DNA of 64,000 nt from Erwinia tasmaniensis Et1/99. GTDB lineage: Bacteria; Pseudomonadota; Gammaproteobacteria; Enterobacterales; Enterobacteriaceae. The DNA is taken from the NCBI RefSeq assembly GCF_000026185.1, contig NC_010694.1, positions 310,001 through 374,000 of the forward strand, given 5' to 3'. The notes under the pieces were generated by a model that was given only the letters and a program-made list of their open reading frames with translations, searched no databases and was not told where the DNA came from. Shown one piece after another: positions 1 to 64,000 of the stretch. Position numbers and translations under genes: made by a program. Every line of letters begins with the position of its first letter. Position 1 is the first letter of the stretch.

Positions 1-98
1 TATTAAAATGACTCTCATCATAGATGGCCCCGTCGCTTTTTCCTGGCATCCACGAGATTTAGCCTTTGTACGCAGTCAATCTAGCAATAACAGATACA

Positions 99-564
99 TT
101 ACTTAACTTTTTTTGAGCATACATAAAGAGGGGCTCCTTTTTCGGTAATAATAATGTCATCGTTTTTTGTCTTGAGTATTAATGGATAGTATCTTAAACC
201 AGATGAAAACTGTTTATTCCACATAGCCTCATCAGGAACGTTATCGCCAGGTTTTTTTACCATATCAAGTAGCTCCACTGTCATTATTCCATCCTTGTTA
301 TCATCATATACGGAAAACGTGATATCTCTGTCAATGTGATATTTTTTTTTGGCCGGCAAGCATGGCACCCCTATACGCTATAGAACCGATATTATCATTG
401 TCGATAAAAAGCTGAAGACTGGTATGAATAGAGCTTGATGGATAAAAACTATCGATATGTGAAATACAGTAGAAAGCGTTTGAACGCTTAGTGCTATAGA
501 TAATGGCAGCACAAGAAAAAACAATCGATGCAATTAGTAGAAGGCTAGATTTTTTGATTATCAT
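99..564 (-). pseudogene. FidL-like inner-membrane protein, frameshifted
   Basis: Two reading frames together give one protein of about 154 residues. The first part (from the ATG at 562-564) has a basic start and one hydrophobic N-terminal segment (about residues 5-22), then a periplasmic-type region. The frame breaks in a run of nine T on the plus strand (342-350). With eight bases the sequence would read on from ...MLAGQKK into YHIDRDITFSVYDDNKDG and finish at 99. The length, the single N-terminal anchor and the position directly behind a ToxR-like regulator match FidL, the partner of MarT in Salmonella pathogenicity island 3. FidL has no well-defined biochemical function; a role in modulating the membrane regulator is inference. 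The break may be true decay, slippage in the homopolymer, or a sequencing error. Confidence 0.6.
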
Positions 565-567
565 ATT

Positions 568-1409
568 TTACTCAAGTGTTTCATTAATAGTTTCACATTT
601 TTTTACTTCAGAGTTTTTTATCACGCTACAAACACCTATGAAATAACTTCTGACATCACCCGATCTTTTTAGTGTAGTTTGAAAATAGATATTTTTTTTC
701 ACATTATCACAATTTATATTATGTTCATTTAGTTTATTTATTATGCTTTTCTGAAAGCTATCATTATTTGATGCGACCCCTAATGAAAGAGTGTGGCTAA
801 ATATCGCACAGGTTCCATAATTGAAAACAGGGTCGTCTACAGAATTTTTATGGGCACGTTTTCTTCTAAGTTAAAAAGAAATATTGCCAAAGATGAGAGT
901 ATTAATGCCAATGAAATTTTTACTTTCACGCCAGTGTTAGACTTTAATCGGTAAATAGAGCTGATTTTTTTTTCTTCCTCTTCCCCCGGCTTTTCTTCTG
1001 CTAATGGTTCTATTTCAGTCTCCGTACGTGTTTCTTTTTTTTCTTCGGCATTACCTCCTTTTTCTAAAGCATCAACCAGCGCTTCCAGCCTGAGTCCAAC
1101 TTTAGGGACTGTCACCAGAATAGATTCACCACCATTTAAAGATGAAAAGGATTTTCTGAGTTCGCTTATCGCCATATAGAGATTGTTATTGGAAGGGGTG
1201 TAGCCGTAATCCTCCCATACCGTTTTGAGTAAATAGTCTCTGGTTACAACAACGTTAAGATGATTGATAAGCGTCAATAACAGCCTGCTGGCAGGTTTTG
1301 AAAGTACTATGCTGTTGTCCTGCTCATTGATGATTGCAAGCTCATTGGTGTCAGGATAAAACTTTATAGTCTTATTCAAAATGAAATACATGCGAATCTT
1401 CCTGTTCAT
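568..1409 (-). pseudogene. ToxR/MarT-like membrane-anchored transcription regulator, frameshifted
   Basis: Residues 1-115 form an OmpR/ToxR-type winged helix (for example LLKTVWEDYGYTPSNNNLYM, then a VPKVGLRLE wing). A charged Glu/Lys linker follows, then one transmembrane helix at about residues 165-182 (SLALILSSLAIFLF). The frame ends early at 837, just after the helix. A one-base shift at the T run 859-862 reopens a continuous frame down to a stop at 568-570, giving about 95 periplasmic residues with four cysteines and a total near 279 residues. That is the normal layout of MarT/ToxR-type one-component regulators, which bind DNA in the cytoplasm and sense in the periplasm. The next gene, FidL-like, starts 3 bases after this stop, so the two form an operon. 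It is divergent from the pilus operon, which suggests but does not prove a regulatory link. If the frameshift is real, a shorter anchored protein without its periplasmic sensor would remain. Confidence 0.65.
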
Positions 1410-1775
1410 TTTTTTGTGGTTTTTCCCGATTTTTATCCCTCATAAGCCTATCCTGTCAAGTTTCATCGAAAATAGATAATTTTTTTAAGATATGGCTACA
1501 GGTTTTCCATCTTTCTAGTTTTGCTTTATTCTGTTCTTTTGGTTTTTAATTTCTTTATTTCTACTTATATCAGAATAAAAATCTATATTAATTTGTTTTT
1601 TAAAAACAAATGACTGTCTTGGTTTTTTCCGAGTAAAGTGTCTCTCATCGCAACAACGGGGCAGATATGTATGTTGAAGCTTCACATAGTTGTTGTGTGC
1701 ACTACGTAAAAAATTACTACGTAAACATTACTGGGACGTAGGAAATCAGACCTCAACTAAATTAGGGATAAAATT
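1410..1775. promoter_or_regulatory. Divergent promoter region between regulator and pilus operon
   Basis: This 366-base AT-rich stretch has no gene. It must contain promoters for the minus-strand regulator and the plus-strand pilin. Its 3' half carries two exact TACGTA hexamers (1703-1708 and 1718-1723) and a related GACGTA (1735-1740), spaced 15 and 17 bases apart. They look like helically phased operator sites. An AGGGA ribosome binding site lies about 8 bases before the pilin ATG. No invertible-element inverted repeats of the fimS type were seen. Confidence 0.45.
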
Positions 1776-2297
1776 ATGAAACTGAATAAAATTATGATGG
1801 TTGCTGCAATCGCTTTCGGTGCTTCTTCTATTGCTCACGCTGCAAACCAGGGTCAGGGCGTAGTTAAATTTGAAGGTTCAATCATCGATGCACCTTGCTC
1901 TATTAACCCAGATACAGTTGACCAGACCGTAAACCTTGGTCAGGTGTCAAAGATTGCACTGAAAGATGGCGGCCAGTCTACGCCGAAAGAGTTCCAGATC
2001 CTGTTGGAAAACTGTGAAATTGAAGAAGGTAAACAAAATGTTTCCCTAACCTTTACCGGTGTAAAGGCAGCTTCAGGCAACTTGGCTATCAACGGCGAAG
2101 CGAAAGGTGCAAGCATCCTGTTAAGCGATACCAGTGGTAAACCAATTAAGCTGGGTACCGCAACTGCTGCACATAAAATTACCGAAGGTAAAAATATCCT
2201 GCGCTTCAATGCTGCTCTGCAGGGCGACGGTAAGGACGTTGCAGTAACTCCTGGTAATTTCACCAGCGTTGCCGACTTCACTATGGCTTATGAGTGA
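1776..2297 (+). CDS. Major fimbrial subunit (MrpA/FimA-type pilin)
   Basis: Structural pilin of a chaperone-usher pilus, exported by Sec and polymerised on the cell surface. The 173-residue precursor has a signal peptide ending at about ASSIAHA (residue 22). The mature part starts with the donor-strand-like segment GQGVVKFEGSIIDAPCSI. One disulfide pair is expected between that Cys and the one in LLENCEI. It ends in a penultimate Tyr (DFTMAYE), the beta-zipper signal that chaperones recognise. It is first in the operon and codes with A/T-ending codons unlike the following genes, which is usual for a highly expressed major pilin. The gene order that follows resembles the Proteus MR/P operon (A-B-C-D-minor subunits-tip). 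Confidence 0.88.
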   Translation: MKLNKIMMVAAIAFGASSIAHAANQGQGVVKFEGSIIDAPCSINPDTVDQTVNLGQVSKIALKDGGQSTPKEFQILLENCEIEEGKQNVSLTFTGVKAASGNLAINGEAKGASILLSDTSGKPIKLGTATAAHKITEGKNILRFNAALQGDGKDVAVTPGNFTSVADFTMAYE

Positions 2298-2376
2298 TAT
2301 CCTGTTAGATAACTAATATCCGGGCATGCGGAGTCATCCGCATGCTCTATCAATGACTCTACTGGTTATCAGGGTT

Positions 2377-2925
2377 ATGACTCAAAAACATTATCGTGTA
2401 GTGTCTCTTTCCTTATTGATAATATCGGCCGCGATTTTTTTTGTGCCGCAGGCCTTAGCGACTCTTTCGGGGAAGGGGATTGTCAATATGGAAGGGGCTA
2501 TTATGGATAGCGCCTGTGCTATTGCCGCAGAAAGCCGGGATCAGACGATTGATATGGATACGGTGCCCGTCGGTAATATTGTTCGCGAAGGGTATGGTCC
2601 CGCCAAATCATTCAGTTTGAAATTAATTCACTGTGAGCTTGATAAGTCTCATCCAAAATCACCGCAATGGCGAAATTTTCAGGTGATGTTTGACGGTGAA
2701 GTTGATGGAAATCTCTTCGGCATTAATGGTGAAGCCGCAGGGATTGCGCTGGAGATAAAAGATACCCTTGGAAATATTGCGAAGCCGGGCGAGGCAATGC
2801 CGCTACGAGAAATTATTCCAGGAAGTCTGAAGCTCGATTATATGCTGAGGCTTGTTTCCAATAATAAGGTATTAAAGCCCGGTCCGTTTAACTCCTCTGT
2901 TCGGTTTAAAATGGATTATTACTAA
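2377..2925 (+). CDS. Second pilin-like subunit (MrpB-type, likely anchor/terminator)
   Basis: A paralogue of the upstream pilin. It has the same N-terminal pattern (GKGIVNMEGAIMDSACAI against GQGVVKFEGSIIDAPCSI), the two cysteines, and a Tyr-Tyr C-terminus (KMDYY). I placed the start at ATG 2377, which gives a normal signal peptide (MTQKHYRVVSLSLLIISAA... ending at QALA) and a 182-residue precursor. In-frame ATGs at 2326 and 2353 exist, and no site has a strong ribosome binding site. In MR/P-type operons the gene between major pilin and usher is a minor subunit that terminates or anchors the rod. That role is by position. Divergence from the major pilin argues against simple redundancy. Confidence 0.75.
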   Translation: MTQKHYRVVSLSLLIISAAIFFVPQALATLSGKGIVNMEGAIMDSACAIAAESRDQTIDMDTVPVGNIVREGYGPAKSFSLKLIHCELDKSHPKSPQWRNFQVMFDGEVDGNLFGINGEAAGIALEIKDTLGNIAKPGEAMPLREIIPGSLKLDYMLRLVSNNKVLKPGPFNSSVRFKMDYY

Positions 2926-2968
2926 ACTCAGTGAGTTCTTCCGATTTTTATATATTGGGTCTGTTTAT

Positions 2969-5590
2969 ATGGTTATTTTACCTCCATTAGTTGAGCGTTT
3001 TTTTCGCCTCAAAATATTGCATCTGAGTGTTTCTCTGGCGTTGGGTAGTGCTCCTTTATATGCCGCAGAGACAATTGAATTCAATATGGATGTGCTGGAT
3101 GTCAACGACAGAACAAATATCGACCTGAGTCAGTTTTCCCGTGGCGGTTACATCATGCCGGGAACCTACAATATGGTCGTGCACATTAATAAAGACGATA
3201 TTCCTGAGCAGGCCGTTAATTTCTATCCACCCGACGACGATGTAAAGGACAGTCAGCCTTGTCTTTCACCAGAGCTGATTGCGCTGCTGGGATTAAAACC
3301 CGAAGCGATGAAAGGACTCACCTGGTGGCATCAAGGGGCTTGTTTAAATACCGATAGCCTCAAGGGGATGGAGACTCGTCCGGACCTGGCTACGTCCTCA
3401 CTCTATTTGAGCATCCCACAGGCCTATCTGGAGTATTCCTCGCCTGACTGGGATCCTCCGTCGCGTTGGGATGAAGGTATTCCGGGGATCTTATTTGATT
3501 ATAACCTGAGTGCCCAGGCGCAGCGCCAACAGCGTACCGGCAACCAGAATTATAGCGTCAGCGGCGCCGGAACGGCGGGGGTTAATATGGGTGCCTGGCG
3601 GCTGCGTGCAGACTGGCAGGGTAACCTGGAACAGCAAAACGGCAGCGCGCAGGGCTCATCAAAGAGATTAGACTGGAGCCGCTATTACGCCTATCGCGCC
3701 CTGCCCGCGATACGCTCCAAACTGACGCTGGGCGAGAGTTATCTCGACTCCGGCATGTTTGACAGTTTTCGCTTTACCGGGGCAAGCATAGTATCAGACG
3801 ACAATATGCTGCCGCCGAACCTGCGCGGTTACGCCCCGGAAGTGGTGGGTATGGCGAAGACCAATGCTAAAGTGATCATCAGCCAGCTGGGAAGGGTGTT
3901 GTACGAAACCCAAGTCGCATCCGGACCATTCCGCATCCAGGATATTAACGATGCCGTATCCGGTGAGCTCAAGGTTCGGGTGGAAGAGCAGGATGGCAGC
4001 GTACAGGAATTTACTGTGAACACGGCCAATATCCCTTACCTGACGAGACCGGGTTCGCTGCGTTTTAAGTTCGCAGCGGGCAGACCGTCTGACTGGGATC
4101 ATCGCTCAAACGGCCCGCTCTTCGGCACCGGTGAGTTTTCCTGGGGGGTAAGTAACGGCTGGTCACTGTATGGGGGGGCACTGGCAGGTGGCGATTATAA
4201 TGCGCTGTCGATCGGTATCGGCCGCGATCTGATGGCTTTAGGGGCGTTGTCCTTTGATGCCACCCAGTCGCGGGCAACTCTTCCTTCAGAGAAGGAAACC
4301 CTTAGCGGCGGTTCTTACCGGGTCAGTTACTCTAAGACCTTTGAAGAGATTGACAGTCAGGTGACCTTTGCAGGCTACCGCTTCTCGGAAGAGAACTTTA
4401 TGAGCATGAGTGAATATCTCGATGCGCGTCATAATGGCAACCGGGTTGGTGGTAGCAAGGAGATGTATACCCTCTCCTTCAGCAAGCAGTTCCGCGATCT
4501 TGGCCTGAGTACGTATCTGAACTACAGCCATCAGACCTACTGGGATCGCCCGGCGAACGATCGTTACAATCTGACGATGTCACGCTACTTCGATATCGGC
4601 CGCTTCAAAAATCTGAGCGTGTCGCTATCGGCTTACCGTAATCGCTACAACGAGACTAATGACGACGGCGTGTATCTGTCGCTGGCGATGCCATGGGGCA
4701 GAAGTGGCAACCTGAGTTATACCACCACGGCGGACAAAAAAGACATTACCCACCGGGTGGGCTATTACGACAGGATTGATGAGAACAACAGCTACCAGAT
4801 GACGACGGGAGCTTCGCGTAGGGGAGCCAACGTGAGTGGTTACTATAACCACGAGGGAGATTTGGCAAGGATGAGCGCCAACGCCAGCTTCCAGCAGGGA
4901 GGCTATAGCGCGGTCGGTTTAACGGCCCAGGGCGGTGCGACCCTGACGGCGGAAGGCGGTGCGCTGCACCGTGGTGGCATGATGGGGGGCTCACGTATGC
5001 TGCTCGATACCGATGGCGTGGCGGGTGTACCGGTGCGCGGCTACGGTCCAACATCAAAGACCAACCTATGGGGTAAGGCCGTTGTCGCGGACGTCAATAG
5101 CTACTACCGCAATAAGGCCAGCATCGACCTGAACAAGCTTGGCGATAAGGTTGAGGCTACCCGGTCGGTGGTACAGGCCACCCTGACCGAAGGAGCAATT
5201 GGTTACCGTAAGTTTGAGGTGATCGCCGGTGAAAAAGCGATGGCCATCATTAAGCTGGCTGACGGCAGTACGCCACCTTTTGGTGCCTCGGTAAGAAATC
5301 GCCGTGAGCAGGATACAGGGATCGTTAATGACGGTGGTGTTGTGTACCTCAGCGGAATTAACGCCGGCGATCGTATGACGGTACATTGGGATGGCAAGGC
5401 GCAGTGTGAAGTGCAGCTGCCTGCTCCGTTGAAGATTGACCTGACGAATAACCTGTTGTTGCCTTGTCAGCCGATGGCAACGGTTAGCCGTGGCTCCGCT
5501 AGCGGTAACCCGGACAAGATTGAAGCAACTAAGCCGACGAACAATATTACAACGCCGGAGTCTGGCCCGATCGGCTCCATGAAAAAGTGA
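2969..5590 (+). CDS. Outer-membrane fimbrial usher (FimD/PapC/MrpC family)
   Basis: The 873-residue usher forms the outer-membrane pore that accepts chaperone-subunit complexes and assembles the pilus. Seen in order: signal peptide ending at LYA (about residue 31); N-terminal periplasmic domain (FNMDVLDVNDRTNIDLSQFS); the 24-strand barrel with the family segment LPPNLRGYAPEVVGMAKTNA before the plug; and C-terminal Ig-like domains with a Cys pair (KAQCEVQ ... LLPCQP). About 35 polar, low-complexity residues follow the usual end near LLPCQP, which is longer than typical ushers. It is preceded by the pilins and followed 13 bases later by the chaperone. Confidence 0.92.
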   Translation: MVILPPLVERFFRLKILHLSVSLALGSAPLYAAETIEFNMDVLDVNDRTNIDLSQFSRGGYIMPGTYNMVVHINKDDIPEQAVNFYPPDDDVKDSQPCLSPELIALLGLKPEAMKGLTWWHQGACLNTDSLKGMETRPDLATSSLYLSIPQAYLEYSSPDWDPPSRWDEGIPGILFDYNLSAQAQRQQRTGNQNYSVSGAGTAGVNMGAWRLRADWQGNLEQQNGSAQGSSKRLDWSRYYAYRALPAIRSKLTLGESYLDSGMFDSFRFTGASIVSDDNMLPPNLRGYAPEVVGMAKTNAKVIISQLGRVLYETQVASGPFRIQDINDAVSGELKVRVEEQDGSVQEFTVNTANIPYLTRPGSLRFKFAAGRPSDWDHRSNGPLFGTGEFSWGVSNGWSLYGGALAGGDYNALSIGIGRDLMALGALSFDATQSRATLPSEKETLSGGSYRVSYSKTFEEIDSQVTFAGYRFSEENFMSMSEYLDARHNGNRVGGSKEMYTLSFSKQFRDLGLSTYLNYSHQTYWDRPANDRYNLTMSRYFDIGRFKNLSVSLSAYRNRYNETNDDGVYLSLAMPWGRSGNLSYTTTADKKDITHRVGYYDRIDENNSYQMTTGASRRGANVSGYYNHEGDLARMSANASFQQGGYSAVGLTAQGGATLTAEGGALHRGGMMGGSRMLLDTDGVAGVPVRGYGPTSKTNLWGKAVVADVNSYYRNKASIDLNKLGDKVEATRSVVQATLTEGAIGYRKFEVIAGEKAMAIIKLADGSTPPFGASVRNRREQDTGIVNDGGVVYLSGINAGDRMTVHWDGKAQCEVQLPAPLKIDLTNNLLLPCQPMATVSRGSASGNPDKIEATKPTNNITTPESGPIGSMKK

Positions 5591-5603
5591 TGAGAAACTA
5601 GCG

Positions 5604-6359
5604 ATGAAACGGAAAAATATTTTACTTACCTCCAGCCTGTCAGCTTGCCTGCTGTGCGTGATGGTGGCCCAACAGGCTCAGGCCGCGATTGCGCTGGATC
5701 GTACCAGAGTCATTTTTAACGGTGACCAGACATCGGTCAGTCTGAATATCAGCAATCAGAATAAACAGCTGCCTTACCTTGCGCAGGGCTGGCTGGAAGA
5801 TGATAAAGGCAACAAAATCCAGACTCCAATGACGGTGCTGCCACCGGTACAGCGTATTGAGCCGAACAAGCCAAGCCAGATAAAAATTCAGGCGTTGCCA
5901 CAGGCCGCGCAGCTGGCGCAGGACAGGGAGACGCTGTTCTACTTCAATCTGCGTGAAATCCCGCCGAAGAGTGACAAGGCAAATACCCTGCAGATAGCGC
6001 TGCAGACCCGCATCAAGCTGTTCTTCCGTCCGGCAGCGATTGCCGTGCAGAAAAATAGCGCACCAGCGCAGGAGCAGATGACGTTGAGTCGGCAGGGCGA
6101 CAGCTTTGTGGTGAACAATCCGACCCCTTACTACGTGACCATTATCGATGCGAGCAACATGAAAAACGGCACCGGAGCAAAAGGCTTTCAACCCTTTATG
6201 GTCGCACCAAAAAGCAGTGTACCGCTGACGGTGAGTGCCTCCAGCGTAGGCAGTGCCCCGGTACTGACCTATATCAACGACTACGGCGGCCGTCCTCAGC
6301 TGAGCTTCAGCTGCAACGGCAGTAGCTGCAAGGTGGTACCAGATAAGACGACGTCTTAA
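5604..6359 (+). CDS. Periplasmic fimbrial chaperone (PapD/MrpD family)
   Basis: The 251-residue chaperone binds pilus subunits by donor-strand complementation and delivers them to the usher. The signal peptide ends at QAQA (about residue 27). The invariant arginine of the subunit-binding cleft is in ALDRTRVIF and the lysine is in RIKLFFRP. The family signature ETLFYFNLREIPP sits before the G1 strand. The C-terminal domain has a cysteine pair in SFSCNGSSCKV, which is typical of the PapD/MrpD branch. It follows the usher by 13 bases in the same operon. Confidence 0.92.
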   Translation: MKRKNILLTSSLSACLLCVMVAQQAQAAIALDRTRVIFNGDQTSVSLNISNQNKQLPYLAQGWLEDDKGNKIQTPMTVLPPVQRIEPNKPSQIKIQALPQAAQLAQDRETLFYFNLREIPPKSDKANTLQIALQTRIKLFFRPAAIAVQKNSAPAQEQMTLSRQGDSFVVNNPTPYYVTIIDASNMKNGTGAKGFQPFMVAPKSSVPLTVSASSVGSAPVLTYINDYGGRPQLSFSCNGSSCKVVPDKTTS

Positions 6360-6418
6360 GCGAGAGATTGCGTTTGGCACTACGCGTAGCACTATGAGCG
6401 GATCGTGGGGGAGTGGAA

Positions 6419-7075
6419 ATGGCAGAAAATAAAGAAAAAAAACGGCAGTGGGTATACCTGTCCAGTGATTTGCACGGTGATAGCACCCTCAGAGCGTCGG
6501 CGATGATGATGCCGCTGACGCTGTGCGCGATCCTGCTTTGGTTACCATCGTCACACGCATCGGACAACTGGGAAATCGAGGGTTCTCACGGCACGTTGCA
6601 GGTGCAGGGCAATCTGACCGAGAGCGCCTGCCGTCTGGATATGAGCAGCGCACGGCAGGACGTCTGGATGAAGGATACCGGCACGGCTCGCCTTGCTGTG
6701 CCCGGCGACAGGGCTGCGCCCGTTGCCTTTGAGATGCGCCTGACTGACTGTCTGCGTACTCAGGCTGGTCAGCGCGACGGTCGAACGGGAGCCTTGTCCT
6801 GGTCTAGCGTGCAGCCCACGGTCAGCGTCAGTTTTCATGCGCCGGCTGATATGGACAATCCGCAGTTAGTGAAAGCACAGGGAGTGTCCGGGCTGGGGCT
6901 GCGCCTGCTCGACAGCCGTGGCGAAGATGTGCGGTTGGGAAGTCGTGGCAAGCCGCTGTTTCTAACGCCGGGGCACAGCAGCCTTTATTACACGGTGATC
7001 CCGGAGAGAACCTCAGCGCCTCTGTTGGCGGGTGCTTACCGCGCGGCGGTTGACTTCCAGCTGAGCTATGACTGA
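6419..7075 (+). CDS. Minor fimbrial subunit (MrpE-like)
   Basis: Pilin-domain protein of 218 residues. The unusually long basic start (KEKKRQWVYLSSDLHGDS...) precedes the hydrophobic signal segment (MMMPLTLCAILLWLPSSHA). The pilin fold is supported by the GTLQVQGNLTESACRL start of the mature part, a second Cys in LTDCLRTQ, and the C-terminal DFQLSYD with penultimate Tyr. I chose ATG 6419 because GGGGGAG lies at the right distance just upstream; the GTG at 6413 overlaps that site. It overlaps the next gene's possible ATG at 7068. The role as an adaptor or rod-tip subunit is inferred from operon position. Confidence 0.75.
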   Translation: MAENKEKKRQWVYLSSDLHGDSTLRASAMMMPLTLCAILLWLPSSHASDNWEIEGSHGTLQVQGNLTESACRLDMSSARQDVWMKDTGTARLAVPGDRAAPVAFEMRLTDCLRTQAGQRDGRTGALSWSSVQPTVSVSFHAPADMDNPQLVKAQGVSGLGLRLLDSRGEDVRLGSRGKPLFLTPGHSSLYYTVIPERTSAPLLAGAYRAAVDFQLSYD

Positions 7076-7085
7076 GGTAAATCCT

Positions 7086-7589
7086 GTGAAAATAAAAGAG
7101 ACGTGGGCGGTTGCGCCACGGGTGACGTTGGCTGCGGTAGTGCTTTTCTTGGCTTTCAGCGCCAGTGCAGTCACTTCAACGGTTGAGGTTAAAGTCACCG
7201 TGGTTGCGCCGCCTCCCTGCACAATCAATGATAACCAGTCGATCGACGTCGACTTCGGTAGCAATATCATTGCCAACAAGGTAGACGGCAGCGAGTATCT
7301 CAAAACGGTGGAGTACAACCTGGATTGTCAGAATGGTCCTTCTAATGCCATGAAACTGAGTATACGGGGTAATAGCACCACTTTTAATACCAGCGCACTG
7401 CAAACGAATATCAATGATTTCGGTATTGCGCTGCGCGCCAATGGCCAGCCGTTGGTCATCAATGACTGGATTAAATTCACCTATCCGGATAAACCCGTGC
7501 TGCAGGCTGTGCCGGTAAAAAAAGCGGGAGCCACACTGACGGGGGGAGATTTTAGCGCGGGCGCTACCCTGATGGTGTACTACCAGTGA
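7086..7589 (+). CDS. Minor fimbrial subunit (MrpF/PapF-like), first of a paralogous pair
   Basis: Pilin-like precursor of about 167 residues with a signal peptide ending near SASA. The mature start has VVAPPPCTINDNQSIDVDFG and a second Cys in YNLDCQ. The middle has NINDFGIALRANGQP and the end MVYYQ. GTG 7086 is the likely start because GAGG lies 8 bases upstream. ATG 7068, which overlaps the previous stop, is an alternative that adds six residues. The protein is clearly paralogous to the next gene (shared NKVDG, NI.DFGI.LR and PVKK.G motifs), so the pair arose by tandem duplication. Tip-fibrillum adaptors often show this pattern. Confidence 0.75.
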   Translation: MKIKETWAVAPRVTLAAVVLFLAFSASAVTSTVEVKVTVVAPPPCTINDNQSIDVDFGSNIIANKVDGSEYLKTVEYNLDCQNGPSNAMKLSIRGNSTTFNTSALQTNINDFGIALRANGQPLVINDWIKFTYPDKPVLQAVPVKKAGATLTGGDFSAGATLMVYYQ

Positions 7590-7603
7590 AAGGGGGAGAA
7601 AAG

Positions 7604-8107
7604 ATGAAAACCAGGCTTCAGGTACTTTCGCTGGTGCTAAGCATGATAAGTCCATGGCTGGCGGCACCCGTGGGTGCCGCTGATAATATGATATTTCATG
7701 GCACGCTAAGGGAACACCCCCCCTGTGAAATCAACAGCGGGCAACCAATCAATATTTCTTTTGGTGAAGTGGGTGTTAATAAGGTTGACGGTAAAAACTA
7801 CGAGCAGGTGTTCACCATTACCTACGACTGTGCGGAAAGAGATAGCAATATCATCGTGCGTTACCTGGGAGTAGCGACGGCATTTGATAACGCCGCGGTG
7901 GAAAGCAATATCAAAGATTTTGGTATTCAGCTACGCAGCAAGTCAGTAGATGGCGCTCTTACGGCTTTTGTGGTGGGAACCGCGCTCACCGTTGCGTCTA
8001 ATCAGAGCTCGTCAACCTTTGTGGCCACGCCGGTGAAGAAGCCAGGGAGTGAGTTACCCGCAGAGGCTTTTACTTCGTCGGCAATGCTGCAGCTGGAATA
8101 CCCGTAG
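7604..8107 (+). CDS. Minor fimbrial subunit, second of a paralogous pair
   Basis: About 167 residues. The signal peptide ends at GAA, and the mature region has FHGTLREHPPCEIN, INISFGEVGVNKVDG, YDCAER and NIKDFGIQLR. The C-terminus is MLQLEYP with the subunit-type aromatic. ATG 7604 has a strong AGGGGGAG ribosome binding site; the in-frame GTG at 7586 lies before that site and overlaps the previous stop. The protein resembles its left neighbour through most of its length, so the two are probably consecutive adaptor subunits between rod and tip. Confidence 0.75.
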   Translation: MKTRLQVLSLVLSMISPWLAAPVGAADNMIFHGTLREHPPCEINSGQPINISFGEVGVNKVDGKNYEQVFTITYDCAERDSNIIVRYLGVATAFDNAAVESNIKDFGIQLRSKSVDGALTAFVVGTALTVASNQSSSTFVATPVKKPGSELPAEAFTSSAMLQLEYP

Positions 8108-8116
8108 GAGACAACA

Positions 8117-8665
8117 ATGTTAATGAAAAATCCAGGTAGCGGGCTGATGCTAATACTGATGCTGGCCGGCGGCCTTAATGTGGCGCAGGCTGCATCAGCG
8201 CCCTCGGTCAATATATCCTACGACGGTAATTTGGTGGCAGATCCCTGTACGCTGCTGCCAGAGGATGAAAGTATCGTCCTGGATTTTGGCTCGGTGATAG
8301 ATAAATACCTGTACCTGAATACCCGTACTCACGGCAAGCTGTTCCAGCTGCATCTGATGGATTGTGATATATCACTGGGCAATAGCCTGAAAATAACCTT
8401 CCGCGGCACGGAGAGCATCGCGCTTCCTGGGCTGCTGGCACCTGATGGTGGCAGCGAGGGCAGCGGTATTGCTATCGGTCTGGAAACTCATAAAGGTGAA
8501 GCGCTGGCGTTAAACCAGCCGGGTAGCGCTCAGGATATTACTAATGGCAGCAATGTGATCGCCCTCAAGGCCTATATCAAAGGTGAACCAGAGGCAATTA
8601 AAGACAAGAAAATCAGAATAGGGGCGTTTAGCGCAGTGGCGACCTTCCATCTGGAGTATGAGTAA
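8117..8665 (+). CDS. Minor fimbrial subunit (MrpG-like)
   Basis: The 182-residue precursor has a signal peptide ending at VAQA and the pilin pattern VNISYDGNLVADPCTLL ... LHLMDCDI. It ends AVATFHLEYE with penultimate Tyr. AGGAG precedes the ATG at 8117; a second in-frame ATG is at 8123. It is the last gene of the tightly spaced pilus operon. The adhesin-like genes that follow are separated by a 300-base gap, so they may have their own promoter. Confidence 0.75.
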   Translation: MLMKNPGSGLMLILMLAGGLNVAQAASAPSVNISYDGNLVADPCTLLPEDESIVLDFGSVIDKYLYLNTRTHGKLFQLHLMDCDISLGNSLKITFRGTESIALPGLLAPDGGSEGSGIAIGLETHKGEALALNQPGSAQDITNGSNVIALKAYIKGEPEAIKDKKIRIGAFSAVATFHLEYE

Positions 8666-8965
8666 GATCGGAATATTGCAGCTCTTAAACTTGGCGATGA
8701 GTGTAAATCCCCACGGGGAAAAACGGTTTACTTTAAATCCGCTTTGGTACTGTTATATCTATAAATTTCGGTTAGTCCCGATTGAAAATAAGGCAAGTAG
8801 AATTTTATCAGTAAACGCCGGGTGAAATATTCTCTGATTAAATTATCGGAAATGCGTACGTTAGTTAACCGTAGTCTACGTAATTAATAGATATAATCAG
8901 AGTGAGAATGAGATAAGGAAGTTTTCTTCTAACATGATGACGTTCTATATAATAAGGTAACTATA
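8666..8965. promoter_or_regulatory. AT-rich spacer between pilus operon and adhesin remnant
   Basis: No gene is seen. A short CCCC-ACGGGG hairpin lies near 8710-8720. A TACGTA hexamer at 8877-8882 repeats the motif found twice upstream of the major pilin. A palindromic CGTACG occurs near 8855. This is the likely promoter region for the adhesin-like unit that follows. Confidence 0.3.
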
Positions 8966-9289
8966 ATGCGTCTACTGGCTATGCTAATGCTGTTAATTAT
9001 TTCAACACCATCCTTTTCGATCCGATTTCCTGTGTTGACCCATGTGGAAATTAGGAGTTGTTCCGACGCTTTGTGCTCGGACCTCGTGTGGTAAAGAGGT
9101 AAAGCGGAGGTGTTGTTGGGAATTGTGGACGCCTCTAATGTTGAACTTGCGCCGGGCGTCCGGACAAAACTAAAAACGACTCTTCTGTCAGGAGATAAAA
9201 TACAGTTTGAATCTGATTTGTCTGTAGAAAAATCGGCCAAGCCGGGTGAATACGCAAGAGCCGTTATTGTGTCCGTATCACCATACTGA
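8966..9289 (+). pseudogene. Deleted copy of the tip-adhesin-like gene
   Basis: The first 42 codons (MRLLAMLMLLIISTP... up to ...CSDLVW) match the start of the intact gene at 9424. An in-frame TAA at 9092-9094 then interrupts it. After a few codons the sequence jumps to the homologous C-terminal part (from about residue 211 of the intact protein) and stays in frame to the same SVSPY end at 9287-9289. So the copy has lost about 160 internal codons by an in-frame deletion and gained one stop. The last 170 bases are nearly the same as 10064-10233, and the flanking downstream bases are related too (AATAAAGAAGTT). This shows tandem duplication of a whole unit followed by decay. Confidence 0.85.
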
Positions 9290-9423
9290 GCAAGCGAATA
9301 AAGAAGTTTGTGTGGCTTTTATCTCTGTAAGGATAAATGAATAAGGCTGTATCAATATTACCCTACAGAGGTAAAGAGGTTTTTCTTAAAACGAAATTCC
9401 CTTCTACATAAAAAGGAAAAATA

Positions 9424-10233
9424 ATGCGTTTATTTACTATACTAATGTTGTTCACTATTTCAACACCCTGCATGTCGATCATGTATCCCGCTATGACCGA
9501 TGTAACAATCACTGACTGTGATAATAGCGCGGAGGGAGAGTGCTCACAGTTGGTGTATTATAGAGGTACGATGGAACTGCTAGAGTCTGGAGAGCCAGTA
9601 GTACCGTTCCCTTACACGGCCTCTGCGGTGGTAGGTTCTTATGGCGTCCATTGCCAATTCGGGGATAAATCTCGCGGTATACCCTTTTCCCAATGCAACT
9701 GGACGCCTCGCGATCACTCACCGTCCCTATCTGGCTGTCGTTACAAGAAACCTGGGGAGTGGGACGTTTCTCAACCTTGCAGTGCATCGCCAACGTGGGG
9801 AGGCCACACCGGCGCTGCACCGGGAGGTGAATGTGTCATGTTTGGACACCTCGTGGCTAGCGAATTGCACACTCCCTTTGCGATTGTAAATGCAACGCAG
9901 GCAGCGAACTCTGGCAACCGATTCTGTATCAAGCCATTACCTCCTGGGGTGACCTGTACGGTGACTTTGCCACCGAAGATCGATCACGGGGAAATGATGG
10001 CGCCGTCGAGGGACAAAAAGACCCTCTATGGATCGCTCTCATGTGGGAATTCACCCGTTTTGGAAATTGTGGGCGCCTCTGATGTTGAACTTGCGCCGGG
10101 CGTACGGACGCAACTGAAAGCGACGCTTCTGTCAAACAATCAAATTCAGTTTGAATCTGATTTGTCTGTAGAAAAATCGGCCAAACCGGGTGAATACTCA
10201 AAAGCCATCGTTGTGTCCGTATCACCATACTGA
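9424..10233 (+). CDS. Two-domain fimbrial tip adhesin (MrpH/PapG-like organisation)
   Basis: 269 residues with a signal peptide ending near residue 18. The N-terminal half is rich in cysteine (C32, C40, C77, C91, C105, C119, C137) and includes WGGHTGAAPGGECVMFG (125-141), of the kind found in MrpH-type receptor-binding domains. H128, H142 and H149 could be metal ligands, as in MrpH. The C-terminal part (about 175-269) looks like a pilin domain with two cysteines (C178, C207), ending SVSPY. Its place after the minor subunits fits the tip adhesin of an MR/P-type pilus. The receptor is unknown and the MrpH assignment rests on architecture and position. A decayed tandem copy precedes it. Confidence 0.65.
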   Translation: MRLFTILMLFTISTPCMSIMYPAMTDVTITDCDNSAEGECSQLVYYRGTMELLESGEPVVPFPYTASAVVGSYGVHCQFGDKSRGIPFSQCNWTPRDHSPSLSGCRYKKPGEWDVSQPCSASPTWGGHTGAAPGGECVMFGHLVASELHTPFAIVNATQAANSGNRFCIKPLPPGVTCTVTLPPKIDHGEMMAPSRDKKTLYGSLSCGNSPVLEIVGASDVELAPGVRTQLKATLLSNNQIQFESDLSVEKSAKPGEYSKAIVVSVSPY

Positions 10234-10969
10234 ACCAGAATAAAGAAGTTCGTGCAGGGTTTTATCCCTGTGTGTTGATGGGAACAATCGCACGGATCCG
10301 GGATATGCTGCTTTCTGACGGGGGGCTGAATTTTTACCCCCGTTTAGCACACTATTTGAATAATGAATTTTTTATCGGCAGCTTGTCTGCATTTTAACGT
10401 AAGCGATAAGCGATTTGTTGCACTAATTTCCGCTTGATATTTAATTATTTATATAACTAATGTTATTCGCTGGCTAAAACTATCCTTATTTTCCCTGTGT
10501 GATTAATGATGCTGGGTATGTACGACTATATTCAAAACCAGTCAGGGGCGGGAGTGTTGCTCCCTGTGAATGTTATTATATGGATATGTAAGGCGCTGAT
10601 TGTATTATTTCTCGCTGTCATGTTAATAGAAAAAATGACTATATTACCACCGCTGCACTGCCATTTTTCTTTATTGACGTGATTCTGCTTAGCCTTCCGC
10701 TGTGGTGTGCCAGCCCGGCAGGTATTTCAGACCCGGGATGGCGGGTAGCGTCTCTCAGTGGTAAACCATGCCATCCCTCGCACGCTGGGTGCAGGACTAT
10801 TTGCAGCGTCGCATCGATACCGGTGTTTACGTCAATTTGATCGCGATTTTACAGCATCAGGAACAAGAGGTGCCGGCCAAACATTTTTTCGTCAGGCGGG
10901 TCTTTTATTTCCGGCCGATGTCCGTTTTCAGACCGCATTGTCCCCTGGCTAAACTGACCAGAGAAACCG
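10234..10969. other. Long spacer without a confident gene
   Basis: 736 bases between the adhesin and the LuxR-type regulator. An inverted repeat ACGGGGG/CCCCCGT with a T-containing loop (about 10317-10344) may be a terminator for the adhesin gene, although no T-run follows. The next part (10380-10480) is AT-rich and probably holds promoters. A frame at 10768-11031 overlaps the regulator and has no recognisable domain. GC content rises after 10690, so a degraded gene there is possible. Confidence 0.35.
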
Positions 10970-11572
10970 ATGAAAAAAATCATGGGCGTGTGCATTCTCG
11001 ATACCGATCGGTTCTTTATTCTGGGTATTAAGTTCATTTTATTGCGTCATTTTAAAAGCATCGGGCAGGAGATATTTTTTGTCGGTGAGGAGAGCATTAA
11101 GCATGCTGACCTGGTGTTCTGGTCTGCCCTTAGCCGTCTGCCGGGGCGATTGTGCCGGCGGGCGGTTAAGAGCCAGACAAGGCCACCGGTGTACATCCAG
11201 CTGTGCAGCAGACAGCGGGACGATCTCCGCTGCACTTGTGAGCAGGGCATGCTGTGGCGGGGCGCATCCCCCGGGGATCTTCTTACCTTGGTCGAAAAAA
11301 GACTAGGGGTGCGGGAGACGTTGACATTGCCTGTCACCGCATGCGGCAGCTGTGCGCTGCTGAAGCTGACGAGAAGTGAAGTACGTGTAATAAGCTGTAT
11401 GGCGCAGGAAATGTCGCCTGTAAGCCTGCCTCAGTATTTGAAAATCAGCCCCAAAACCATCAGTGCACACAAGCGCTCAGTGATGCGCAAGCTGGGATTT
11501 AAACGTAATGAAGAACTGTACCACTGGCTTCGCAGTGGTGGACTTGAACAAATAGAGAGACCTTTACCGTGA
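10970..11572 (+). CDS. LuxR-type HTH regulator with degenerate receiver-like N-terminus
   Basis: 200 residues. The C-terminal 60 residues form a LuxR/NarL four-helix DNA-binding domain (LTRSEVRVISCMAQEMS, then ISPKTISAHKRSVMRKLGF). The N-terminal half begins like a receiver (VCILDTDRFFILGIKFILL), but the usual phospho-acceptor Asp and its context are not seen. It therefore probably works without phosphorylation, like RcsA- or FimZ-related auxiliary regulators. It starts an operon: its stop overlaps the lipoprotein start (GTGA at 11569), and that gene overlaps the FKBP-like gene. Its position beside the pilus and adhesin genes suggests that it controls them. The target is not shown by sequence. 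Confidence 0.75.
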   Translation: MKKIMGVCILDTDRFFILGIKFILLRHFKSIGQEIFFVGEESIKHADLVFWSALSRLPGRLCRRAVKSQTRPPVYIQLCSRQRDDLRCTCEQGMLWRGASPGDLLTLVEKRLGVRETLTLPVTACGSCALLKLTRSEVRVISCMAQEMSPVSLPQYLKISPKTISAHKRSVMRKLGFKRNEELYHWLRSGGLEQIERPLP

Positions 11573-12033
11573 GAAACATGCACCTTCTGTATTGCCGTAC
11601 TCTGTCACTGAGCCTGTTGCTCGGCGGTAGCCTGCTGTTAAGCGGCTGTGAAATGGCTAAACCGTCAGTGGGTAAAAGAGACGCTTCAGCATCTTCACCC
11701 GCGAAGCAACAGCCCGGCGTGCAGCAATCTGAAACTATCGAGGCACCGGAGCCAAGCGCAGAGCCTGAGCACGGATCGGCAAAAATGATGCTCTGTCAAA
11801 AAGAGATGGAGGCGCTGAAGCAGATATCCACCAGACAATATAACTTATACCAGAACGAGTTCAGCAAGCTGATGCGTAGCACCGCTAAATATGCTGTGGT
11901 GCGCACACAGGTGAATGGCAATACTCAGGAAGCCGTGGATGCGCTTTACAGCTATAAAGCTAAGCGTCTGTGCGCAAATATTAGCCAGGCACTGATGAAC
12001 GGGCTGTCTGAGATGGCGGAGTCGGCTAAATGA
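11569..12033 (+). CDS. Putative lipoprotein, unknown function
   Basis: 154 residues with a signal peptide and lipobox LLSGC (Cys27), so it is probably lipidated; the residue after Cys is Glu, which allows outer-membrane sorting. A Pro/Ala/Ser/Glu-rich linker (about 35-70) precedes a predicted helical domain with two cysteines (MMLCQKEM and KRLCANIS) that could form a disulfide. GTG 11569 is the likely start, with AGAGAG about 10 bases upstream; ATG 11578 is an alternative. It overlaps both neighbours by 4 bases, so translation is coupled to the LuxR regulator and the FKBP-like protein. No family was recognised. Confidence 0.7.
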   Translation: MRNMHLLYCRTLSLSLLLGGSLLLSGCEMAKPSVGKRDASASSPAKQQPGVQQSETIEAPEPSAEPEHGSAKMMLCQKEMEALKQISTRQYNLYQNEFSKLMRSTAKYAVVRTQVNGNTQEAVDALYSYKAKRLCANISQALMNGLSEMAESAK

Positions 12034-13670
12034 TGTTGAGTACCCGGTTACGCCGTCTGGCCGTTGTGTTACCTCTGCTGTGGGGCGCGGAGAGCGTCCG
12101 CGCAGATGACGGTATTCCGGCCTTATTACAGTTTGCCGAAAAATATAGCAGCAGGCACAAGGAAGCGTTCGCCCCCCTCCTTTCTCAAGAGCAGGTCAAC
12201 CAGCCAGCGGCGGGCAGGCAGTCGGAGAGTCATGCGCTGCAGCGCACGCTGAAGGAGCGGGAGCTGCAACTGACCAGACTGCAGACCACCCTTCAACAGC
12301 AGGAGGAGGCGCTGGTGGCAGAAACTGCACGTCGCGTCCGGGCGGAAGAGGCGCTACAGGGGCAGAGCAAGATGGCTGACTGGACGCCGCTACGTAAGCT
12401 GCTCAGCGAGCTACACCATAGCGTAACGGGAATGTTTGATCAGAAGCGCGCTAATGCAACGATCGCCCGGGCGAAGGAGAGCGCCAGGCGTGAGCAGGCA
12501 GCCGTGCGCAAGGCAGATGAACAAATCGTTACTCTTAAAGAGCAGATTAGCCTCCTGACACAGCAGTTGCAGGAGGGGGAGGCAAAAAATAACCCCGAGC
12601 AGTCGCCGATGGTGGCACAGTTGCAGACGCTGAAGCAGCAGCTGGAGGCGGAACAGGCTCAACAGAATGCCCTTAAACTTGAACTCAAAAAATTGCAGGA
12701 GGAACAGAAAGGCCTGCATACGGCGCTGGTCACGCCTCTGCAAGAAGAGAAGATCGCGCTGGGCCAACGGTTGGCACAGCGCGATCAGCAGCTGACGGAA
12801 CTGGAAAAACAGGTACAGGAGTTGCAGCAGGTTAAGCAGCAAAAAGAGGCGTCGCTGCTGGCGTTACAGCAGGAGAATAAAACGTATAAAGACCAAAAAG
12901 ATAAGCTGACCAGGCAGCTGAGCGGGGGGGAGGCCGAGCTGGCCAGGCAGTCGCAGAAACTGCATCAGGCGCAGTCCGATGCAGACGGCCTGCGCTCACG
13001 GGCGACATTGCTGGCAAAGCCGCAGATGCTGAAAGAGCCCGAGCAAAAACAGGCCTATGCTGCGGGTGATGCGCTGGGGCGTGATATTCTGACACTGCTC
13101 AACCAGCGCAAGGGATGGGGTGTGAACGCTGACCGGCAGGTTGTCCTCGCCGGGGTGGTGGATGCATTTGCCGGGAAGTATCAGCTGTCCGCTGATGAAC
13201 TGAGCCGTGCTCTGGCTGACTCGGAGCAGGCGGTCGACGCCGCGCGTAAGAAGATGACAATCAGTCAGCAAAAAAGCGGTGAGGATTTTCTCGCACAGTT
13301 TAAAAAGCAAAAGGGCGTCAAACAATCGCCGTCCGGTTTTTTGTATCGAGTAGATTATGCAGGTGACACGCCGTTGCAGGAAAACGATATTGTCGATGTG
13401 GTGGTCAAAGAGACGTTAACGGACGGGACCGTTATTCAGGATATGTCACTTACCAGCAACGTATTATCTCAACCCCTGAAGGCATATCCGCCCCTGTTCC
13501 GCGATGCGATGAGCTATATAAAGAATCATGGCTCGCTGACCATGGTGGTGCCGGCGGGTCTGGCCTATGGCGCTGAAGGTTATCCACCGAAAGTACCACC
13601 AAACGCAACGATGGTTTATGAGCTCAGGATAGACAACAGCCACTCAACGCATGTCGCCCAGGGGCATTAA
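12030..13670 (+). CDS. Periplasmic coiled-coil protein with FKBP-type domain
   Basis: 546 residues. The signal peptide ends near VRA (residue 25). A long Gln/Glu/Lys-rich coiled coil spans about 64-330. An FKBP N-terminal dimerisation-like helical region covers about 335-430 (AYAAGDALGRDILTLL). A C-terminal FKBP fold covers about 432-535, ending VPAGLAYGAEGYPPKVPPNATMVYELRI in pieces that fit FkpA/Mip. Several catalytic-pocket positions look altered: the usual F-D-S-S segment reads VIQDMSL and the pocket Trp region reads PPLFRDAM. Chaperone or scaffold work is therefore more likely than strong prolyl isomerase activity. ATG 12030 overlaps the lipoprotein stop (ATGA). A role in pilus biogenesis is suggested only by location. 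Confidence 0.75.
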   Translation: MMLSTRLRRLAVVLPLLWGAESVRADDGIPALLQFAEKYSSRHKEAFAPLLSQEQVNQPAAGRQSESHALQRTLKERELQLTRLQTTLQQQEEALVAETARRVRAEEALQGQSKMADWTPLRKLLSELHHSVTGMFDQKRANATIARAKESARREQAAVRKADEQIVTLKEQISLLTQQLQEGEAKNNPEQSPMVAQLQTLKQQLEAEQAQQNALKLELKKLQEEQKGLHTALVTPLQEEKIALGQRLAQRDQQLTELEKQVQELQQVKQQKEASLLALQQENKTYKDQKDKLTRQLSGGEAELARQSQKLHQAQSDADGLRSRATLLAKPQMLKEPEQKQAYAAGDALGRDILTLLNQRKGWGVNADRQVVLAGVVDAFAGKYQLSADELSRALADSEQAVDAARKKMTISQQKSGEDFLAQFKKQKGVKQSPSGFLYRVDYAGDTPLQENDIVDVVVKETLTDGTVIQDMSLTSNVLSQPLKAYPPLFRDAMSYIKNHGSLTMVVPAGLAYGAEGYPPKVPPNATMVYELRIDNSHSTHVAQGH

Positions 13671-14031
13671 TTGCTCTTGGCGACCCGGCCCGGTTGCAGG
13701 GGCAGTACTCCTGCTCACGCAGCTGTCTTACGCTTATGACAGGATATGCAGAAAGGTCGTGACCCGAGCCTTTGCGGGGATGATGACCTTCTGGACAGAT
13801 CATTATGATGGTGAAGGGCACTTTTATAATGAATTCTTTGCCACAAACGTGAACGGCCCGACGCACAGATTGCACATCTTCAGCAGTAACGACACAAACT
13901 GCCCGATTGGGTTTACGTTAAAGGCCGGAATAATAGCAAGGAACACGTATAGACACGATGAAGAACTAAACGGGACGTACTTTTACCAAGATATTTCCAG
14001 CCTTTCGGCCGGTTCGCATGCAGCACAATGA
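13651..14031 (+). CDS. Small hypothetical protein, doubtful
   Basis: An open frame of 126 codons overlaps the last 20 bases of the FKBP-like gene. A shorter version would start at ATG 13780. The later part (TFWTDHYDGEGHFYNEFFAT, then NVNGPTHRLHIFSSNDT) has protein-like composition, but there is no good ribosome binding site and I recognise no family. It may be a fragment of a lost gene. The rest of the gap up to 14190 shows nothing convincing. Confidence 0.25.
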   Translation: MSPRGINCSWRPGPVAGAVLLLTQLSYAYDRICRKVVTRAFAGMMTFWTDHYDGEGHFYNEFFATNVNGPTHRLHIFSSNDTNCPIGFTLKAGIIARNTYRHDEELNGTYFYQDISSLSAGSHAAQ

Positions 14032-14189
14032 CTGCATATAATCGCATAGCTGGTGGTGGTGACAAGGTATGGTAACTGAAACGATGCCCTCATTTTTAGG
14101 ACCTGTTACCAATATCAGGCTTGCTTTCAACCGCTAATTTGTTCTTACGCTTCCAGTAGTCGCCCCCCTCGGATGTACAGCCTTTTGTA

Positions 14190-14235
14190 TAAAAATAAAT
14201 AAAAAAGGCGTAATACCATGAGGTAAAACGCCTTT
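14190..14235 (-). terminator. Rho-independent terminator after fis
   Basis: On the minus strand AAAGGCG pairs with CGCCTTT (14229-14235 with 14204-14210), and an inner TACC/GGTA pair extends the stem. A T-rich tract (the A run at 14190-14203) follows. It lies 27 bases after the fis stop. Confidence 0.85.
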
Positions 14236-14261
14236 TAAAACACCATGATAGCCAAAGGCTA

Positions 14262-14558
14262 TTAGTTCATGCCGTATTTTTTCAGCTTCTTACGCAGCGT
14301 ACCGCGGTTGATGCCCATCATCAGGGCTGCACGGGTCTGGTTGCCACGGGTGTATTGCATCACCATGTCCAACAGAGGCTGTTCTACTTCAGCCAGTACC
14401 AGCTCATACAGATCATTAACATCCTGACCATTCAGTTGAGCAAAATAGTTCTTCAGTGCCTGTTTGACCGAATCACGCAGTGGCTTTTGGGTCACCTGAT
14501 CCTGTGAGTTCACGGTAGATACGGTCAGTACGTCAGAATTTACGCGTTGTTCGAACAT
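14262..14558 (-). CDS. fis: DNA-binding protein Fis
   Basis: Nucleoid-associated homodimer that bends DNA, activates rRNA promoters and stimulates Hin/Gin-type recombination. 98 residues, the standard length. As far as I recall the E. coli protein, the sequence is essentially identical, including the C-terminal helix-turn-helix (about 74-95, [20 protein letters not shown]). It is the second gene of the dusB-fis operon, 25 bases after dusB. In E. coli this operon is growth-phase controlled from the promoter upstream of dusB. Confidence 0.98.
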
Positions 14559-14583
14559 AGTTCTGTCAGCTCTTTATTTCTAA

Positions 14584-15549
14584 TTACGCAAGATTTTCGA
14601 AGTATGCCTCCAACGCCTCCAGCTGTTCGCTGGCATCCTCAATGGCGTTGAATGTGCGCCGAAACTGGTCGTTTGGGGCGTGCTCCTGGAGATACCAGGA
14701 GACGTGCTTCCGGGCAATACGGTATCCCTTGCGCTGACCATAAAAGTCGTGCAGTTCCCGTAAGTGCCCGATGAGCAAGCGCTTTACTTCAGCCAGTGGC
14801 ATCGGTGCCAGCAGCTCCCCAGTGTCCAGATAATGCTGGATTTCCCGGAAGATCCACGGTCTTCCCTGAGCAGCCCGTCCTATCATCAGGGCATCAGCCC
14901 CCGTATAGTCAAGCACCGCTCTGGCTTTATGCGGGTCAGTAATGTCTCCATTCGCGATAACCGGAATGGATACGTTCTGCTTAACTGTCCGAATGCTGTC
15001 ATATTCAGCTTCACCGTTGAACAAACAGGCGCGGGTGCGTCCATGAATTGTCAGGGCCTGAATACCACAGCGTTCAGCCAATTGGGCAATCTCTACGCAG
15101 TTGCGGTTGTCGCTGTCCCAGCCGGTGCGGATCTTTAAGGTCACGGGCACGTCAACTGCATTCACCACGGCTGAAAGGATAGACTTCACCAATTCAGGGT
15201 GTTGAAGCAGTGCCGAACCTGCCATCTTACGATTCACCTTTTTGGCAGGACATCCCATATTGATGTCGATCACCTGCGCGCCTGATGCAGCGTTAATGCG
15301 CGCGGCTCCCGCCATCTCTGTCGGGTCACAACCGGCAATTTGCACGGTACGAATACCCGGTTCGTCACTGTGTACCATACGCAGCCGAGATTTATCGCTG
15401 GCCCAGACTTCGGGGTTCGACGACAGCATCTCGGAGACGGTCATACCAGCGCCCATCGCATAGCAAAGGGTTCTGAATGGCCTGTCAGTGATCCCGGCCA
15501 TTGGTGCCGCAATCAAACGATTACGAAGCTGGTGATTTCCTATGCGCAT
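14584..15549 (-). CDS. dusB: tRNA-dihydrouridine synthase B
   Basis: FMN enzyme that reduces uridine to dihydrouridine in tRNA using NADPH. The 321-residue product matches E. coli length if translation starts at the ATG at 15547-15549 ([10 protein letters not shown]); an upstream in-frame start would add 28 non-family residues. [13 protein letters not shown] lies at the FMN-binding start. The catalytic Cys100 is in [11 protein letters not shown], and TIHGRTR plus the phosphate-binding [14 protein letters not shown] are present. It is first gene of the operon with fis and sets the fis promoter far upstream. Confidence 0.97.
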
Positions 15550-15857
15550 GAAAAAAAAGTGACCATAGTGTGTCCGCAAGGCGGCGTATATTACGCATTT
15601 TTGCAGGAAGATGAAAGGCCAAACTTTGAACAATACGCCGTTACAGATTAAGGGAATACGGAATCAGCCCCTGCTTCATGCAATATTTATTTATTTAACA
15701 GTGGCTTAGTAAAATATGATGATTTTGCATACAAAGAATTTTCTTTTATTGTCAGCAAGATATCGACATAAACCCCGTTATTTCGCCTGTTAAACAAAAC
15801 ATGTGACGTGAAAGAAAGCACCGGCAAAGCGGTTATGGACTTTGCCAGTGCCCTTGC
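15550..15857 (-). promoter_or_regulatory. dusB-fis promoter region and prmA 3' region
   Basis: 308 bases between prmA and dusB. The left part should contain the dusB-fis promoter. AT-rich segments (about 15680-15760) could hold Fis and IHF sites, as in other enterobacteria, but I did not assign exact boxes. The right end carries the prmA terminator. Confidence 0.5.
15811..15851 (-). terminator. Terminator after prmA
   Basis: A 12-base stem GCACTGGCAAAG / CTTTGCCGGTGC (one G-T pair) lies at 15818-15851, with the T-rich tail TTTCTTT on the minus strand. Confidence 0.75.
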
Positions 15858-16739
15858 TTAACGCCGTACGCCGGTAATCCGGCACCATTCTTCTTTCTCG
15901 GCTACTGCATCAAGTTCAAAGAGGTCGGCGTATGCTTCACAAACGCCCGAAGCCTGGCTGGCCAGCACGCCCGACAGGCCCAGATGCCCGCCCCGTTTTG
16001 GCAGCACGCTGATTAATGGTGCCAGCTCACGCAGCGGGCCGGCCAGAATATTCGCCACAACGACATCAGCAATCAGGTTATCCGGCTGCTGATGCGGCAG
16101 ATAGAGCGACAGGCGGTCTGAAACCCCATTGCGTTCGGCATTGTCCCGGCTTGCCTGGATGGCCTGGGGATCGATATCAATACCGATAGCGGCGGCGGCT
16201 CCCAGTTTCAGCGCGGCGATGGCCAGAATGCCGGAACCACAGCCGAAATCGATAATCGTCTTACCGGCCAGGTCAAGCCCATCGAGCCATGTCAGGCACA
16301 GGGCCGTCGTGGGATGGGTGCCGGTGCCAAATGCCAGCCCCGGATCGAGCATCACGTTTACCGCATTCGGGTCTGGCACATCGCGCCAGCTTGGGCAGAT
16401 CCACAGACGTTGGCCGAAACGCATCGGATGGAAGTTGGTCATCCACTCACGCTCCCAGTCCTTGTCTTCAATCTGCTCAATCTTATGGTGAAAACCGCTG
16501 CCCAGCAGGGGATGGTGTTCCAGTCCGGCAATCACGTCGGCCATATCCGTTTCGGCGTCAAACAGGCCAATGACATCGGTATCGCCCCACAGGCGCGTTT
16601 CGCCCGGCAGCGGTTCAAACACCGGGTTGTCATGGGTATCCTGGAAGGTGACCGACACGGCACCGTTCTCAATCAGCGCGTCGCCCAGCTCTTCAGCCTG
16701 AGCGCCGCTGGTATTCATCTTCATCTGTATCCAGGGCAT
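15858..16739 (-). CDS. prmA: Ribosomal protein L11 methyltransferase
   Basis: SAM-dependent enzyme that trimethylates ribosomal protein L11. 293 residues, normal length. The N-terminal substrate-recognition domain ([12 protein letters not shown]) is followed by [15 protein letters not shown] (131-145), the SAM motif IIDFGCGSG (162-170) and [10 protein letters not shown]. It lies 12 bases after panF in the usual enterobacterial panF-prmA pair. Confidence 0.97.
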
Positions 16740-16751
16740 AACGAGTCTCTT

Positions 16752-18206
16752 CTATTCAAACAGGGTAGGGGCAGACGTTGTGGCGAGCGCCGGGCGGCCA
16801 AAACGGTTGCCAATCATAAATGCCAGCAGGCTGAGCAGCAGCGCTGGCACAATCGGGTGGAATCCCCAGGGCTGTAGTGACAGGCTGGCCAGCAGGGTAT
16901 AGCAGGCAGCGCCGCAGATCATGCTGCTCAGGGCACCGGCGGCATTGGCTTTCTCCCAATACAGGCCGAGCACCAGCGGCCACAGGAATACCGCCTCCAG
17001 CCCGCCAAAGGCCAGCAGGTTGAGCCAGATAATCATCTGCGGCGGGTGCCATGCCGCCAGCAGCAGCAGCAGGCCCAGCACCAGGGTAACCAGCGAAGAG
17101 AGCCGCTTCAGACGGGGCTCATTGTTTATCTGGTGTGGGTATATCCGCAGATAGAGATCTTTCACGATGGTTGCCGACGATTGTAGCAGCTGGGCATTGA
17201 TCGTCGACATGATCGCCGCCATCGGTGCCGCCAGAAAGATCCCGGCTGCCAGCGGCGGCAGCACCGCGATCATTAGCGTCGGGATCACGCTATCCGGGAT
17301 CTGGAGATCGGGGATCACCGCTCGCCCCAACGCGCCCGCCAGGTGCATGCCCAGCATCAGTACGGCCACCACGATGGTGCCAAGCAGAATGGCAAGATGG
17401 ACCGCCTTGCTGTCCTTGTAGGAGATGCAGCGCACCGCCGTATGCGGCAGGCCAATCACGCCAAAGCAGACTAATACCGAGAACGATGCAAGGAAGGTCG
17501 GTGTCAGAATATCGCCTACGCCAGCGGGAGAAACCAGTTGGGGATCGATGCGTTGCAGGGTATGCACCGCGTTATGCAGTCCGCCCGCTGCGTGTATCAC
17601 GGCAACCAGCAGCAGGACGGTGCCGGCCAGCATCACCAGCCCCTGCATCGCATCGTTGAGCACGCTGGCGCGGAAACCGCCAAAGGCGGTATACAGCGCG
17701 ATGGTACCGCCAAAGATCAGCAGCCCGCTGTCGTAGGGAATGCCGGCCGCCGTTTCCAGCAGGCGCGCCCCGCCAACGAACTGCACGGTCATTGCACCAA
17801 TAAAGGCGATCAGCAGGCTGAGGCTGGCCAGCCACACCAGCAGCGTACTGCGATAGCGTGCATACAGCATATCGTTCAGCGTCACGGCATGATAACGCCG
17901 CGCCAGGATGGCGAACTTCTTGCCGAGTACGCCCAGTGAAAGCCAGACCGCCGGGACCTGTACCATCGACAGCAACACCCAGCCCAGCCCGTATTTATAC
18001 GCTGCGCCGGGGCCGCCAATAAACGAACTGGCGCTGATATAGGTGGTCGTCAGCGTCATTGCCAGCACGAAGCCGCCCATTGAGCGGCTGCCGAGGAAAT
18101 ATTCCGTAAGGAAGCTCCCTTCGCGCCGCTTGCGCATCGCCCAGACCGACAGGCCCGCGACCAGCAGCAGATAACCCGCCAGCGGCAAAATTATTTCAAG
18201 CTTCAC
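16752..18206 (-). CDS. panF: Sodium/pantothenate symporter
   Basis: Inner-membrane SSS-family carrier that imports pantothenate with Na+. 484 residues with about 12-13 hydrophobic helices. Family features near the start are REGSFLTEYFLGSRSMGGFVLAM in two pieces and TTTYISASSFIGGPGAAY. The conserved order yhdT-panF-prmA fixes the assignment. It overlaps the end of yhdT by 11 bases, so translation is coupled. Confidence 0.95.
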   Translation of the reverse strand: MKLEIILPLAGYLLLVAGLSVWAMRKRREGSFLTEYFLGSRSMGGFVLAMTLTTTYISASSFIGGPGAAYKYGLGWVLLSMVQVPAVWLSLGVLGKKFAILARRYHAVTLNDMLYARYRSTLLVWLASLSLLIAFIGAMTVQFVGGARLLETAAGIPYDSGLLIFGGTIALYTAFGGFRASVLNDAMQGLVMLAGTVLLLVAVIHAAGGLHNAVHTLQRIDPQLVSPAGVGDILTPTFLASFSVLVCFGVIGLPHTAVRCISYKDSKAVHLAILLGTIVVAVLMLGMHLAGALGRAVIPDLQIPDSVIPTLMIAVLPPLAAGIFLAAPMAAIMSTINAQLLQSSATIVKDLYLRIYPHQINNEPRLKRLSSLVTLVLGLLLLLAAWHPPQMIIWLNLLAFGGLEAVFLWPLVLGLYWEKANAAGALSSMICGAACYTLLASLSLQPWGFHPIVPALLLSLLAFMIGNRFGRPALATTSAPTLFE

Positions 18207-18438
18207 CTTTATCCTCCAGAGAGATATTGCGGAAGATAACGCGCACCATTAACCAGCAGAGAAAAATAAACAGCAGCGGCACCAGCAGGCAGGCCATTTC
18301 AAACCAGTGGGGCAAACCGGTCAGCCCCTGCTGGTCATCCAGTAGCCAGGCGGCCAGCGCCCAGCAGGCGAGATAAGCCACCGCGAGCGCAAATGACCAG
18401 CGCGCCTCGCGATGGGCCTGTACAAAACGTTTTTCCAT
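18196..18438 (-). CDS. yhdT: Small membrane protein YhdT
   Basis: 80 residues with two transmembrane helices (about 15-37 and 47-70) and a basic N-terminus. Family DUF997, function unknown; its fixed place before panF suggests help in transporter assembly or stability (inference). I start it at the ATG at 18436-18438, which has GGGGAAG upstream and gives the family length. The longer upstream frame runs through the accC terminator. Confidence 0.9.
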   Translation of the reverse strand: MEKRFVQAHREARWSFALAVAYLACWALAAWLLDDQQGLTGLPHWFEMACLLVPLLFIFLCWLMVRVIFRNISLEDKGEA

Positions 18439-18455
18439 GCGCTTCCCCAATAAGA

Positions 18456-18477
18456 AGGGGCCGATTAATCGGCCCCT
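18456..18477 (-). terminator. Palindromic terminator between accC and yhdT
   Basis: A perfect 22-base palindrome (AGGGGCCGAT and its complement) lies 44 bases after the accC stop. A short T-containing tract (TTCTTATT) follows on the minus strand. Confidence 0.65.
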
Positions 18478-18520
18478 GCATCTGTCGATCTCAGCCCGGT
18501 GAACCGGGCATCTGGCGCGC

Positions 18521-19870
18521 TTACTTCTCTTGCAGGCCGAGTTTTTTCTCCAGATAGTGGATGTTTGTTCCACCGTGCTGGAAGTTCTCGTCCGACATGA
18601 TTTTCATCTGCAGTTCGACGTTGGTCTTGATCCCGTCGATGATCAGTTCAGCCAGCGCATTTTTCATGCGTGAAATCGCCACATCACGGTTTTCACCAAA
18701 GGTAATCAGTTTGCCAATCATTGAGTCATAGTACGGCGGCACGCTGTAACCGGCGTAGATATGGGATTCCCAACGCACGCCAAAACCACCCGGCGCGTGG
18801 AAGCGGGTAATTTTGCCCGGGCTTGGCAGGAAAGTATTCGCATCTTCGGCGTTGATACGGCATTCCACCGCGTGACCACGAATAATGACCTCTTCCTGTT
18901 TGATCGACAGCGGCTGACCGGCAGCGATGCGCAGCTGCTCTTTGATCAGGTCAACGCCGGTGATCATCTCGGTGACCGGATGCTCAACCTGAATACGGGT
19001 GTTCATCTCAATGAAGTAGAACTCACCGTTTTCATACAGGAACTCGAAGGTGCCCGCGCCGCGATAGCTGATATCGATACAGGCTTTCGAGCAGCGTTCG
19101 CCAATGTAGCGACGCATCTCTTCGGTGATGCCCGGTGCCGGCGCTTCTTCCACCACTTTCTGGTGACGGCGCTGCATGGAGCAGTCGCGTTCGGCCAGAT
19201 ATATCGCGTTGCCCTGGCCGTCTGCCAATACCTGAATTTCGATATGACGCGGGTTTTCCAGGTATTTTTCCATATAAACCATGTCGTTGTTGAAAGCCGC
19301 TTTGGCTTCCGCTTTCGTCATGTTGATGGATTGTTCCAGGTCTTTGTCGCTGCGCACGACGCGCATACCGCGACCGCCGCCGCCGCCGGAGGCTTTGATA
19401 ATCACCGGGTAGCCGATGCGTTTCGCAAAGGCGCGGTTCTTATCCATATCCTCGGTCAGTGGGCCGTCAGAGCCCGGAACCGTCGGAACGCCCGCTTTTT
19501 TCATTGCGGTGATCGCCGACACTTTATCGCCCATCAGACGGATAGTATCCGCTTTGGGGCCGATAAAGATAAAGCCCGAACGCTCAACCTGCTCAGCGAA
19601 GTCTGCATTTTCAGAGAGGAAGCCGTAGCCAGGGTGAATAGCCACCGCACCGGTGATCTCGGCGGCAGAAATCAGCGCCGGGATATTCAGATAGCTTTTC
19701 ACTGACGGAGGGGGGCCAATACAGACGGTTTCATCTGCCAGCAGCACGTGCTTCAGGTCGCGATCGGCCGTGGAGTGCACCGCAACCGTTTTAATGCCCA
19801 GCTCTTTACAGGCACGCAGAATACGCAGCGCAATTTCACCACGGTTAGCAATTACAATTTTATCCAGCAT
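18521..19870 (-). CDS. accC: Acetyl-CoA carboxylase, biotin carboxylase subunit
   Basis: Carboxylates the biotin on AccB with ATP and bicarbonate, the first half-reaction of fatty acid synthesis. 449 residues, normal length. The N-terminal Rossmann-like domain starts [20 protein letters not shown]. The ATP-grasp glycine loop is [14 protein letters not shown] (about 159-172). [20 protein letters not shown] in two pieces contains the catalytic Glu/Asn/Arg. It is 11 bases downstream of accB and last in aroQ-accB-accC. Confidence 0.98.
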
Positions 19871-19881
19871 GGGTAGCCTCG

Positions 19882-20352
19882 TTATTCGATGACGACCAGC
19901 GGCTCGTCAAATTCAACAGGCTGACCGCTTTCGAGCAGAATCGCTTTCACGACGCCAGACTTATCGGCTTCGATCTGGTTCATCATTTTCATTGCTTCAA
20001 CGATGCACAGGGTGTCACCGGCGTTAACTTTCTGACCGACTTCCACAAACGCTTTTGCGTCTGGGCTTGGGGTGCGGTAGAAAGTACCGACCATAGGAGA
20101 ACGCACGATATGGCCACTGATCTCAGCAGCAGCGGGCGCTTCCATTGCCGGAGCGGCAGCCGGAGCCACTGCGGTTGCCAGCGCGGGTTGCTGCATCATT
20201 GGTGCGGCATAAGCCTGCTGCATCATTGGGTAGCCGGTATTGACCGGGGCACGGCTGATGCGAACGGACTCTTCGCCTTCAGAGATTTCCAGTTCAGCAA
20301 TGCCTGATTCTTCAACCAGTTCGATCAGTTTTTTAATCTTACGAATATCCAT
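19882..20352 (-). CDS. accB: Biotin carboxyl carrier protein of acetyl-CoA carboxylase
   Basis: 156 residues. The N-terminal helical part is followed by an Ala/Pro/Met-rich mobile linker (about 40-78) and a biotinyl domain. The biotin site is Lys122 in VEAMKMMN. The thumb segment ([12 protein letters not shown]) is present. Shuttles carboxybiotin between AccC and the carboxyltransferase. It lies 21 bases after aroQ. Confidence 0.98.
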
Positions 20353-20373
20353 GAGTGTGGTTCCGTACTCTGT

Positions 20374-20826
20374 TTAATGAGATAGTGACAGGCGTTTAAC
20401 CGCCGTCTGTAAAGCCCAGGAATAACCGTCGACGCCAAGTCCACAGATCACGCCGGTAGAAATATCAGAAAGATACGAATGATGGCGAAAAGGCTCGCGA
20501 GCATGCACGTTTGAAAGATGAACTTCAATAAACGGTATGCTGACGGCCAGTAGCGCATCACGCAGCGCCACGCTGGTGTGGGTAAATGCTGCCGGGTTAA
20601 TGACGATATAATCGACATTGCCTTTCGCCTGATGAATGCGGTCGATTAACGCATGTTCCGCATTGGACTGGAGATGGCTAAGCGTGACGCCCAGCGCACT
20701 GGCCTGCAATGTCAGCTCACTGACAATCTCGTCCAGCGAGGTGTGGCCGTATTTTTCCGGCTCACGCGTACCCAGCAGGTTCAGATTGGGGCCGTTCAAA
20801 AGCAGTACATGCAACTTGTCGCTCAT
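20374..20826 (-). CDS. aroQ: 3-dehydroquinate dehydratase, type II
   Basis: Third step of the shikimate pathway, dehydroquinate to dehydroshikimate. 150 residues, a dodecameric type II enzyme. Family segments are [36 protein letters not shown] with the catalytic His region, and [20 protein letters not shown]. First gene of the aroQ-accB-accC unit; the 223 bases upstream (20827-21049) should hold its promoter. Confidence 0.96.
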
Positions 20827-21049
20827 TTTGCTGCCATCTCCCGCGATAATTTAGGCATCGCACAAAATACATGGCTAAAGCCGGTTTGTCACCTTTTCAG
20901 ATGAAAATTGGTGACAGGCTGCCGAAAAAGGCAGTCATTGTCACCATATCAATGCATTTAGCCTATAAGTCGGGGGCGTATCAGCGAAGTTGATCTTTGA
21001 CGGCGACAGGGCTGGCAGCAAGAAGCCCGTGGTCAGTCGCCATTGTGAA

Positions 21050-21655
21050 TTAGCGTGCCAGCCACTTGCTTAGCTTTTTATAGCGCCATGCCAGTAGGAT
21101 CGCGGCGATGAGCGCGTAAATCCACGGCTGGGGCGAATAGGTTTTTACTGACCACAAATAGTGAACCGGCGCGAGTATCGCCACCAGATAGACGGCGTTA
21201 TGCAGCGTTTGCCAGCGCTTGCCGAGCTTGCGTTGCGCGCGCTGGAACGACGTCAGCGCCAGTGACAGTAAAATCACCCAACTGACGATGCCCAGCGTCA
21301 GATAAGGACGCGAAATCAGCTCAGATCCCAGCAGGCCCAGATGATTGATGCCGAGCTCAAGCAGAGAGTAGCTCACCAGATGCAGCGATGCCCAGGCAAA
21401 ACACCAGAGTCCAAGCAGGCGGCGTACGCGGATCAATAACGGCTGTTTAGCGTAACGCGCCAGCGGCGTGACCGCGAGCGTGGCAAGCAGGAACTTGAGC
21501 GCCATTCTGCCGGTAAAATGCTGGATATCCTTCGCCGGATCGGCGCTGAACCCGCCCTGATTGAGGGTCAGCAGCAGCCACACCAGCGGCAGAAAGCCCG
21601 CCAGATGCAGCAGCACTTTCAGCCAGCGTATCTGGGGTAACGTCAGGCGCACCAT
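21050..21655 (-). CDS. msrQ: Heme-binding membrane subunit of periplasmic Met-sulfoxide reductase
   Basis: YedZ-family cytochrome b that passes quinol electrons to MsrP. 201 residues with six hydrophobic helices. Histidines suited to heme lie in [31 protein letters not shown] and PVHYLWSVK. The start is the ATG at 21653-21655, one base after the msrP stop; longer upstream frames run inside msrP. Confidence 0.95.
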
Positions 21656-21656
21656 C

Positions 21657-22661
21657 TCAGAAGTTCTCCCGCAGATCGAGACCACGATACAGTGACGCCA
21701 CTTGGTCGGCATAACCATTGAACAGCAACGTTGGCTGGCGCTGCACATCAAGAATACCGCCGGAACCAATAAAGCGTTCGGTCGCCTGCGACCAGCGCGG
21801 ATGGTCAACATGGGGATTGACGTTAGCGTAGAACCCATACTCATTCGGCGCTAACTGGTTCCATGTTGTCGGCGGCATCGCCTTGACCAGGCTAATTTTT
21901 ACAATGGACTTGATGCCTTTAAATCCGTATTTCCACGGCACGGTCAGGCGGATCGGCGCCCCGTTCTGCGGCGGCAATGCCTTGCCATACACGCCGGTGG
22001 TTAACAGGGTCAGGGGGTGCATGGCTTCATCCAGCCGTAGTCCTTCCACGTAAGGATAATCCAGCCCGCCGCCAATAAAGCGATCCTGTTGGCCCGGCAT
22101 CTGGTCCGGCGCGTACAGGGTATGGAAAGCCACAAAGCGGGCGTTGCTGGTGGGCTCGGCGGCCTGGAGCAGTTTGCCCAGTTCAAAGCCAACCCAGGGA
22201 ACCACCATGGACCAGCCTTCCACGCAGCGCATGCGGTAAATCCGTTGCTCCTGCGCAAAGCGTTTAAATATGTCATCCATGCTTAGCGTCAGGGGTTTTG
22301 CCACCTCGCCATCTATCTCAATCTTCCAGTCGGCGGTTTTCAACGTTCCGGCGTGGGCGGCGGGGTCGGCTTTATCCAGCCCGAATTCATAAAAGTTGTT
22401 ATAACCCGTCACCTTATCTTCCGGCGTCAGCGGAAGATTGGCCTGAAACTGCTGTGGCTGACTGAAATCAAGCGGGCGGCCCGAGGCGGCGCGTGGGCGG
22501 TCGCCGCCTTTGAACCAAGAAAGAAGGTCGGCGCGCGCAGCACCGGGCAGAGATAGCGCCGCCGCGCTCATGCCCAGCATTTTTAGCACCGTACGGCGAC
22601 GAGCATTAAACAGGCTCTCTGGCGTGACGTCATTTTCTGTCAGTGGGTTAACGGCTTTCAT
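21657..22661 (-). CDS. msrP: Molybdopterin catalytic subunit of periplasmic Met-sulfoxide reductase
   Basis: Repairs oxidised methionine in envelope proteins. 334 residues. A Tat signal with the Arg pair in [12 protein letters not shown] (about 20-30) is followed by an AARA cleavage region. The SUOX-fold molybdopterin domain has the Mo-ligand Cys146 in [14 protein letters not shown]. It is exported folded by Tat and works with MsrQ, encoded directly downstream. Confidence 0.96.
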
Positions 22662-22712
22662 CTTTGGCCCTGCCTGTGATAATGGATCGTTGCGTGTTTT
22701 ACCAGCAAACGG

Positions 22713-23690
22713 TTAGCGGATACGCACCAACGTGCGCCCGGTTAGTTGATTATTGAGCAATTTTTCCGCCGCGTCCGCCGCCTCAGCCAGCGAGATTTCA
22801 GTGGTAGCCTGCTGATAAAATGTCGCGGGCAACGCCTGCTGCAAACGCTTCCAGGCAAGATGACGGCGCGCAACCGGAGTCATTACCGAATCGATGCCCT
22901 GCAGGCGCACGTTACGCAGGATAAATGGCATCACGCTGGTGGGCAGGTCGGTTCCCCCCGCCAGCCCACAGGCGGCGACCACACCATTATAACGGGTTTG
23001 CGCCAGCACGCTTGCCAGCACCTCTCCGCCGACAGTATCTATCGCTGCGGCCCAGCGCTGTTTCTCAAGCGGGCGAGATCGTTCGCTGAACGCGCTGCGC
23101 GGCAGCACCTCGCTGGCTCCCAGCTGGTGCAGATAGTCGTGGGTCGATGCGCGACCGCTAACGGCAACGACTCGGTAACCGAGCGCGTTGAGCAGCGCCA
23201 CGGCGGTACTGCCGACTCCGCCGCTGGCACCTGTCACCAGCACTTCACCGTCTTCTGGCGTCACGCCACCTTCCTCCAGCGCCATTACGCAGAGCATAGC
23301 GGTGAAACCCGCCGTGCCGACGATCATCGCCTTCCTGGCATCCAGGCCCTGTAGCATCGGCACCAGCCAGTCTGCTTTTACCCGTGCCCGTTCTGCCAGA
23401 CCACCCCAATGGTTTTCGCCAACGCCCCAACCGGTCAGCAATACCGACTGGCCACGCTGAAAACGCGCATCGCTGCTACTCTCTACCCTGCCGGCGAAAT
23501 CGATGCCGGGCACCATAGGGAACTGGCGAATAATTTTGCCCTTACCGGCGATCGCCAGCGCGTCTTTGTAATTAATACCCGACCAGTCAATGTCGACCGT
23601 GACATCGCCCGGTGGGAGGCTGTCATCAGGCAGGTGTTTGACGGTGGCGATAGTTTCACCTGAGGACTGTTCAAGAACCAGTGCTTGCAT
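22713..23690 (-). CDS. acuI: Acrylyl-CoA reductase (NADPH), MDR family
   Basis: YhdH/AcuI quinone-oxidoreductase-like medium-chain reductase that detoxifies acryloyl-CoA to propionyl-CoA. 325 residues. The N-terminal GroES-like domain has DWSGINYKDALAIAGKGKI. The nucleotide fold has VLVTGASGGVGSTAVALL (about 149-166). No zinc-ligand pattern is seen, as expected. It is divergent from csrD, with 223 bases between. Confidence 0.92.
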   Translation of the reverse strand: MQALVLEQSSGETIATVKHLPDDSLPPGDVTVDIDWSGINYKDALAIAGKGKIIRQFPMVPGIDFAGRVESSSDARFQRGQSVLLTGWGVGENHWGGLAERARVKADWLVPMLQGLDARKAMIVGTAGFTAMLCVMALEEGGVTPEDGEVLVTGASGGVGSTAVALLNALGYRVVAVSGRASTHDYLHQLGASEVLPRSAFSERSRPLEKQRWAAAIDTVGGEVLASVLAQTRYNGVVAACGLAGGTDLPTSVMPFILRNVRLQGIDSVMTPVARRHLAWKRLQQALPATFYQQATTEISLAEAADAAEKLLNNQLTGRTLVRIR

Positions 23691-23913
23691 AAGGATCTCC
23701 TGAAAACGGGATAATCATTCTCTAAAAACGGTCAGCTATGACTATACTCGCCAAAATGGATATTGATCTGATTCGAAGCAAGCATTTATTGGACACGATG
23801 TGTTATTTTCATCTGCCGCTACAGTCTGACATCCTGTTGCCTACGATCGTTAACAAACAGTTCGCGGTACTGTGTTGATGACATTTCGCCCACCGCATTT
23901 AACTGGCATAAGA

Positions 23914-25863
23914 ATGCGATTAACCACCAAACTCTCTGCAATCATTACCCTGCTGTGTTCACTGGCCATGCTGTTAATGCTGGTCGGCTGTGTGCTGAGC
24001 TTCTTTTATCTTAGCAACCAGCGAGCAGAGTACCGGGTTCAGCTTATAGCCGATGAAGTGGATAGCGCATTATCAACGCAGACGGCCCAGCAGATCGCAT
24101 CCTGGCTGCGTCCGGTCATGAGCCCCTTGCGTATAGAACGCATCGCGCTGATTCAAGACAACAGGCCGCTGTTTGAGGTGATACGCCCTCAGCGGCCGCT
24201 GTTGGAAGATGAGCCAAACCGCTATCGTCAAACCGTGCTGCCGCTGACGCAACACAAGGATATGACGTTACATATCCAGTGGGTCGACTCTACCCTCACC
24301 TGGTTTACCTCATTAATTGGTGCTTCAAGCCTGTCGGCGATTATCGGCGTGGTGGTGATTATGCTGCTGCTGCTGCTACAGGCGCATCGCTGGCTATACC
24401 GGCAGTTACAGGGAATGGAGCGGCTGGAGGCGCGTGCCGGGGCGGTGATTAAAGGAAACAGGGGCGACGTGAGATCGGGATCGGTTCATGAATGGCCGCC
24501 GATGGCCAGCAGCGCCATCGATCTGCTTTTGTCCGATCTTAAAGAAGCGGGGGAGCAGCATAATCGTATCGATACGCTAATCCGCACTTTTGCCGCGCAG
24601 GATGTGCGCACAGGCCTCAATAATCGTCTGTTTTTCGATAATCAGCTGACCACATTGCTGGAAGATCCCGAAGCGGTGGGCACGCACGGCATGGTGATGA
24701 TGATCCGCCTGCCGGATTTTGACACCCTGTGCGAACGCTGGGGGCATGCCGAGGTACAGGAGTATTTTTTTGCTTTGACCAATATGCTGTCAACGTTCGT
24801 TTTGCGTTATCCTGGTGCATTACTGGCGCGATATTTTCGCAGCGACTTTGCCGTCTTGCTACCGCACCGTAGCGTAAAAGATGCGGATGGCATCGCCTCA
24901 CAGCTGATTAAAGCGGTAGACAGCCTGCCACCGACGCGCATGGTCGATCGCGATGATATGATCCATATCGGTATCAGCGGCTGGCACAGCGGGCAGAGCG
25001 CTCAGCAGGTCATGGATAACGCCGAACGGGCAACGCGGCATGCCGTGCTACAGGGTGGTAACAGCTGGTCAGTCGGCGAAGGCGCGCAGCAGTCTCTGGC
25101 ACGCGGTAGCGTTAAGTGGCGCACCCTGCTGGAGAATACCGTCAATCAGGGCGGGCCGCGTCTGTATCAGAAGCCCGCCGTAAACAGGCTGGGGCAGGTG
25201 CACCACCGCGAAATCATGCCGCGCATTTTTGACGGTGAGAAAGAGCTGCTGTCGGCCGAATACCTGCCCATGTTGCAGCAGCTGGGGCTGGCAGAACGCT
25301 ACGATCGCCTGCTGGTGAAGCGCATCGTGACGCTGGCGGAATGGTGGCCTGAAGAGACGCTGACTGTCCCCCTGACGCTCGACTCACTGCTGCACCGTCC
25401 GTTTATGCGCTGGCTCCGTGATACCCTGCTGCAATGCGCCAAATCGCAAAGAAAACGTATTTTATTTGAACTTGCTGAAGCAGATGTGTGTCAACACATT
25501 AATCGTCTGGAACCTGTCTTCCGCCTGCTTTATGGTTTTGGTTGCAGCGTTGCGGTGAATCAGGCGGGATTAAAGGTGGTGAGTACGGCCTACATCAAAC
25601 AGTTCCAGATTCGGCTGATTAAACTGCATCCGGGACTGGTGCGTAATATCGACAGGCGCACCGAAAATCAGCTGTTTGTGCAGAGTCTTCTTGAGAGTTG
25701 TAAGCAAACCTCCGCCCAGGTTTTTGCGGCAGGCGTGCACTCCAGGGAAGAGTGGCAAACGCTGGTGGAGCTGGGCGTAACCGGGGGGCAGGGAGACTTT
25801 TTCGCCGCTTCCCAATTGGTTAACACCAGCGTAAAAAAATATTCGCAAAGATATCGAGTTTAG
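23914..25863 (+). CDS. csrD: RNase E specificity factor CsrD (degenerate GGDEF-EAL)
   Basis: Promotes turnover of the CsrB/C sRNAs by RNase E and so controls the CsrA carbon-storage system. About 649 residues. There are two membrane helices (about 9-33 and 135-158), a HAMP-like segment, a GGDEF domain in which the signature reads RSDF (ARYFRSDFAVLLP), and an EAL domain with altered catalytic residues (ELAEADV). These changes match the known lack of cyclic-di-GMP synthesis or breakdown in CsrD. I begin at ATG 23914 (MRLTTKLS) by family agreement. GTG 23872 and ATG 23878 are alternatives without family support. Confidence 0.92.
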   Translation: MRLTTKLSAIITLLCSLAMLLMLVGCVLSFFYLSNQRAEYRVQLIADEVDSALSTQTAQQIASWLRPVMSPLRIERIALIQDNRPLFEVIRPQRPLLEDEPNRYRQTVLPLTQHKDMTLHIQWVDSTLTWFTSLIGASSLSAIIGVVVIMLLLLLQAHRWLYRQLQGMERLEARAGAVIKGNRGDVRSGSVHEWPPMASSAIDLLLSDLKEAGEQHNRIDTLIRTFAAQDVRTGLNNRLFFDNQLTTLLEDPEAVGTHGMVMMIRLPDFDTLCERWGHAEVQEYFFALTNMLSTFVLRYPGALLARYFRSDFAVLLPHRSVKDADGIASQLIKAVDSLPPTRMVDRDDMIHIGISGWHSGQSAQQVMDNAERATRHAVLQGGNSWSVGEGAQQSLARGSVKWRTLLENTVNQGGPRLYQKPAVNRLGQVHHREIMPRIFDGEKELLSAEYLPMLQQLGLAERYDRLLVKRIVTLAEWWPEETLTVPLTLDSLLHRPFMRWLRDTLLQCAKSQRKRILFELAEADVCQHINRLEPVFRLLYGFGCSVAVNQAGLKVVSTAYIKQFQIRLIKLHPGLVRNIDRRTENQLFVQSLLESCKQTSAQVFAAGVHSREEWQTLVELGVTGGQGDFFAASQLVNTSVKKYSQRYRV

Positions 25864-27221
<1,358 letters not shown>

Positions 27222-27230
27222 TCTGCCTGA

Positions 27231-27264
27231 AGGAGCGGTGGGCCGTTGCCCGCGCTCCTTTTTT
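27231..27264 (+). terminator. Intra-operon terminator/attenuator between mreB and mreC
   Basis: A GC-rich hairpin (GGAGCG ... CGCTCC, with inner GGGC/GCCC) lies at 27232-27258 and is followed by six T. It sits inside the mre operon, which would give much more mreB than mreC/mreD message; that consequence is inferred. Confidence 0.8.
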
Positions 27265-27290
27265 ATGTTGTCGAGGAATGCGCCGAGTTT

Positions 27291-28295
27291 ATGAAGCCGA
27301 TGTTCAGCAGGAAATCTTCCCTGCAGTTACGCTTAATTTTAGCGATTATTGTGGCAATAGGCGTAATTGTTGCCGACAGTCGCCTGGGAGCCTTCTCCCG
27401 TATCCGCACCTATATGGACACGGCCGTCAGTCCGTTCTATTTCCTGGCCAACGGCCCCCGTCAGATTTTGGACAATGTTTCTGAAACATTGGCCTCGCGC
27501 CAGCAGCTCGAGTTGGAAAACAAAGCGTTACAACGCGAACTGATGCTAAAGAACAGCGAATTGCTGATGCTGGGACAGTTCAGGCAGGAGAATGCTCGCC
27601 TGAGAGAATTGCTGGGATCACCGCTGCGTCAGGACGAGCATAAAATGGTGACGCAGGTGATCTCCACCGGCACCGATCCTTACACCGACCAGGTGGTGAT
27701 CGACAAAGGTAGCATCAGTGGCGTGTATGAAGGGCAGCCGGTGATCAGCGATAAAGGCGTTGTCGGCCAGGTGATCGCGGTGGGTAAAATTACCAGCCGC
27801 GTACTGCTGATTTGCGACGCGTCGCACGCGCTGCCTATCCAGGTACTGCGTAACGATATTCGTGTGATAGCCGCCGGAAATGGCTGTACCGAAGATCTGC
27901 AGCTTGAACACCTGCCGGCCAACACCGATATTCGCGTTGGCGATGTGTTGGTGACATCCGGTCTCGGCGGGCGTTTCCCTGAAGGCTACCCCGTTGGCGT
28001 TGTCTCCTCGGTAAAACTGGATACCCAGCGCGCCTATACCGTGATTAAGGCGCGTCCAACGGCGGGTCTGCAACGTCTGCGCTATCTGCTGCTGCTGTGG
28101 GGGGCCGATCGTAACGGCACCATGCCAATGGCCCCGGATGAGGTGCATCGCGTAGCCAATGAGCGTTTGATGCAGATGATGCCGCAGGTGCTGCCACAGA
28201 CCAGCGAAATGGCAGGCCCCCCGGCCCCATCGGTACCCGCGGCCACCCCCTCCGGTAATGACCCCGTGCCAGCGGTGCAGGGAGCCCGGCCTTGA
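27291..28295 (+). CDS. mreC: Rod-shape determining protein MreC
   Basis: Bitopic elongasome protein linking MreB and PBP2. 334 residues. One N-terminal membrane helix (about 12-30) is followed by a coiled coil ([19 protein letters not shown]) and the two-barrel periplasmic domain ([20 protein letters not shown] in part). The Pro/Ala-rich tail (from about 300) is shorter than in E. coli. Start ATG 27291 (MKPMFSRKS) follows family agreement, with GAGGAA upstream. Confidence 0.96.
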
Positions 28296-28780
28296 GCAGC
28301 TACCGCAGCCACGGCCGTTGGGTGATATGGCTTTCTTTCCTCGTCGCGCTAATGCTGCAAATCATGCCGTGGCCGGAGCAGCTGCTATACTTCCGGCCAT
28401 CGTGGTTATTGTTGATCATCATTTACTGGGTGCTGGCGCTGCCGCATCGGGTGAATGTCGGTACGGGATTTGTGATGGGATCTATCATGGATCTTATTTC
28501 AGGTTCGACCCTCGGCGTGCGTGCGCTGGCTTTGAGTCTTGTTGCCTACCTGGTCGCCTTTAAATTCCAGCTATTCCGCAATCTCGCACTCTGGCAGCAG
28601 GCGCTGATGGTGACGGTGTTGTCGCTGACGATGGATATCATCGTCTTCTGGTCAGAATTTATTGTGGTTAATGTCTCTTTCCGCCCGGAAATATTCTGGA
28701 GTAGCGTTATCGACGGTGTTCTCTGGCCGTGGCTATTCCTGCTGATGAGAAAGATCCGCCGCCAGTTTGCCGTACAATAA
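28292..28780 (+). CDS. mreD: Rod-shape determining protein MreD
   Basis: 162-residue inner-membrane protein with five to six helices, part of the elongasome. It reads [19 protein letters not shown] and later [19 protein letters not shown], the family core. Start is a TTG at 28292 that overlaps the mreC stop (TTGA), preceded by GGGAG. Related genes use GTG here, so weak initiation coupled to mreC is likely. Confidence 0.95.
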
Positions 28781-28789
28781 AGGACTTAT

Positions 28790-29371
28790 ATGCTATCCCT
28801 GTATCTGGCTTCCGCTTCTCCGCGCCGCCGTGAGTTGCTGGCCCAACTGGGCCTGTCATTCGAACGCCTGACTTTGGATGTTGCAGAGCAACGGAACGAA
28901 GGTGAAACGGCAGAACACTATGTTAAGCGCCTGGCGCGGGATAAAGCGCAGGCTGGCGTGGCCGTTGCCCCGTGCGATCTGCCGGTACTGGGTGCGGATA
29001 CGATCGTTGTGCTTAATCATGACGTGTTGGAAAAACCTGCTGATGCCGTGGCGGCCGCCACCATGCTGGCCAAACTCTCCGGGCAGACCCATCATGTTAT
29101 GACGGCGGTAGCGCTGGCCGATCGCCAACAGATACGTGATTGTCTGGTGGTGACCGAGGTGACCTTCCGCCAGCTTACGCCTGAAGATATCGAACAGTAT
29201 ATCGCCAGCGGAGAGCCGATGGACAAAGCCGGGAGTTACGGCATTCAGGGGCTGGGCGGCAATTTTGTCAGAAAAATCAATGGAAGTTACCACGCGGTGG
29301 TTGGGTTGCCCTTAGTGGAAACGGCGGAGCTGTGGCGTCATTTCCAGGCGTTGCGTGAAGTGAGAGGTTGA
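28790..29371 (+). CDS. maf: Nucleoside triphosphate pyrophosphatase Maf (YhdE type)
   Basis: Hydrolyses dTTP, UTP and modified nucleotides to monophosphates. 193 residues. The Maf signature [16 protein letters not shown] is at the N-terminus, followed by [10 protein letters not shown] with the catalytic Asp and GSYGIQGLG. It lies 9 bases after mreD and 1 base before rng. Confidence 0.95.
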
Positions 29372-29372
29372 A

Positions 29373-30842
29373 ATGACAGCGGAACTACTGGTCAATATTA
29401 CTCCGTCCGAAACGCGTGTTGCCTATATAGACGGCGGCATCCTGCAGGAAATCCATATTGAACGCGAAGCGCGTCGCGGTATCGTTGGCAACATTTACAA
29501 GGGACGCGTCAGCCGTGTTTTACCCGGGATGCAGGCGGCATTTGTCGATATTGGTCTGGAAAAAGCGGCGTTTCTGCATGCTTCCGATATTATGCCGCAC
29601 ACCGAGTGCGTGGCCGGTGACGAAAAGAAAAACTTCATCGTGCGTGATATATCCGAGCTGGTGCGCCAGGGGCAGGATCTGATGGTGCAGGTGGTGAAAG
29701 ATCCGCTGGGCACCAAAGGCGCACGTCTTACGACCGACATTACCTTACCGTCACGCTATCTGGTCTTTATGCCGGGTGCCTCACACGTTGGCGTATCGCA
29801 GCGTATTGAGAGCGAAGCGGAACGTAACCGCCTGAAAGCCGTGGTAGCGGCCTACTGTGATGAGCTGGGCGGCTACATTATTCGCACCGCCGCCGAAGGC
29901 GTGGGTGAAGACGAGTTGGCCTCCGACGCTGCGTTCCTGAAACGTCTGTGGACCAAGGTCATTGAACGTAAAAAACGCAATAAGACGCGCTGTCGCCTGT
30001 ATGGCGAGGTTGCGCTGTCGCAACGCATTCTGCGTGATTTTGCCGGGGCCGCGTTGGATCGCATTCGTATCGATTCCCGGCTAAGCTTCGAGCATCTGCT
30101 GGAGTTCACCGGTGAATACATTCCGGAAATGACGGCGAAGTTGGAGCTGTACACCGGCAAACAGCCGATATTTGACCTGTTTGATGTCGAAAATGAAATT
30201 CAGCGATCGCTCGATCGTAAAGTTGAGCTGAAGTCCGGCGGCTACCTGATTATCGATCAGACGGAAGCGATGACAACGGTTGACATTAATACCGGGGCGT
30301 TTGTCGGGCATCGCAATCTGGAAGAAACTATTTTCAATACCAATATTGAAGCAACGCAGGCGATTGCCCGTCAGCTGCGCTTGCGCAATCTGGGGGGCAT
30401 TATCATTATCGATTTTATCGATATGAATAATGAAGACCATCGCCGCCGCGTGCTGCACTCGCTTGAACAGGCGCTAAGCAAAGACCGGGTGAAGACCGGC
30501 GTTAACGGCTTCTCGCAGCTGGGGCTGGTTGAGATGACGCGCAAGCGTACGCGCGAAAGTATTGAGCACGTGCTTTGCCAGGATTGCCGGGTATGCAAAG
30601 GGCGCGGCACGTTGAAAACCGTTGAAACGGTATGCTACGAAATTATGCGTGAGATCGTGCGAGTGCATCATGCCTATGACTCCGACCGTTTCCTGGTCTA
30701 CGCCTCGCCGTCAGTGGGAGAGGCGCTGAAAAGCGACGAATCACACGCGCTGGCCGAAGTGGAAATCTTCGTCGGTAAACAGGTTAAAGTCCAGGTTGAA
30801 CCGCTCTATACTCAGGAGCAATTTGACGTGGTGATGATGTAA
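29373..30842 (+). CDS. rng: Ribonuclease G
   Basis: Endoribonuclease that matures the 16S rRNA 5' end and decays some mRNAs. 489 residues. An S1 RNA-binding domain lies at about 35-128 (NIYKGRVSRVLPGMQAAFVD). The catalytic DNase-I-like part has TTVDINTGAFVG and IIIIDFIDM with the Mg-binding aspartates. The Zn-link motif is CQDCRVCKGRG (about 406-416). It has no RNase E-type C-terminal scaffold, as expected. Confidence 0.97.
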   Translation: MTAELLVNITPSETRVAYIDGGILQEIHIEREARRGIVGNIYKGRVSRVLPGMQAAFVDIGLEKAAFLHASDIMPHTECVAGDEKKNFIVRDISELVRQGQDLMVQVVKDPLGTKGARLTTDITLPSRYLVFMPGASHVGVSQRIESEAERNRLKAVVAAYCDELGGYIIRTAAEGVGEDELASDAAFLKRLWTKVIERKKRNKTRCRLYGEVALSQRILRDFAGAALDRIRIDSRLSFEHLLEFTGEYIPEMTAKLELYTGKQPIFDLFDVENEIQRSLDRKVELKSGGYLIIDQTEAMTTVDINTGAFVGHRNLEETIFNTNIEATQAIARQLRLRNLGGIIIIDFIDMNNEDHRRRVLHSLEQALSKDRVKTGVNGFSQLGLVEMTRKRTRESIEHVLCQDCRVCKGRGTLKTVETVCYEIMREIVRVHHAYDSDRFLVYASPSVGEALKSDESHALAEVEIFVGKQVKVQVEPLYTQEQFDVVMM

Positions 30843-30911
30843 ATCTGTCGCCGGTGGCCTTTGACGGTGGCCGGCCGCAAGCGCGTTTTCGTAGCGGACA
30901 AGGAGAGGTGA

Positions 30912-33900
30912 GTGAGGCAACTGCCGAGGATTTTGTTACTGGCCTGTGCAACATTAGTGGTTGTTATTGCGCTAGTGGTCAGTGGCCTGCGCCTGCTGAT
31001 GCCGCATATGGACAGCTGGCGTGCGCCGATCCTTGAGCGTGTCTCTGCGACCACGGGTGTGAAGGTGCAGGCCAGTGCGTTACAGGGAAGCTGGGAAAAC
31101 TTTGGCCCGCGCCTTGAGATTGGCAATATTGAGGCCGATCTTCCTGACGGCGGGAAGCTGGAGATCCAGCGCGTTACGCTGGCCCTGGATATCTGGCAGT
31201 CATTACTTCATCTGCGTTGGCAATTCCGCGATCTCACCTTCTGGCAATTACGCCTTTCGACCAATACCGCGCTGTCTTTTGGCGACGGCGGTAAGTCAAA
31301 TCTCACTACCAAAAGCCTGGACGATCTCTTCCTGCGCCAGTTTGACCATTTTGACCTGCGTGATAGTGAAGTCAGCTTTTTGACGCTTTCGGGCCAGCGT
31401 GCCAAATTGGCGATCCCACAGCTGACCTGGATGAATGAAAAGGCTCGCCATCGTGCCGAAGGGCTGGTCAGCCTTTCCAGTATCACCGGGCAGCACGGCG
31501 TGGTACAGGTGCGGCTCGATCTGAGCGACAGCAATGGCTATCTCGACACCGGGCGCGTATGGATGCAGGCCGATGACGTAGACGTTAAACCCTGGCTCGG
31601 ACAGTGGATGCGTGACAATACTAGCCTGGAAAGCGCACGTTTCAGCCTTGCCGCCTGGATGGAGGTCAAAAACGGTAACGTTCATGCCGGGGATGTCTGG
31701 CTGAAAAAGGGCGGCGCCAACTGGCAGGGTGATGCGCGGTCACATCATCTTAGCGTTGATAATCTCACTGCTCATATCAGCCGCTTCAAGGGTGGCTGGG
31801 ATCTGAATGTGCCACAGACCCGGTTTATACTGGACGATCGGCCCTGGCCCCAGGGACAGCTCTCATTGCTGTGGCTGCCAGAGAATGACCAGCTGCCCGC
31901 AACGGAGGCGCAACAAGAGCTCCGGATACGTGCTAACCATCTCGATTTGCAACATCTTGAACCGCTGATCCCGCTGTTTGCCAGACTATCGCCGGAGATG
32001 CTGGAAAACTGGCGTACGCTACAGCCGCGCGGCCAGGTGAGCGCGCTGGCGGTAGATATTCCGCTGCAACAGCCGGAGTTGACGCGCTTTCAGGCCAAAT
32101 GGCACGATTTAAGCTGGCGGCAGTGGCAGCTACTGCCCGGCATGGAAAACCTGGATGGCACCCTGGCCGGAGGCGTGGCCGACGGGCGCATCACCTTTGA
32201 TCTTCAGAAAGCGTCGCTGCCTTATGGAGATATGTTCCGCGCGCCGCTGGAAATCAAACGGGCCAGTGGCGCACTGCGCTGGCAGTATGGACAGGATGGA
32301 CTGACGCTCTCCGGTCGACAGCTGGATATTCAGGCGCGCTCTCTTTGGGCGCGCGGCGATTTTCGCTATCAGCAGCAGAAGGATAGCGCCCCGCACCTCG
32401 CCATTCTCGGCGGCATCAATCTGACCAACGCGGGTGACGCCTGGCGCTATTTCCCCGAACCGCTGATGGGCAAATCCCTTACCGACTACCTCAGCGGGGC
32501 GATTAAAGGGGGCGAGGTGAAGAACGCTACGCTGCTCTTTTCCGGCAATCCCCATCAGTTCCCGTTTACCCAGCACGAAGGGATGTTCGAGGTGGCGGTA
32601 CCGCTGCGTAAGGCGACCTTTGCGTTTCAGCCCGGATGGCCAGCGCTGGAAAACCTGGATATCGACCTCGATTTTGCCAACAACGGGCTGTGGATGCAGG
32701 CGCCGGACGTGAAGCTGGGTGAGGTTGACGGACGCAATATTTCGGCAGTCATTCCGGATTATATGCAGCAGAAGCTGATTATTAACGGCGATATTAAGGG
32801 TGAAGGCCCGCAGATCCGCGACTATTTTAACCACTCGCCGCTGAAATCCTCGCTGGGTGCCGCGCTGGATGAGCTACAGATTGGTGGAGATGTAAGTGGT
32901 CGCTTACATCTTGATATACCGCTGGACGGGCAGGAGGTTCGGGCCACGGGGGATGTAAATCTGAAGCAAAATTCGCTGTTGATTAAGCCGCTTGAAACGC
33001 GCTTCGAGCAGCTTAGCGGGCGTTTTGTTTATGATAACGGCAATCTGAAAAGCGATGCCATGAGCGCCCGCTGGTTCGGGCAGCCGCTTGGCGTACGCTT
33101 TACAACCCAGGAAGGCGATAAAGATTACCGCATTGGCGTGGATCTTAATGCGGACTGGCAGCCGGGCAAGATGAAGTCCTTACCGCCCGCGGTACTCCAG
33201 CAGCTGAGCGGCAATCTGCCGTGGCGCGGTAAGGTACAGATTGCCTTGCCGCACCGGGGGGGAGCCAACTACCAGATCGATATCGACGGCGATCTGAAGG
33301 ATGTAAGTAGTCACTTACCTTCTCCTCTTGAGAAAGCATCGGGCAGTACGCTACCGGTAAAACTGGCGGCTAAAGGTGACCTGAAAAGTTTTGAGCTGAG
33401 CGGTGCGCTTGGCGACAGACAGCGTTTTAACAGTCGCTGGCTGCTGGGTAACCCGCTGCGGGTAGAGCGCGGCATCTGGGAAAACGATACGCAACGCATC
33501 CCTGCGCTGCCGGACGGCCGCGGCATGATGTTAAATCTGCCGGCGCTGGACGGCGAAGCCTGGCTGGGGCTGTTAGGGGCCGGCATGGGTACTGGCGGTA
33601 AAGCCGACCGGACGCTGCTTCCGGGGGATATTCACCTGCATACCCCGGCCCTGTCGCTGGCGGGCCAGCAGTGGCGGGATCTTACCGCCACGCTGCGCCA
33701 GGGGACGACGGGTGAAATGACGGTGGATGCCAACGGCAAGGATATCAAAGGCTCGTTGGCTATCAGGCAGGGTGCCCCGTGGGCGGTTAACCTGAAATAC
33801 CTCTATTATAATCCGCAGTGGAGCAGCAAAGAGAGCGCTTCTCCGCTGCCCGACCACGCCAACACGGTGAACTTCAGCAGTTGGCCAGCGTTGCGCCTTA

Positions 33901-34709
33901 GCTGCGATGAGTGCTGGCTGCGTGGGCAGAATTTTGGCCGCATCCAGGCTGAACTGACCCCGTCCGGCGATACGCTGAAATTGCAAAATGGGCTGATAGA
34001 CAGCGGGAACGCTCGGCTTACGGCCAGCGGTGAGTGGGTAAACCGTACCGGTGGGCAGCGCACATCGCTAAAAGGCTCACTGAGCGGCAGGAAAATCGAT
34101 CGGGCGACCAGCTGGTTTGGCATGACTTCGCCGCTGCGCGACTCGCCGTTTGATTTTGAATACGATCTGCACTGGCGCTCAACGCCGTGGCAGCCGTCCA
34201 TTGAGACCTTGAGCGGCGTGCTGAAATCGCATCTCGGCGCGGGTCAGATTGCCGACGTGTCCACCGGACGGGCCGGACAGCTGCTGCGGCTGGTCAGCTT
34301 TGACGCCCTGCTGCGCAAGCTGCGCCTCGACTTCAGCGATACCTTCAGCCAGGGTTTCTACTTTGATGCGGTTAATGCCACGGCCTGGATTGAGAATGGC
34401 GTGATGCATACCGATAATCTGCTGGTAGACGGTCTGGAGGCGGATATTGCGATAAATGGTGATGTCGACCTGGTGCGGAGTCAAATCAACCTACAGGCCA
34501 CGGTGGCTCCGGAAATTTCAGCATCGGTGGGCGTTGCTACGGCATTCGTGGTGAACCCGGTGATCGGTGCTGCCGTATTCGCCGCCAGCAAGGTGCTTGG
34601 GCCATTGTGGAATAAGATTTCCGTCTTGCGCTATCACATCAGTGGCCCCATCGATAAACCGCAAATTGACGAAGTGATGCGTAAACCGCGTGAGGACAGC
34701 GGGAAGTGA
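30912..34709 (+). CDS. yhdP: AsmA-like envelope protein YhdP
   Basis: 1265 residues, the family length. It has one N-terminal membrane anchor (about 8-27) and a long periplasmic region with AsmA/DUF3971 repeats, which form an extended hydrophobic groove. With TamB and YdbH it carries phospholipid to the outer membrane. GTG start with AGGAGAGG upstream, 69 bases after rng. Two near-identical palindromes with rare codons lie inside it (listed separately). Confidence 0.95.
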   Translation: MRQLPRILLLACATLVVVIALVVSGLRLLMPHMDSWRAPILERVSATTGVKVQASALQGSWENFGPRLEIGNIEADLPDGGKLEIQRVTLALDIWQSLLHLRWQFRDLTFWQLRLSTNTALSFGDGGKSNLTTKSLDDLFLRQFDHFDLRDSEVSFLTLSGQRAKLAIPQLTWMNEKARHRAEGLVSLSSITGQHGVVQVRLDLSDSNGYLDTGRVWMQADDVDVKPWLGQWMRDNTSLESARFSLAAWMEVKNGNVHAGDVWLKKGGANWQGDARSHHLSVDNLTAHISRFKGGWDLNVPQTRFILDDRPWPQGQLSLLWLPENDQLPATEAQQELRIRANHLDLQHLEPLIPLFARLSPEMLENWRTLQPRGQVSALAVDIPLQQPELTRFQAKWHDLSWRQWQLLPGMENLDGTLAGGVADGRITFDLQKASLPYGDMFRAPLEIKRASGALRWQYGQDGLTLSGRQLDIQARSLWARGDFRYQQQKDSAPHLAILGGINLTNAGDAWRYFPEPLMGKSLTDYLSGAIKGGEVKNATLLFSGNPHQFPFTQHEGMFEVAVPLRKATFAFQPGWPALENLDIDLDFANNGLWMQAPDVKLGEVDGRNISAVIPDYMQQKLIINGDIKGEGPQIRDYFNHSPLKSSLGAALDELQIGGDVSGRLHLDIPLDGQEVRATGDVNLKQNSLLIKPLETRFEQLSGRFVYDNGNLKSDAMSARWFGQPLGVRFTTQEGDKDYRIGVDLNADWQPGKMKSLPPAVLQQLSGNLPWRGKVQIALPHRGGANYQIDIDGDLKDVSSHLPSPLEKASGSTLPVKLAAKGDLKSFELSGALGDRQRFNSRWLLGNPLRVERGIWENDTQRIPALPDGRGMMLNLPALDGEAWLGLLGAGMGTGGKADRTLLPGDIHLHTPALSLAGQQWRDLTATLRQGTTGEMTVDANGKDIKGSLAIRQGAPWAVNLKYLYYNPQWSSKESASPLPDHANTVNFSSWPALRLSCDECWLRGQNFGRIQAELTPSGDTLKLQNGLIDSGNARLTASGEWVNRTGGQRTSLKGSLSGRKIDRATSWFGMTSPLRDSPFDFEYDLHWRSTPWQPSIETLSGVLKSHLGAGQIADVSTGRAGQLLRLVSFDALLRKLRLDFSDTFSQGFYFDAVNATAWIENGVMHTDNLLVDGLEADIAINGDVDLVRSQINLQATVAPEISASVGVATAFVVNPVIGAAVFAASKVLGPLWNKISVLRYHISGPIDKPQIDEVMRKPREDSGK
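32889..32910. repeat. Palindrome inside yhdP, copy 1
   Basis: GATGTAAG and CTTACATC form a perfect 8-base inverted repeat around TGGTCG. The codons used here (GTA AGT ... TTA CAT CTT) contrast with the GC-rich codons around it. Confidence 0.6.
33299..33319. repeat. Palindrome inside yhdP, copy 2
   Basis: GGATGTAAGTAGTCACTTAC repeats copy 1 with two changes (consensus GATGTAAGTRGTCRCTTAC). It forms GTAAGT/ACTTAC around AGTC. Confidence 0.6.
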
Positions 34710-34822
34710 ATTTGACGTAGCTGGGGAATTGCCTCAGGCTACCCCCGTTGCCATTAATCCAAACCCAGTTAAGTGATGAAGCCAGCAGCAATGACAGGCT
34801 TATCCATATAAAGCGAGAGTTC

Positions 34823-36268
34823 ATGAGTCTGAATCTGGTAAGTGAGCAGTTACTAACTGCAAACAATGTGAGTCAAAGCGACCTCTTTTCCATTCTCGGC
34901 CAGCTGTCTGAACGCAAGCTGGATTACGCCGACCTCTATTTCCAGTCCAGCTTTCATGAGTCATGGGTGCTGGAAGACAGGATTATCAAAGACGGTTCTT
35001 ACAATATTGACCAGGGCGTGGGCGTTCGTGCCATCAGTGGCGAAAAAACCGGTTTTGCTTATGCCGATCAGATCACGCTAAATGCGCTGCACCAGAGCGC
35101 AACGGCGGCGCGCAGCATCGTACGTGAGCAGGGCAATGGCCAGTCACGTACCCTGGGGGCCGTAGCCCATCGAGCACTGTATCCGGCGCTCGATCCGTTA
35201 CAGAGCCTGACGCGCGAAGAGAAAATTGCGCTCCTGCACCGCGTCGACAGCGCCGCACGCGCCGCAGATAAACGCGTGCAGGAGGTTTCTGCCAGCCTGA
35301 CCGGCGTCTATGAGCAGGTGCTGGTTGCCGCCACCGACGGCACGCTGGCTGCCGACGTGCGCCCTCTGGTACGCCTTTCGGTAAGTGTTCAGGTAGAAGA
35401 AAACGGCAAGCGTGAGCGCGGCTCCAGCGGCGGCGGCGGGCGCTTTGGCTATGAGTTTTTCCTCGCCAATGAGGCGGGTGAAGTACGTGCGGAGGCCTGG
35501 GCGCGTGAAGCGGTGCGCATGGCGCTGGTTAATCTGGACGCGGTGGCGGCCCCGGCGGGCACGATCCCCGTTGTGCTGGGTGCGGGCTGGCCGGGCGTGC
35601 TGCTGCACGAAGCGGTCGGTCACGGCCTGGAGGGCGACTTTAATCGTCGCGGCACCTCGATGTTCAGTGGGCAGATGGGCCAGCGGGTGGCTTCTGAACT
35701 CTGTACCGTGGTGGATGATGGCACCATTGATGGCCTGCGCGGGTCGCTTGCCATCGACGATGAGGGCGTGCCGGGCCAGTATAACGTACTGATTGAAAAT
35801 GGCATTTTGAAAGGCTACATGCAGGATAAGCTCAACGCGCGGCTGATGGGCGTTGCGCCAACCGGCAACGGTCGCCGCGAGTCTTACGCGCATTTGCCGA
35901 TGCCACGTATGACTAACACCTATATGCTGGCGGGTCAGTCCACGCCGCAGGAGATCATCGAAAGCGTGGAGTACGGCCTGTACGCGCCTAACTTTGGCGG
36001 CGGTCAGGTGGATATTACCTCCGGTAAATTTGTCTTCTCTACTTCAGAAGCCTATCTGATTGAAAACGGCAAGGTGACCAGGCCGGTGAAAGGGGCAACG
36101 CTCATCGGGTCGGGTATTGAGGCGATGCAGCAAATTTCGATGGTGGGTAATGACCTTGCGCTGGATAAAGGCGTTGGCGTGTGCGGCAAAGAGGGGCAGA
36201 GCCTGCCTGTCGGCGTGGGGCAGCCTACTCTGAAGCTCGACAGGCTGACCGTGGGCGGTACGGCTTAA
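34823..36268 (+). CDS. tldD: Metalloprotease TldD
   Basis: Partner of TldE/PmbA; the heterodimer degrades unfolded peptides and processes microcin B17 and CcdA. 481 residues, exactly the family length from ATG 34823, with GAGAG upstream. The zinc motif HEAVGH is at 262-267, in [16 protein letters not shown]. It follows yhdP after 113 bases. Confidence 0.97.
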
Positions 36269-36358
36269 CTATCGAGTGATGCTCCTGTTGAGGGGCTTGC
36301 GGTCATGGGCGGATGCAGACAGCGTCTGCCCAGGCCGTTATCCGCATGTCTTCCCTCG

Positions 36359-37276
36359 TTAACCCTTGCGAAATTCGCGGTAGATGTCCGCCACCCTGTT
36401 GAAATAGTCGGTCAGGTAATTGATACACACCTGAACCCTCAGCGGCAGCCTGTCTTTTTGGCTATGGAGCGCATAGACCGGGCGTGGTACCGACTGGTAA
36501 TGCGCAAACAGGATCTCCACCTCTCCGGCGTTAATTTCATCGATTATCCACATCAGCGGCACGTAGGCGATACCGGTTCCGGCCTTGAGCCAGCGGATAA
36601 GCGTCTGCGCATCATTGGTAGCAAATCGTCCCTGTGGCGACAGGCGGATGGCGGTGCCTTCGGGCGAGATCAGCTCAAAATCGTTGTCCGGCCGTACGCT
36701 GTATTCCAGCCAGGAGTGATTGCCGATATCCGACGGTTTTTCCGGCGTGCCGAACTGCACCAGATAGTGCTTTGCTGCACAGACAACCATCGGCATTACT
36801 CCCAGGCGTCTGGAGTACAGGCTGGAATCCTGTAAATCCCCGACGCGGATGACTAAATCCAGCCCGTCAGCGATCAGGTCCGGTGCCGGGATGCCGGTCA
36901 CCAGGTTGACCTTCAGGCCTGGATACTGCTGCAAAATCTCTTTGGCCATGGGAGCCAGCAGATTTTGCGACATGGTTGACGAGCTGCCAATGCGCAGCGT
37001 GCCAACGGGCGTATTGTTAAAGGCCCACAGCTGTTCATGCACCTGCTGCGCCTCCGCCATCATGCGGCGGCAGCCCTGAAAGTAGATTTTACCGGCTTCG
37101 GTCAGCCCGAGATTGCGGGTGCTGCGGTTAAGCAGTTTCACCTGCAGCTCATTTTCCAGCCTTGCGACGATTTGACTGACCGCCGATACGCTCAGCTGCA
37201 TCTGCTGTGCCGCCGCGGTGAATGAGCCCAGTTCGACCACTTTGGTAAAAACGGACATCCCCTTGAGTCTTTCCAT
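36359..37276 (-). CDS. aaeR: LysR-type regulator AaeR
   Basis: Activator of the aaeXAB efflux genes in response to aromatic carboxylic acids (known in E. coli). 305 residues. The N-terminal winged helix (SFTAAAQQMQLSVSAVSQIV, about 17-36) is followed by a periplasmic-binding-like effector domain. It is divergent from aaeX; the 277 bases between (37277-37553) should hold its operator and both promoters. Confidence 0.92.
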   Translation of the reverse strand: MERLKGMSVFTKVVELGSFTAAAQQMQLSVSAVSQIVARLENELQVKLLNRSTRNLGLTEAGKIYFQGCRRMMAEAQQVHEQLWAFNNTPVGTLRIGSSSTMSQNLLAPMAKEILQQYPGLKVNLVTGIPAPDLIADGLDLVIRVGDLQDSSLYSRRLGVMPMVVCAAKHYLVQFGTPEKPSDIGNHSWLEYSVRPDNDFELISPEGTAIRLSPQGRFATNDAQTLIRWLKAGTGIAYVPLMWIIDEINAGEVEILFAHYQSVPRPVYALHSQKDRLPLRVQVCINYLTDYFNRVADIYREFRKG

Positions 37277-37553
37277 TATTCACTCTGGCTTAAAAGTGAT
37301 TTAGATCACATTTGGTAGATAACTTATAGTCAACCGCGTTACTATAGCAGAAACGGGTTACCATCATGTTGTCCCACTTCGGTTCTATACTGGTTTCGGC
37401 TTAAGCTATCATTAAAAAGCCGCGCTCCCGATCGGCATCTGAATCATGTTCCGTCGATCGCTTATCGTTATCAGCAGGCGCACTACCCTGAACCAGGAGA
37501 GGAGCCAGTGACGAGAATCAGACGGCCCGGTAGCGTGTTTACAAGGATATAAG

Positions 37554-37757
37554 ATGAGTGTACTTCCGGTTGTTGTCGTCTTTGGGATGTCATTCCCCCC
37601 CATTTTTATTGAAATTATTGTGTCACTGATGCTGTTCTGGCTGATACGGCGTGCGATAACGCCAACCGGACTTTATGACCTGGTCTGGCATCCGGCCCTG
37701 TTCAATACCGCGCTTTACTGCTGTCTGTTCTACGTTGTATCCCGATTGTTCGTCTGA
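37554..37757 (+). CDS. aaeX: Small membrane protein AaeX
   Basis: 67 residues, DUF1656, two hydrophobic helices. First gene of aaeXAB. The function is not defined, but it is always encoded with the efflux pair. Its stop is 7 bases before the aaeA start. Confidence 0.93.
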
Positions 37758-37764
37758 GGTCATA

Positions 37765-38697
37765 GTGAAAACGCTAACAAGAAAAATTTCCCGTACTGTC
37801 ATTACTTTGCTGCTGGTGATTATCGCGATCGTGTTGATCTTCCGCATCTGGGTGTTTTACACCGAATCCCCGTGGACGCGTGATGCCAAATTTACCGCCG
37901 ATGTGGTCGCGATTGCCCCCGATGTCAGCGGCCTGATTTCCGAAGTGCGCGTGCGCGACAACCAGCTGGTGCAGAAAGATCAGGTGCTGTTTACCATCGA
38001 CCCGCCGCGCTATCAGAAAGCACTGGATGAGGCACAGGCCGATGTGGCCTATTACCAGGCGGTAATGGGCGAGAAACGCCGCGAGGCGGCCCGCCGCAAT
38101 CAGCTTGGGGTCTCTGCCATGTCGCGTGAGGCTATCGAGCAGGCCAATAACGACTACCAAACCACGGAGCACCAGCTGGCCAAAGCCGTGGCTTCACGCG
38201 ATCTGGCTCAGCTGGATCTGGAACGCACCGTGGTTAAAGCGCCGTCAGCAGGTTGGGTTACCAATCTGAATGTCTATACCGGCGAATTTATTACCCGCGG
38301 GTCAACGTCGGTGGCGCTGGTAAAACAGAATTCATTTTACGTGCTGGCCTATCTGGAAGAAACCAAGCTGGAGGGGATCCGTCCTGGCTATCGCGTCGAG
38401 ATTACCCCATTGGGCAGCAATCAGGTGCTGCGCGGTTCAGTTGACAGCATTGCCGCCGGAGTCACCAACAGCAGCAGTACCGTTGACAGCAAAGGTATGG
38501 CGACCATTGATTCGAATCTGGAGTGGGTACGGCTGGCGCAACGCGTGCCGGTTCGCATTCATCTCGACAGCCAGCCGGGCAATCAGTATCCCTCGGGAAC
38601 CACGGCAACCGTGGTAGTGACCGGTGCCCAGGATCGCAAGGATAACGATATGCCGCCGCTGATGAAGCTGATACATCGTCTGCGTGAGTTTGGTTGA
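37765..38697 (+). CDS. aaeA: p-Hydroxybenzoic acid efflux adaptor AaeA
   Basis: HlyD/EmrA-type membrane fusion protein that links the AaeB pump to the periplasm. 310 residues from GTG 37765, equal to E. coli, with GAGG overlapping the aaeX stop. One N-terminal helix (about 12-33) is followed by the lipoyl half-motif [20 protein letters not shown], a coiled-coil hairpin and the second half-motif [12 protein letters not shown]. Confidence 0.95.
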
Positions 38698-38710
38698 GGC
38701 GGGGGAGATC

Positions 38711-40669
38711 ATGCCGTTTTATCGTCTGCGCTTTCCGGTCAAACTCACCTTCGCTATTTTGCTGGCACTGTTTATCGGTTTTGAATTCAACCTGGAAACT
38801 CCGCGCTGGGCGGTGATGACCGCCGCGATTGTGGCGGGCGGTACCGCGTTTGCTGCCGGGGGCGATCCGTTCTCCGGCGCCCTGCGTCACCGTGGGATGT
38901 TACGTATCATCGGCACCTTTATTGGCTGTATCGCCGCGCTGGCGATCATGATTGCCACCATTCGTGCGCCGGTGGTCATGCTATTGCTGTGCTGCATCTG
39001 GGCCGGGATCTGCGTGTGGGTTTCTTCGCTGATCAAAGTTGAAAACGCCTATGCTCTCGGACTGGCTGGCTATACCGCTTTGATTATTGTGGTCAGCCTC
39101 AATGCCAGTGGCTCAGTGCTGCTGGCGCCACAGTTTGCCGTAGAGCGCTGTAGTGAAATCATCATCGGGATTGTTTGTGCGATCCTCGCCGATATGCTGT
39201 TTTCACCCCGTTCAATCAAGCTGGATATCGATCGCGAAATTGATTCGCTGCTGGTGGATCAGTACCGGCTGATGCAGCTGTGTGTGGCGCATGTCGATAA
39301 AGACGAGGTCGATAAATGCTGGGCCGGCCTGGTGCGTCGTACTAACGCACTCAGCGGAATGCGTACTCATTTGATGATGGAGGCTGGCCGCTGGCACAAA
39401 ATCGATCCGCGTCTGCGGGTGCTCCATACTCTGTCACTGACGCTGATCACCCAGGCCTGTGAAACGTTTCTGATCCAGAATAACCATTCTGATTACGTTC
39501 CTCCCCAGTTCCAGCTGTTCTTTGAAAAGCCGGTAAATAACGTTGCCGATATTCATAAACGCATGAAAATCATGCGCCGGGTCATCTCCGTCAGCGGCAG
39601 CAGAAATACCCCAAACACCCTCAGTAGTTGGGTCGTCGCGGCCAGCCATTATCTGCTGTTGATGAAGGGTATCCACAGTAACAGCCGTATCAGCCGCCTG
39701 GAGGAAGAGGTGCTGAATGCCGATCCGGTGGTGAAGATGCGCCCGGCGGAAACACGGCATGCGCTGGTGAACGGCGTGCGTACCTTTGTGGCCACCGCGG
39801 TGGGATCGCTGTTCTGGCTGTGGACCGGATGGACGTCAGGCAGTGGGGCGATGGTGATGCTGGCCGTCATTACGTCACTGGCTATGCGTATGCCTAATCC
39901 GCTTATGGTTGCTAAAGATTTTCTCTACGGGATGATCGTCGCCATACCGCTAGGTTCGCTCTATTACATGGTAGTGATGCCCAATACCCAGCAAAGCATG
40001 CTGCTGTTATGTCTTGCCCTGGGGGCGATGGCATTTATCAGCGGGATACTGATCCAGCGGCGTCAAATCGGTACGTTAGGCGCGCTGGTTGGCACCATTA
40101 ACATCCTGACGCTGGATAATCCGATGAAGTTCGAAGTCAGCGCGTTTCTGGATAATGCACTTGGCCAGGCGATAGGCTGTTTTGTTGCTTTGCTGGTCAT
40201 TCTGCTGATCCGCGACACGTCTAAGGCGCGCGTTGGGCGCACCGTGCTCAATCGCTTTATGTATGCCGCCGTGTCGGCGATGACCACCAATACCGTGCGC
40301 CGCAAAGAGAATCACCTGCCCGCGCTCTATCAACAGCTGTTTATGCTGATGAACAGCTTTCCTGGCGATATTGAGAAGTACCGGCTGGCGCTGACGCTGA
40401 TTATTGCACACCAGCGGCTGCGTGCCGCAGATGTGCCGATCAATTCCGATCTGTCTGCTTTCCATCAGCAGCTGCGCCACACCGCTGACCGCGTTATCTC
40501 TGCCAGCAGCGATGAGAAAAGGCGTGACTATTTTGCGCGTTTACTTGCCGAGTTCGACGTATATCAGCAGAAGCTGCAACAGTATCAGGCGGCGCAAAGC
40601 GTGACTGAACCCGTTGCGCGTTTGGCGATGGTGTTGAAGAAATATCAGCAAACGCTGATCCGGGTTTGA
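38711..40669 (+). CDS. aaeB: p-Hydroxybenzoic acid efflux pump AaeB
   Basis: FUSC-family inner-membrane pump exporting aromatic carboxylic acids as a metabolic relief valve. 652 residues with two blocks of about five to six helices separated by a soluble domain. The N-terminal [20 protein letters not shown] is a family hallmark. I start it at ATG 38711 (GGGGGAG just upstream), 13 bases after aaeA; an earlier start inside aaeA is unlikely. Confidence 0.94.
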
Positions 40670-40768
40670 GTTTGTTTGCGCAGATCGGAACCGCGGTAGC
40701 AGGGCGGGTGCCGTTTTTAGTCCGTGCCCTCTGGTTTTCGCTACCAGGGGATGGCCTGATGTTGGCAC

Positions 40769-40793
40769 AAAAAAAGCCCCGGCGATCGGGGCT
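40769..40793 (-). terminator. Terminator for the yhcN genes
   Basis: Stem AGCCCC/GGGGCT at 40775-40793, followed on the minus strand by seven T. It lies about 85 bases after the yhcN copy 1 stop. It could also stop aaeB readthrough. Confidence 0.8.
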
Positions 40794-40877
40794 AAGGCAT
40801 TGTCGGCAGGTTTATAGCAAAAGCTGGACGGGCGGTGGCTTCAGGATTGCGGCGCTAGTGTGTCGGACGGACGTTGG

Positions 40878-41147
40878 TTATTTATAAAGCTCAGCCGTAG
40901 CGTGGTAGTTGCCATCGTTACGCGCTTCAATGATTCGATACGCCGATGCGCCCTGCTCGTCGGCTTTTTGCGAAAGCTGATGACGGATATCTGAAGGGAC
41001 TCCGAGGATGCCGCTTACGCTCACGCTGCCAATCGGCTGTAGGTTCTGACTGTTAACCTGATCATTATTGACCAGATTAGCCGCACTAGCGGCGAACGAC
41101 AGCACGGAGGCAAGAGTTAAGGTCGCGATAGTGAATGTTGTTTTCAT
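40878..41147 (-). CDS. YhcN/BhsA-family stress protein, copy 1
   Basis: 89 residues. The signal peptide ends ASA (about residue 22) and a DUF1471 domain follows (IGSVSVSGILGVPSDIRHQLSQKADEQGASAYRIIEA in parts) ending HATAELYK. Family members are small periplasmic or outer-membrane proteins linked to peroxide, acid and biofilm stress. It is paralogous to the next gene. E. coli has a single yhcN at this place. It has its own upstream gap of 110 bases. Confidence 0.9.
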   Translation of the reverse strand: MKTTFTIATLTLASVLSFAASAANLVNNDQVNSQNLQPIGSVSVSGILGVPSDIRHQLSQKADEQGASAYRIIEARNDGNYHATAELYK

Positions 41148-41257
41148 GATGATAGCTCCAGAATAGTATTGATACGGTAATCGAAAGGTTTGAAAAACTT
41201 TTTTTATTCTTGGGATTACCGGCCTGATTGATACGTGATTTGAATTTAGCGCTTCAA

Positions 41258-41521
41258 TTATTTATAAAGCTCGGCCGTGGCGTGCCAGTTTCCGTTTTGA
41301 TAGTTTTCGATAACACGGTAGGCGTTTGCGCCTTTCTCGCGAGCTTTATCATTCAGCGCCTCGCGGATATCCATCGGTGCCCCCGCAACGCCACTCACAC
41401 TGACGATACCCATCGATTGAAGATCCTTTGCCTGATCCGCGTTGACCAATTGAGCGGCAGAAGCGCCAAATGTCAGGGTAGAAAGCACGCCTAAGGCAGC
41501 AATAGTCGTTTTGATGTTCAT
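41258..41521 (-). CDS. yhcN: YhcN/BhsA-family stress protein, copy 2
   Basis: 87 residues, DUF1471, signal peptide ending ASA. MNIKTTIAALGVLSTLTFG and VSGVAGAPMDIREALNDKA are closer to E. coli YhcN than copy 1 is, so this copy is the likelier orthologue. Both end HATAELYK. The AT-rich 490 bases upstream probably hold its promoter. Confidence 0.92.
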   Translation of the reverse strand: MNIKTTIAALGVLSTLTFGASAAQLVNADQAKDLQSMGIVSVSGVAGAPMDIREALNDKAREKGANAYRVIENYQNGNWHATAELYK

Positions 41522-42011
41522 GATATTTCCTCGTTATTCGTTCTTAACTTTTGAATGTTTTGATTTGCATCACGGAAAGAATTATAGATCTAATAACGTA
41601 AAAAATTAATAGCACGCTAATAATATTAATGTGAGCATAAGGCAATAAATGGGCACTTTTAAGAACGTTAAGTGATAAAAAACGCTCATTTTTTGTGCGT
41701 GAGAAGTAAATTCTACGATTAAACAAGGGGATGAGTGAAATTACCTATTCGTGCTTTTATTTGCGGTAGATCACATTGTTACGTGGAGGATTTGCAGCTT
41801 TTAGATGAGGTTCCTTCCTTTTCAGCGAGTGAACTATGCTGGAAACCACAGTAGCCCCGCGACAAAGAAAGCGGGGTCGATGATGTATTGACCCTGTGAA
41901 AAGCGACCCGGTAATGGAAAATGCCTCACGGCTGATGCTGACGGCGGTAGGGAGCTATCCTCCGTCGCGCGAGGGAGGGAAGGGGCGGTACGCTATCTTT
42001 TGGCGGCGACG
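41522..42011. promoter_or_regulatory. yhcN promoter side and argR 3' side
   Basis: 490 bases without a gene. The left 200 bases are very AT-rich (yhcN promoter). On the argR side a CCCCGC/GCGGGG stem (41855-41876) could end the argR transcript, but there is no T-run. A second weak GC hairpin lies near 41958-41978. Confidence 0.4.
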
Positions 42012-42485
<474 letters not shown>

Positions 42486-42527
42486 TTACCGATAAAAGGG
42501 GTTATTAAGGGATACCCGCAGCGGGAT

Positions 42528-42565
42528 ATTACATTATTATGCAATTAAATGAATTTTTATGCAAA
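42528..42565. promoter_or_regulatory. Pair of ARG boxes upstream of argR
   Basis: 42548-42565 (AATGAATTTTTATGCAAA) fits the consensus WNTGAATWWWWATTCANW with one mismatch. 42528-42545 fits with three. They are 2 bases apart, the spacing known for the argR operator in E. coli. Confidence 0.7.
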
Positions 42566-42921
42566 TGGCAAATGATGCGTTGAATGTAAACTCACCGCAA
42601 GGCGGCGGAGTCTAACAAATTTTAGCGAAAAAAAGAATTGACCGACTCTGTCGTGCTACGCGCAAAAAGTGAACGAATTGTTATAATGTGGAGGTTGTTC
42701 AGGTTAGTATTAAGGGTGTAATGTATCGCAAAATCACGGTAATACCCTGAATATTTGAAGTTGTCGCTCTGTTTGCTGCCTTTGTTCATTCCCGGTTACC
42801 TTGCGTTAACAAAGTCCGGTGATCCTTGCATTCGCCGCTATGCGCCACTCCCGTTATTTCAGAAAGGTATTTCCGGGTTGCCCGGCACACAAAATGCGCA
42901 AAATATAATAAGGAGTATAGG

Positions 42922-43857
42922 ATGAAAGTTACAGTTCTCGGTGCAGCAGGTGGTATTGGCCAGGCGCTTGCCCTGCTGCTAAAGACCCAGCTCCCGGCAG
43001 GTTCAGAACTCTCACTGTACGACATCGCACCCGTTACGCCAGGCGTCGCGGTTGACTTAAGCCACATACCGACCTCTGTCAAAATTGCAGGCTTCAGCGG
43101 TGAAGATGCCACCCCGGCGCTGAAAGGTGCTGACGTCGTACTGATTTCGGCCGGCGTGGCGCGTAAACCCGGCATGGATCGTTCCGATCTGTTTAACGTG
43201 AACGCCGGCATAGTGCGCAATCTGATTGAGCAGGTCGCTGCCACCTGCCCGAAAGCGCTGATCGGTATCATCACAAACCCGGTTAATACAACGGTGGCAA
43301 TTGCTGCGGAAGTGCTTAAAAAAGCGGGAGTTTACGATAAAAACAGGCTGTTTGGCATTACCACCCTCGATATTATCCGCGCCAATGCGTTCGTCGCTGA
43401 ATTGAAAGGTAAGCAGCCTGAAGAGGTCAACGTTCCGGTTATTGGCGGCCATTCTGGCGTGACGATCCTGCCGCTACTGTCCCAGGTTCCGGGGGTTAGC
43501 TTTAATGAGCAGGAAACGGCCAGCCTGACTAAACGTATTCAGAATGCGGGCACCGAAGTGGTGGAGGCGAAGGCCGGTGGCGGCTCAGCAACGCTGTCAA
43601 TGGGCCAGGCGGCGGCTCGTTTTGGGCTGGCGCTGGTGCGTGCGCTCAAAGGTGAAAGCAATGTTATTGAATGTGCCTATGTTGAAGGCGAGGGAGAATA
43701 TGCGCGTTTCTTCTCGCAGCCGCTGCTGTTGGGTAAGAACGGCATCGTTGAGCGTCGGCCTGTCGGCGAACTCAGCGCGTTTGAACAGCATGCGCTTTCC
43801 AGCATGTTGGATACGTTGAAAAAAGATATTACGCAGGGTGAAGAGTTCGTTAAATAA
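42922..43857 (+). CDS. mdh: Malate dehydrogenase
   Basis: NAD-dependent TCA-cycle enzyme, malate to oxaloacetate. 311 residues from ATG 42922 with AAGGAG upstream. NAD motif [16 protein letters not shown] (5-20). Substrate arginines lie in [13 protein letters not shown], and the catalytic His is in [13 protein letters not shown]. The 439-base region to argR (42483-42921) holds its promoter as well as the ARG boxes. Confidence 0.98.
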
Positions 43858-43871
43858 CGTCTTTGCGTGAG

Positions 43872-43895
43872 TGGCCCCATCGCCCGATGGGGCCA
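43872..43895. terminator. Bidirectional terminator between mdh and degS
   Basis: An 11-base perfect stem (TGGCCCCATCG and complement) with a tiny loop lies between two convergent genes. No long T-run follows on either side. Confidence 0.65.
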
Positions 43896-43905
43896 ACCCG
43901 ATCGG

Positions 43906-44967
43906 CTACTGACTCGGTTCCTCTTCGGGATACTCCTGCACCGTGACGGGAAGCGTTAGCTTTTTCTCATTACGACTGATTTCAACGGTGATCACCGTTC
44001 CCGGGCGTATTTCTGCCACCTGATCCATCGTTTCCTGCGGAGACTGAGCCACGACGTCATTCAGGCGCGTGATAACATCGTTGACCTGTATACCGGCTGT
44101 ATAGGCCGGGCTGCCAGGCTTGACCTCCGTCACCGCAATACCCTGACCCTGCATGTTTTCCATATTGTTATTGGGGTCGCTAAAGTGCTGGATCGCCTGT
44201 CCGGTAATACCGATATATCCACGGATCACCCGACCATCACGGATCAATTTTTCCATGACTTTGGTCGCCAGCTTGGTAGGGATGGCAAAGCCCAGCCCTT
44301 CAGGCGTTTCACCATTGCTGCTTTTATCAAATGACAGCGTATTAATCCCCACCAGTTCACCCAGCGAGTTAATCAGCGCGCCGCCCGAGTTACCACGATT
44401 GATCGAGGCATCGGTTTGCAGAAAATCCTGGCGGCGTGAGGGGCTAAGGCCGACACGTCCGGTTGCCCCAATAATCCCCTGGGTTACCGTCTGGCCAATG
44501 TTATAGGGGTTACCAATTGCCATCACCAGGTCGCCGATATGCGCAATACGGCTCGGATTGATGGGGATCACTGGCAGATTCGTCGCATTAATCTTCAGCA
44601 CCGCCAAATCGGTCACGTAGTCAGAACCGGCTAAAAGCGCTTCAAAGGAGCGCCCGTCCTGAAGATTAACAATAATCTGGCTGGCCGCGTTGATCACATG
44701 CTTATTGGTCAGAATATAGCCGCGTGGGTCCATAATCACGCCAGAGCCAAGGATATCGCTGGCACCGTTAGCGTTGTGATTATAGACATAAACCACTGCT
44801 GGCGCGGCGCGGCGTACCCCCGGATTATAGCTGATCGGCTGCTGGCTGCTGCTGTCCTCCGTTTGCGAAAACAGGCCGCTGCCGAGTCTGAGACCCGGTA
44901 TCGCTAACAAAAGTATGCCGGCTATTATTAGCCCGAAGATCGCTGAACGTAAGAGTTTGGGTATCAT
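43906..44967 (-). CDS. degS: Serine endoprotease DegS
   Basis: Membrane-anchored protease that senses misfolded porins through its PDZ domain and cuts RseA to switch on sigma-E. 353 residues from the ATG at 44965-44967. N-terminal anchor (about 5-25). Triad His in LTNKHVINA, Asp in VTDLAVLKI and Ser in NRGNSGGAL. A single C-terminal PDZ domain covers about 255-350. It lies 80 bases after degQ. Confidence 0.95.
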   Translation of the reverse strand: MIPKLLRSAIFGLIIAGILLLAIPGLRLGSGLFSQTEDSSSQQPISYNPGVRRAAPAVVYVYNHNANGASDILGSGVIMDPRGYILTNKHVINAASQIIVNLQDGRSFEALLAGSDYVTDLAVLKINATNLPVIPINPSRIAHIGDLVMAIGNPYNIGQTVTQGIIGATGRVGLSPSRRQDFLQTDASINRGNSGGALINSLGELVGINTLSFDKSSNGETPEGLGFAIPTKLATKVMEKLIRDGRVIRGYIGITGQAIQHFSDPNNNMENMQGQGIAVTEVKPGSPAYTAGIQVNDVITRLNDVVAQSPQETMDQVAEIRPGTVITVEISRNEKKLTLPVTVQEYPEEEPSQ

Positions 44968-45047
44968 GCCTAATAACGATGAATGGAGAAACGACTGGCA
45001 GGATAGCATGAGTTACGCGGACACAGTACCCCGTGTCCGCGCTTGAG

Positions 45048-46433
45048 TTACTGCAACAGCAGGTAGATATTCTCATCGCCACGCATAACGTTAAGCACCA
45101 GCAGCAGAGGTTTTGTCGCCAGTATTTTGCGCAATTCGACCAGGTTTTTCACCGGGGCGCGGTTAATCCCTGTGATGACATCGCCTTTTTGCAGGCCGAC
45201 CTGGGCTGCCGCCGCGTTTTTCTCGACGTTATCCACCACGACACCTTTAGCGCCATTTTTCGCCGCGCCATCGCTCAGGATGACCCCCTGTAACGCTGGC
45301 GTCGCCAGCTCAATGTTGACGCTAGTCTGAATGCTGTTATCCAGCTTCACGCTCAGGGTCAGTGGTTTACCTTCGCGCACCAGCCCCACCTTCACTTCCT
45401 GACCTGGTGGAGTGATACCAATCTTGACCCGCAGTTCGGCAAAGTTGGTAATCTGCTTATCATCTACGGTGGTAATGATATCTCCGGCTTTTATTCCGGC
45501 CTTAGCGGCGGCTGACTGGGGCAAGACTTCATTGACGAAAGCCCCCTGCCGGACATCAATGTTAAAGGCTTTGGCCATATCGGCGGTCATCGCGGTGCCC
45601 TTAATGCCCAGCTGGCCGCGTTTGATTTCGCCAAACTGGATCAGCTGCTGCGCCAGGCTCATCGCCATATTGCTCGGAATGGCAAAGCCAATGCCGATAT
45701 TGCCGCCGCTCGAGGCCAAAATCGCCGTATTTAATCCGATAAGCCTACCCTTCAGATCTACCAGCGCGCCGCCGGAGTTACCCCGATTGATCGCCGCATC
45801 GGTCTGGATAAAGTTTTCCAGCCCTTCCAGATTTAAACCGCTGCGCCCCAGCGCCGAAACGATACCCGACGTCGCGGTTTGCCCCAGACCAAAAGGATTG
45901 CCAATGGCAACGGTAAAATCCCCGACCTTCAGCTGGTCGGAATCGGCGATGGTCACCTGGGCCAGATTGTTCGCCCCGTTCAGCTGGATAAGTGCGATAT
46001 CGGTTTGTTCATCGCGGCCGACAAGCCTTGCGCTAAACTCGCGACCGTCGCTTAGCTGCACGCTGATTTTATCCGCACCTTTGACGACATGGTTATTGGT
46101 CAGCACGTAGCCTTTTGCCGCATCGATGATCACGCCGGAAGCCAGCCCCTCAAAAACGGGGGATCTGCCGTTGCCGGGCGTATCTCCCTGACCCTTCTGG
46201 TCGAAATAGCGTTTCAGCGGAGCGGGTATCTCCTGCTGCTGGCTGGGGCCTGGCGTTCCCTCGACATGCACGCTAACCACGGCAGGTAACACTTTTTCCA
46301 ACATCGGTGCCAGGCTGGGCAACTGTTGCCCCTGAACCTGCGTGGGAAGCGGTGCGCTGGCGTTAGCCGTCACGTTGAGCTGCAGACTGAGACTTAATGC
46401 TAATGCGCTTAACAGATATGATTTTTTCTTCAT
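45048..46433 (-). CDS. degQ: Periplasmic serine endoprotease DegQ
   Basis: HtrA-family protease and chaperone for damaged envelope proteins. 461 residues. Signal peptide ending ANA. Triad His in LTNNHVVKG, Asp in QTDIALIQL and Ser in NRGNSGGALVD. Two PDZ domains lie at about 265-350 and 370-455. The Q-linker loop (QQEIPAPLKRYFDQK) is short, as in DegQ rather than DegP. Paired with degS as in other enterobacteria. Confidence 0.95.
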   Translation of the reverse strand: MKKKSYLLSALALSLSLQLNVTANASAPLPTQVQGQQLPSLAPMLEKVLPAVVSVHVEGTPGPSQQQEIPAPLKRYFDQKGQGDTPGNGRSPVFEGLASGVIIDAAKGYVLTNNHVVKGADKISVQLSDGREFSARLVGRDEQTDIALIQLNGANNLAQVTIADSDQLKVGDFTVAIGNPFGLGQTATSGIVSALGRSGLNLEGLENFIQTDAAINRGNSGGALVDLKGRLIGLNTAILASSGGNIGIGFAIPSNMAMSLAQQLIQFGEIKRGQLGIKGTAMTADMAKAFNIDVRQGAFVNEVLPQSAAAKAGIKAGDIITTVDDKQITNFAELRVKIGITPPGQEVKVGLVREGKPLTLSVKLDNSIQTSVNIELATPALQGVILSDGAAKNGAKGVVVDNVEKNAAAAQVGLQKGDVITGINRAPVKNLVELRKILATKPLLLVLNVMRGDENIYLLLQ

Positions 46434-46514
46434 CGGGCTCAGCTCTCGCTAGCAGAAGTGGAATAGGTAAAAAGTATGGCAGGAAGTGTGTTGACGGGCA
46501 GGTGAGATCGTCAG

Positions 46515-46540
46515 GAAAAAAAGGGGTGGCGGGCACCCCG
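46515..46540 (-). terminator. Terminator after zapG
   Basis: Stem GGGGTG/CACCCC at 46523-46539, followed on the minus strand by seven to eight T. It starts 7 bases after the zapG stop. Confidence 0.85.
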
Positions 46541-46546
46541 ATTCAT

Positions 46547-46945
46547 TTACTTAACGGCGCGGTCGCCACGAAGCAGGCCAGAGGCGCTGTCGGGGTAATC
46601 ACGCGGCATCTGCACCGGCACCTGATCGTTATCCGCTTCAGACTCGGTTAACTGGTAAGCAAACGGGTTCTTCTCCCCCGGCAGGTTAGGCAGCAGATCA
46701 TGGGATCCCTTTGCCATATGCTGGTACAGCTGGCGATAGTCGCGTGCCATATTATCCAACAGCTCGGCGCTGTGGGCAAAATGGTTGCTCAGCTCCTGAT
46801 GATAGTCCGCCAGTTCTGCTTTGCTTTTCTCCAGCTCATACTGAAGGCTGTGTTGCTCGCGCAGTTTTCGATTACCAAAACGCATTGCTACTGCGCCGAT
46901 AATAATCCCAACGACTAATCCAATGAGCGCGTATTCCCAGGTCAT
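46547..46945 (-). CDS. zapG: Cell-division and envelope protein ZapG (YhcB)
   Basis: 132 residues, DUF1043. One N-terminal membrane helix (about 4-22), then a coiled coil (REQHSLQYELEKSKAELADY) and a polar tail. Inner-membrane protein connecting division and elongation machineries. Divergent from zapE; the 176 bases between contain both promoters. Confidence 0.93.
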   Translation of the reverse strand: MTWEYALIGLVVGIIIGAVAMRFGNRKLREQHSLQYELEKSKAELADYHQELSNHFAHSAELLDNMARDYRQLYQHMAKGSHDLLPNLPGEKNPFAYQLTESEADNDQVPVQMPRDYPDSASGLLRGDRAVK

Positions 46946-47121
46946 AATGACTCCCGTTTTGTCTTCGTTGTTACGTAGGGCTGTTCCATTTAATACCCGT
47001 CACTATAACCGCTAATCTGATGGAAGTGGAATCCTGCGGCAGCTTCGCTTAGTGTAGAACGACTTTTTTTTCGACGATCGGCCGTCTGGGCGGGTAATAT
47101 TTCAGGGAATGTAACTAAATT

Positions 47122-48249
47122 ATGCAAACGATGTCTCCACTGGCGCTGTATCAACAGGCGCTGGACAACGGTGAGTATCAGCCCGATGAGGTACAGCATG
47201 CCGCCGTCACGCGTTTAGACGGTATTTATCAGGCATTAAGTCATTCCAGCTCGCCGCCAGCTCCCGCCAGCGTCGGTCTGTTTGGCAAGCTGCATAAGCT
47301 GCTGGGAAAACCGAAAACCGATGTTCAGGCACCGGTACGCGGCCTGTATATGTGGGGTGGGGTGGGGCGCGGCAAGACCTGGCTTATGGATATGTTTTTC
47401 CGGGCGATACCCGGTGAGCGTAAACAGCGCCTGCACTTTCACCGTTTTATGCTGCGCGTGCATCAGGAGCTCACCGAGTTGCAGGGGCACAGCGATCCGC
47501 TACAAATTGTTGCCGATCGTTTTAAAGCCGAAACCGATCTGCTGTGCTTCGACGAGTTTTTTGTTTCTGACATCACCGATGCCATGCTGCTGGGGACCCT
47601 AATGGAAGCGTTGTTCAGTCGCGGCATTACGCTCGTGGCGACCTCAAATATTCCACCTGACAATCTTTATCGTAATGGCTTGCAGCGTGCGCGTTTTATC
47701 CCGGCGATAGAGATGATCAAGCAGCACTGCGAAGTGATGAATGTGGATGCCGGTATTGATTATCGTCTGCGCACGCTGACCGCCGCACATCTTTGGATCG
47801 CCCCGCTGGGTGCTGAAACGTCTGAAGAGATGGAAAGGATGTTTGTTGCGCTGGCGGGCAGGTCCCCTCAGGCGCATGAAGCGCTGGAGATCAATCATCG
47901 CCAGCTGCCCACGCTCGGTGTGGCTGAAGGGGTCGTGGCAATGAGCTTTACTGCTCTTTGTGGTGAAGGACGTAGCCAGCATGACTATATTGAGCTATCT
48001 CGCCGCTTTCATAGCGTATTGCTGTATGATGTGCCGGTGATGATTTACAACACCGAAGACCAGGCCCGGCGTTTTCTGGCGTTGGTAGATGAATTCTACG
48101 AGCGTCACGTTAAGCTGGTGGTCTCGGCGGAAACCTCACTTTTCGAAATTTATCAGGGCACGCGCCTGAAATTTGAATACCAGCGCTGCGTTTCGCGCCT
48201 GCAGGAGATGCAGAGCGAAGAGTATCTGCGCCTGGCGCATTTGCCCTGA
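47122..48249 (+). CDS. zapE: Cell-division ATPase ZapE
   Basis: AFG1-type ATPase that acts on the Z-ring under low oxygen or heat. 375 residues. Walker A GGVGRGKT (79-86) and Walker B LLCFDEFFVSD (about 134-144). SNIPPDNLYRNGLQRARFIP is an AFG1 family signature. The next gene, rplM, has its own promoter 40-70 bases after the stop. Confidence 0.95.
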   Translation: MQTMSPLALYQQALDNGEYQPDEVQHAAVTRLDGIYQALSHSSSPPAPASVGLFGKLHKLLGKPKTDVQAPVRGLYMWGGVGRGKTWLMDMFFRAIPGERKQRLHFHRFMLRVHQELTELQGHSDPLQIVADRFKAETDLLCFDEFFVSDITDAMLLGTLMEALFSRGITLVATSNIPPDNLYRNGLQRARFIPAIEMIKQHCEVMNVDAGIDYRLRTLTAAHLWIAPLGAETSEEMERMFVALAGRSPQAHEALEINHRQLPTLGVAEGVVAMSFTALCGEGRSQHDYIELSRRFHSVLLYDVPVMIYNTEDQARRFLALVDEFYERHVKLVVSAETSLFEIYQGTRLKFEYQRCVSRLQEMQSEEYLRLAHLP

Positions 48250-48290
48250 AATGAAGGCCTGGCGGAATTGCAATTTTATCGTAGAAAACG

Positions 48291-48320
48291 TTCGATTTTT
48301 ACGGACGACTTCTCTATAAT
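48291..48320 (+). promoter_or_regulatory. Promoter of rplM-rpsI
   Basis: Perfect -10 TATAAT at 48315-48320 with a weak -35 TTCGAT at 48291-48296 (spacer 18). A GC-rich start region follows. About 165 bases of leader separate it from rplM. Confidence 0.7.
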
Positions 48321-48324
48321 CTTG

Positions 48325-48489
48325 CGACCCCACGTTACAGCAAAGGTTTTTTTCCCAAAACTCTTTGTGTTCCAGTAACTCTATCCGAAGGGGTGGGCTT
48401 GCTGGTCAAGATGGTCGTGTGAGCTCCAACCGTTTATTCAAGCGTTTGGGATTTCACCAACGTGTAACTTAATTTGGGTAAGCTTTTAG
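48325..48489 (+). promoter_or_regulatory. rplM 5' leader, probable L13 autoregulation site
   Basis: Long structured leader before rplM. Several potential short pairings surround GAAGGGGTGGGCTTGCTGG and the TTGGGATTTCACCAACGTG segment. L13 is known to repress rplM-rpsI through such a leader in E. coli; the exact element is inferred from position here. Confidence 0.45.
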
Positions 48490-49326
<837 letters not shown>

Positions 49327-49358
49327 TTTTTTCTGCTGCGGCAGATTCAATTATCGGA

Positions 49359-49389
49359 AAACCCGGTGCCTGGCACCGGGTTTTTTATT
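49359..49389 (+). terminator. Terminator after rpsI
   Basis: Strong stem ACCCGGTGCC/GGCACCGGGT at 49361-49381, followed by TTTTTATTTTT. Confidence 0.92.
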
Positions 49390-49629
49390 TTTACCCCGCA
49401 ACAAAATGCGCCAAAGACACGGGCCTTTACCATTTTCCCCGCAATTGCGTGTTCCCATCCCCACAAGCAGGCTAAAATCTGGTAAACTATGTGTCACTTT
49501 GTGCCCATTAGTCGGGCAAAGATGCGTGTATCCTGCATGGTTTGGGAGCGGTCTTCAGGCTAATGGCAATGATGAGTCGCCGCGTGATGGCTATTCGCAG
49601 TAATTTTCTCGATAAACTTGGAGGTTTAC

Positions 49630-50271
49630 ATGGCTGTCGCTGCCAACAAACGTTCGGTAATGACGCTGTTTTCTGGTCCGACTGACATTTTTAGCCATCA
49701 GGTGCGCATTGTGCTGGCTGAGAAAGGTGTGAGTGTCGAGATCGAGCAGGTTGAAACGGATAATCTGCCACAGGATCTGATTGACCTCAACCCATACCGT
49801 ACCGTACCCACCCTCGTCGATCGCGAGCTGACGCTGTATGAATCGCGCATCATCATGGAATATCTGGACGAACGTTTTCCACACCCACCGTTGATGCCGG
49901 TCTACCCGGTTGCGCGTGGTGAAAGCCGCCTGATGATGCACCGCGTTGAGCAGGACTGGTACAGCCTGATGCGTAAAGTTGAAAACGGTACGGCACAGGA
50001 AGCGGAAGCCGCACGTAAGCAGCTGCGTGAAGAGCTGCTGGCAATTGCTCCGCTGTTTTCGCGTACGCCGTTCTTTATGAGCGAAGAGTTTAGCCTGGTT
50101 GATTGCTATCTGGCTCCGCTGCTGTGGCGCTTACCGCAAATGGGTATTGAGCTATTGGGTGCAGGCTCTAAAGAGCTGAAAGGCTATATGACTCGTGTCT
50201 TCGAGCGTGATTCCTTCCTTGCTTCCCTGACGGAAGCGGAACGTGAAATGCGCCTGCACACGCGGGGCTGA
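49630..50271 (+). CDS. sspA: Stringent starvation protein A
   Basis: RNA-polymerase-associated, glutathione-transferase-fold protein needed for survival in starvation and acid, and for virulence regulation in enterobacteria. 213 residues from ATG 49630 with GGAGG upstream. GST-type start SVMTLFSGPTDIFSHQVRIV; no catalytic GST residue is expected. The 240-base gap after rpsI carries its own promoter region. Confidence 0.96.
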   Translation: MAVAANKRSVMTLFSGPTDIFSHQVRIVLAEKGVSVEIEQVETDNLPQDLIDLNPYRTVPTLVDRELTLYESRIIMEYLDERFPHPPLMPVYPVARGESRLMMHRVEQDWYSLMRKVENGTAQEAEAARKQLREELLAIAPLFSRTPFFMSEEFSLVDCYLAPLLWRLPQMGIELLGAGSKELKGYMTRVFERDSFLASLTEAEREMRLHTRG

Positions 50272-50275
50272 TACG

Positions 50276-50773
50276 ATGGAAATGTCTCAACTGACCGCAC
50301 GTCGCCCCTATCTGCTGCGCGCTTTTTATGAGTGGTTGCTGGACAACGATCTCACGCCGCATCTGGTCGTCGACATTAATTTGCCCGACGTGATGGTTCC
50401 GCTGGAGTATGCGCGTGATGGGCAGATCGTGCTGAACATCGCACCTCGCGCGGTGGGCGATCTGGAGTTGGGCAATGATGAAGTCCGCTTCAGCGCACGC
50501 TTTGGTGGCGTTCCGCGCCAGGTTTCAGTTCCGCTAGCAGCCGTACTGGCGATTTATGCCCGTGAAAACGGTGCCGGCACGATGTTTGAACCTGAGCCAG
50601 AGTACGATGGGGTCGACGAAAGCGAGGCCTCAAACGGCGAAGATCAAGCCCCGGAAACGGTCATGTCGGTCATTGACGGCGATCGTCCTGATGACAGCGT
50701 GACCGGTGACGATGGCCCCGATGACGAACCGCCTCCGCGCGGTGGGCGTCCGGCGCTGCGCGTGGTGAAATAA
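50276..50773 (+). CDS. sspB: ClpXP adaptor SspB
   Basis: Delivers ssrA-tagged peptides and RseA fragments to ClpXP. 165 residues. The ssrA-binding domain (RRPYLLRAFYEWLLDNDLTP to about residue 110) is followed by an acidic flexible linker and the C-terminal ClpX-binding tail RGGRPALRVVK. It starts 4 bases after sspA. Confidence 0.97.
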   Translation: MEMSQLTARRPYLLRAFYEWLLDNDLTPHLVVDINLPDVMVPLEYARDGQIVLNIAPRAVGDLELGNDEVRFSARFGGVPRQVSVPLAAVLAIYARENGAGTMFEPEPEYDGVDESEASNGEDQAPETVMSVIDGDRPDDSVTGDDGPDDEPPPRGGRPALRVVK

Positions 50774-50826
50774 ATCACCTTTCCAGGTGGCTAAAACGAC
50801 CTGATGAAAACGGTGGTGGAATAGAT

Positions 50827-50860
50827 ATCCGGTGGCCTGATGGCTGCCGGATTTTTTTTT
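50827..50860 (+). terminator. Terminator after sspB
   Basis: ATCCGG/CCGGAT stem with an inner imperfect GGC/GCT pairing (50827-50852) and nine T. Confidence 0.85.
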
Positions 50861-50880
50861 GCTGCATCCGGGCGCGTTTT

Positions 50881-50910
50881 CCGTCGGCCAATAAAGCACA
50901 TGGCCGACGG
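50881..50910. repeat. Inverted repeat after the diflavin reductase gene
   Basis: CCGTCGGCC and GGCCGACGG form a perfect 9-base stem around a 12-base loop. It lies 17 bases beyond the reductase stop, but no T-run follows on either strand. It may be a Rho-dependent end or an mRNA-protecting hairpin. Confidence 0.5.
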
Positions 50911-50926
50911 AGGACGTCATTGGGGT

Positions 50927-52684
50927 TTAGTACACATCGCGCAGATAGCGCTTCTCTTTCTTCAGCTGGTCCACATAATCCGCCGCGCGTTCTGACGACA
51001 TGCCGCCAAACTGACTGATAATGGCGTACAGCGCTTTGTCCACGTCTTTCGCCATGCGTGACGCATCGCCGCAGACGTAGAAACAGCCGCCTTCCTGTAG
51101 CCAGGCAAACAGCTCTGCCCCCTGTTCCAGCATACGATCCTGCACGTAAATTTTATCCGCCTGATCGCGTGAGAAGGCCAGGTCGAGGCGGGTCAGCAGT
51201 CCGCTTTCCTGCCAGGCTGACAGCTCATCGCGATAGATATAATCGTGCTCCTGATGCTGGTCGCCAAAGAACAGCCAGTTTTTACCTTTTGCGCCCAGCG
51301 CTTCGCGCTCCTCAAGGAAAGCGCGGAACGGCGCGATGCCAGTACCTGGCCCGATCATGATCAGCGGCGCATCGTTGTTCACCGGCAGGCGGAAGGCCTT
51401 ATTTGGCGAGATAAAGATAGCCGGCTTTTCACCGCGCTTCACGCGTTCCGCAAGGTAAGTCGAGCAGACGCCGCCGCGTGCCCGCCCGCCGCTGTGATAG
51501 CGCACGGAAGCAATGGTCAGATGCACCTGGTTTGGATGGGCTTTCTGGCTGGAAGAAATAGAGTAGGCGCGGTGCTGTAGCGGTCGCAGCAGGGCCATAA
51601 ATTCGGGAATGCTGAGCGAGCGGGTGGCATCGAGCTGTAGCAGGTCGAGAGTGTCTTTCCCCCATAGCCATACGCCTAGCGCATCCCTGTCATCGTGCTG
51701 TAGCACATGACGCAATTCCTGATTGCCGGTGTTCTGTCCTACCCATTCGATCAGCTTGCGCGAAGGTTCTGAAATCTCGAACTGGTAGGTCAACAGGTCG
51801 CCCAGGCTTCTCTCAAAGCCCGGCACCGGCGTATCGTAGTCGGATTTCAGCTGGGCCAGCAGCAGGTTAACCAGTGCCGGTTCGTTTACCGGAATAACGC
51901 CCAGCGCATCGCCAGCCTCATACTTCAGGCCGCTGTCGCTCAGGTCAAACTCAAAGTGGCGGATGTCCTTGCCGGAATCTTCGCCGGAAAGACGTTTGTT
52001 GGTGACCAGCGTTGCCGCGTACGGATTATTTCGGTTACCGCCGGGGATAGCCGGTGCCTCCGGCGCGCTGTCCAGCACGTTGCCGCTGCTGCCGGCGCTG
52101 GCGGCGAACTGTGGCATCGACTGGCCAAGCCACGCGTTGGACGGCTCCTCATAGTCGATATCGCAGTCAATACGTTCATAGACCCGTTTAGCGCCCAGCT
52201 GCTCAAGACGCATATCGATAAATTTACCCGCCTGGCAGAAGCCGTCATAGCCGGTATCGCCAATCGCCAGCACCGCAAAGTGCATTTGTTCAAGGCGTGG
52301 TGCGGTGCTGGCAGAGATGGCCTGCCAGAACAGCTGGGCATTGTCCGGCATTTCACCTTCGCCGTAGGTCGACGTGATCACCAGGACGTGGCGCATGGTG
52401 GCGAAGACGTCGATATCCACTTCATCAAGGCTCTGAACGACCGGGACCAGGCCTTTCGCACGCGCGGCCCTGGCGGCGCTTTGCGCCAGCGCTTCGGCAT
52501 TGCCCGTCTGCGAACCAAACAGGATATGCAGCTGGGTAGTGGTGGCCGATGCCGATGCCCCGGCTGCCTGGGGCTGATTTTCCAGTACCAGCAGGCGTGA
52601 GTGTAACCCGGCAAGAAAACCTGCCAGCCAAAACTTCTGCTCGCCATTAAATGGCGCATCTTCAGGAATATAAGGAATTTTCAT
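50927..52684 (-). CDS. CysJ-like NADPH diflavin reductase, probable electron donor to the GltB-like protein
   Basis: 585 residues. An N-terminal arm (IPEDAPFNGEQKFWLAGFLA) like CysJ-type proteins precedes a flavodoxin/FMN domain at about 51-195 (LFGSQTGNAEALA; TSTYGEGEMPDNA). The FAD domain covers about 220-430 (RAYSISSS 372-379; GGVCSTYLA 404-412). The NADPH domain has GPGTGIAPFRAFLEER (445-460) and CGDASRMAKDV (538-548), ending RDVY like CysJ. Such proteins pass electrons NADPH-FAD-FMN to a partner. No CysI or other sulfite reductase hemoprotein is encoded here. The gene follows the GltB-like gene by 51 bases on the same strand, at the place of gltD. The likely job is therefore to reduce that enzyme. 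This is inference; it could instead serve another acceptor encoded elsewhere. Confidence 0.85.
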   Translation of the reverse strand: MKIPYIPEDAPFNGEQKFWLAGFLAGLHSRLLVLENQPQAAGASASATTTQLHILFGSQTGNAEALAQSAARAARAKGLVPVVQSLDEVDIDVFATMRHVLVITSTYGEGEMPDNAQLFWQAISASTAPRLEQMHFAVLAIGDTGYDGFCQAGKFIDMRLEQLGAKRVYERIDCDIDYEEPSNAWLGQSMPQFAASAGSSGNVLDSAPEAPAIPGGNRNNPYAATLVTNKRLSGEDSGKDIRHFEFDLSDSGLKYEAGDALGVIPVNEPALVNLLLAQLKSDYDTPVPGFERSLGDLLTYQFEISEPSRKLIEWVGQNTGNQELRHVLQHDDRDALGVWLWGKDTLDLLQLDATRSLSIPEFMALLRPLQHRAYSISSSQKAHPNQVHLTIASVRYHSGGRARGGVCSTYLAERVKRGEKPAIFISPNKAFRLPVNNDAPLIMIGPGTGIAPFRAFLEEREALGAKGKNWLFFGDQHQEHDYIYRDELSAWQESGLLTRLDLAFSRDQADKIYVQDRMLEQGAELFAWLQEGGCFYVCGDASRMAKDVDKALYAIISQFGGMSSERAADYVDQLKKEKRYLRDVY

Positions 52685-52735
52685 CGCGTTTATCTACTCA
52701 ATCCCGTTTCTGAGTCACTGTTGATATTCAGTGCG

Positions 52736-55700
52736 TTATCCGGCTAATTTCCCGACCGCTGCCGCTAATTCAGGCAGTGCCGCGCGGGCAAACAGCTCTT
52801 CAAAGTCAGGCAGTCGTCCCAGTACATCTCTGTTGCACGCATCCTGATACAGGATCCAGCCATAGGTGGCCAGACTATCCATTGAACGAATATTACGTTG
52901 CGTCAGAGCCGCTTTGTAATCCGCCATGCGTTTGGCGCCGATCAGGCAGGCCAGCTGCTCATCGCTGTAGCTTTCAATCGCGGCGCGGCCGTGACGCTGT
53001 AATTTGCTAATCAGAGTAAAGTCCTCCGTCATCAGCAGATTGCGCACCGCTTTTTCCACCGCCGGGTCCTGCACCGCGGTGCCTTTCGGCAGGCGGGACA
53101 GCGCCAGCTGCTGGGCGCAGCTCAAAACGGTGTAGTTGTTCAGCAGCACCAGCATTTCAGGGGTGTCCATTGCGCCGTAGGCCGGAACCGATCCGTTAGC
53201 GATAGGTTTGCCAGCACGCCATGCCGCTTTGAATTTCGCCACCTGGTGACCCGCGAGGGCGGTGGAAAGCTCTTCCAGCAGGTCCTTACGCGCTTTTGCC
53301 TTAAGGATTTCCGCACCGTCCTGATACAGCAGCAGGGAACGGGGCATCACGTAAACAAAATGCTGGCTTTCCGTTTCCCAGTGGTCGAGTAACCAACGGG
53401 CGCGTGGCGAGCCGGTGGCCTCGAGATGCCAGTTCAGCATCGTCAATACCGCCTGCTGATGCACGCGAGCCATCTCATTGTCATCACTGATGGCGGCGAT
53501 CATCACCGAGTCAGCGGCCGCGGACCCTGCCAGCGTGCCATAGGGGTCGTACTGGTAGGCGAAACCGCCGCTCATACCGTTGCCGAAACCCGTTCCGTAG
53601 GTGCCGAGGTTCAGCACCGCGCCGTTGGTCATATACTCACAGCAGAAATCACCGACGCCTTCGACCACCGCCGTGGCCCCCGAGTTACGCACGGCAAAGC
53701 GGTCGCCCGCCTGGCCTTGGGCAAACAGACGCCCGCCGGTGGCCCCAAACAGGGCAAAGTTGCCGATCAGCACGTTGCCTTCCGCATCCTGCGAGCCGCC
53801 GCCCGGCGACATCACGATAATCTCGCCGCCGCACTGGCCTTTACCTACGCCATCGTTGCAGGTGCCCTGGTGCTGTAACCGCATGCCGTCATTACAGAAC
53901 ACACCATAAGACTGGCCGGCCGAACCGGCGGTGACGATCGTCACCGTGGCCGGAGCAAGGTAGCGACGACCGCGATCGTCCTGTAGTGCCGCCGGGATGC
54001 GGGCCACATGTTCGGCGTTCAGCTGATGGTTGAGCAGGCGTTCGATATCGATAGCCAGCAGCCCACCGACGCTTTTATGACGGTTGTTGAGGGTGATGCC
54101 ATCCCCCAGGAGGATCTCGCGCGATCCTTTGGTGACCAGCTGTTCCTGTAAGCGATCGATCCAGTCGTTATCCAGCGTGAAATCTTTTTCCAGATACACC
54201 GGATGGCTGATTTTTACTTCGGGAACCACGGTCAGCATGGCGCGCAGATCCAGCTTACCTACTTCCAGCGGATGATCCATCAGGTGCAGCAGGTCGGATC
54301 GGCCGCGGGCTTCGCGCAGTGAACGCAGGCCGAGCCGCGCCAGCATTTCACGTACTTCGTGTGCCACGTTGATAAAATACTGCGCCAGCTGGCGCGGATC
54401 GCCGTCAAACGCCTCGGCGTTGGTGGTCAGACCCGCCGGGCATTTCACATTGCAGTTTTTTGCCATCACGCATTTCAGCATCATCAGCGCCGTGGTACCG
54501 AACTCAAAGCTGTCACCGCCCAACAGCGCAGATTTCACCACATCGCTGCCGGTCTGCTGTGCGCCGGAGCAGCGCAGCAGGACTTTCTCACGCAGGCCGT
54601 TGGCGCAGAGCGCCTGATGGACCTCAGCGATGCCGATTTCCGCCACGCGTCCGGTGTATTTCAGGCTGGTGACGGAAGCTGCCCCGGTGCCGCCGGTATT
54701 TCCGGCCACGTTGATCACATCAGCACCGGCTTTTGCCACGCCCACCGCAATGGTGCCAATCCCTTCCGAGGAAACCAGCTTGACGATGACGCGTACGCGG
54801 GCGGCTTTACAGTCGTGGATCAGCTGCGCCAGATCCTCGATTGAGTAGGTATCGTGGTGCGGAGGAGGGGAGACCAGCTCTACGCCTGGCGTACCGCCAC
54901 GGGCTGCGGCGATTTCTACCGTCACTTTGGCCGACGGCAGCTGGCCGCCTTCGCCGGGCTTCGCCCCCTGACCAATTTTAATTTCCAGCTCTTCCAGCAT
55001 CGGATCGGCCAGATAGGCTGCCCAGACGCCGAAACGGCCGGACGCCAGCTGCTTAATGCGTGATGCACGGAGGGTACCGTGACGCGAATAGTGCTCGCCG
55101 CCTTCACCACAGTTGCTCATGCCGCCGACCATATTGGTGCCGTGCGCCACCGCTTCGTGCGCTGGAGCGACCAGCGCGCCGTGGCTCATCGCCCCGGAGG
55201 CAAAGGTGCGGGTGATTTCGTGCGCCGGCTGAACCTCGCTTAACGGCAACGCCGGAGCGATAGTGAAGATGCGCGCCAGATACTCCGCCGCTTTGCCGCT
55301 TGCCGTCAGCAGCAGCGCATCCGCCGTTACCTCGGCCCGTGAAATTTCTTCACCGAAGCGTTTAGCCAGCACGCCGCACAGGGTGGTCAGGCGTTCCTGC
55401 TCGCTTTTCAGTCCGCTTACCGCATCGCTCAGGCGCAGCCTGAACTGGCCTTCGCATTCTGCTATGGCCTCGCATACCAGGCCGCGCACCGCAAAGCCGT
55501 TGTTAACCAGCGAATAACGGCCCAGTTTGCGGGTGAATTCCGCTTCGCTGTCGACATGGGTTAAATCTGCCGGGAAGGCAAGAATATCGCGTAGTGCCGC
55601 CGGACGGCGTTTGCGTTCTTCCAACATCAGGCTGGAGAACTGGCGGTAGTCAGTGGTAATAGAAAAGTTATCGATGACCTCGTCAGGAATACGTTCAAAG

Positions 55701-58270
55701 CTGCTGTCGGCGAAGGATTTTGTTTTGATATTAAAAGCATTATCCAGTTTTGCCAGCGTCATCAGGCGGATAAAGTTATCCTCCTCACGCGGTGTATCGG
55801 CAAAGCGAATAGGCTGCTCCGTCATATCAATGAAGGTACGCACCGCAATGGTGCCGTAGGAGTGGCCTGCGCCTTCCGCCCGTTCTTTGAACAGGCCGAG
55901 CAGCGGAACGTCACTTTCACCCTGCACGCGCAGCGCGCTCTGATGCCAGTCAACCGCCATCTGCGCGATAGAGGCAAAGCCCGCACCGCCCACCGGGGTT
56001 TTGATGTTAGGGAAATACTTTTTCAGCACGCGATCTTCAGTATCCAGGAAGTTCGGCTCAAAGAATTCGCCGCAGCTGTAGCTCTCCACGGTACACAGGC
56101 CCACTTTGCCCATGGTTTTCATCAGGGCTTTCTCAGCGGCTTTAGCGTAACGCTTAAAGGCTTTATTGCCGCCTTCACCCTCGCCATACTTCTCTTCGGC
56201 GCGCATCTGCACGCCCAGGGGATAGATAGCGGAAGCGCCAAAGCCCAGCGCCGCCGCGATATGGTGGGAGGAGATGCTCTGGCCGCTTTCAACCACCAGC
56301 GACACGTCCAGACGCAGACCTTCCTGCACCAGGCGCTGGTTAATGGCGGACACCACCAGCAGCATCGGGATAGCGGCGCGCGTGCTGGAGAGATGCCGGT
56401 CGGTGATCACCGCGATGCCGCCCTGTTCACGGGCGAAGTCGACAACCTGCTGCGCCAGGTCATCAATGGCGTGCTCCAGTGCATCCGCATTGGCCGCGCG
56501 GCTTGCGGCATCGCTGCCGATCGCCGGCGTATAGAGCATGTCAAAGCGAGCATATGGCGCCACGGTCTGCTCACGCAGTTGCAGCATATCAAGGTGCGTC
56601 AGGATCGGCGTGGGAACGACGATCTGTTGGCCCTTGCTGCGACCTAAATGCGGCTTGGCACCAAGAGCAACTCGCAGGGTCATGCCGTCAACCTCACGGA
56701 TGGAATCCAGCGGGGGATTGGTCACCTGGGCAAAACGCTGGGAGAAATAGTGCGCCATGCCGCCTTCATGGTCGGACAGGGCGTTGATGGCGTTGCCGTA
56801 ACCCATTGCGGAGATTTTCTCTGCGCCAGTGGTCAGCATCGGGTCCATCATAAACTTGAAGCTTTCCTGATTGTAGTAGTACGCCACGAATCGCTGCCAG
56901 GTTTTGAGATCGCCGCCGTAACGCAACGGCGATCCCTGCTGCTCAGCCGGCACCACCGGCAGATCCTGCAACAGCACGCGGGACTGCGCCAGCAGGGCAG
57001 GATAGTCTGCCACCGCCGCCAGTTTTTCCAGCGCTTCAATCGTGGTGTAGCTGCGCTTCTCGCGGTGATCGTAATACAGCATACCGCCCGCTTCGATACG
57101 GCCACGGCGCAGCACGCTTTCGGGCGGGAAGGCGATCTGGCCTGCTTCCGACATCGCGCCGATATAGTCGGCGGTTTCCACCGAGCGCAGTGGGCGCAGG
57201 CCGAGGCGGTCGAGACGCGCGCCGATCACCTCGCCATTGCCGAAAATCAGCGCTGCCGGGCCGTCATTTTTCTCTTCATACAGGGAGAAATACTCCAGCA
57301 TGGCGCGCACTTCCGTCGACAGTGACGGATCGTTTTCCCAGGCGGGCGGCATCATGGACACCACGGCGGTGATCAGGTCAAGATTGTCTTCCATCAGGCG
57401 GCTGTGGATGCTCTGATCAAGACGCGAGCTGTCCGATTGCCCCTTAGGACGCACGATTTTCTTACCGCGCGCCAGCGCCAGCGCGGCTTCGGCAATACGG
57501 TTTTTACGGTCGGTGTTCAGCTCGCCGTTGTGCGCCATCAGTCGGAACGGCTGCGCCATGGTGGTATGCGGGTCGGTATTGGTTGAGAAGCGCGTGTGGA
57601 AGAACAGACCGCGTACCTGATGATCGGGATCGGTCAGGTCCTTGAAATACGGGATCACTTCATTCGAGTTCAGACGTGCTTTCAGCACCTGGGTACGCGA
57701 GGAGAGTGACAGCGGGTAGAGTCCGCCGAATTCACTTTCGCTAAACGCGCGGGCTTCGATTTGCAGCAGGGCGCGATAAATGCGCTTCTCGAAATCAATC
57801 TGGCTGGTGATATCGTCAGGGGCAGCAAATATCCATTGCACGATGGGCAGCTGGAAAGAGACCGCTGCCGGACGCAATACGCCGTTATCCAGCGGCATAT
57901 CGCGCCGGGCAATAATCTTCAGGTCACAGGAGTGCAGCGTCTCTTCAACCAGACGCTCGGCGTTGGCGCGCAGCGTGCTGTCCTTCGGCACGAAAAAGTT
58001 ACCCACGCCAAAACGCCCAGCTTCCAGCGCTTGCCCGGTGATTTTACGGAAGAAGTGCAGCGAAAGGTCCACGTTGACCCCGGCTCCATCCCCCACGCCT
58101 TCGGCTGACATCCCCCCACGGTGCGGAACTGTGCACAGGGCACCGTGTGCCATTTCCAGCACCTCATGGGTTTGTGCGCCATCCTTACGCGTAATGAAGC
58201 CCACGCCGCAGCTGTCGCTGTCTTTCGATGGGTCATACAAGCCGTAAGGGAAAGGTTTTGAGTTGGACAT
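52736..58270 (-). CDS. GltB-like glutamate synthase with extra internal domain and C-terminal extension
   Basis: 1844 residues against about 1486 in E. coli GltB. Class II amidotransferase with probable catalytic Cys21 after a short propeptide (DSDSCGVGFI), plus RFSTNTDPHTTMAQPFRLMA. Central domain to about 890 (YFSQRFAQVTNPPLDSIREV). An extra region of about 100 residues (905-1010) has no GltB counterpart. The FMN synthase domain is at about 1015-1330 (GQGAKPGEGGQLP; GNTGGTGAASV). Iron-sulfur cysteines C1267, C1273 and C1277 are spaced x5/x3 where GltB has x5/x4. The GXGXG domain is at about 1440-1590. The last 255 residues exceed the normal tail by about 175. The start follows GGAGG. No gltD follows; a diflavin reductase gene does. 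The expected reaction is glutamine plus 2-oxoglutarate to two glutamates, with an altered electron path. Confidence 0.85.
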   Translation of the reverse strand: MSNSKPFPYGLYDPSKDSDSCGVGFITRKDGAQTHEVLEMAHGALCTVPHRGGMSAEGVGDGAGVNVDLSLHFFRKITGQALEAGRFGVGNFFVPKDSTLRANAERLVEETLHSCDLKIIARRDMPLDNGVLRPAAVSFQLPIVQWIFAAPDDITSQIDFEKRIYRALLQIEARAFSESEFGGLYPLSLSSRTQVLKARLNSNEVIPYFKDLTDPDHQVRGLFFHTRFSTNTDPHTTMAQPFRLMAHNGELNTDRKNRIAEAALALARGKKIVRPKGQSDSSRLDQSIHSRLMEDNLDLITAVVSMMPPAWENDPSLSTEVRAMLEYFSLYEEKNDGPAALIFGNGEVIGARLDRLGLRPLRSVETADYIGAMSEAGQIAFPPESVLRRGRIEAGGMLYYDHREKRSYTTIEALEKLAAVADYPALLAQSRVLLQDLPVVPAEQQGSPLRYGGDLKTWQRFVAYYYNQESFKFMMDPMLTTGAEKISAMGYGNAINALSDHEGGMAHYFSQRFAQVTNPPLDSIREVDGMTLRVALGAKPHLGRSKGQQIVVPTPILTHLDMLQLREQTVAPYARFDMLYTPAIGSDAASRAANADALEHAIDDLAQQVVDFAREQGGIAVITDRHLSSTRAAIPMLLVVSAINQRLVQEGLRLDVSLVVESGQSISSHHIAAALGFGASAIYPLGVQMRAEEKYGEGEGGNKAFKRYAKAAEKALMKTMGKVGLCTVESYSCGEFFEPNFLDTEDRVLKKYFPNIKTPVGGAGFASIAQMAVDWHQSALRVQGESDVPLLGLFKERAEGAGHSYGTIAVRTFIDMTEQPIRFADTPREEDNFIRLMTLAKLDNAFNIKTKSFADSSFERIPDEVIDNFSITTDYRQFSSLMLEERKRRPAALRDILAFPADLTHVDSEAEFTRKLGRYSLVNNGFAVRGLVCEAIAECEGQFRLRLSDAVSGLKSEQERLTTLCGVLAKRFGEEISRAEVTADALLLTASGKAAEYLARIFTIAPALPLSEVQPAHEITRTFASGAMSHGALVAPAHEAVAHGTNMVGGMSNCGEGGEHYSRHGTLRASRIKQLASGRFGVWAAYLADPMLEELEIKIGQGAKPGEGGQLPSAKVTVEIAAARGGTPGVELVSPPPHHDTYSIEDLAQLIHDCKAARVRVIVKLVSSEGIGTIAVGVAKAGADVINVAGNTGGTGAASVTSLKYTGRVAEIGIAEVHQALCANGLREKVLLRCSGAQQTGSDVVKSALLGGDSFEFGTTALMMLKCVMAKNCNVKCPAGLTTNAEAFDGDPRQLAQYFINVAHEVREMLARLGLRSLREARGRSDLLHLMDHPLEVGKLDLRAMLTVVPEVKISHPVYLEKDFTLDNDWIDRLQEQLVTKGSREILLGDGITLNNRHKSVGGLLAIDIERLLNHQLNAEHVARIPAALQDDRGRRYLAPATVTIVTAGSAGQSYGVFCNDGMRLQHQGTCNDGVGKGQCGGEIIVMSPGGGSQDAEGNVLIGNFALFGATGGRLFAQGQAGDRFAVRNSGATAVVEGVGDFCCEYMTNGAVLNLGTYGTGFGNGMSGGFAYQYDPYGTLAGSAAADSVMIAAISDDNEMARVHQQAVLTMLNWHLEATGSPRARWLLDHWETESQHFVYVMPRSLLLYQDGAEILKAKARKDLLEELSTALAGHQVAKFKAAWRAGKPIANGSVPAYGAMDTPEMLVLLNNYTVLSCAQQLALSRLPKGTAVQDPAVEKAVRNLLMTEDFTLISKLQRHGRAAIESYSDEQLACLIGAKRMADYKAALTQRNIRSMDSLATYGWILYQDACNRDVLGRLPDFEELFARAALPELAAAVGKLAG

Positions 58271-58696
58271 CGTGGGCCTCCTGAACTTCTTTTGACATTA
58301 CCTGTATTTTTTCAGGCACAGAGCGCAACGGAGTGTTGCCTCAGGCTCTGTATCATTTGCTTGCCGCTAGAATGCGGACACTGTGACTCCGGGCATGTCA
58401 CTATCAGACAAAATCTTAACGTCCTTTAATGACCTGCTCGCTAAAATCCTGGTCTCAAATGGGTGATAACTTGCATCACGAGGGGATCGTCTTGCTGCAT
58501 AGATATGCCGAGACACTGGCCCATAAGAAAAGCTTCCGGCGAATTTCCAACTTATCGGGAAAGCTTACTCAGGTCAAATAGCGGCTTTACTTATGCCTTT
58601 TTGCGCTTTTGTTGGGTTATCGTTTTGATATGTAAGAATATATCAGCTCTTTATTCTCTGTTGTGTGGGGGGCGGATGGGCTAGATAGTGTGAGCT

Positions 58697-58710
58697 GACT
58701 CACTATAGGG
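58697..58710 (+). promoter_or_regulatory. Exact match to T7 RNA polymerase promoter core
   Basis: GACTCACTATAGGG equals positions -11 to +3 of the phage T7 class III promoter consensus, which includes the bases read by the specificity loop and the initiating GGG. The upstream -17 to -12 part (TGAGCT) does not match. Function is unproven. Confidence 0.35.
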
Positions 58711-59188
58711 CAGGGAGCAAATCTCTGCACCATGCTGGTGCCGGGGTGATCGCTGGCATAATATGCTGATAATGAGAGTAAAGCCGCATGAACGCACTGT
58801 ATTTGCCGTGGTGGAGTTTTTGAATAAAAAGGAGTCAGAATATTAGAAATATTAATGACAGGCGAAATGGTTAAAATTTCATAAAATATGAATGGTTATG
58901 CGATATGCGAAGTTGAAGGTGGCGCGGGTGGCCAGCGGCGTCGGCAGAATGAGCCGGGCTGAATTCGGAACGGCCCTACAGATTATGCAGTTATAAAATT
59001 TAGTCAATAGTTTTTCGCTTCACTTTCTCACCCTCGGCAACACGATCGGATGGCTGCGGGTCATGTCCTTTGTGCCACTGCGCTTCGATGGGCTGCGCGC
59101 CCGTATGCAGACGATAATTCTGCCAGCGCCAAGTCAGAATGCACGATAAACGTGCACGGCCGTGGCTTTGTGCAGATCGCACGGCGCA

Positions 59189-59216
59189 TTGGTGTTTTAA
59201 ACAATTCCGGTATGAT
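59189..59216 (+). promoter_or_regulatory. Candidate arcB promoter
   Basis: -35 TTGGTG (59189-59194), 16-base spacer, -10 TATGAT (59211-59216), about 30 bases before the arcB start. AAGGA ribosome binding site follows. Confidence 0.5.
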
Positions 59217-59245
59217 TGCTACTATCAGGCTGAAAAGGATCTTTT

Positions 59246-61585
59246 ATGAAACAAATTCGTTTGTTAGCGCAGTACTACGTGGATTTGATGGTAAAACTGG
59301 GGCTGATCCGTTTTTCACTGCTGCTGGCTTCTGCGCTGGTCGTGCTGGCGATGATTGTGCAAATGGCCGTCACGATGGTGCTGCACGGTCATGTTGAAAG
59401 CATTGATATGGTACGTTCGGTGTTTTTCGGCCTGCTGATAACTCCGTGGGCGGTCTATTTCCTTTCGGTCGTCGTGGAACAGCTGGAAGAGTCGCGTCAG
59501 CGGCTGGAGCGGCTGGTGGATAAGCTGGAGGAGATGCGTAAGCGCGATCTTGAGCTAAATCAGCAGATGCAGGGCAATATCACCCGCTTAAATCAGGAGA
59601 TTGCCGATCGCATCAAGGCTGAAGAGGAGCGCCTGCAGGTGATGGCGCGGCTTAAAGATGAGATGGCGCGTCGCGAAGAGGCGCAGATTGAACTCGAACA
59701 GCAATCCTCATTTCTGCGATCTTTTCTTGATGCCTCACCAGACCTGGTGTTCTACCGCAACAGCGATCGTCAATTTTCCGGCTGCAACCGGGCGATGGAG
59801 CTGCTGACGGGCAAAAGTGAAAGGCAGTTGATTGGGCTCTCGCCCAGGGAAGTGTATGACGACGCTGCGGCCACCAAAGTGCTGGAAACGGACGAAAAAG
59901 TATTCCACCACAATGTTTCGCTCACCTATGAGCAGTGGCTGCAATATCCTGACGGGCGCAAAGCCTGTTTTGAAATCCGTAAGGTGCCCTATTACGACCG
60001 GGTTGGTAAACGCAGCGGGCTGATGGGCTTCGGACGCGATATAACCGAGCGTAAGCGTTATCAGGACGCTTTAGAGAACGCCAGTAGGGAAAAGACGACC
60101 TTTATCTCAACGATCAGCCACGAGCTGCGTACGCCGCTTAATGGCATTGTCGGTCTGAGCCGCATCCTGCTGGATACCCATCTTGACCCGGAACAGCTTA
60201 AGTACCTTAAAACTATCCATGTGTCGGCCATTACCCTCGGCAACATTTTTAATGATGTGATCGAGATGGACAAAATGGAGCGGCGCAAAGTTCAGCTGGA
60301 TAACCAGCCGATGGACTTCACCAGCTTTCTTACTGACCTGGAAAATATCTCCGGGCTGCTGGTCGAGCCCAAAGGACTCCGGTTCGTGCTGGAGCCGCAG
60401 TTACCCCTGCCACAAAAAATCCTGGTCGATGGCACCCGCCTGCGCCAGATCCTGTGGAATCTGATTGGTAATGCGGTGAAATTTACCCAGCAGGGTGAAA
60501 TTGTGGTGCGCGTTGGCTATCAGAGCGAAGAGTGCCTGCGTTTTGATGTTCAGGATTCCGGTATTGGCATCCCGCAGGACGAGCAGGACAAAATTTTTGC
60601 CATGTATTACCAGGTGAAAGATCGGCACGGCGGTAAACCTGCCACCGGCACCGGCATTGGGCTGGCCGTTTCTCGCCGCCTGGCTCAAAGCATGGGCGGT
60701 GATATCAGCGTTACAGGCGCACCCGGTGAAGGCTCATGTTTTTCACTGACGCTTAACGCCCCGCGTGTCGCTGAGGCCTCACAGGACGCACGAACGGAAG
60801 ATGACATGCCGCTGCCGGCCCTGCACGTACTGCTGGTGGAGGATATTGAGCTGAATGTCGTGGTCGCCCGTTCGGTATTGGAAAAGCTGGGCAACAGCGT
60901 AGAGGTGGCGATGACCGGCCAGGATGCGCTGAACATGTTTGAGCCGGATGAATTCGACCTGGTGCTGCTGGATATCCAGCTACCGGATATGACCGGACTG
61001 GATGTGGCACGCGCTATTCATCAGCGTTATCCCCATGCACAGCTGCCACCGCTGGTGGCGCTGACGGCTAACGTGCTGAAGGACAGGCGGGAATATCTGG
61101 ATGCGGGTATGGATGACGTCCTGAGCAAGCCGCTGGCCGTTCCTGCGCTGACGGCAATGATCAAGAAATACTGGGACTTTCAGACAGAGGACTTTCCGGC
61201 GGCCCCCGAGCTTAGCATGGGAGAAAAAGAGCGGGCGCTACTCGATTTACCCATGCTGGAACAGTATATGGAACTGGTCGGCCCCAGTTTAATCCATCAG
61301 AGTCTGGCGATGTTTGAGCAGATGATGCCTGGATATCTGGCGGTACTGGATTCAAATATGATGGCTCGCGATCAGAAGGGCATTGCGGAAGAAGGGCACA
61401 AGATTAAGGGGGCGGCGGGTTCTGTCGGGCTGATGCATTTGCAACAGGTGGCAAAACAGATCCAAAGCCCGGAACTGCCGGCATGGTGGGACAACGTTCA
61501 GGAGTGGATCGATGAACTCAAACTCGAATGGCGGAATGATATGGAAGTTTTGCGGCAATGGGTAACAGACGCTGAAAAAAAATGA
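59246..61585 (+). CDS. arcB: Aerobic respiration control sensor kinase ArcB
   Basis: Tripartite sensor kinase that phosphorylates ArcA when quinones are reduced. 779 residues, normal length. Two membrane helices (about 23-44 and 58-77), a coiled coil (79-150), and a PAS domain with the redox cysteines C180 and C241. Histidine kinase His292 in STISHELRTPLNG; N, G1 and G2 boxes follow (LIGNAVKF, DSGIGIP, GTGIGLAVS). Receiver Asp576 in LVLLDIQLPDM. Hpt His718 in EEGHKIKGAAGS. Its last bases overlap the 3' end of the opposite-strand ArcZ RNA. Confidence 0.98.
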   Translation: MKQIRLLAQYYVDLMVKLGLIRFSLLLASALVVLAMIVQMAVTMVLHGHVESIDMVRSVFFGLLITPWAVYFLSVVVEQLEESRQRLERLVDKLEEMRKRDLELNQQMQGNITRLNQEIADRIKAEEERLQVMARLKDEMARREEAQIELEQQSSFLRSFLDASPDLVFYRNSDRQFSGCNRAMELLTGKSERQLIGLSPREVYDDAAATKVLETDEKVFHHNVSLTYEQWLQYPDGRKACFEIRKVPYYDRVGKRSGLMGFGRDITERKRYQDALENASREKTTFISTISHELRTPLNGIVGLSRILLDTHLDPEQLKYLKTIHVSAITLGNIFNDVIEMDKMERRKVQLDNQPMDFTSFLTDLENISGLLVEPKGLRFVLEPQLPLPQKILVDGTRLRQILWNLIGNAVKFTQQGEIVVRVGYQSEECLRFDVQDSGIGIPQDEQDKIFAMYYQVKDRHGGKPATGTGIGLAVSRRLAQSMGGDISVTGAPGEGSCFSLTLNAPRVAEASQDARTEDDMPLPALHVLLVEDIELNVVVARSVLEKLGNSVEVAMTGQDALNMFEPDEFDLVLLDIQLPDMTGLDVARAIHQRYPHAQLPPLVALTANVLKDRREYLDAGMDDVLSKPLAVPALTAMIKKYWDFQTEDFPAAPELSMGEKERALLDLPMLEQYMELVGPSLIHQSLAMFEQMMPGYLAVLDSNMMARDQKGIAEEGHKIKGAAGSVGLMHLQQVAKQIQSPELPAWWDNVQEWIDELKLEWRNDMEVLRQWVTDAEKK

Positions 61586-61690
61586 CCCCGACCGAAGCCG
61601 GGGTGCGCGAAGACTGCGCCAACACCAGGGAAATTGGTAACCTGTGCTGTTCTGATAGGTCTCGTCGGGAGCACAGGTTTGGTATTGGGT
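61575..61690 (-). ncRNA. arcZ: Hfq-dependent small RNA ArcZ
   Basis: The minus strand carries the highly conserved 3' half of ArcZ: CCCTGGTGTTGGCGCAG (the target-pairing seed, within 61613-61633), then TTCGCGCACCCCGG, a CCCCG/CGGGG terminator hairpin (61585-61604) and a T-run (61575-61582). It has the same position and orientation as in E. coli, convergent with arcB, and the terminator overlaps the arcB stop. A 5' hairpin ACCTGTGCT/AGCACAGGT is visible at about 61640-61679. The 5' end at about 61690 is estimated from the known 121-base length. ArcZ activates rpoS and flhD-type targets and is repressed by ArcA-P; in Erwinia it affects motility, attachment and virulence. Confidence 0.88.
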
Positions 61691-62374
61691 AAAACTCAAA
61701 ACGTCTGTTCACTACCTTAGCAAATTCTGAATCACATGTTACCAGATTCATTAAAATGTGTGATGTTGAACGGTGTTTGTCAACAGGAGACCCGAATTTG
61801 AACATATAGTCAAGCACGGAATCAGTTTACGCGTCAGGTTGCTTGTTTTTTAAGCGCTTCTGTATTTTATTTGACCAAGACTATTAGGGGGAACACGTAA
61901 CATGAAAGGGTTTCTCACCGCAGCTGAACTTAACTTTTTAAAAGTAACATAATTCCGTCTTAACTTTATGTTTTTATTAGTTTTACCCTGTTTTTTTAAG
62001 TAATATCTGAATAAATTTGACTTCAGCTGGTACAAATTATCCGATAGTGAGTGAGAAAAATTTAAAAGCTGAGTCTGTGATGGTGTTGAAGCTCTCTGAG
62101 CAGTACCTTTGCATAACAAAATAAGTAGCATAATGAAAAAAACAGTATGAAGTTATTTCAAAAATTGTCAGTTTACATTGATGCAATACCTTTAATCATA
62201 AGATATTTAAATCAATTGCATGTGGTGCGCTCGGCCATTATGCCGTCAAATTATGGTTTTTAGCCCAATAAGGGGTCTTTATGGAACCGATTCCGGCGGG
62301 AACAGATTAACTAAACTTTATGGAGAAATCCTGTTGTATTCTTATGCTGAACCAAATTTATGGAGCCCTGGTTT
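61691..62374. other. AT-rich spacer where elbB is expected
   Basis: About 680 bases between arcZ and mtgA. E. coli has elbB here; no ElbB-like frame is seen on either strand. The middle (61840-62260) is much more AT-rich than the neighbouring genes. Small open frames (such as 61850-62131 minus) show no family features. The arcZ promoter should lie at its left end and the mtgA promoter at its right. Confidence 0.45.
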
Positions 62375-63100
62375 ATGAGCCGCCGTCAAAATAGCAGGCT
62401 GGCACGCATTAAGACCTGGTTCTTCCGTTTGTTGCTGGGCATGGTGGGCCTGTGGCTAAGCGGCATAGTGATTTTTGCCTTTGTACCGATACCGTTTTCT
62501 GCCGTTATGGCGGAGCGCCAGCTGGGAGCCTGGTTTAGCGGCGACTTCCGTTATATTGCTCACTCTGATTGGGTGGGGATGCCGGAAATTTCTCCGTGGA
62601 TGGCGCTGGCGGTGATTGCCTCCGAAGATCAGCATTTCCCCACTCATTGGGGATTTGACGTTGTGGCCATTCAGTCGGTTCTGGACGGTGAGGGCAAGAA
62701 AAAAGCTATGCGTGGTGCTTCGACGTTATCGCAGCAAACGGCGAAAAATGTCTTCCTGTGGGATGGGCGCAGCTGGGTTCGTAAAGGGCTGGAAGCCGGA
62801 TTGACGCTGGGCATTGAGACCGTCTGGAGCAAACGCCGTATTCTTACCGTTTATCTTAACGTTGCTGAAATGGGCAATGGCATTTTCGGCGTGGAGGCGG
62901 CGGCGCAGCGTTATTTCCATAAGCCTGCCGGCCGTCTGACGGCTTCTGAGGCGGCGCTGTTGGCGGCTGTTTTGCCTAACCCCGTGCTTTTCAGAGCCGA
63001 TGCGCCGTCTGCTTATGTGCGCCAGCGCCAGCAATGGATCCTACGTCAAATGCGCCAGTTAGGCGGGGAGGATTTTTTGCGGCAACATAAATTGCGATGA
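62375..63100 (+). CDS. mtgA: Monofunctional peptidoglycan transglycosylase
   Basis: Polymerises lipid II glycan strands without a transpeptidase domain. 241 residues from ATG 62375, with TGGAG upstream. One N-terminal membrane helix (about 18-38). GT51 motifs: catalytic Glu84 in [29 protein letters not shown], and [19 protein letters not shown]. Confidence 0.96.
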
Positions 63101-63172
63101 AAATTATCGCTGTCATGTAGAAGCGCTGTAGCGAGAAGGCTGACTGAAAAATGCCAGCCGCTTATTTTCGGA

Positions 63173-63445
63173 TCACTCTTCGTCAAAGCCTGCGTTAAAC
63201 AGGTCAACCACCGCAGCCAGTGCTTTTTCTTCCTCCGGCCCGCTGGCCTCCACCTCAATATGGCCACCTTTAGCCGAGTCAAGCATCAGCAGGGCGATCA
63301 CGCTGCTCGCTTCAGCTTCAGTACCGCTCTCGTTGCGCAGCAGCACTTCAGCATCAAAGCTTTGTACCAACTCGAACAGCTTCATCGCTGGGCGGGCGTG
63401 CATGCCTAACTTATTTTTTATCTCAACCGTTTGTTTTATGCTCAT
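63173..63445 (-). CDS. ptsO: Phosphocarrier protein NPr
   Basis: HPr-like carrier of the nitrogen phosphotransferase system (PtsP to NPr to PtsN). 90 residues with the phosphorylated His16 in [13 protein letters not shown]. Its ATG overlaps the rapZ stop (ATGA), so the two are translated together. Confidence 0.96.
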
Positions 63446-64000
63446 GATCTGCGTTTTTCCAGCGTACGATGACGAGACTGCACGTTTTTACCGCGCGAAC
63501 GGAAATAGTCTGCCAGCTGCTCTGCAATGTACACCGAGCGGTGTTTGCCACCGGTACAGCCTATGGCCACGGTAAGATAGCTGCGATTATTGGTTTCCAG
63601 CATCGGCAGCCACAGCTCCAGATAACTGCGCGTCTGATAAATGAAATTATGGACTTCAGTGTGACGATCGAGGAAGGCGGCAACGGGGCGATCGAGACCG
63701 GTCATCGGACGCAGCTTCGGGTCCCAGTGCGGGTTGGGTAAGAAACGGACGTCAAAGACGTAATCGGCATCGATGGGGATGCCATGCTTGAAGCCAAAAG
63801 ACTCGAATACCATCGTCAGTTCGCGTTCACGCTTGCCCAGCAGGCGGGTACGCAGCATTTCTGCCAGCTCATGGACCGACATTTCAGAGGTATCAATAAT
63901 CAGGTCGGCGCGGGAGCGTAGCGGCTCCAGCAGAACGTTTTCTTCATCGATAGCACTTTCCAGCGACAAATTTTTGCTGGAAAGAGGATGGAGACGGCGG
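63442..64000 (-). CDS. rapZ: RNase adapter RapZ (C-terminal part; cut by window edge)
   Basis: Binds GlmZ sRNA and hands it to RNase E, adjusting GlmS for cell-wall precursor supply. The window has the last 185 residues, reading [10 protein letters not shown] from the right edge. The C-terminal RNA- and amino-sugar-binding domain has [20 protein letters not shown] and [17 protein letters not shown]. The start and the Walker A region lie beyond 64000. Confidence 0.96.

Follow-up and report, generated by a model that had tools for sequence, protein, structure and literature searches.

The glutamate synthase locus of the Erwinia tasmaniensis window (the whole 64,000-nucleotide stretch analyzed here) carries a long gltB-type gene paired with a CysJ-like diflavin reductase gene, and the two very probably encode a diflavin-type NADPH-dependent glutamate synthase that has replaced gltBD at its own locus. 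The large subunit (P0001, 1844 aa; 52736..58270, minus strand), identified by Pfam, NCBIfam, and alignment, is followed on the same strand, after a 51-base intergenic gap (52685..52735), by an NADPH-FAD-FMN reductase of 585 aa (P0002; 50927..52684, minus strand), proposed from its domains and motifs as the electron-donor subunit. Given the 51-base same-strand gap, the two genes are a probable operon. The original prediction had given these coordinates, lengths, and spacing, all of which were correct on recheck, and the Pfam domains of both proteins agree with its identification of a GltB-like protein beside a CysJ-like diflavin reductase. It had overlooked the extra length of the large subunit, the shifted third Fe-S cysteine, and the match with the address of E. 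coli gltBD. Glutamate synthase activity is the best reading of the pair in view of the genes present, their replacement of gltBD at the locus, the intact cofactor and catalytic motifs, and the co-occurrence and correlated divergence of the two genes.

Locus comparison places sspB (50276..50773, plus strand) on the reductase side and arcB (59246..61585, plus strand) on the gltB side. The window order is zapE-rplM-rpsI-sspA-sspB, reductase, long gltB, arcB, mtgA, in an orientation that matches E. coli K-12, which has mtgA-elbB-arcB-yhcC, gltB-gltD and then, beyond further genes, sspB-sspA-rpsI-rplM-zapE. In a relative (L109), sspB directly adjoins gltD within the gene order gltD-gltB-yhcC. By this arrangement and the address shared with E. 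coli gltBD, the pair occupies the position of gltBD. As had been claimed, no GltD-like gene is present at the locus, and a tblastn search of the window with E. coli GltD gave no match at E ≤ 0.001. E. coli yhcC and elbB, which adjoin arcB in that species, likewise had no tblastn match in the 64-kb window, where arcB is flanked by the stretches 58271-59245 and 61586-62359.

The host genome (4.07 Mb) has a single Glu_synthase-family match, the long GltB itself, and lacks any match to PF14691, the N-terminal family of GltD, at 100% completeness by the tool's figure; the same search found matches in 9 of 14 control genomes, E. coli among them. A normal gltD elsewhere in the genome, which the original prediction had named as speaking against it, was thus not found.

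The long GltB has the Pfam domains of a standard GltB in the standard order (GATase_2, Glu_syn_central, Glu_synthase, and GXGXG). Cys21 (58208..58210, minus strand), which lies after a 20-residue propeptide and aligns with Cys12 of E. coli GltB, we take to be the catalytic glutaminase cysteine; of 82 long GltBs, 81 have its equivalent, and L079, which lacks it, is a shorter frame. Residues C21, R51, R227, N248, G249, and D280, presumed to be the catalytic cysteine and glutamine-site residues, align with E. coli GltB, as do Glu1056 and the three cluster cysteines.

The Fe-S cysteines 1267, 1273, and 1277 (54440..54472, minus strand), located by alignment and motif count, are spaced C-x5-C-x3-C in all 82 long GltBs, including that of the window, whereas the standard GltBs compared (E. 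coli, two relatives, and two tandem standard copies) have C-x5-C-x4-C. The third cysteine is therefore one residue closer, and four residues are missing just behind the motif relative to standard GltB. We class the long GltB as a GltB variant that keeps the three cysteines and departs from the standard x5/x4 spacing; given this change, the cluster may be of the 3Fe-4S type or possibly a different one.

At 1844 aa against about 1490 aa for a standard GltB, the protein carries ∼340 extra residues and has two parts absent from standard GltB. The core of an insert (residues about 905-1003; 55262..55558, minus strand) precedes the FMN/synthase domain; residues 809-1003 match about 40 residues in Azospirillum GltB, leaving about 155 extra. 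AlphaFold2 predicts the insert to be a b-b-b-a-b-b-a domain (pLDDT 79, pTM 0.68), for which structure comparison gave no clear fold match. The second part is a C-terminal extension (residues about 1650-1844; 52739..53323, minus strand): the alignment to solved GltB chains ends near residue 1649, with about 190 C-terminal residues to spare. The extension is predicted to be all-helical, but the longer model behind this prediction, which was meant to show the docking surface, is of poor overall quality (pLDDT 57). Over its last 200 residues the protein shares 97% identity with one from Erwinia pyrifoliae.

The C-terminal extension, used as a query against 84,980 species genomes, yielded 272 relatives, of which the best 80 were kept for adjacency analysis. 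The original prediction had proposed counting how often the two genes co-occur, and in all 80 of these loci (best 80 of 272) a P0002-like reductase directly follows the long gltB in the same orientation, with 56–86% identity to P0002; at one locus (L060) the reductase runs off a short contig and was matched over 423 columns. First-start frames of the two genes overlap by 4 bases in 21 of the 80 loci, and the gltB stop lies within ATGA in 19. Carriers among these best 80 span Pseudomonadota and Actinomycetota and include Methylobacillus, Rhizobiaceae, Hyphomicrobium, Hansschlegelia, Rhodococcus, Mycobacteroides, Pantoea, Erwinia, Mixta, Corticibacter, and Lampropedia.

Two order-level samples gave the same picture. 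Among 247 genomes of the window's order, six have a long GltB and all six have the reductase adjoining; in the order of an Agrobacterium (249 genomes), a long GltB occurs in 15 genomes, with the reductase adjoining by coordinates in 15/15. In the latter sample the 15 best P0002 matches (591–801 bits) were those same 15 reductases, the next best match scoring 475 bits, and one genome (G347) has a long GltB with one in-frame stop. The three adjacency samples partly overlap (genome G257 is that of locus L024). No long GltB without an adjoining reductase was seen among the 80/80, 6/6, and 15/15 cases, and the adjacency is more than chance.

In two genomes of the window's order, a standard gltB-gltD lies directly upstream of the long gltB-reductase pair in tandem (L097:31-12386 and L098:4171-15978), the GltDs being 34–36% identical to E. 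coli GltD. Both glutamate synthase types thus share one locus there.

Carrier genomes differ in whether they also keep the standard enzyme. From the 80, 35 genomes were chosen and 34 examined (their completeness was not given): in 23 the pair coexists with a standard GltB and a GltD-family protein, and in the remaining 11 (nine Pantoea/Erwinia/Mixta and two Methylobacillus) the long GltB is the sole GltB-type protein of >1000 aa. Ten of these 11 pair-only carriers have no PF14691 match, and the match in the eleventh lies in a 701-aa frame, not GltD-sized. Five Methylobacillus loci (L009-L013) divide into three species with both types (L009-L011) and two with the pair only, and such mixed states within one genus offer a natural setting for a replacement study. 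In Corticibacter populi (G278:C3:461715-473767), the open frame that holds the GltD-family match is 979 aa long, and about 9 kb separates the standard from the long GltB gene.

In the 23 of 34 carriers where a standard GltB and a GltD-family protein persist, glutamate may be made chiefly by a route other than the pair. This retention, the unusual extra parts of the long GltB, and a glutamate dehydrogenase-family protein in the host genome (429-aa frame) would all fit an enzyme acting as an amidotransferase/reductase on a different 2-oxo acid or in a side route, with glutamate supplied by glutamate dehydrogenase. We consider such a role unlikely: the glutaminase and synthase-site residues align with those of E. 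coli GltB, the protein passes the PRK11750 glutamate synthase cut-off (1062.1 bits vs 1047), and gltBD has been replaced at its own locus. Moreover, the pair and PF14691 never occur together among 18 sampled genomes of the window's family: three have the pair without PF14691, 12 have PF14691 without the pair, three small genomes have neither, and none has both.

The partner of the long GltB is a member of the NADPH diflavin reductase superfamily, with its FMN, FAD, and NADPH domains (Flavodoxin_1, FAD_binding_1, and NAD_binding_1 in Pfam) and motifs present. All 82 paired reductases retain the motifs for FMN, FAD, and the NADP loop, together with a C-terminal RY[LV]RDVY and its C-terminal aromatic residue, and the NADPH 2'-phosphate motif is found in 81/82, L021 showing a conservative change. 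We presume that these motifs have the roles known from work on CysJ and P450 reductase; with its cofactor motifs intact, the paired reductase looks functional. GltB-linked reductases also have an N-terminal segment of about 45 residues that is missing in solo reductases and is a candidate docking element.

The solo reductases come from the order of the Rhodococcus sample, which we take to be Mycobacteriales, where 59 of 298 genomes have a P0002 match at E ≤ 1e-60. Among the best 30 loci of that search, the top eight (562–817 bits) all adjoin a long GltB, 10 are short solo reductases matching from query residue 37 or later and so without the N-terminal segment (L142-L146, L149, L152, and L159-L161), and the other 12 belong to frames at least 1300 aa long. 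Ten frames neighboring solo copies were scanned and showed no constant neighbor; three of these frames had a Pfam family, different in each case. Further P0002-like reductases occur as second copies at L105:8722-10485, L106:8038-9822, L107:7632-9620, and L108:7691-9451, each of these nitrite-linked paralogues adjoining a siroheme reductase-family protein; the L106 copy also has in its vicinity a formate/nitrite transporter, as well as a protein that combines PP2C-like and kinase domains.

The original prediction had regarded separability of the two genes in relatives as evidence against a dedicated pair. From the side of the long GltB the link held, no copy without the reductase having been seen in any case examined; from the side of the reductase it held only for the closest reductases, since divergent Mycobacteriales reductases and one P450 fusion occur without GltB. 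Strict monophyly of GltB-linked reductases, which a first tree had recovered as one clade (25 rows), did not hold up under wider sampling. In a second tree, a P450-fused Paracoccus reductase nests inside the GltB-linked group on a long branch, and in the widest tree solo Mycobacteriales reductases split the group, so that 32 GltB-linked rows need two changes, or one forced change when only starred branches are counted; this tree left out seven earlier rows, five of them far “other” rows and two GltB-linked (L078 and L012). On these trees, the GltB-linked reductases are best described as a lineage and not as a clade exclusive to GltB.

The widest tree unites GltB-linked, solo, and P450-fused reductases in one group (99, starred), apart from CysJ (96, starred), nitrite-linked (100, starred), and nitrate-fused (100, starred) reductases. 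The siroheme-linked, nitrate reductase-fused, and P450-fused relatives mark the reductase as a portable donor module, with GltB one of several acceptors in the wider family, and the solo copies and the P450 fusion indicate that these reductases can work with other acceptors.

Diflavin relatives that stand alone or have heme or siroheme partners would also suit an arrangement in which the long GltB is fed by free ferredoxin or flavodoxin, the reductase serving to reduce that carrier or supplying several acceptors. Such an arrangement is improbable. At the presumed site of the ferredoxin loop of ferredoxin-dependent glutamate synthase (Fd-GltS), the long GltB has no insertion and is 5 residues shorter, not longer, than NADPH-type GltB; the reductase has its own flavodoxin-like FMN domain; and it adjoins the long GltB in every case examined.

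It is hardly credible that P0002 is just a normal CysJ, serving to reduce sulfite or nitrite and placed beside gltB by accident: public records do name it “sulfite reductase subunit alpha” and it exceeds the cut-off of the NCBIfam model of that name (PRK06214; 478.6 vs 432 bits), but it misses the TIGR01931 cysJ cut-off (611.7 vs 668.15 bits), falls apart from CysJ in three trees, and has sspB and gltB as neighbors with no CysI hemoprotein beside it, while the host has its own cysJIH. Pairing of the reductase with a sulfite or nitrate reductase subunit was another finding that the original prediction had said would count against it, and the genome instead has a separate cysJ-cysI-cysH 2.65 Mb from the pair (at C2:3.01 Mb). 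There, a second diflavin reductase (C2:3014498-3016219), 39–41% identical to P0002, is followed by CysI and CysH, which are 84% and 79% identical to their E. coli counterparts.

The two subunits have diverged together: their protein distance matrices correlate at r = 0.955 over 82 pairs, a value reached by 0/1000 permutations, with species relatedness uncontrolled. The set comprises the window and the loci left from 85 after L011, L017, L023, and L060 were omitted for short open frames. In the reductase trees, Erwiniaceae group with Comamonadaceae in all three cases (99, starred; 100/99, starred; and 99, starred), and Rhodococcus, an actinomycetote, falls within the proteobacterial part in two (93, and 95, starred) and weakly so in the third. 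The Rhodococcus placement speaks for transfer between phyla, and there are signs that the pair moves as a unit.

Plasmid records were also searched, and five of the 56 with a match at E ≤ 1e-100 were examined. Plasmids of Shinella, Ketogulonicigenium, and Tsukamurella carry the reductase right after a “glutamate synthase-related protein”, the Ketogulonicigenium plasmid being conjugative and of the IncP type; a Paraburkholderia plasmid has a related diflavin reductase fused, as annotated, to nitrate reductase. The fifth, Paracoccus sp. TOH plasmid p2 (NZ_CP098363.1, at position about 151–154 kb; L131:5705-8617), encodes a 970-aa stop-free frame joining a cytochrome P450 (Pfam p450, 69.4 bits vs cut-off 22.8), which is unannotated in the record, to a P0002-like reductase. 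This frame, clustered with glutamine synthetase homologues, aldehyde dehydrogenases, and glyA, is a natural P450-diflavin fusion derived from the GltB-linked reductase lineage.

Taken more broadly, we think it reasonably likely that the pair represents a further glutamate synthase class, in which a diflavin reductase is the dedicated beta subunit, the alpha subunit is enlarged, and the Fe-S cluster is re-spaced and possibly different. Such a class would move across phyla as a unit of two genes and would have taken the place of gltBD at least twice, in Erwinia/Pantoea/Mixta and in some Methylobacillus.

Under the proposed glutamate synthase function, glutamine would be hydrolyzed at Cys21 of the long GltB, the ammonia would pass to 2-oxoglutarate at the FMN site, and the resulting 2-iminoglutarate would then be reduced. 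Electrons would enter as NADPH at the reductase, move from FAD to FMN within it, and be passed one at a time from its flavodoxin-like FMN domain to the Fe-S cluster and FMN of GltB, so that GltD and its two 4Fe-4S clusters would not be needed. We propose this path because of gene content, conservation, and family knowledge: the FMN domain would be a natural one-electron donor to the GltB cluster, and from sequence we infer direct contact between the subunits and this order of transfer. The insert, the C-terminal extension, and the remodeled cluster loop may together form a new docking surface, the FMN domain of the reductase being predicted to dock close to the cluster, beside the insert or the C-terminal extension.

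The GS/GOGAT route is the main entry of nitrogen into biomass at low ammonium. If the proposal is true, the beta subunit of glutamate synthase can be exchanged outright and the two GltD clusters dropped, and the pair would provide a simpler system for the coupling of the two GltB active sites to electron arrival. A nitrogen enzyme may be hidden where a “sulfite reductase subunit alpha” is annotated beside a “glutamate synthase-related protein”, and it would be wrong to label gltD-less genomes as GOGAT-negative, among them those of the Erwinia, Pantoea, Mixta, and Methylobacillus examples.

The chemistry and the protein families are known, and their combination was found nowhere described in the open-licence literature: a search of open-licence papers in PubMed Central gave no description of a GltB-diflavin pair. 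The available text of one candidate paper concerns an ordinary gltBD and not the diflavin pair (PMC12915299). The available part of a 2021 review gives GltD, ferredoxin, or a fused NADH form as glutamate synthase donors and contains no occurrence of “diflavin” (PMC8097209).

Among known systems, CysJ shares the flavodoxin, FAD, and NADPH domains of P0002 at about 39–41% identity, but its partner is cysI, whereas P0002 is partnered with gltB, lies on a separate branch, and coexists with a cysJIH elsewhere in its genome. In diflavin-containing nitrate reductases, a monomeric example of which was reportedly described in 2020 in a paper cited by PMC10704036, a related diflavin reductase is fused to its acceptor, which is nitrate reductase and not GltB. 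In Fd-GltS of the Synechocystis type, too, the large subunit receives its electrons singly from a donor that is not GltD; it differs in that the window's GltB has no insertion at the presumed ferredoxin-loop site and has an NADPH reductase encoded beside it. The closest printed parallel is the F420H2-dependent glutamate synthase proposed in 2012 for methanogens, as given in the available part of that paper, whose donor module also has relatives in sulfite reductases (PMC3448663); that donor is an Fsr-N/FrhB-type F420H2 dehydrogenase, in contrast to the flavodoxin/FAD/NAD protein found here. In the classical NADPH enzyme, as set out in the available part of the 2021 review, electrons run from NADPH through FAD and the two 4Fe-4S clusters of GltD into GltB, where they reach the 3Fe-4S cluster and then FMN; association with GltD has the further effect of coupling the two sites of GltB (PMC8097209). 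The window's pair shares with GltB-GltD the domain order of the large subunit, the catalytic cysteine, the synthase region, the three cluster cysteines, and the genomic address, and differs from it in having a diflavin reductase in place of GltD with its two 4Fe-4S clusters and, in place of a large subunit of about 1490 aa with x4 spacing, a long GltB of 1844 aa with an insert, an extension, and x3 spacing.
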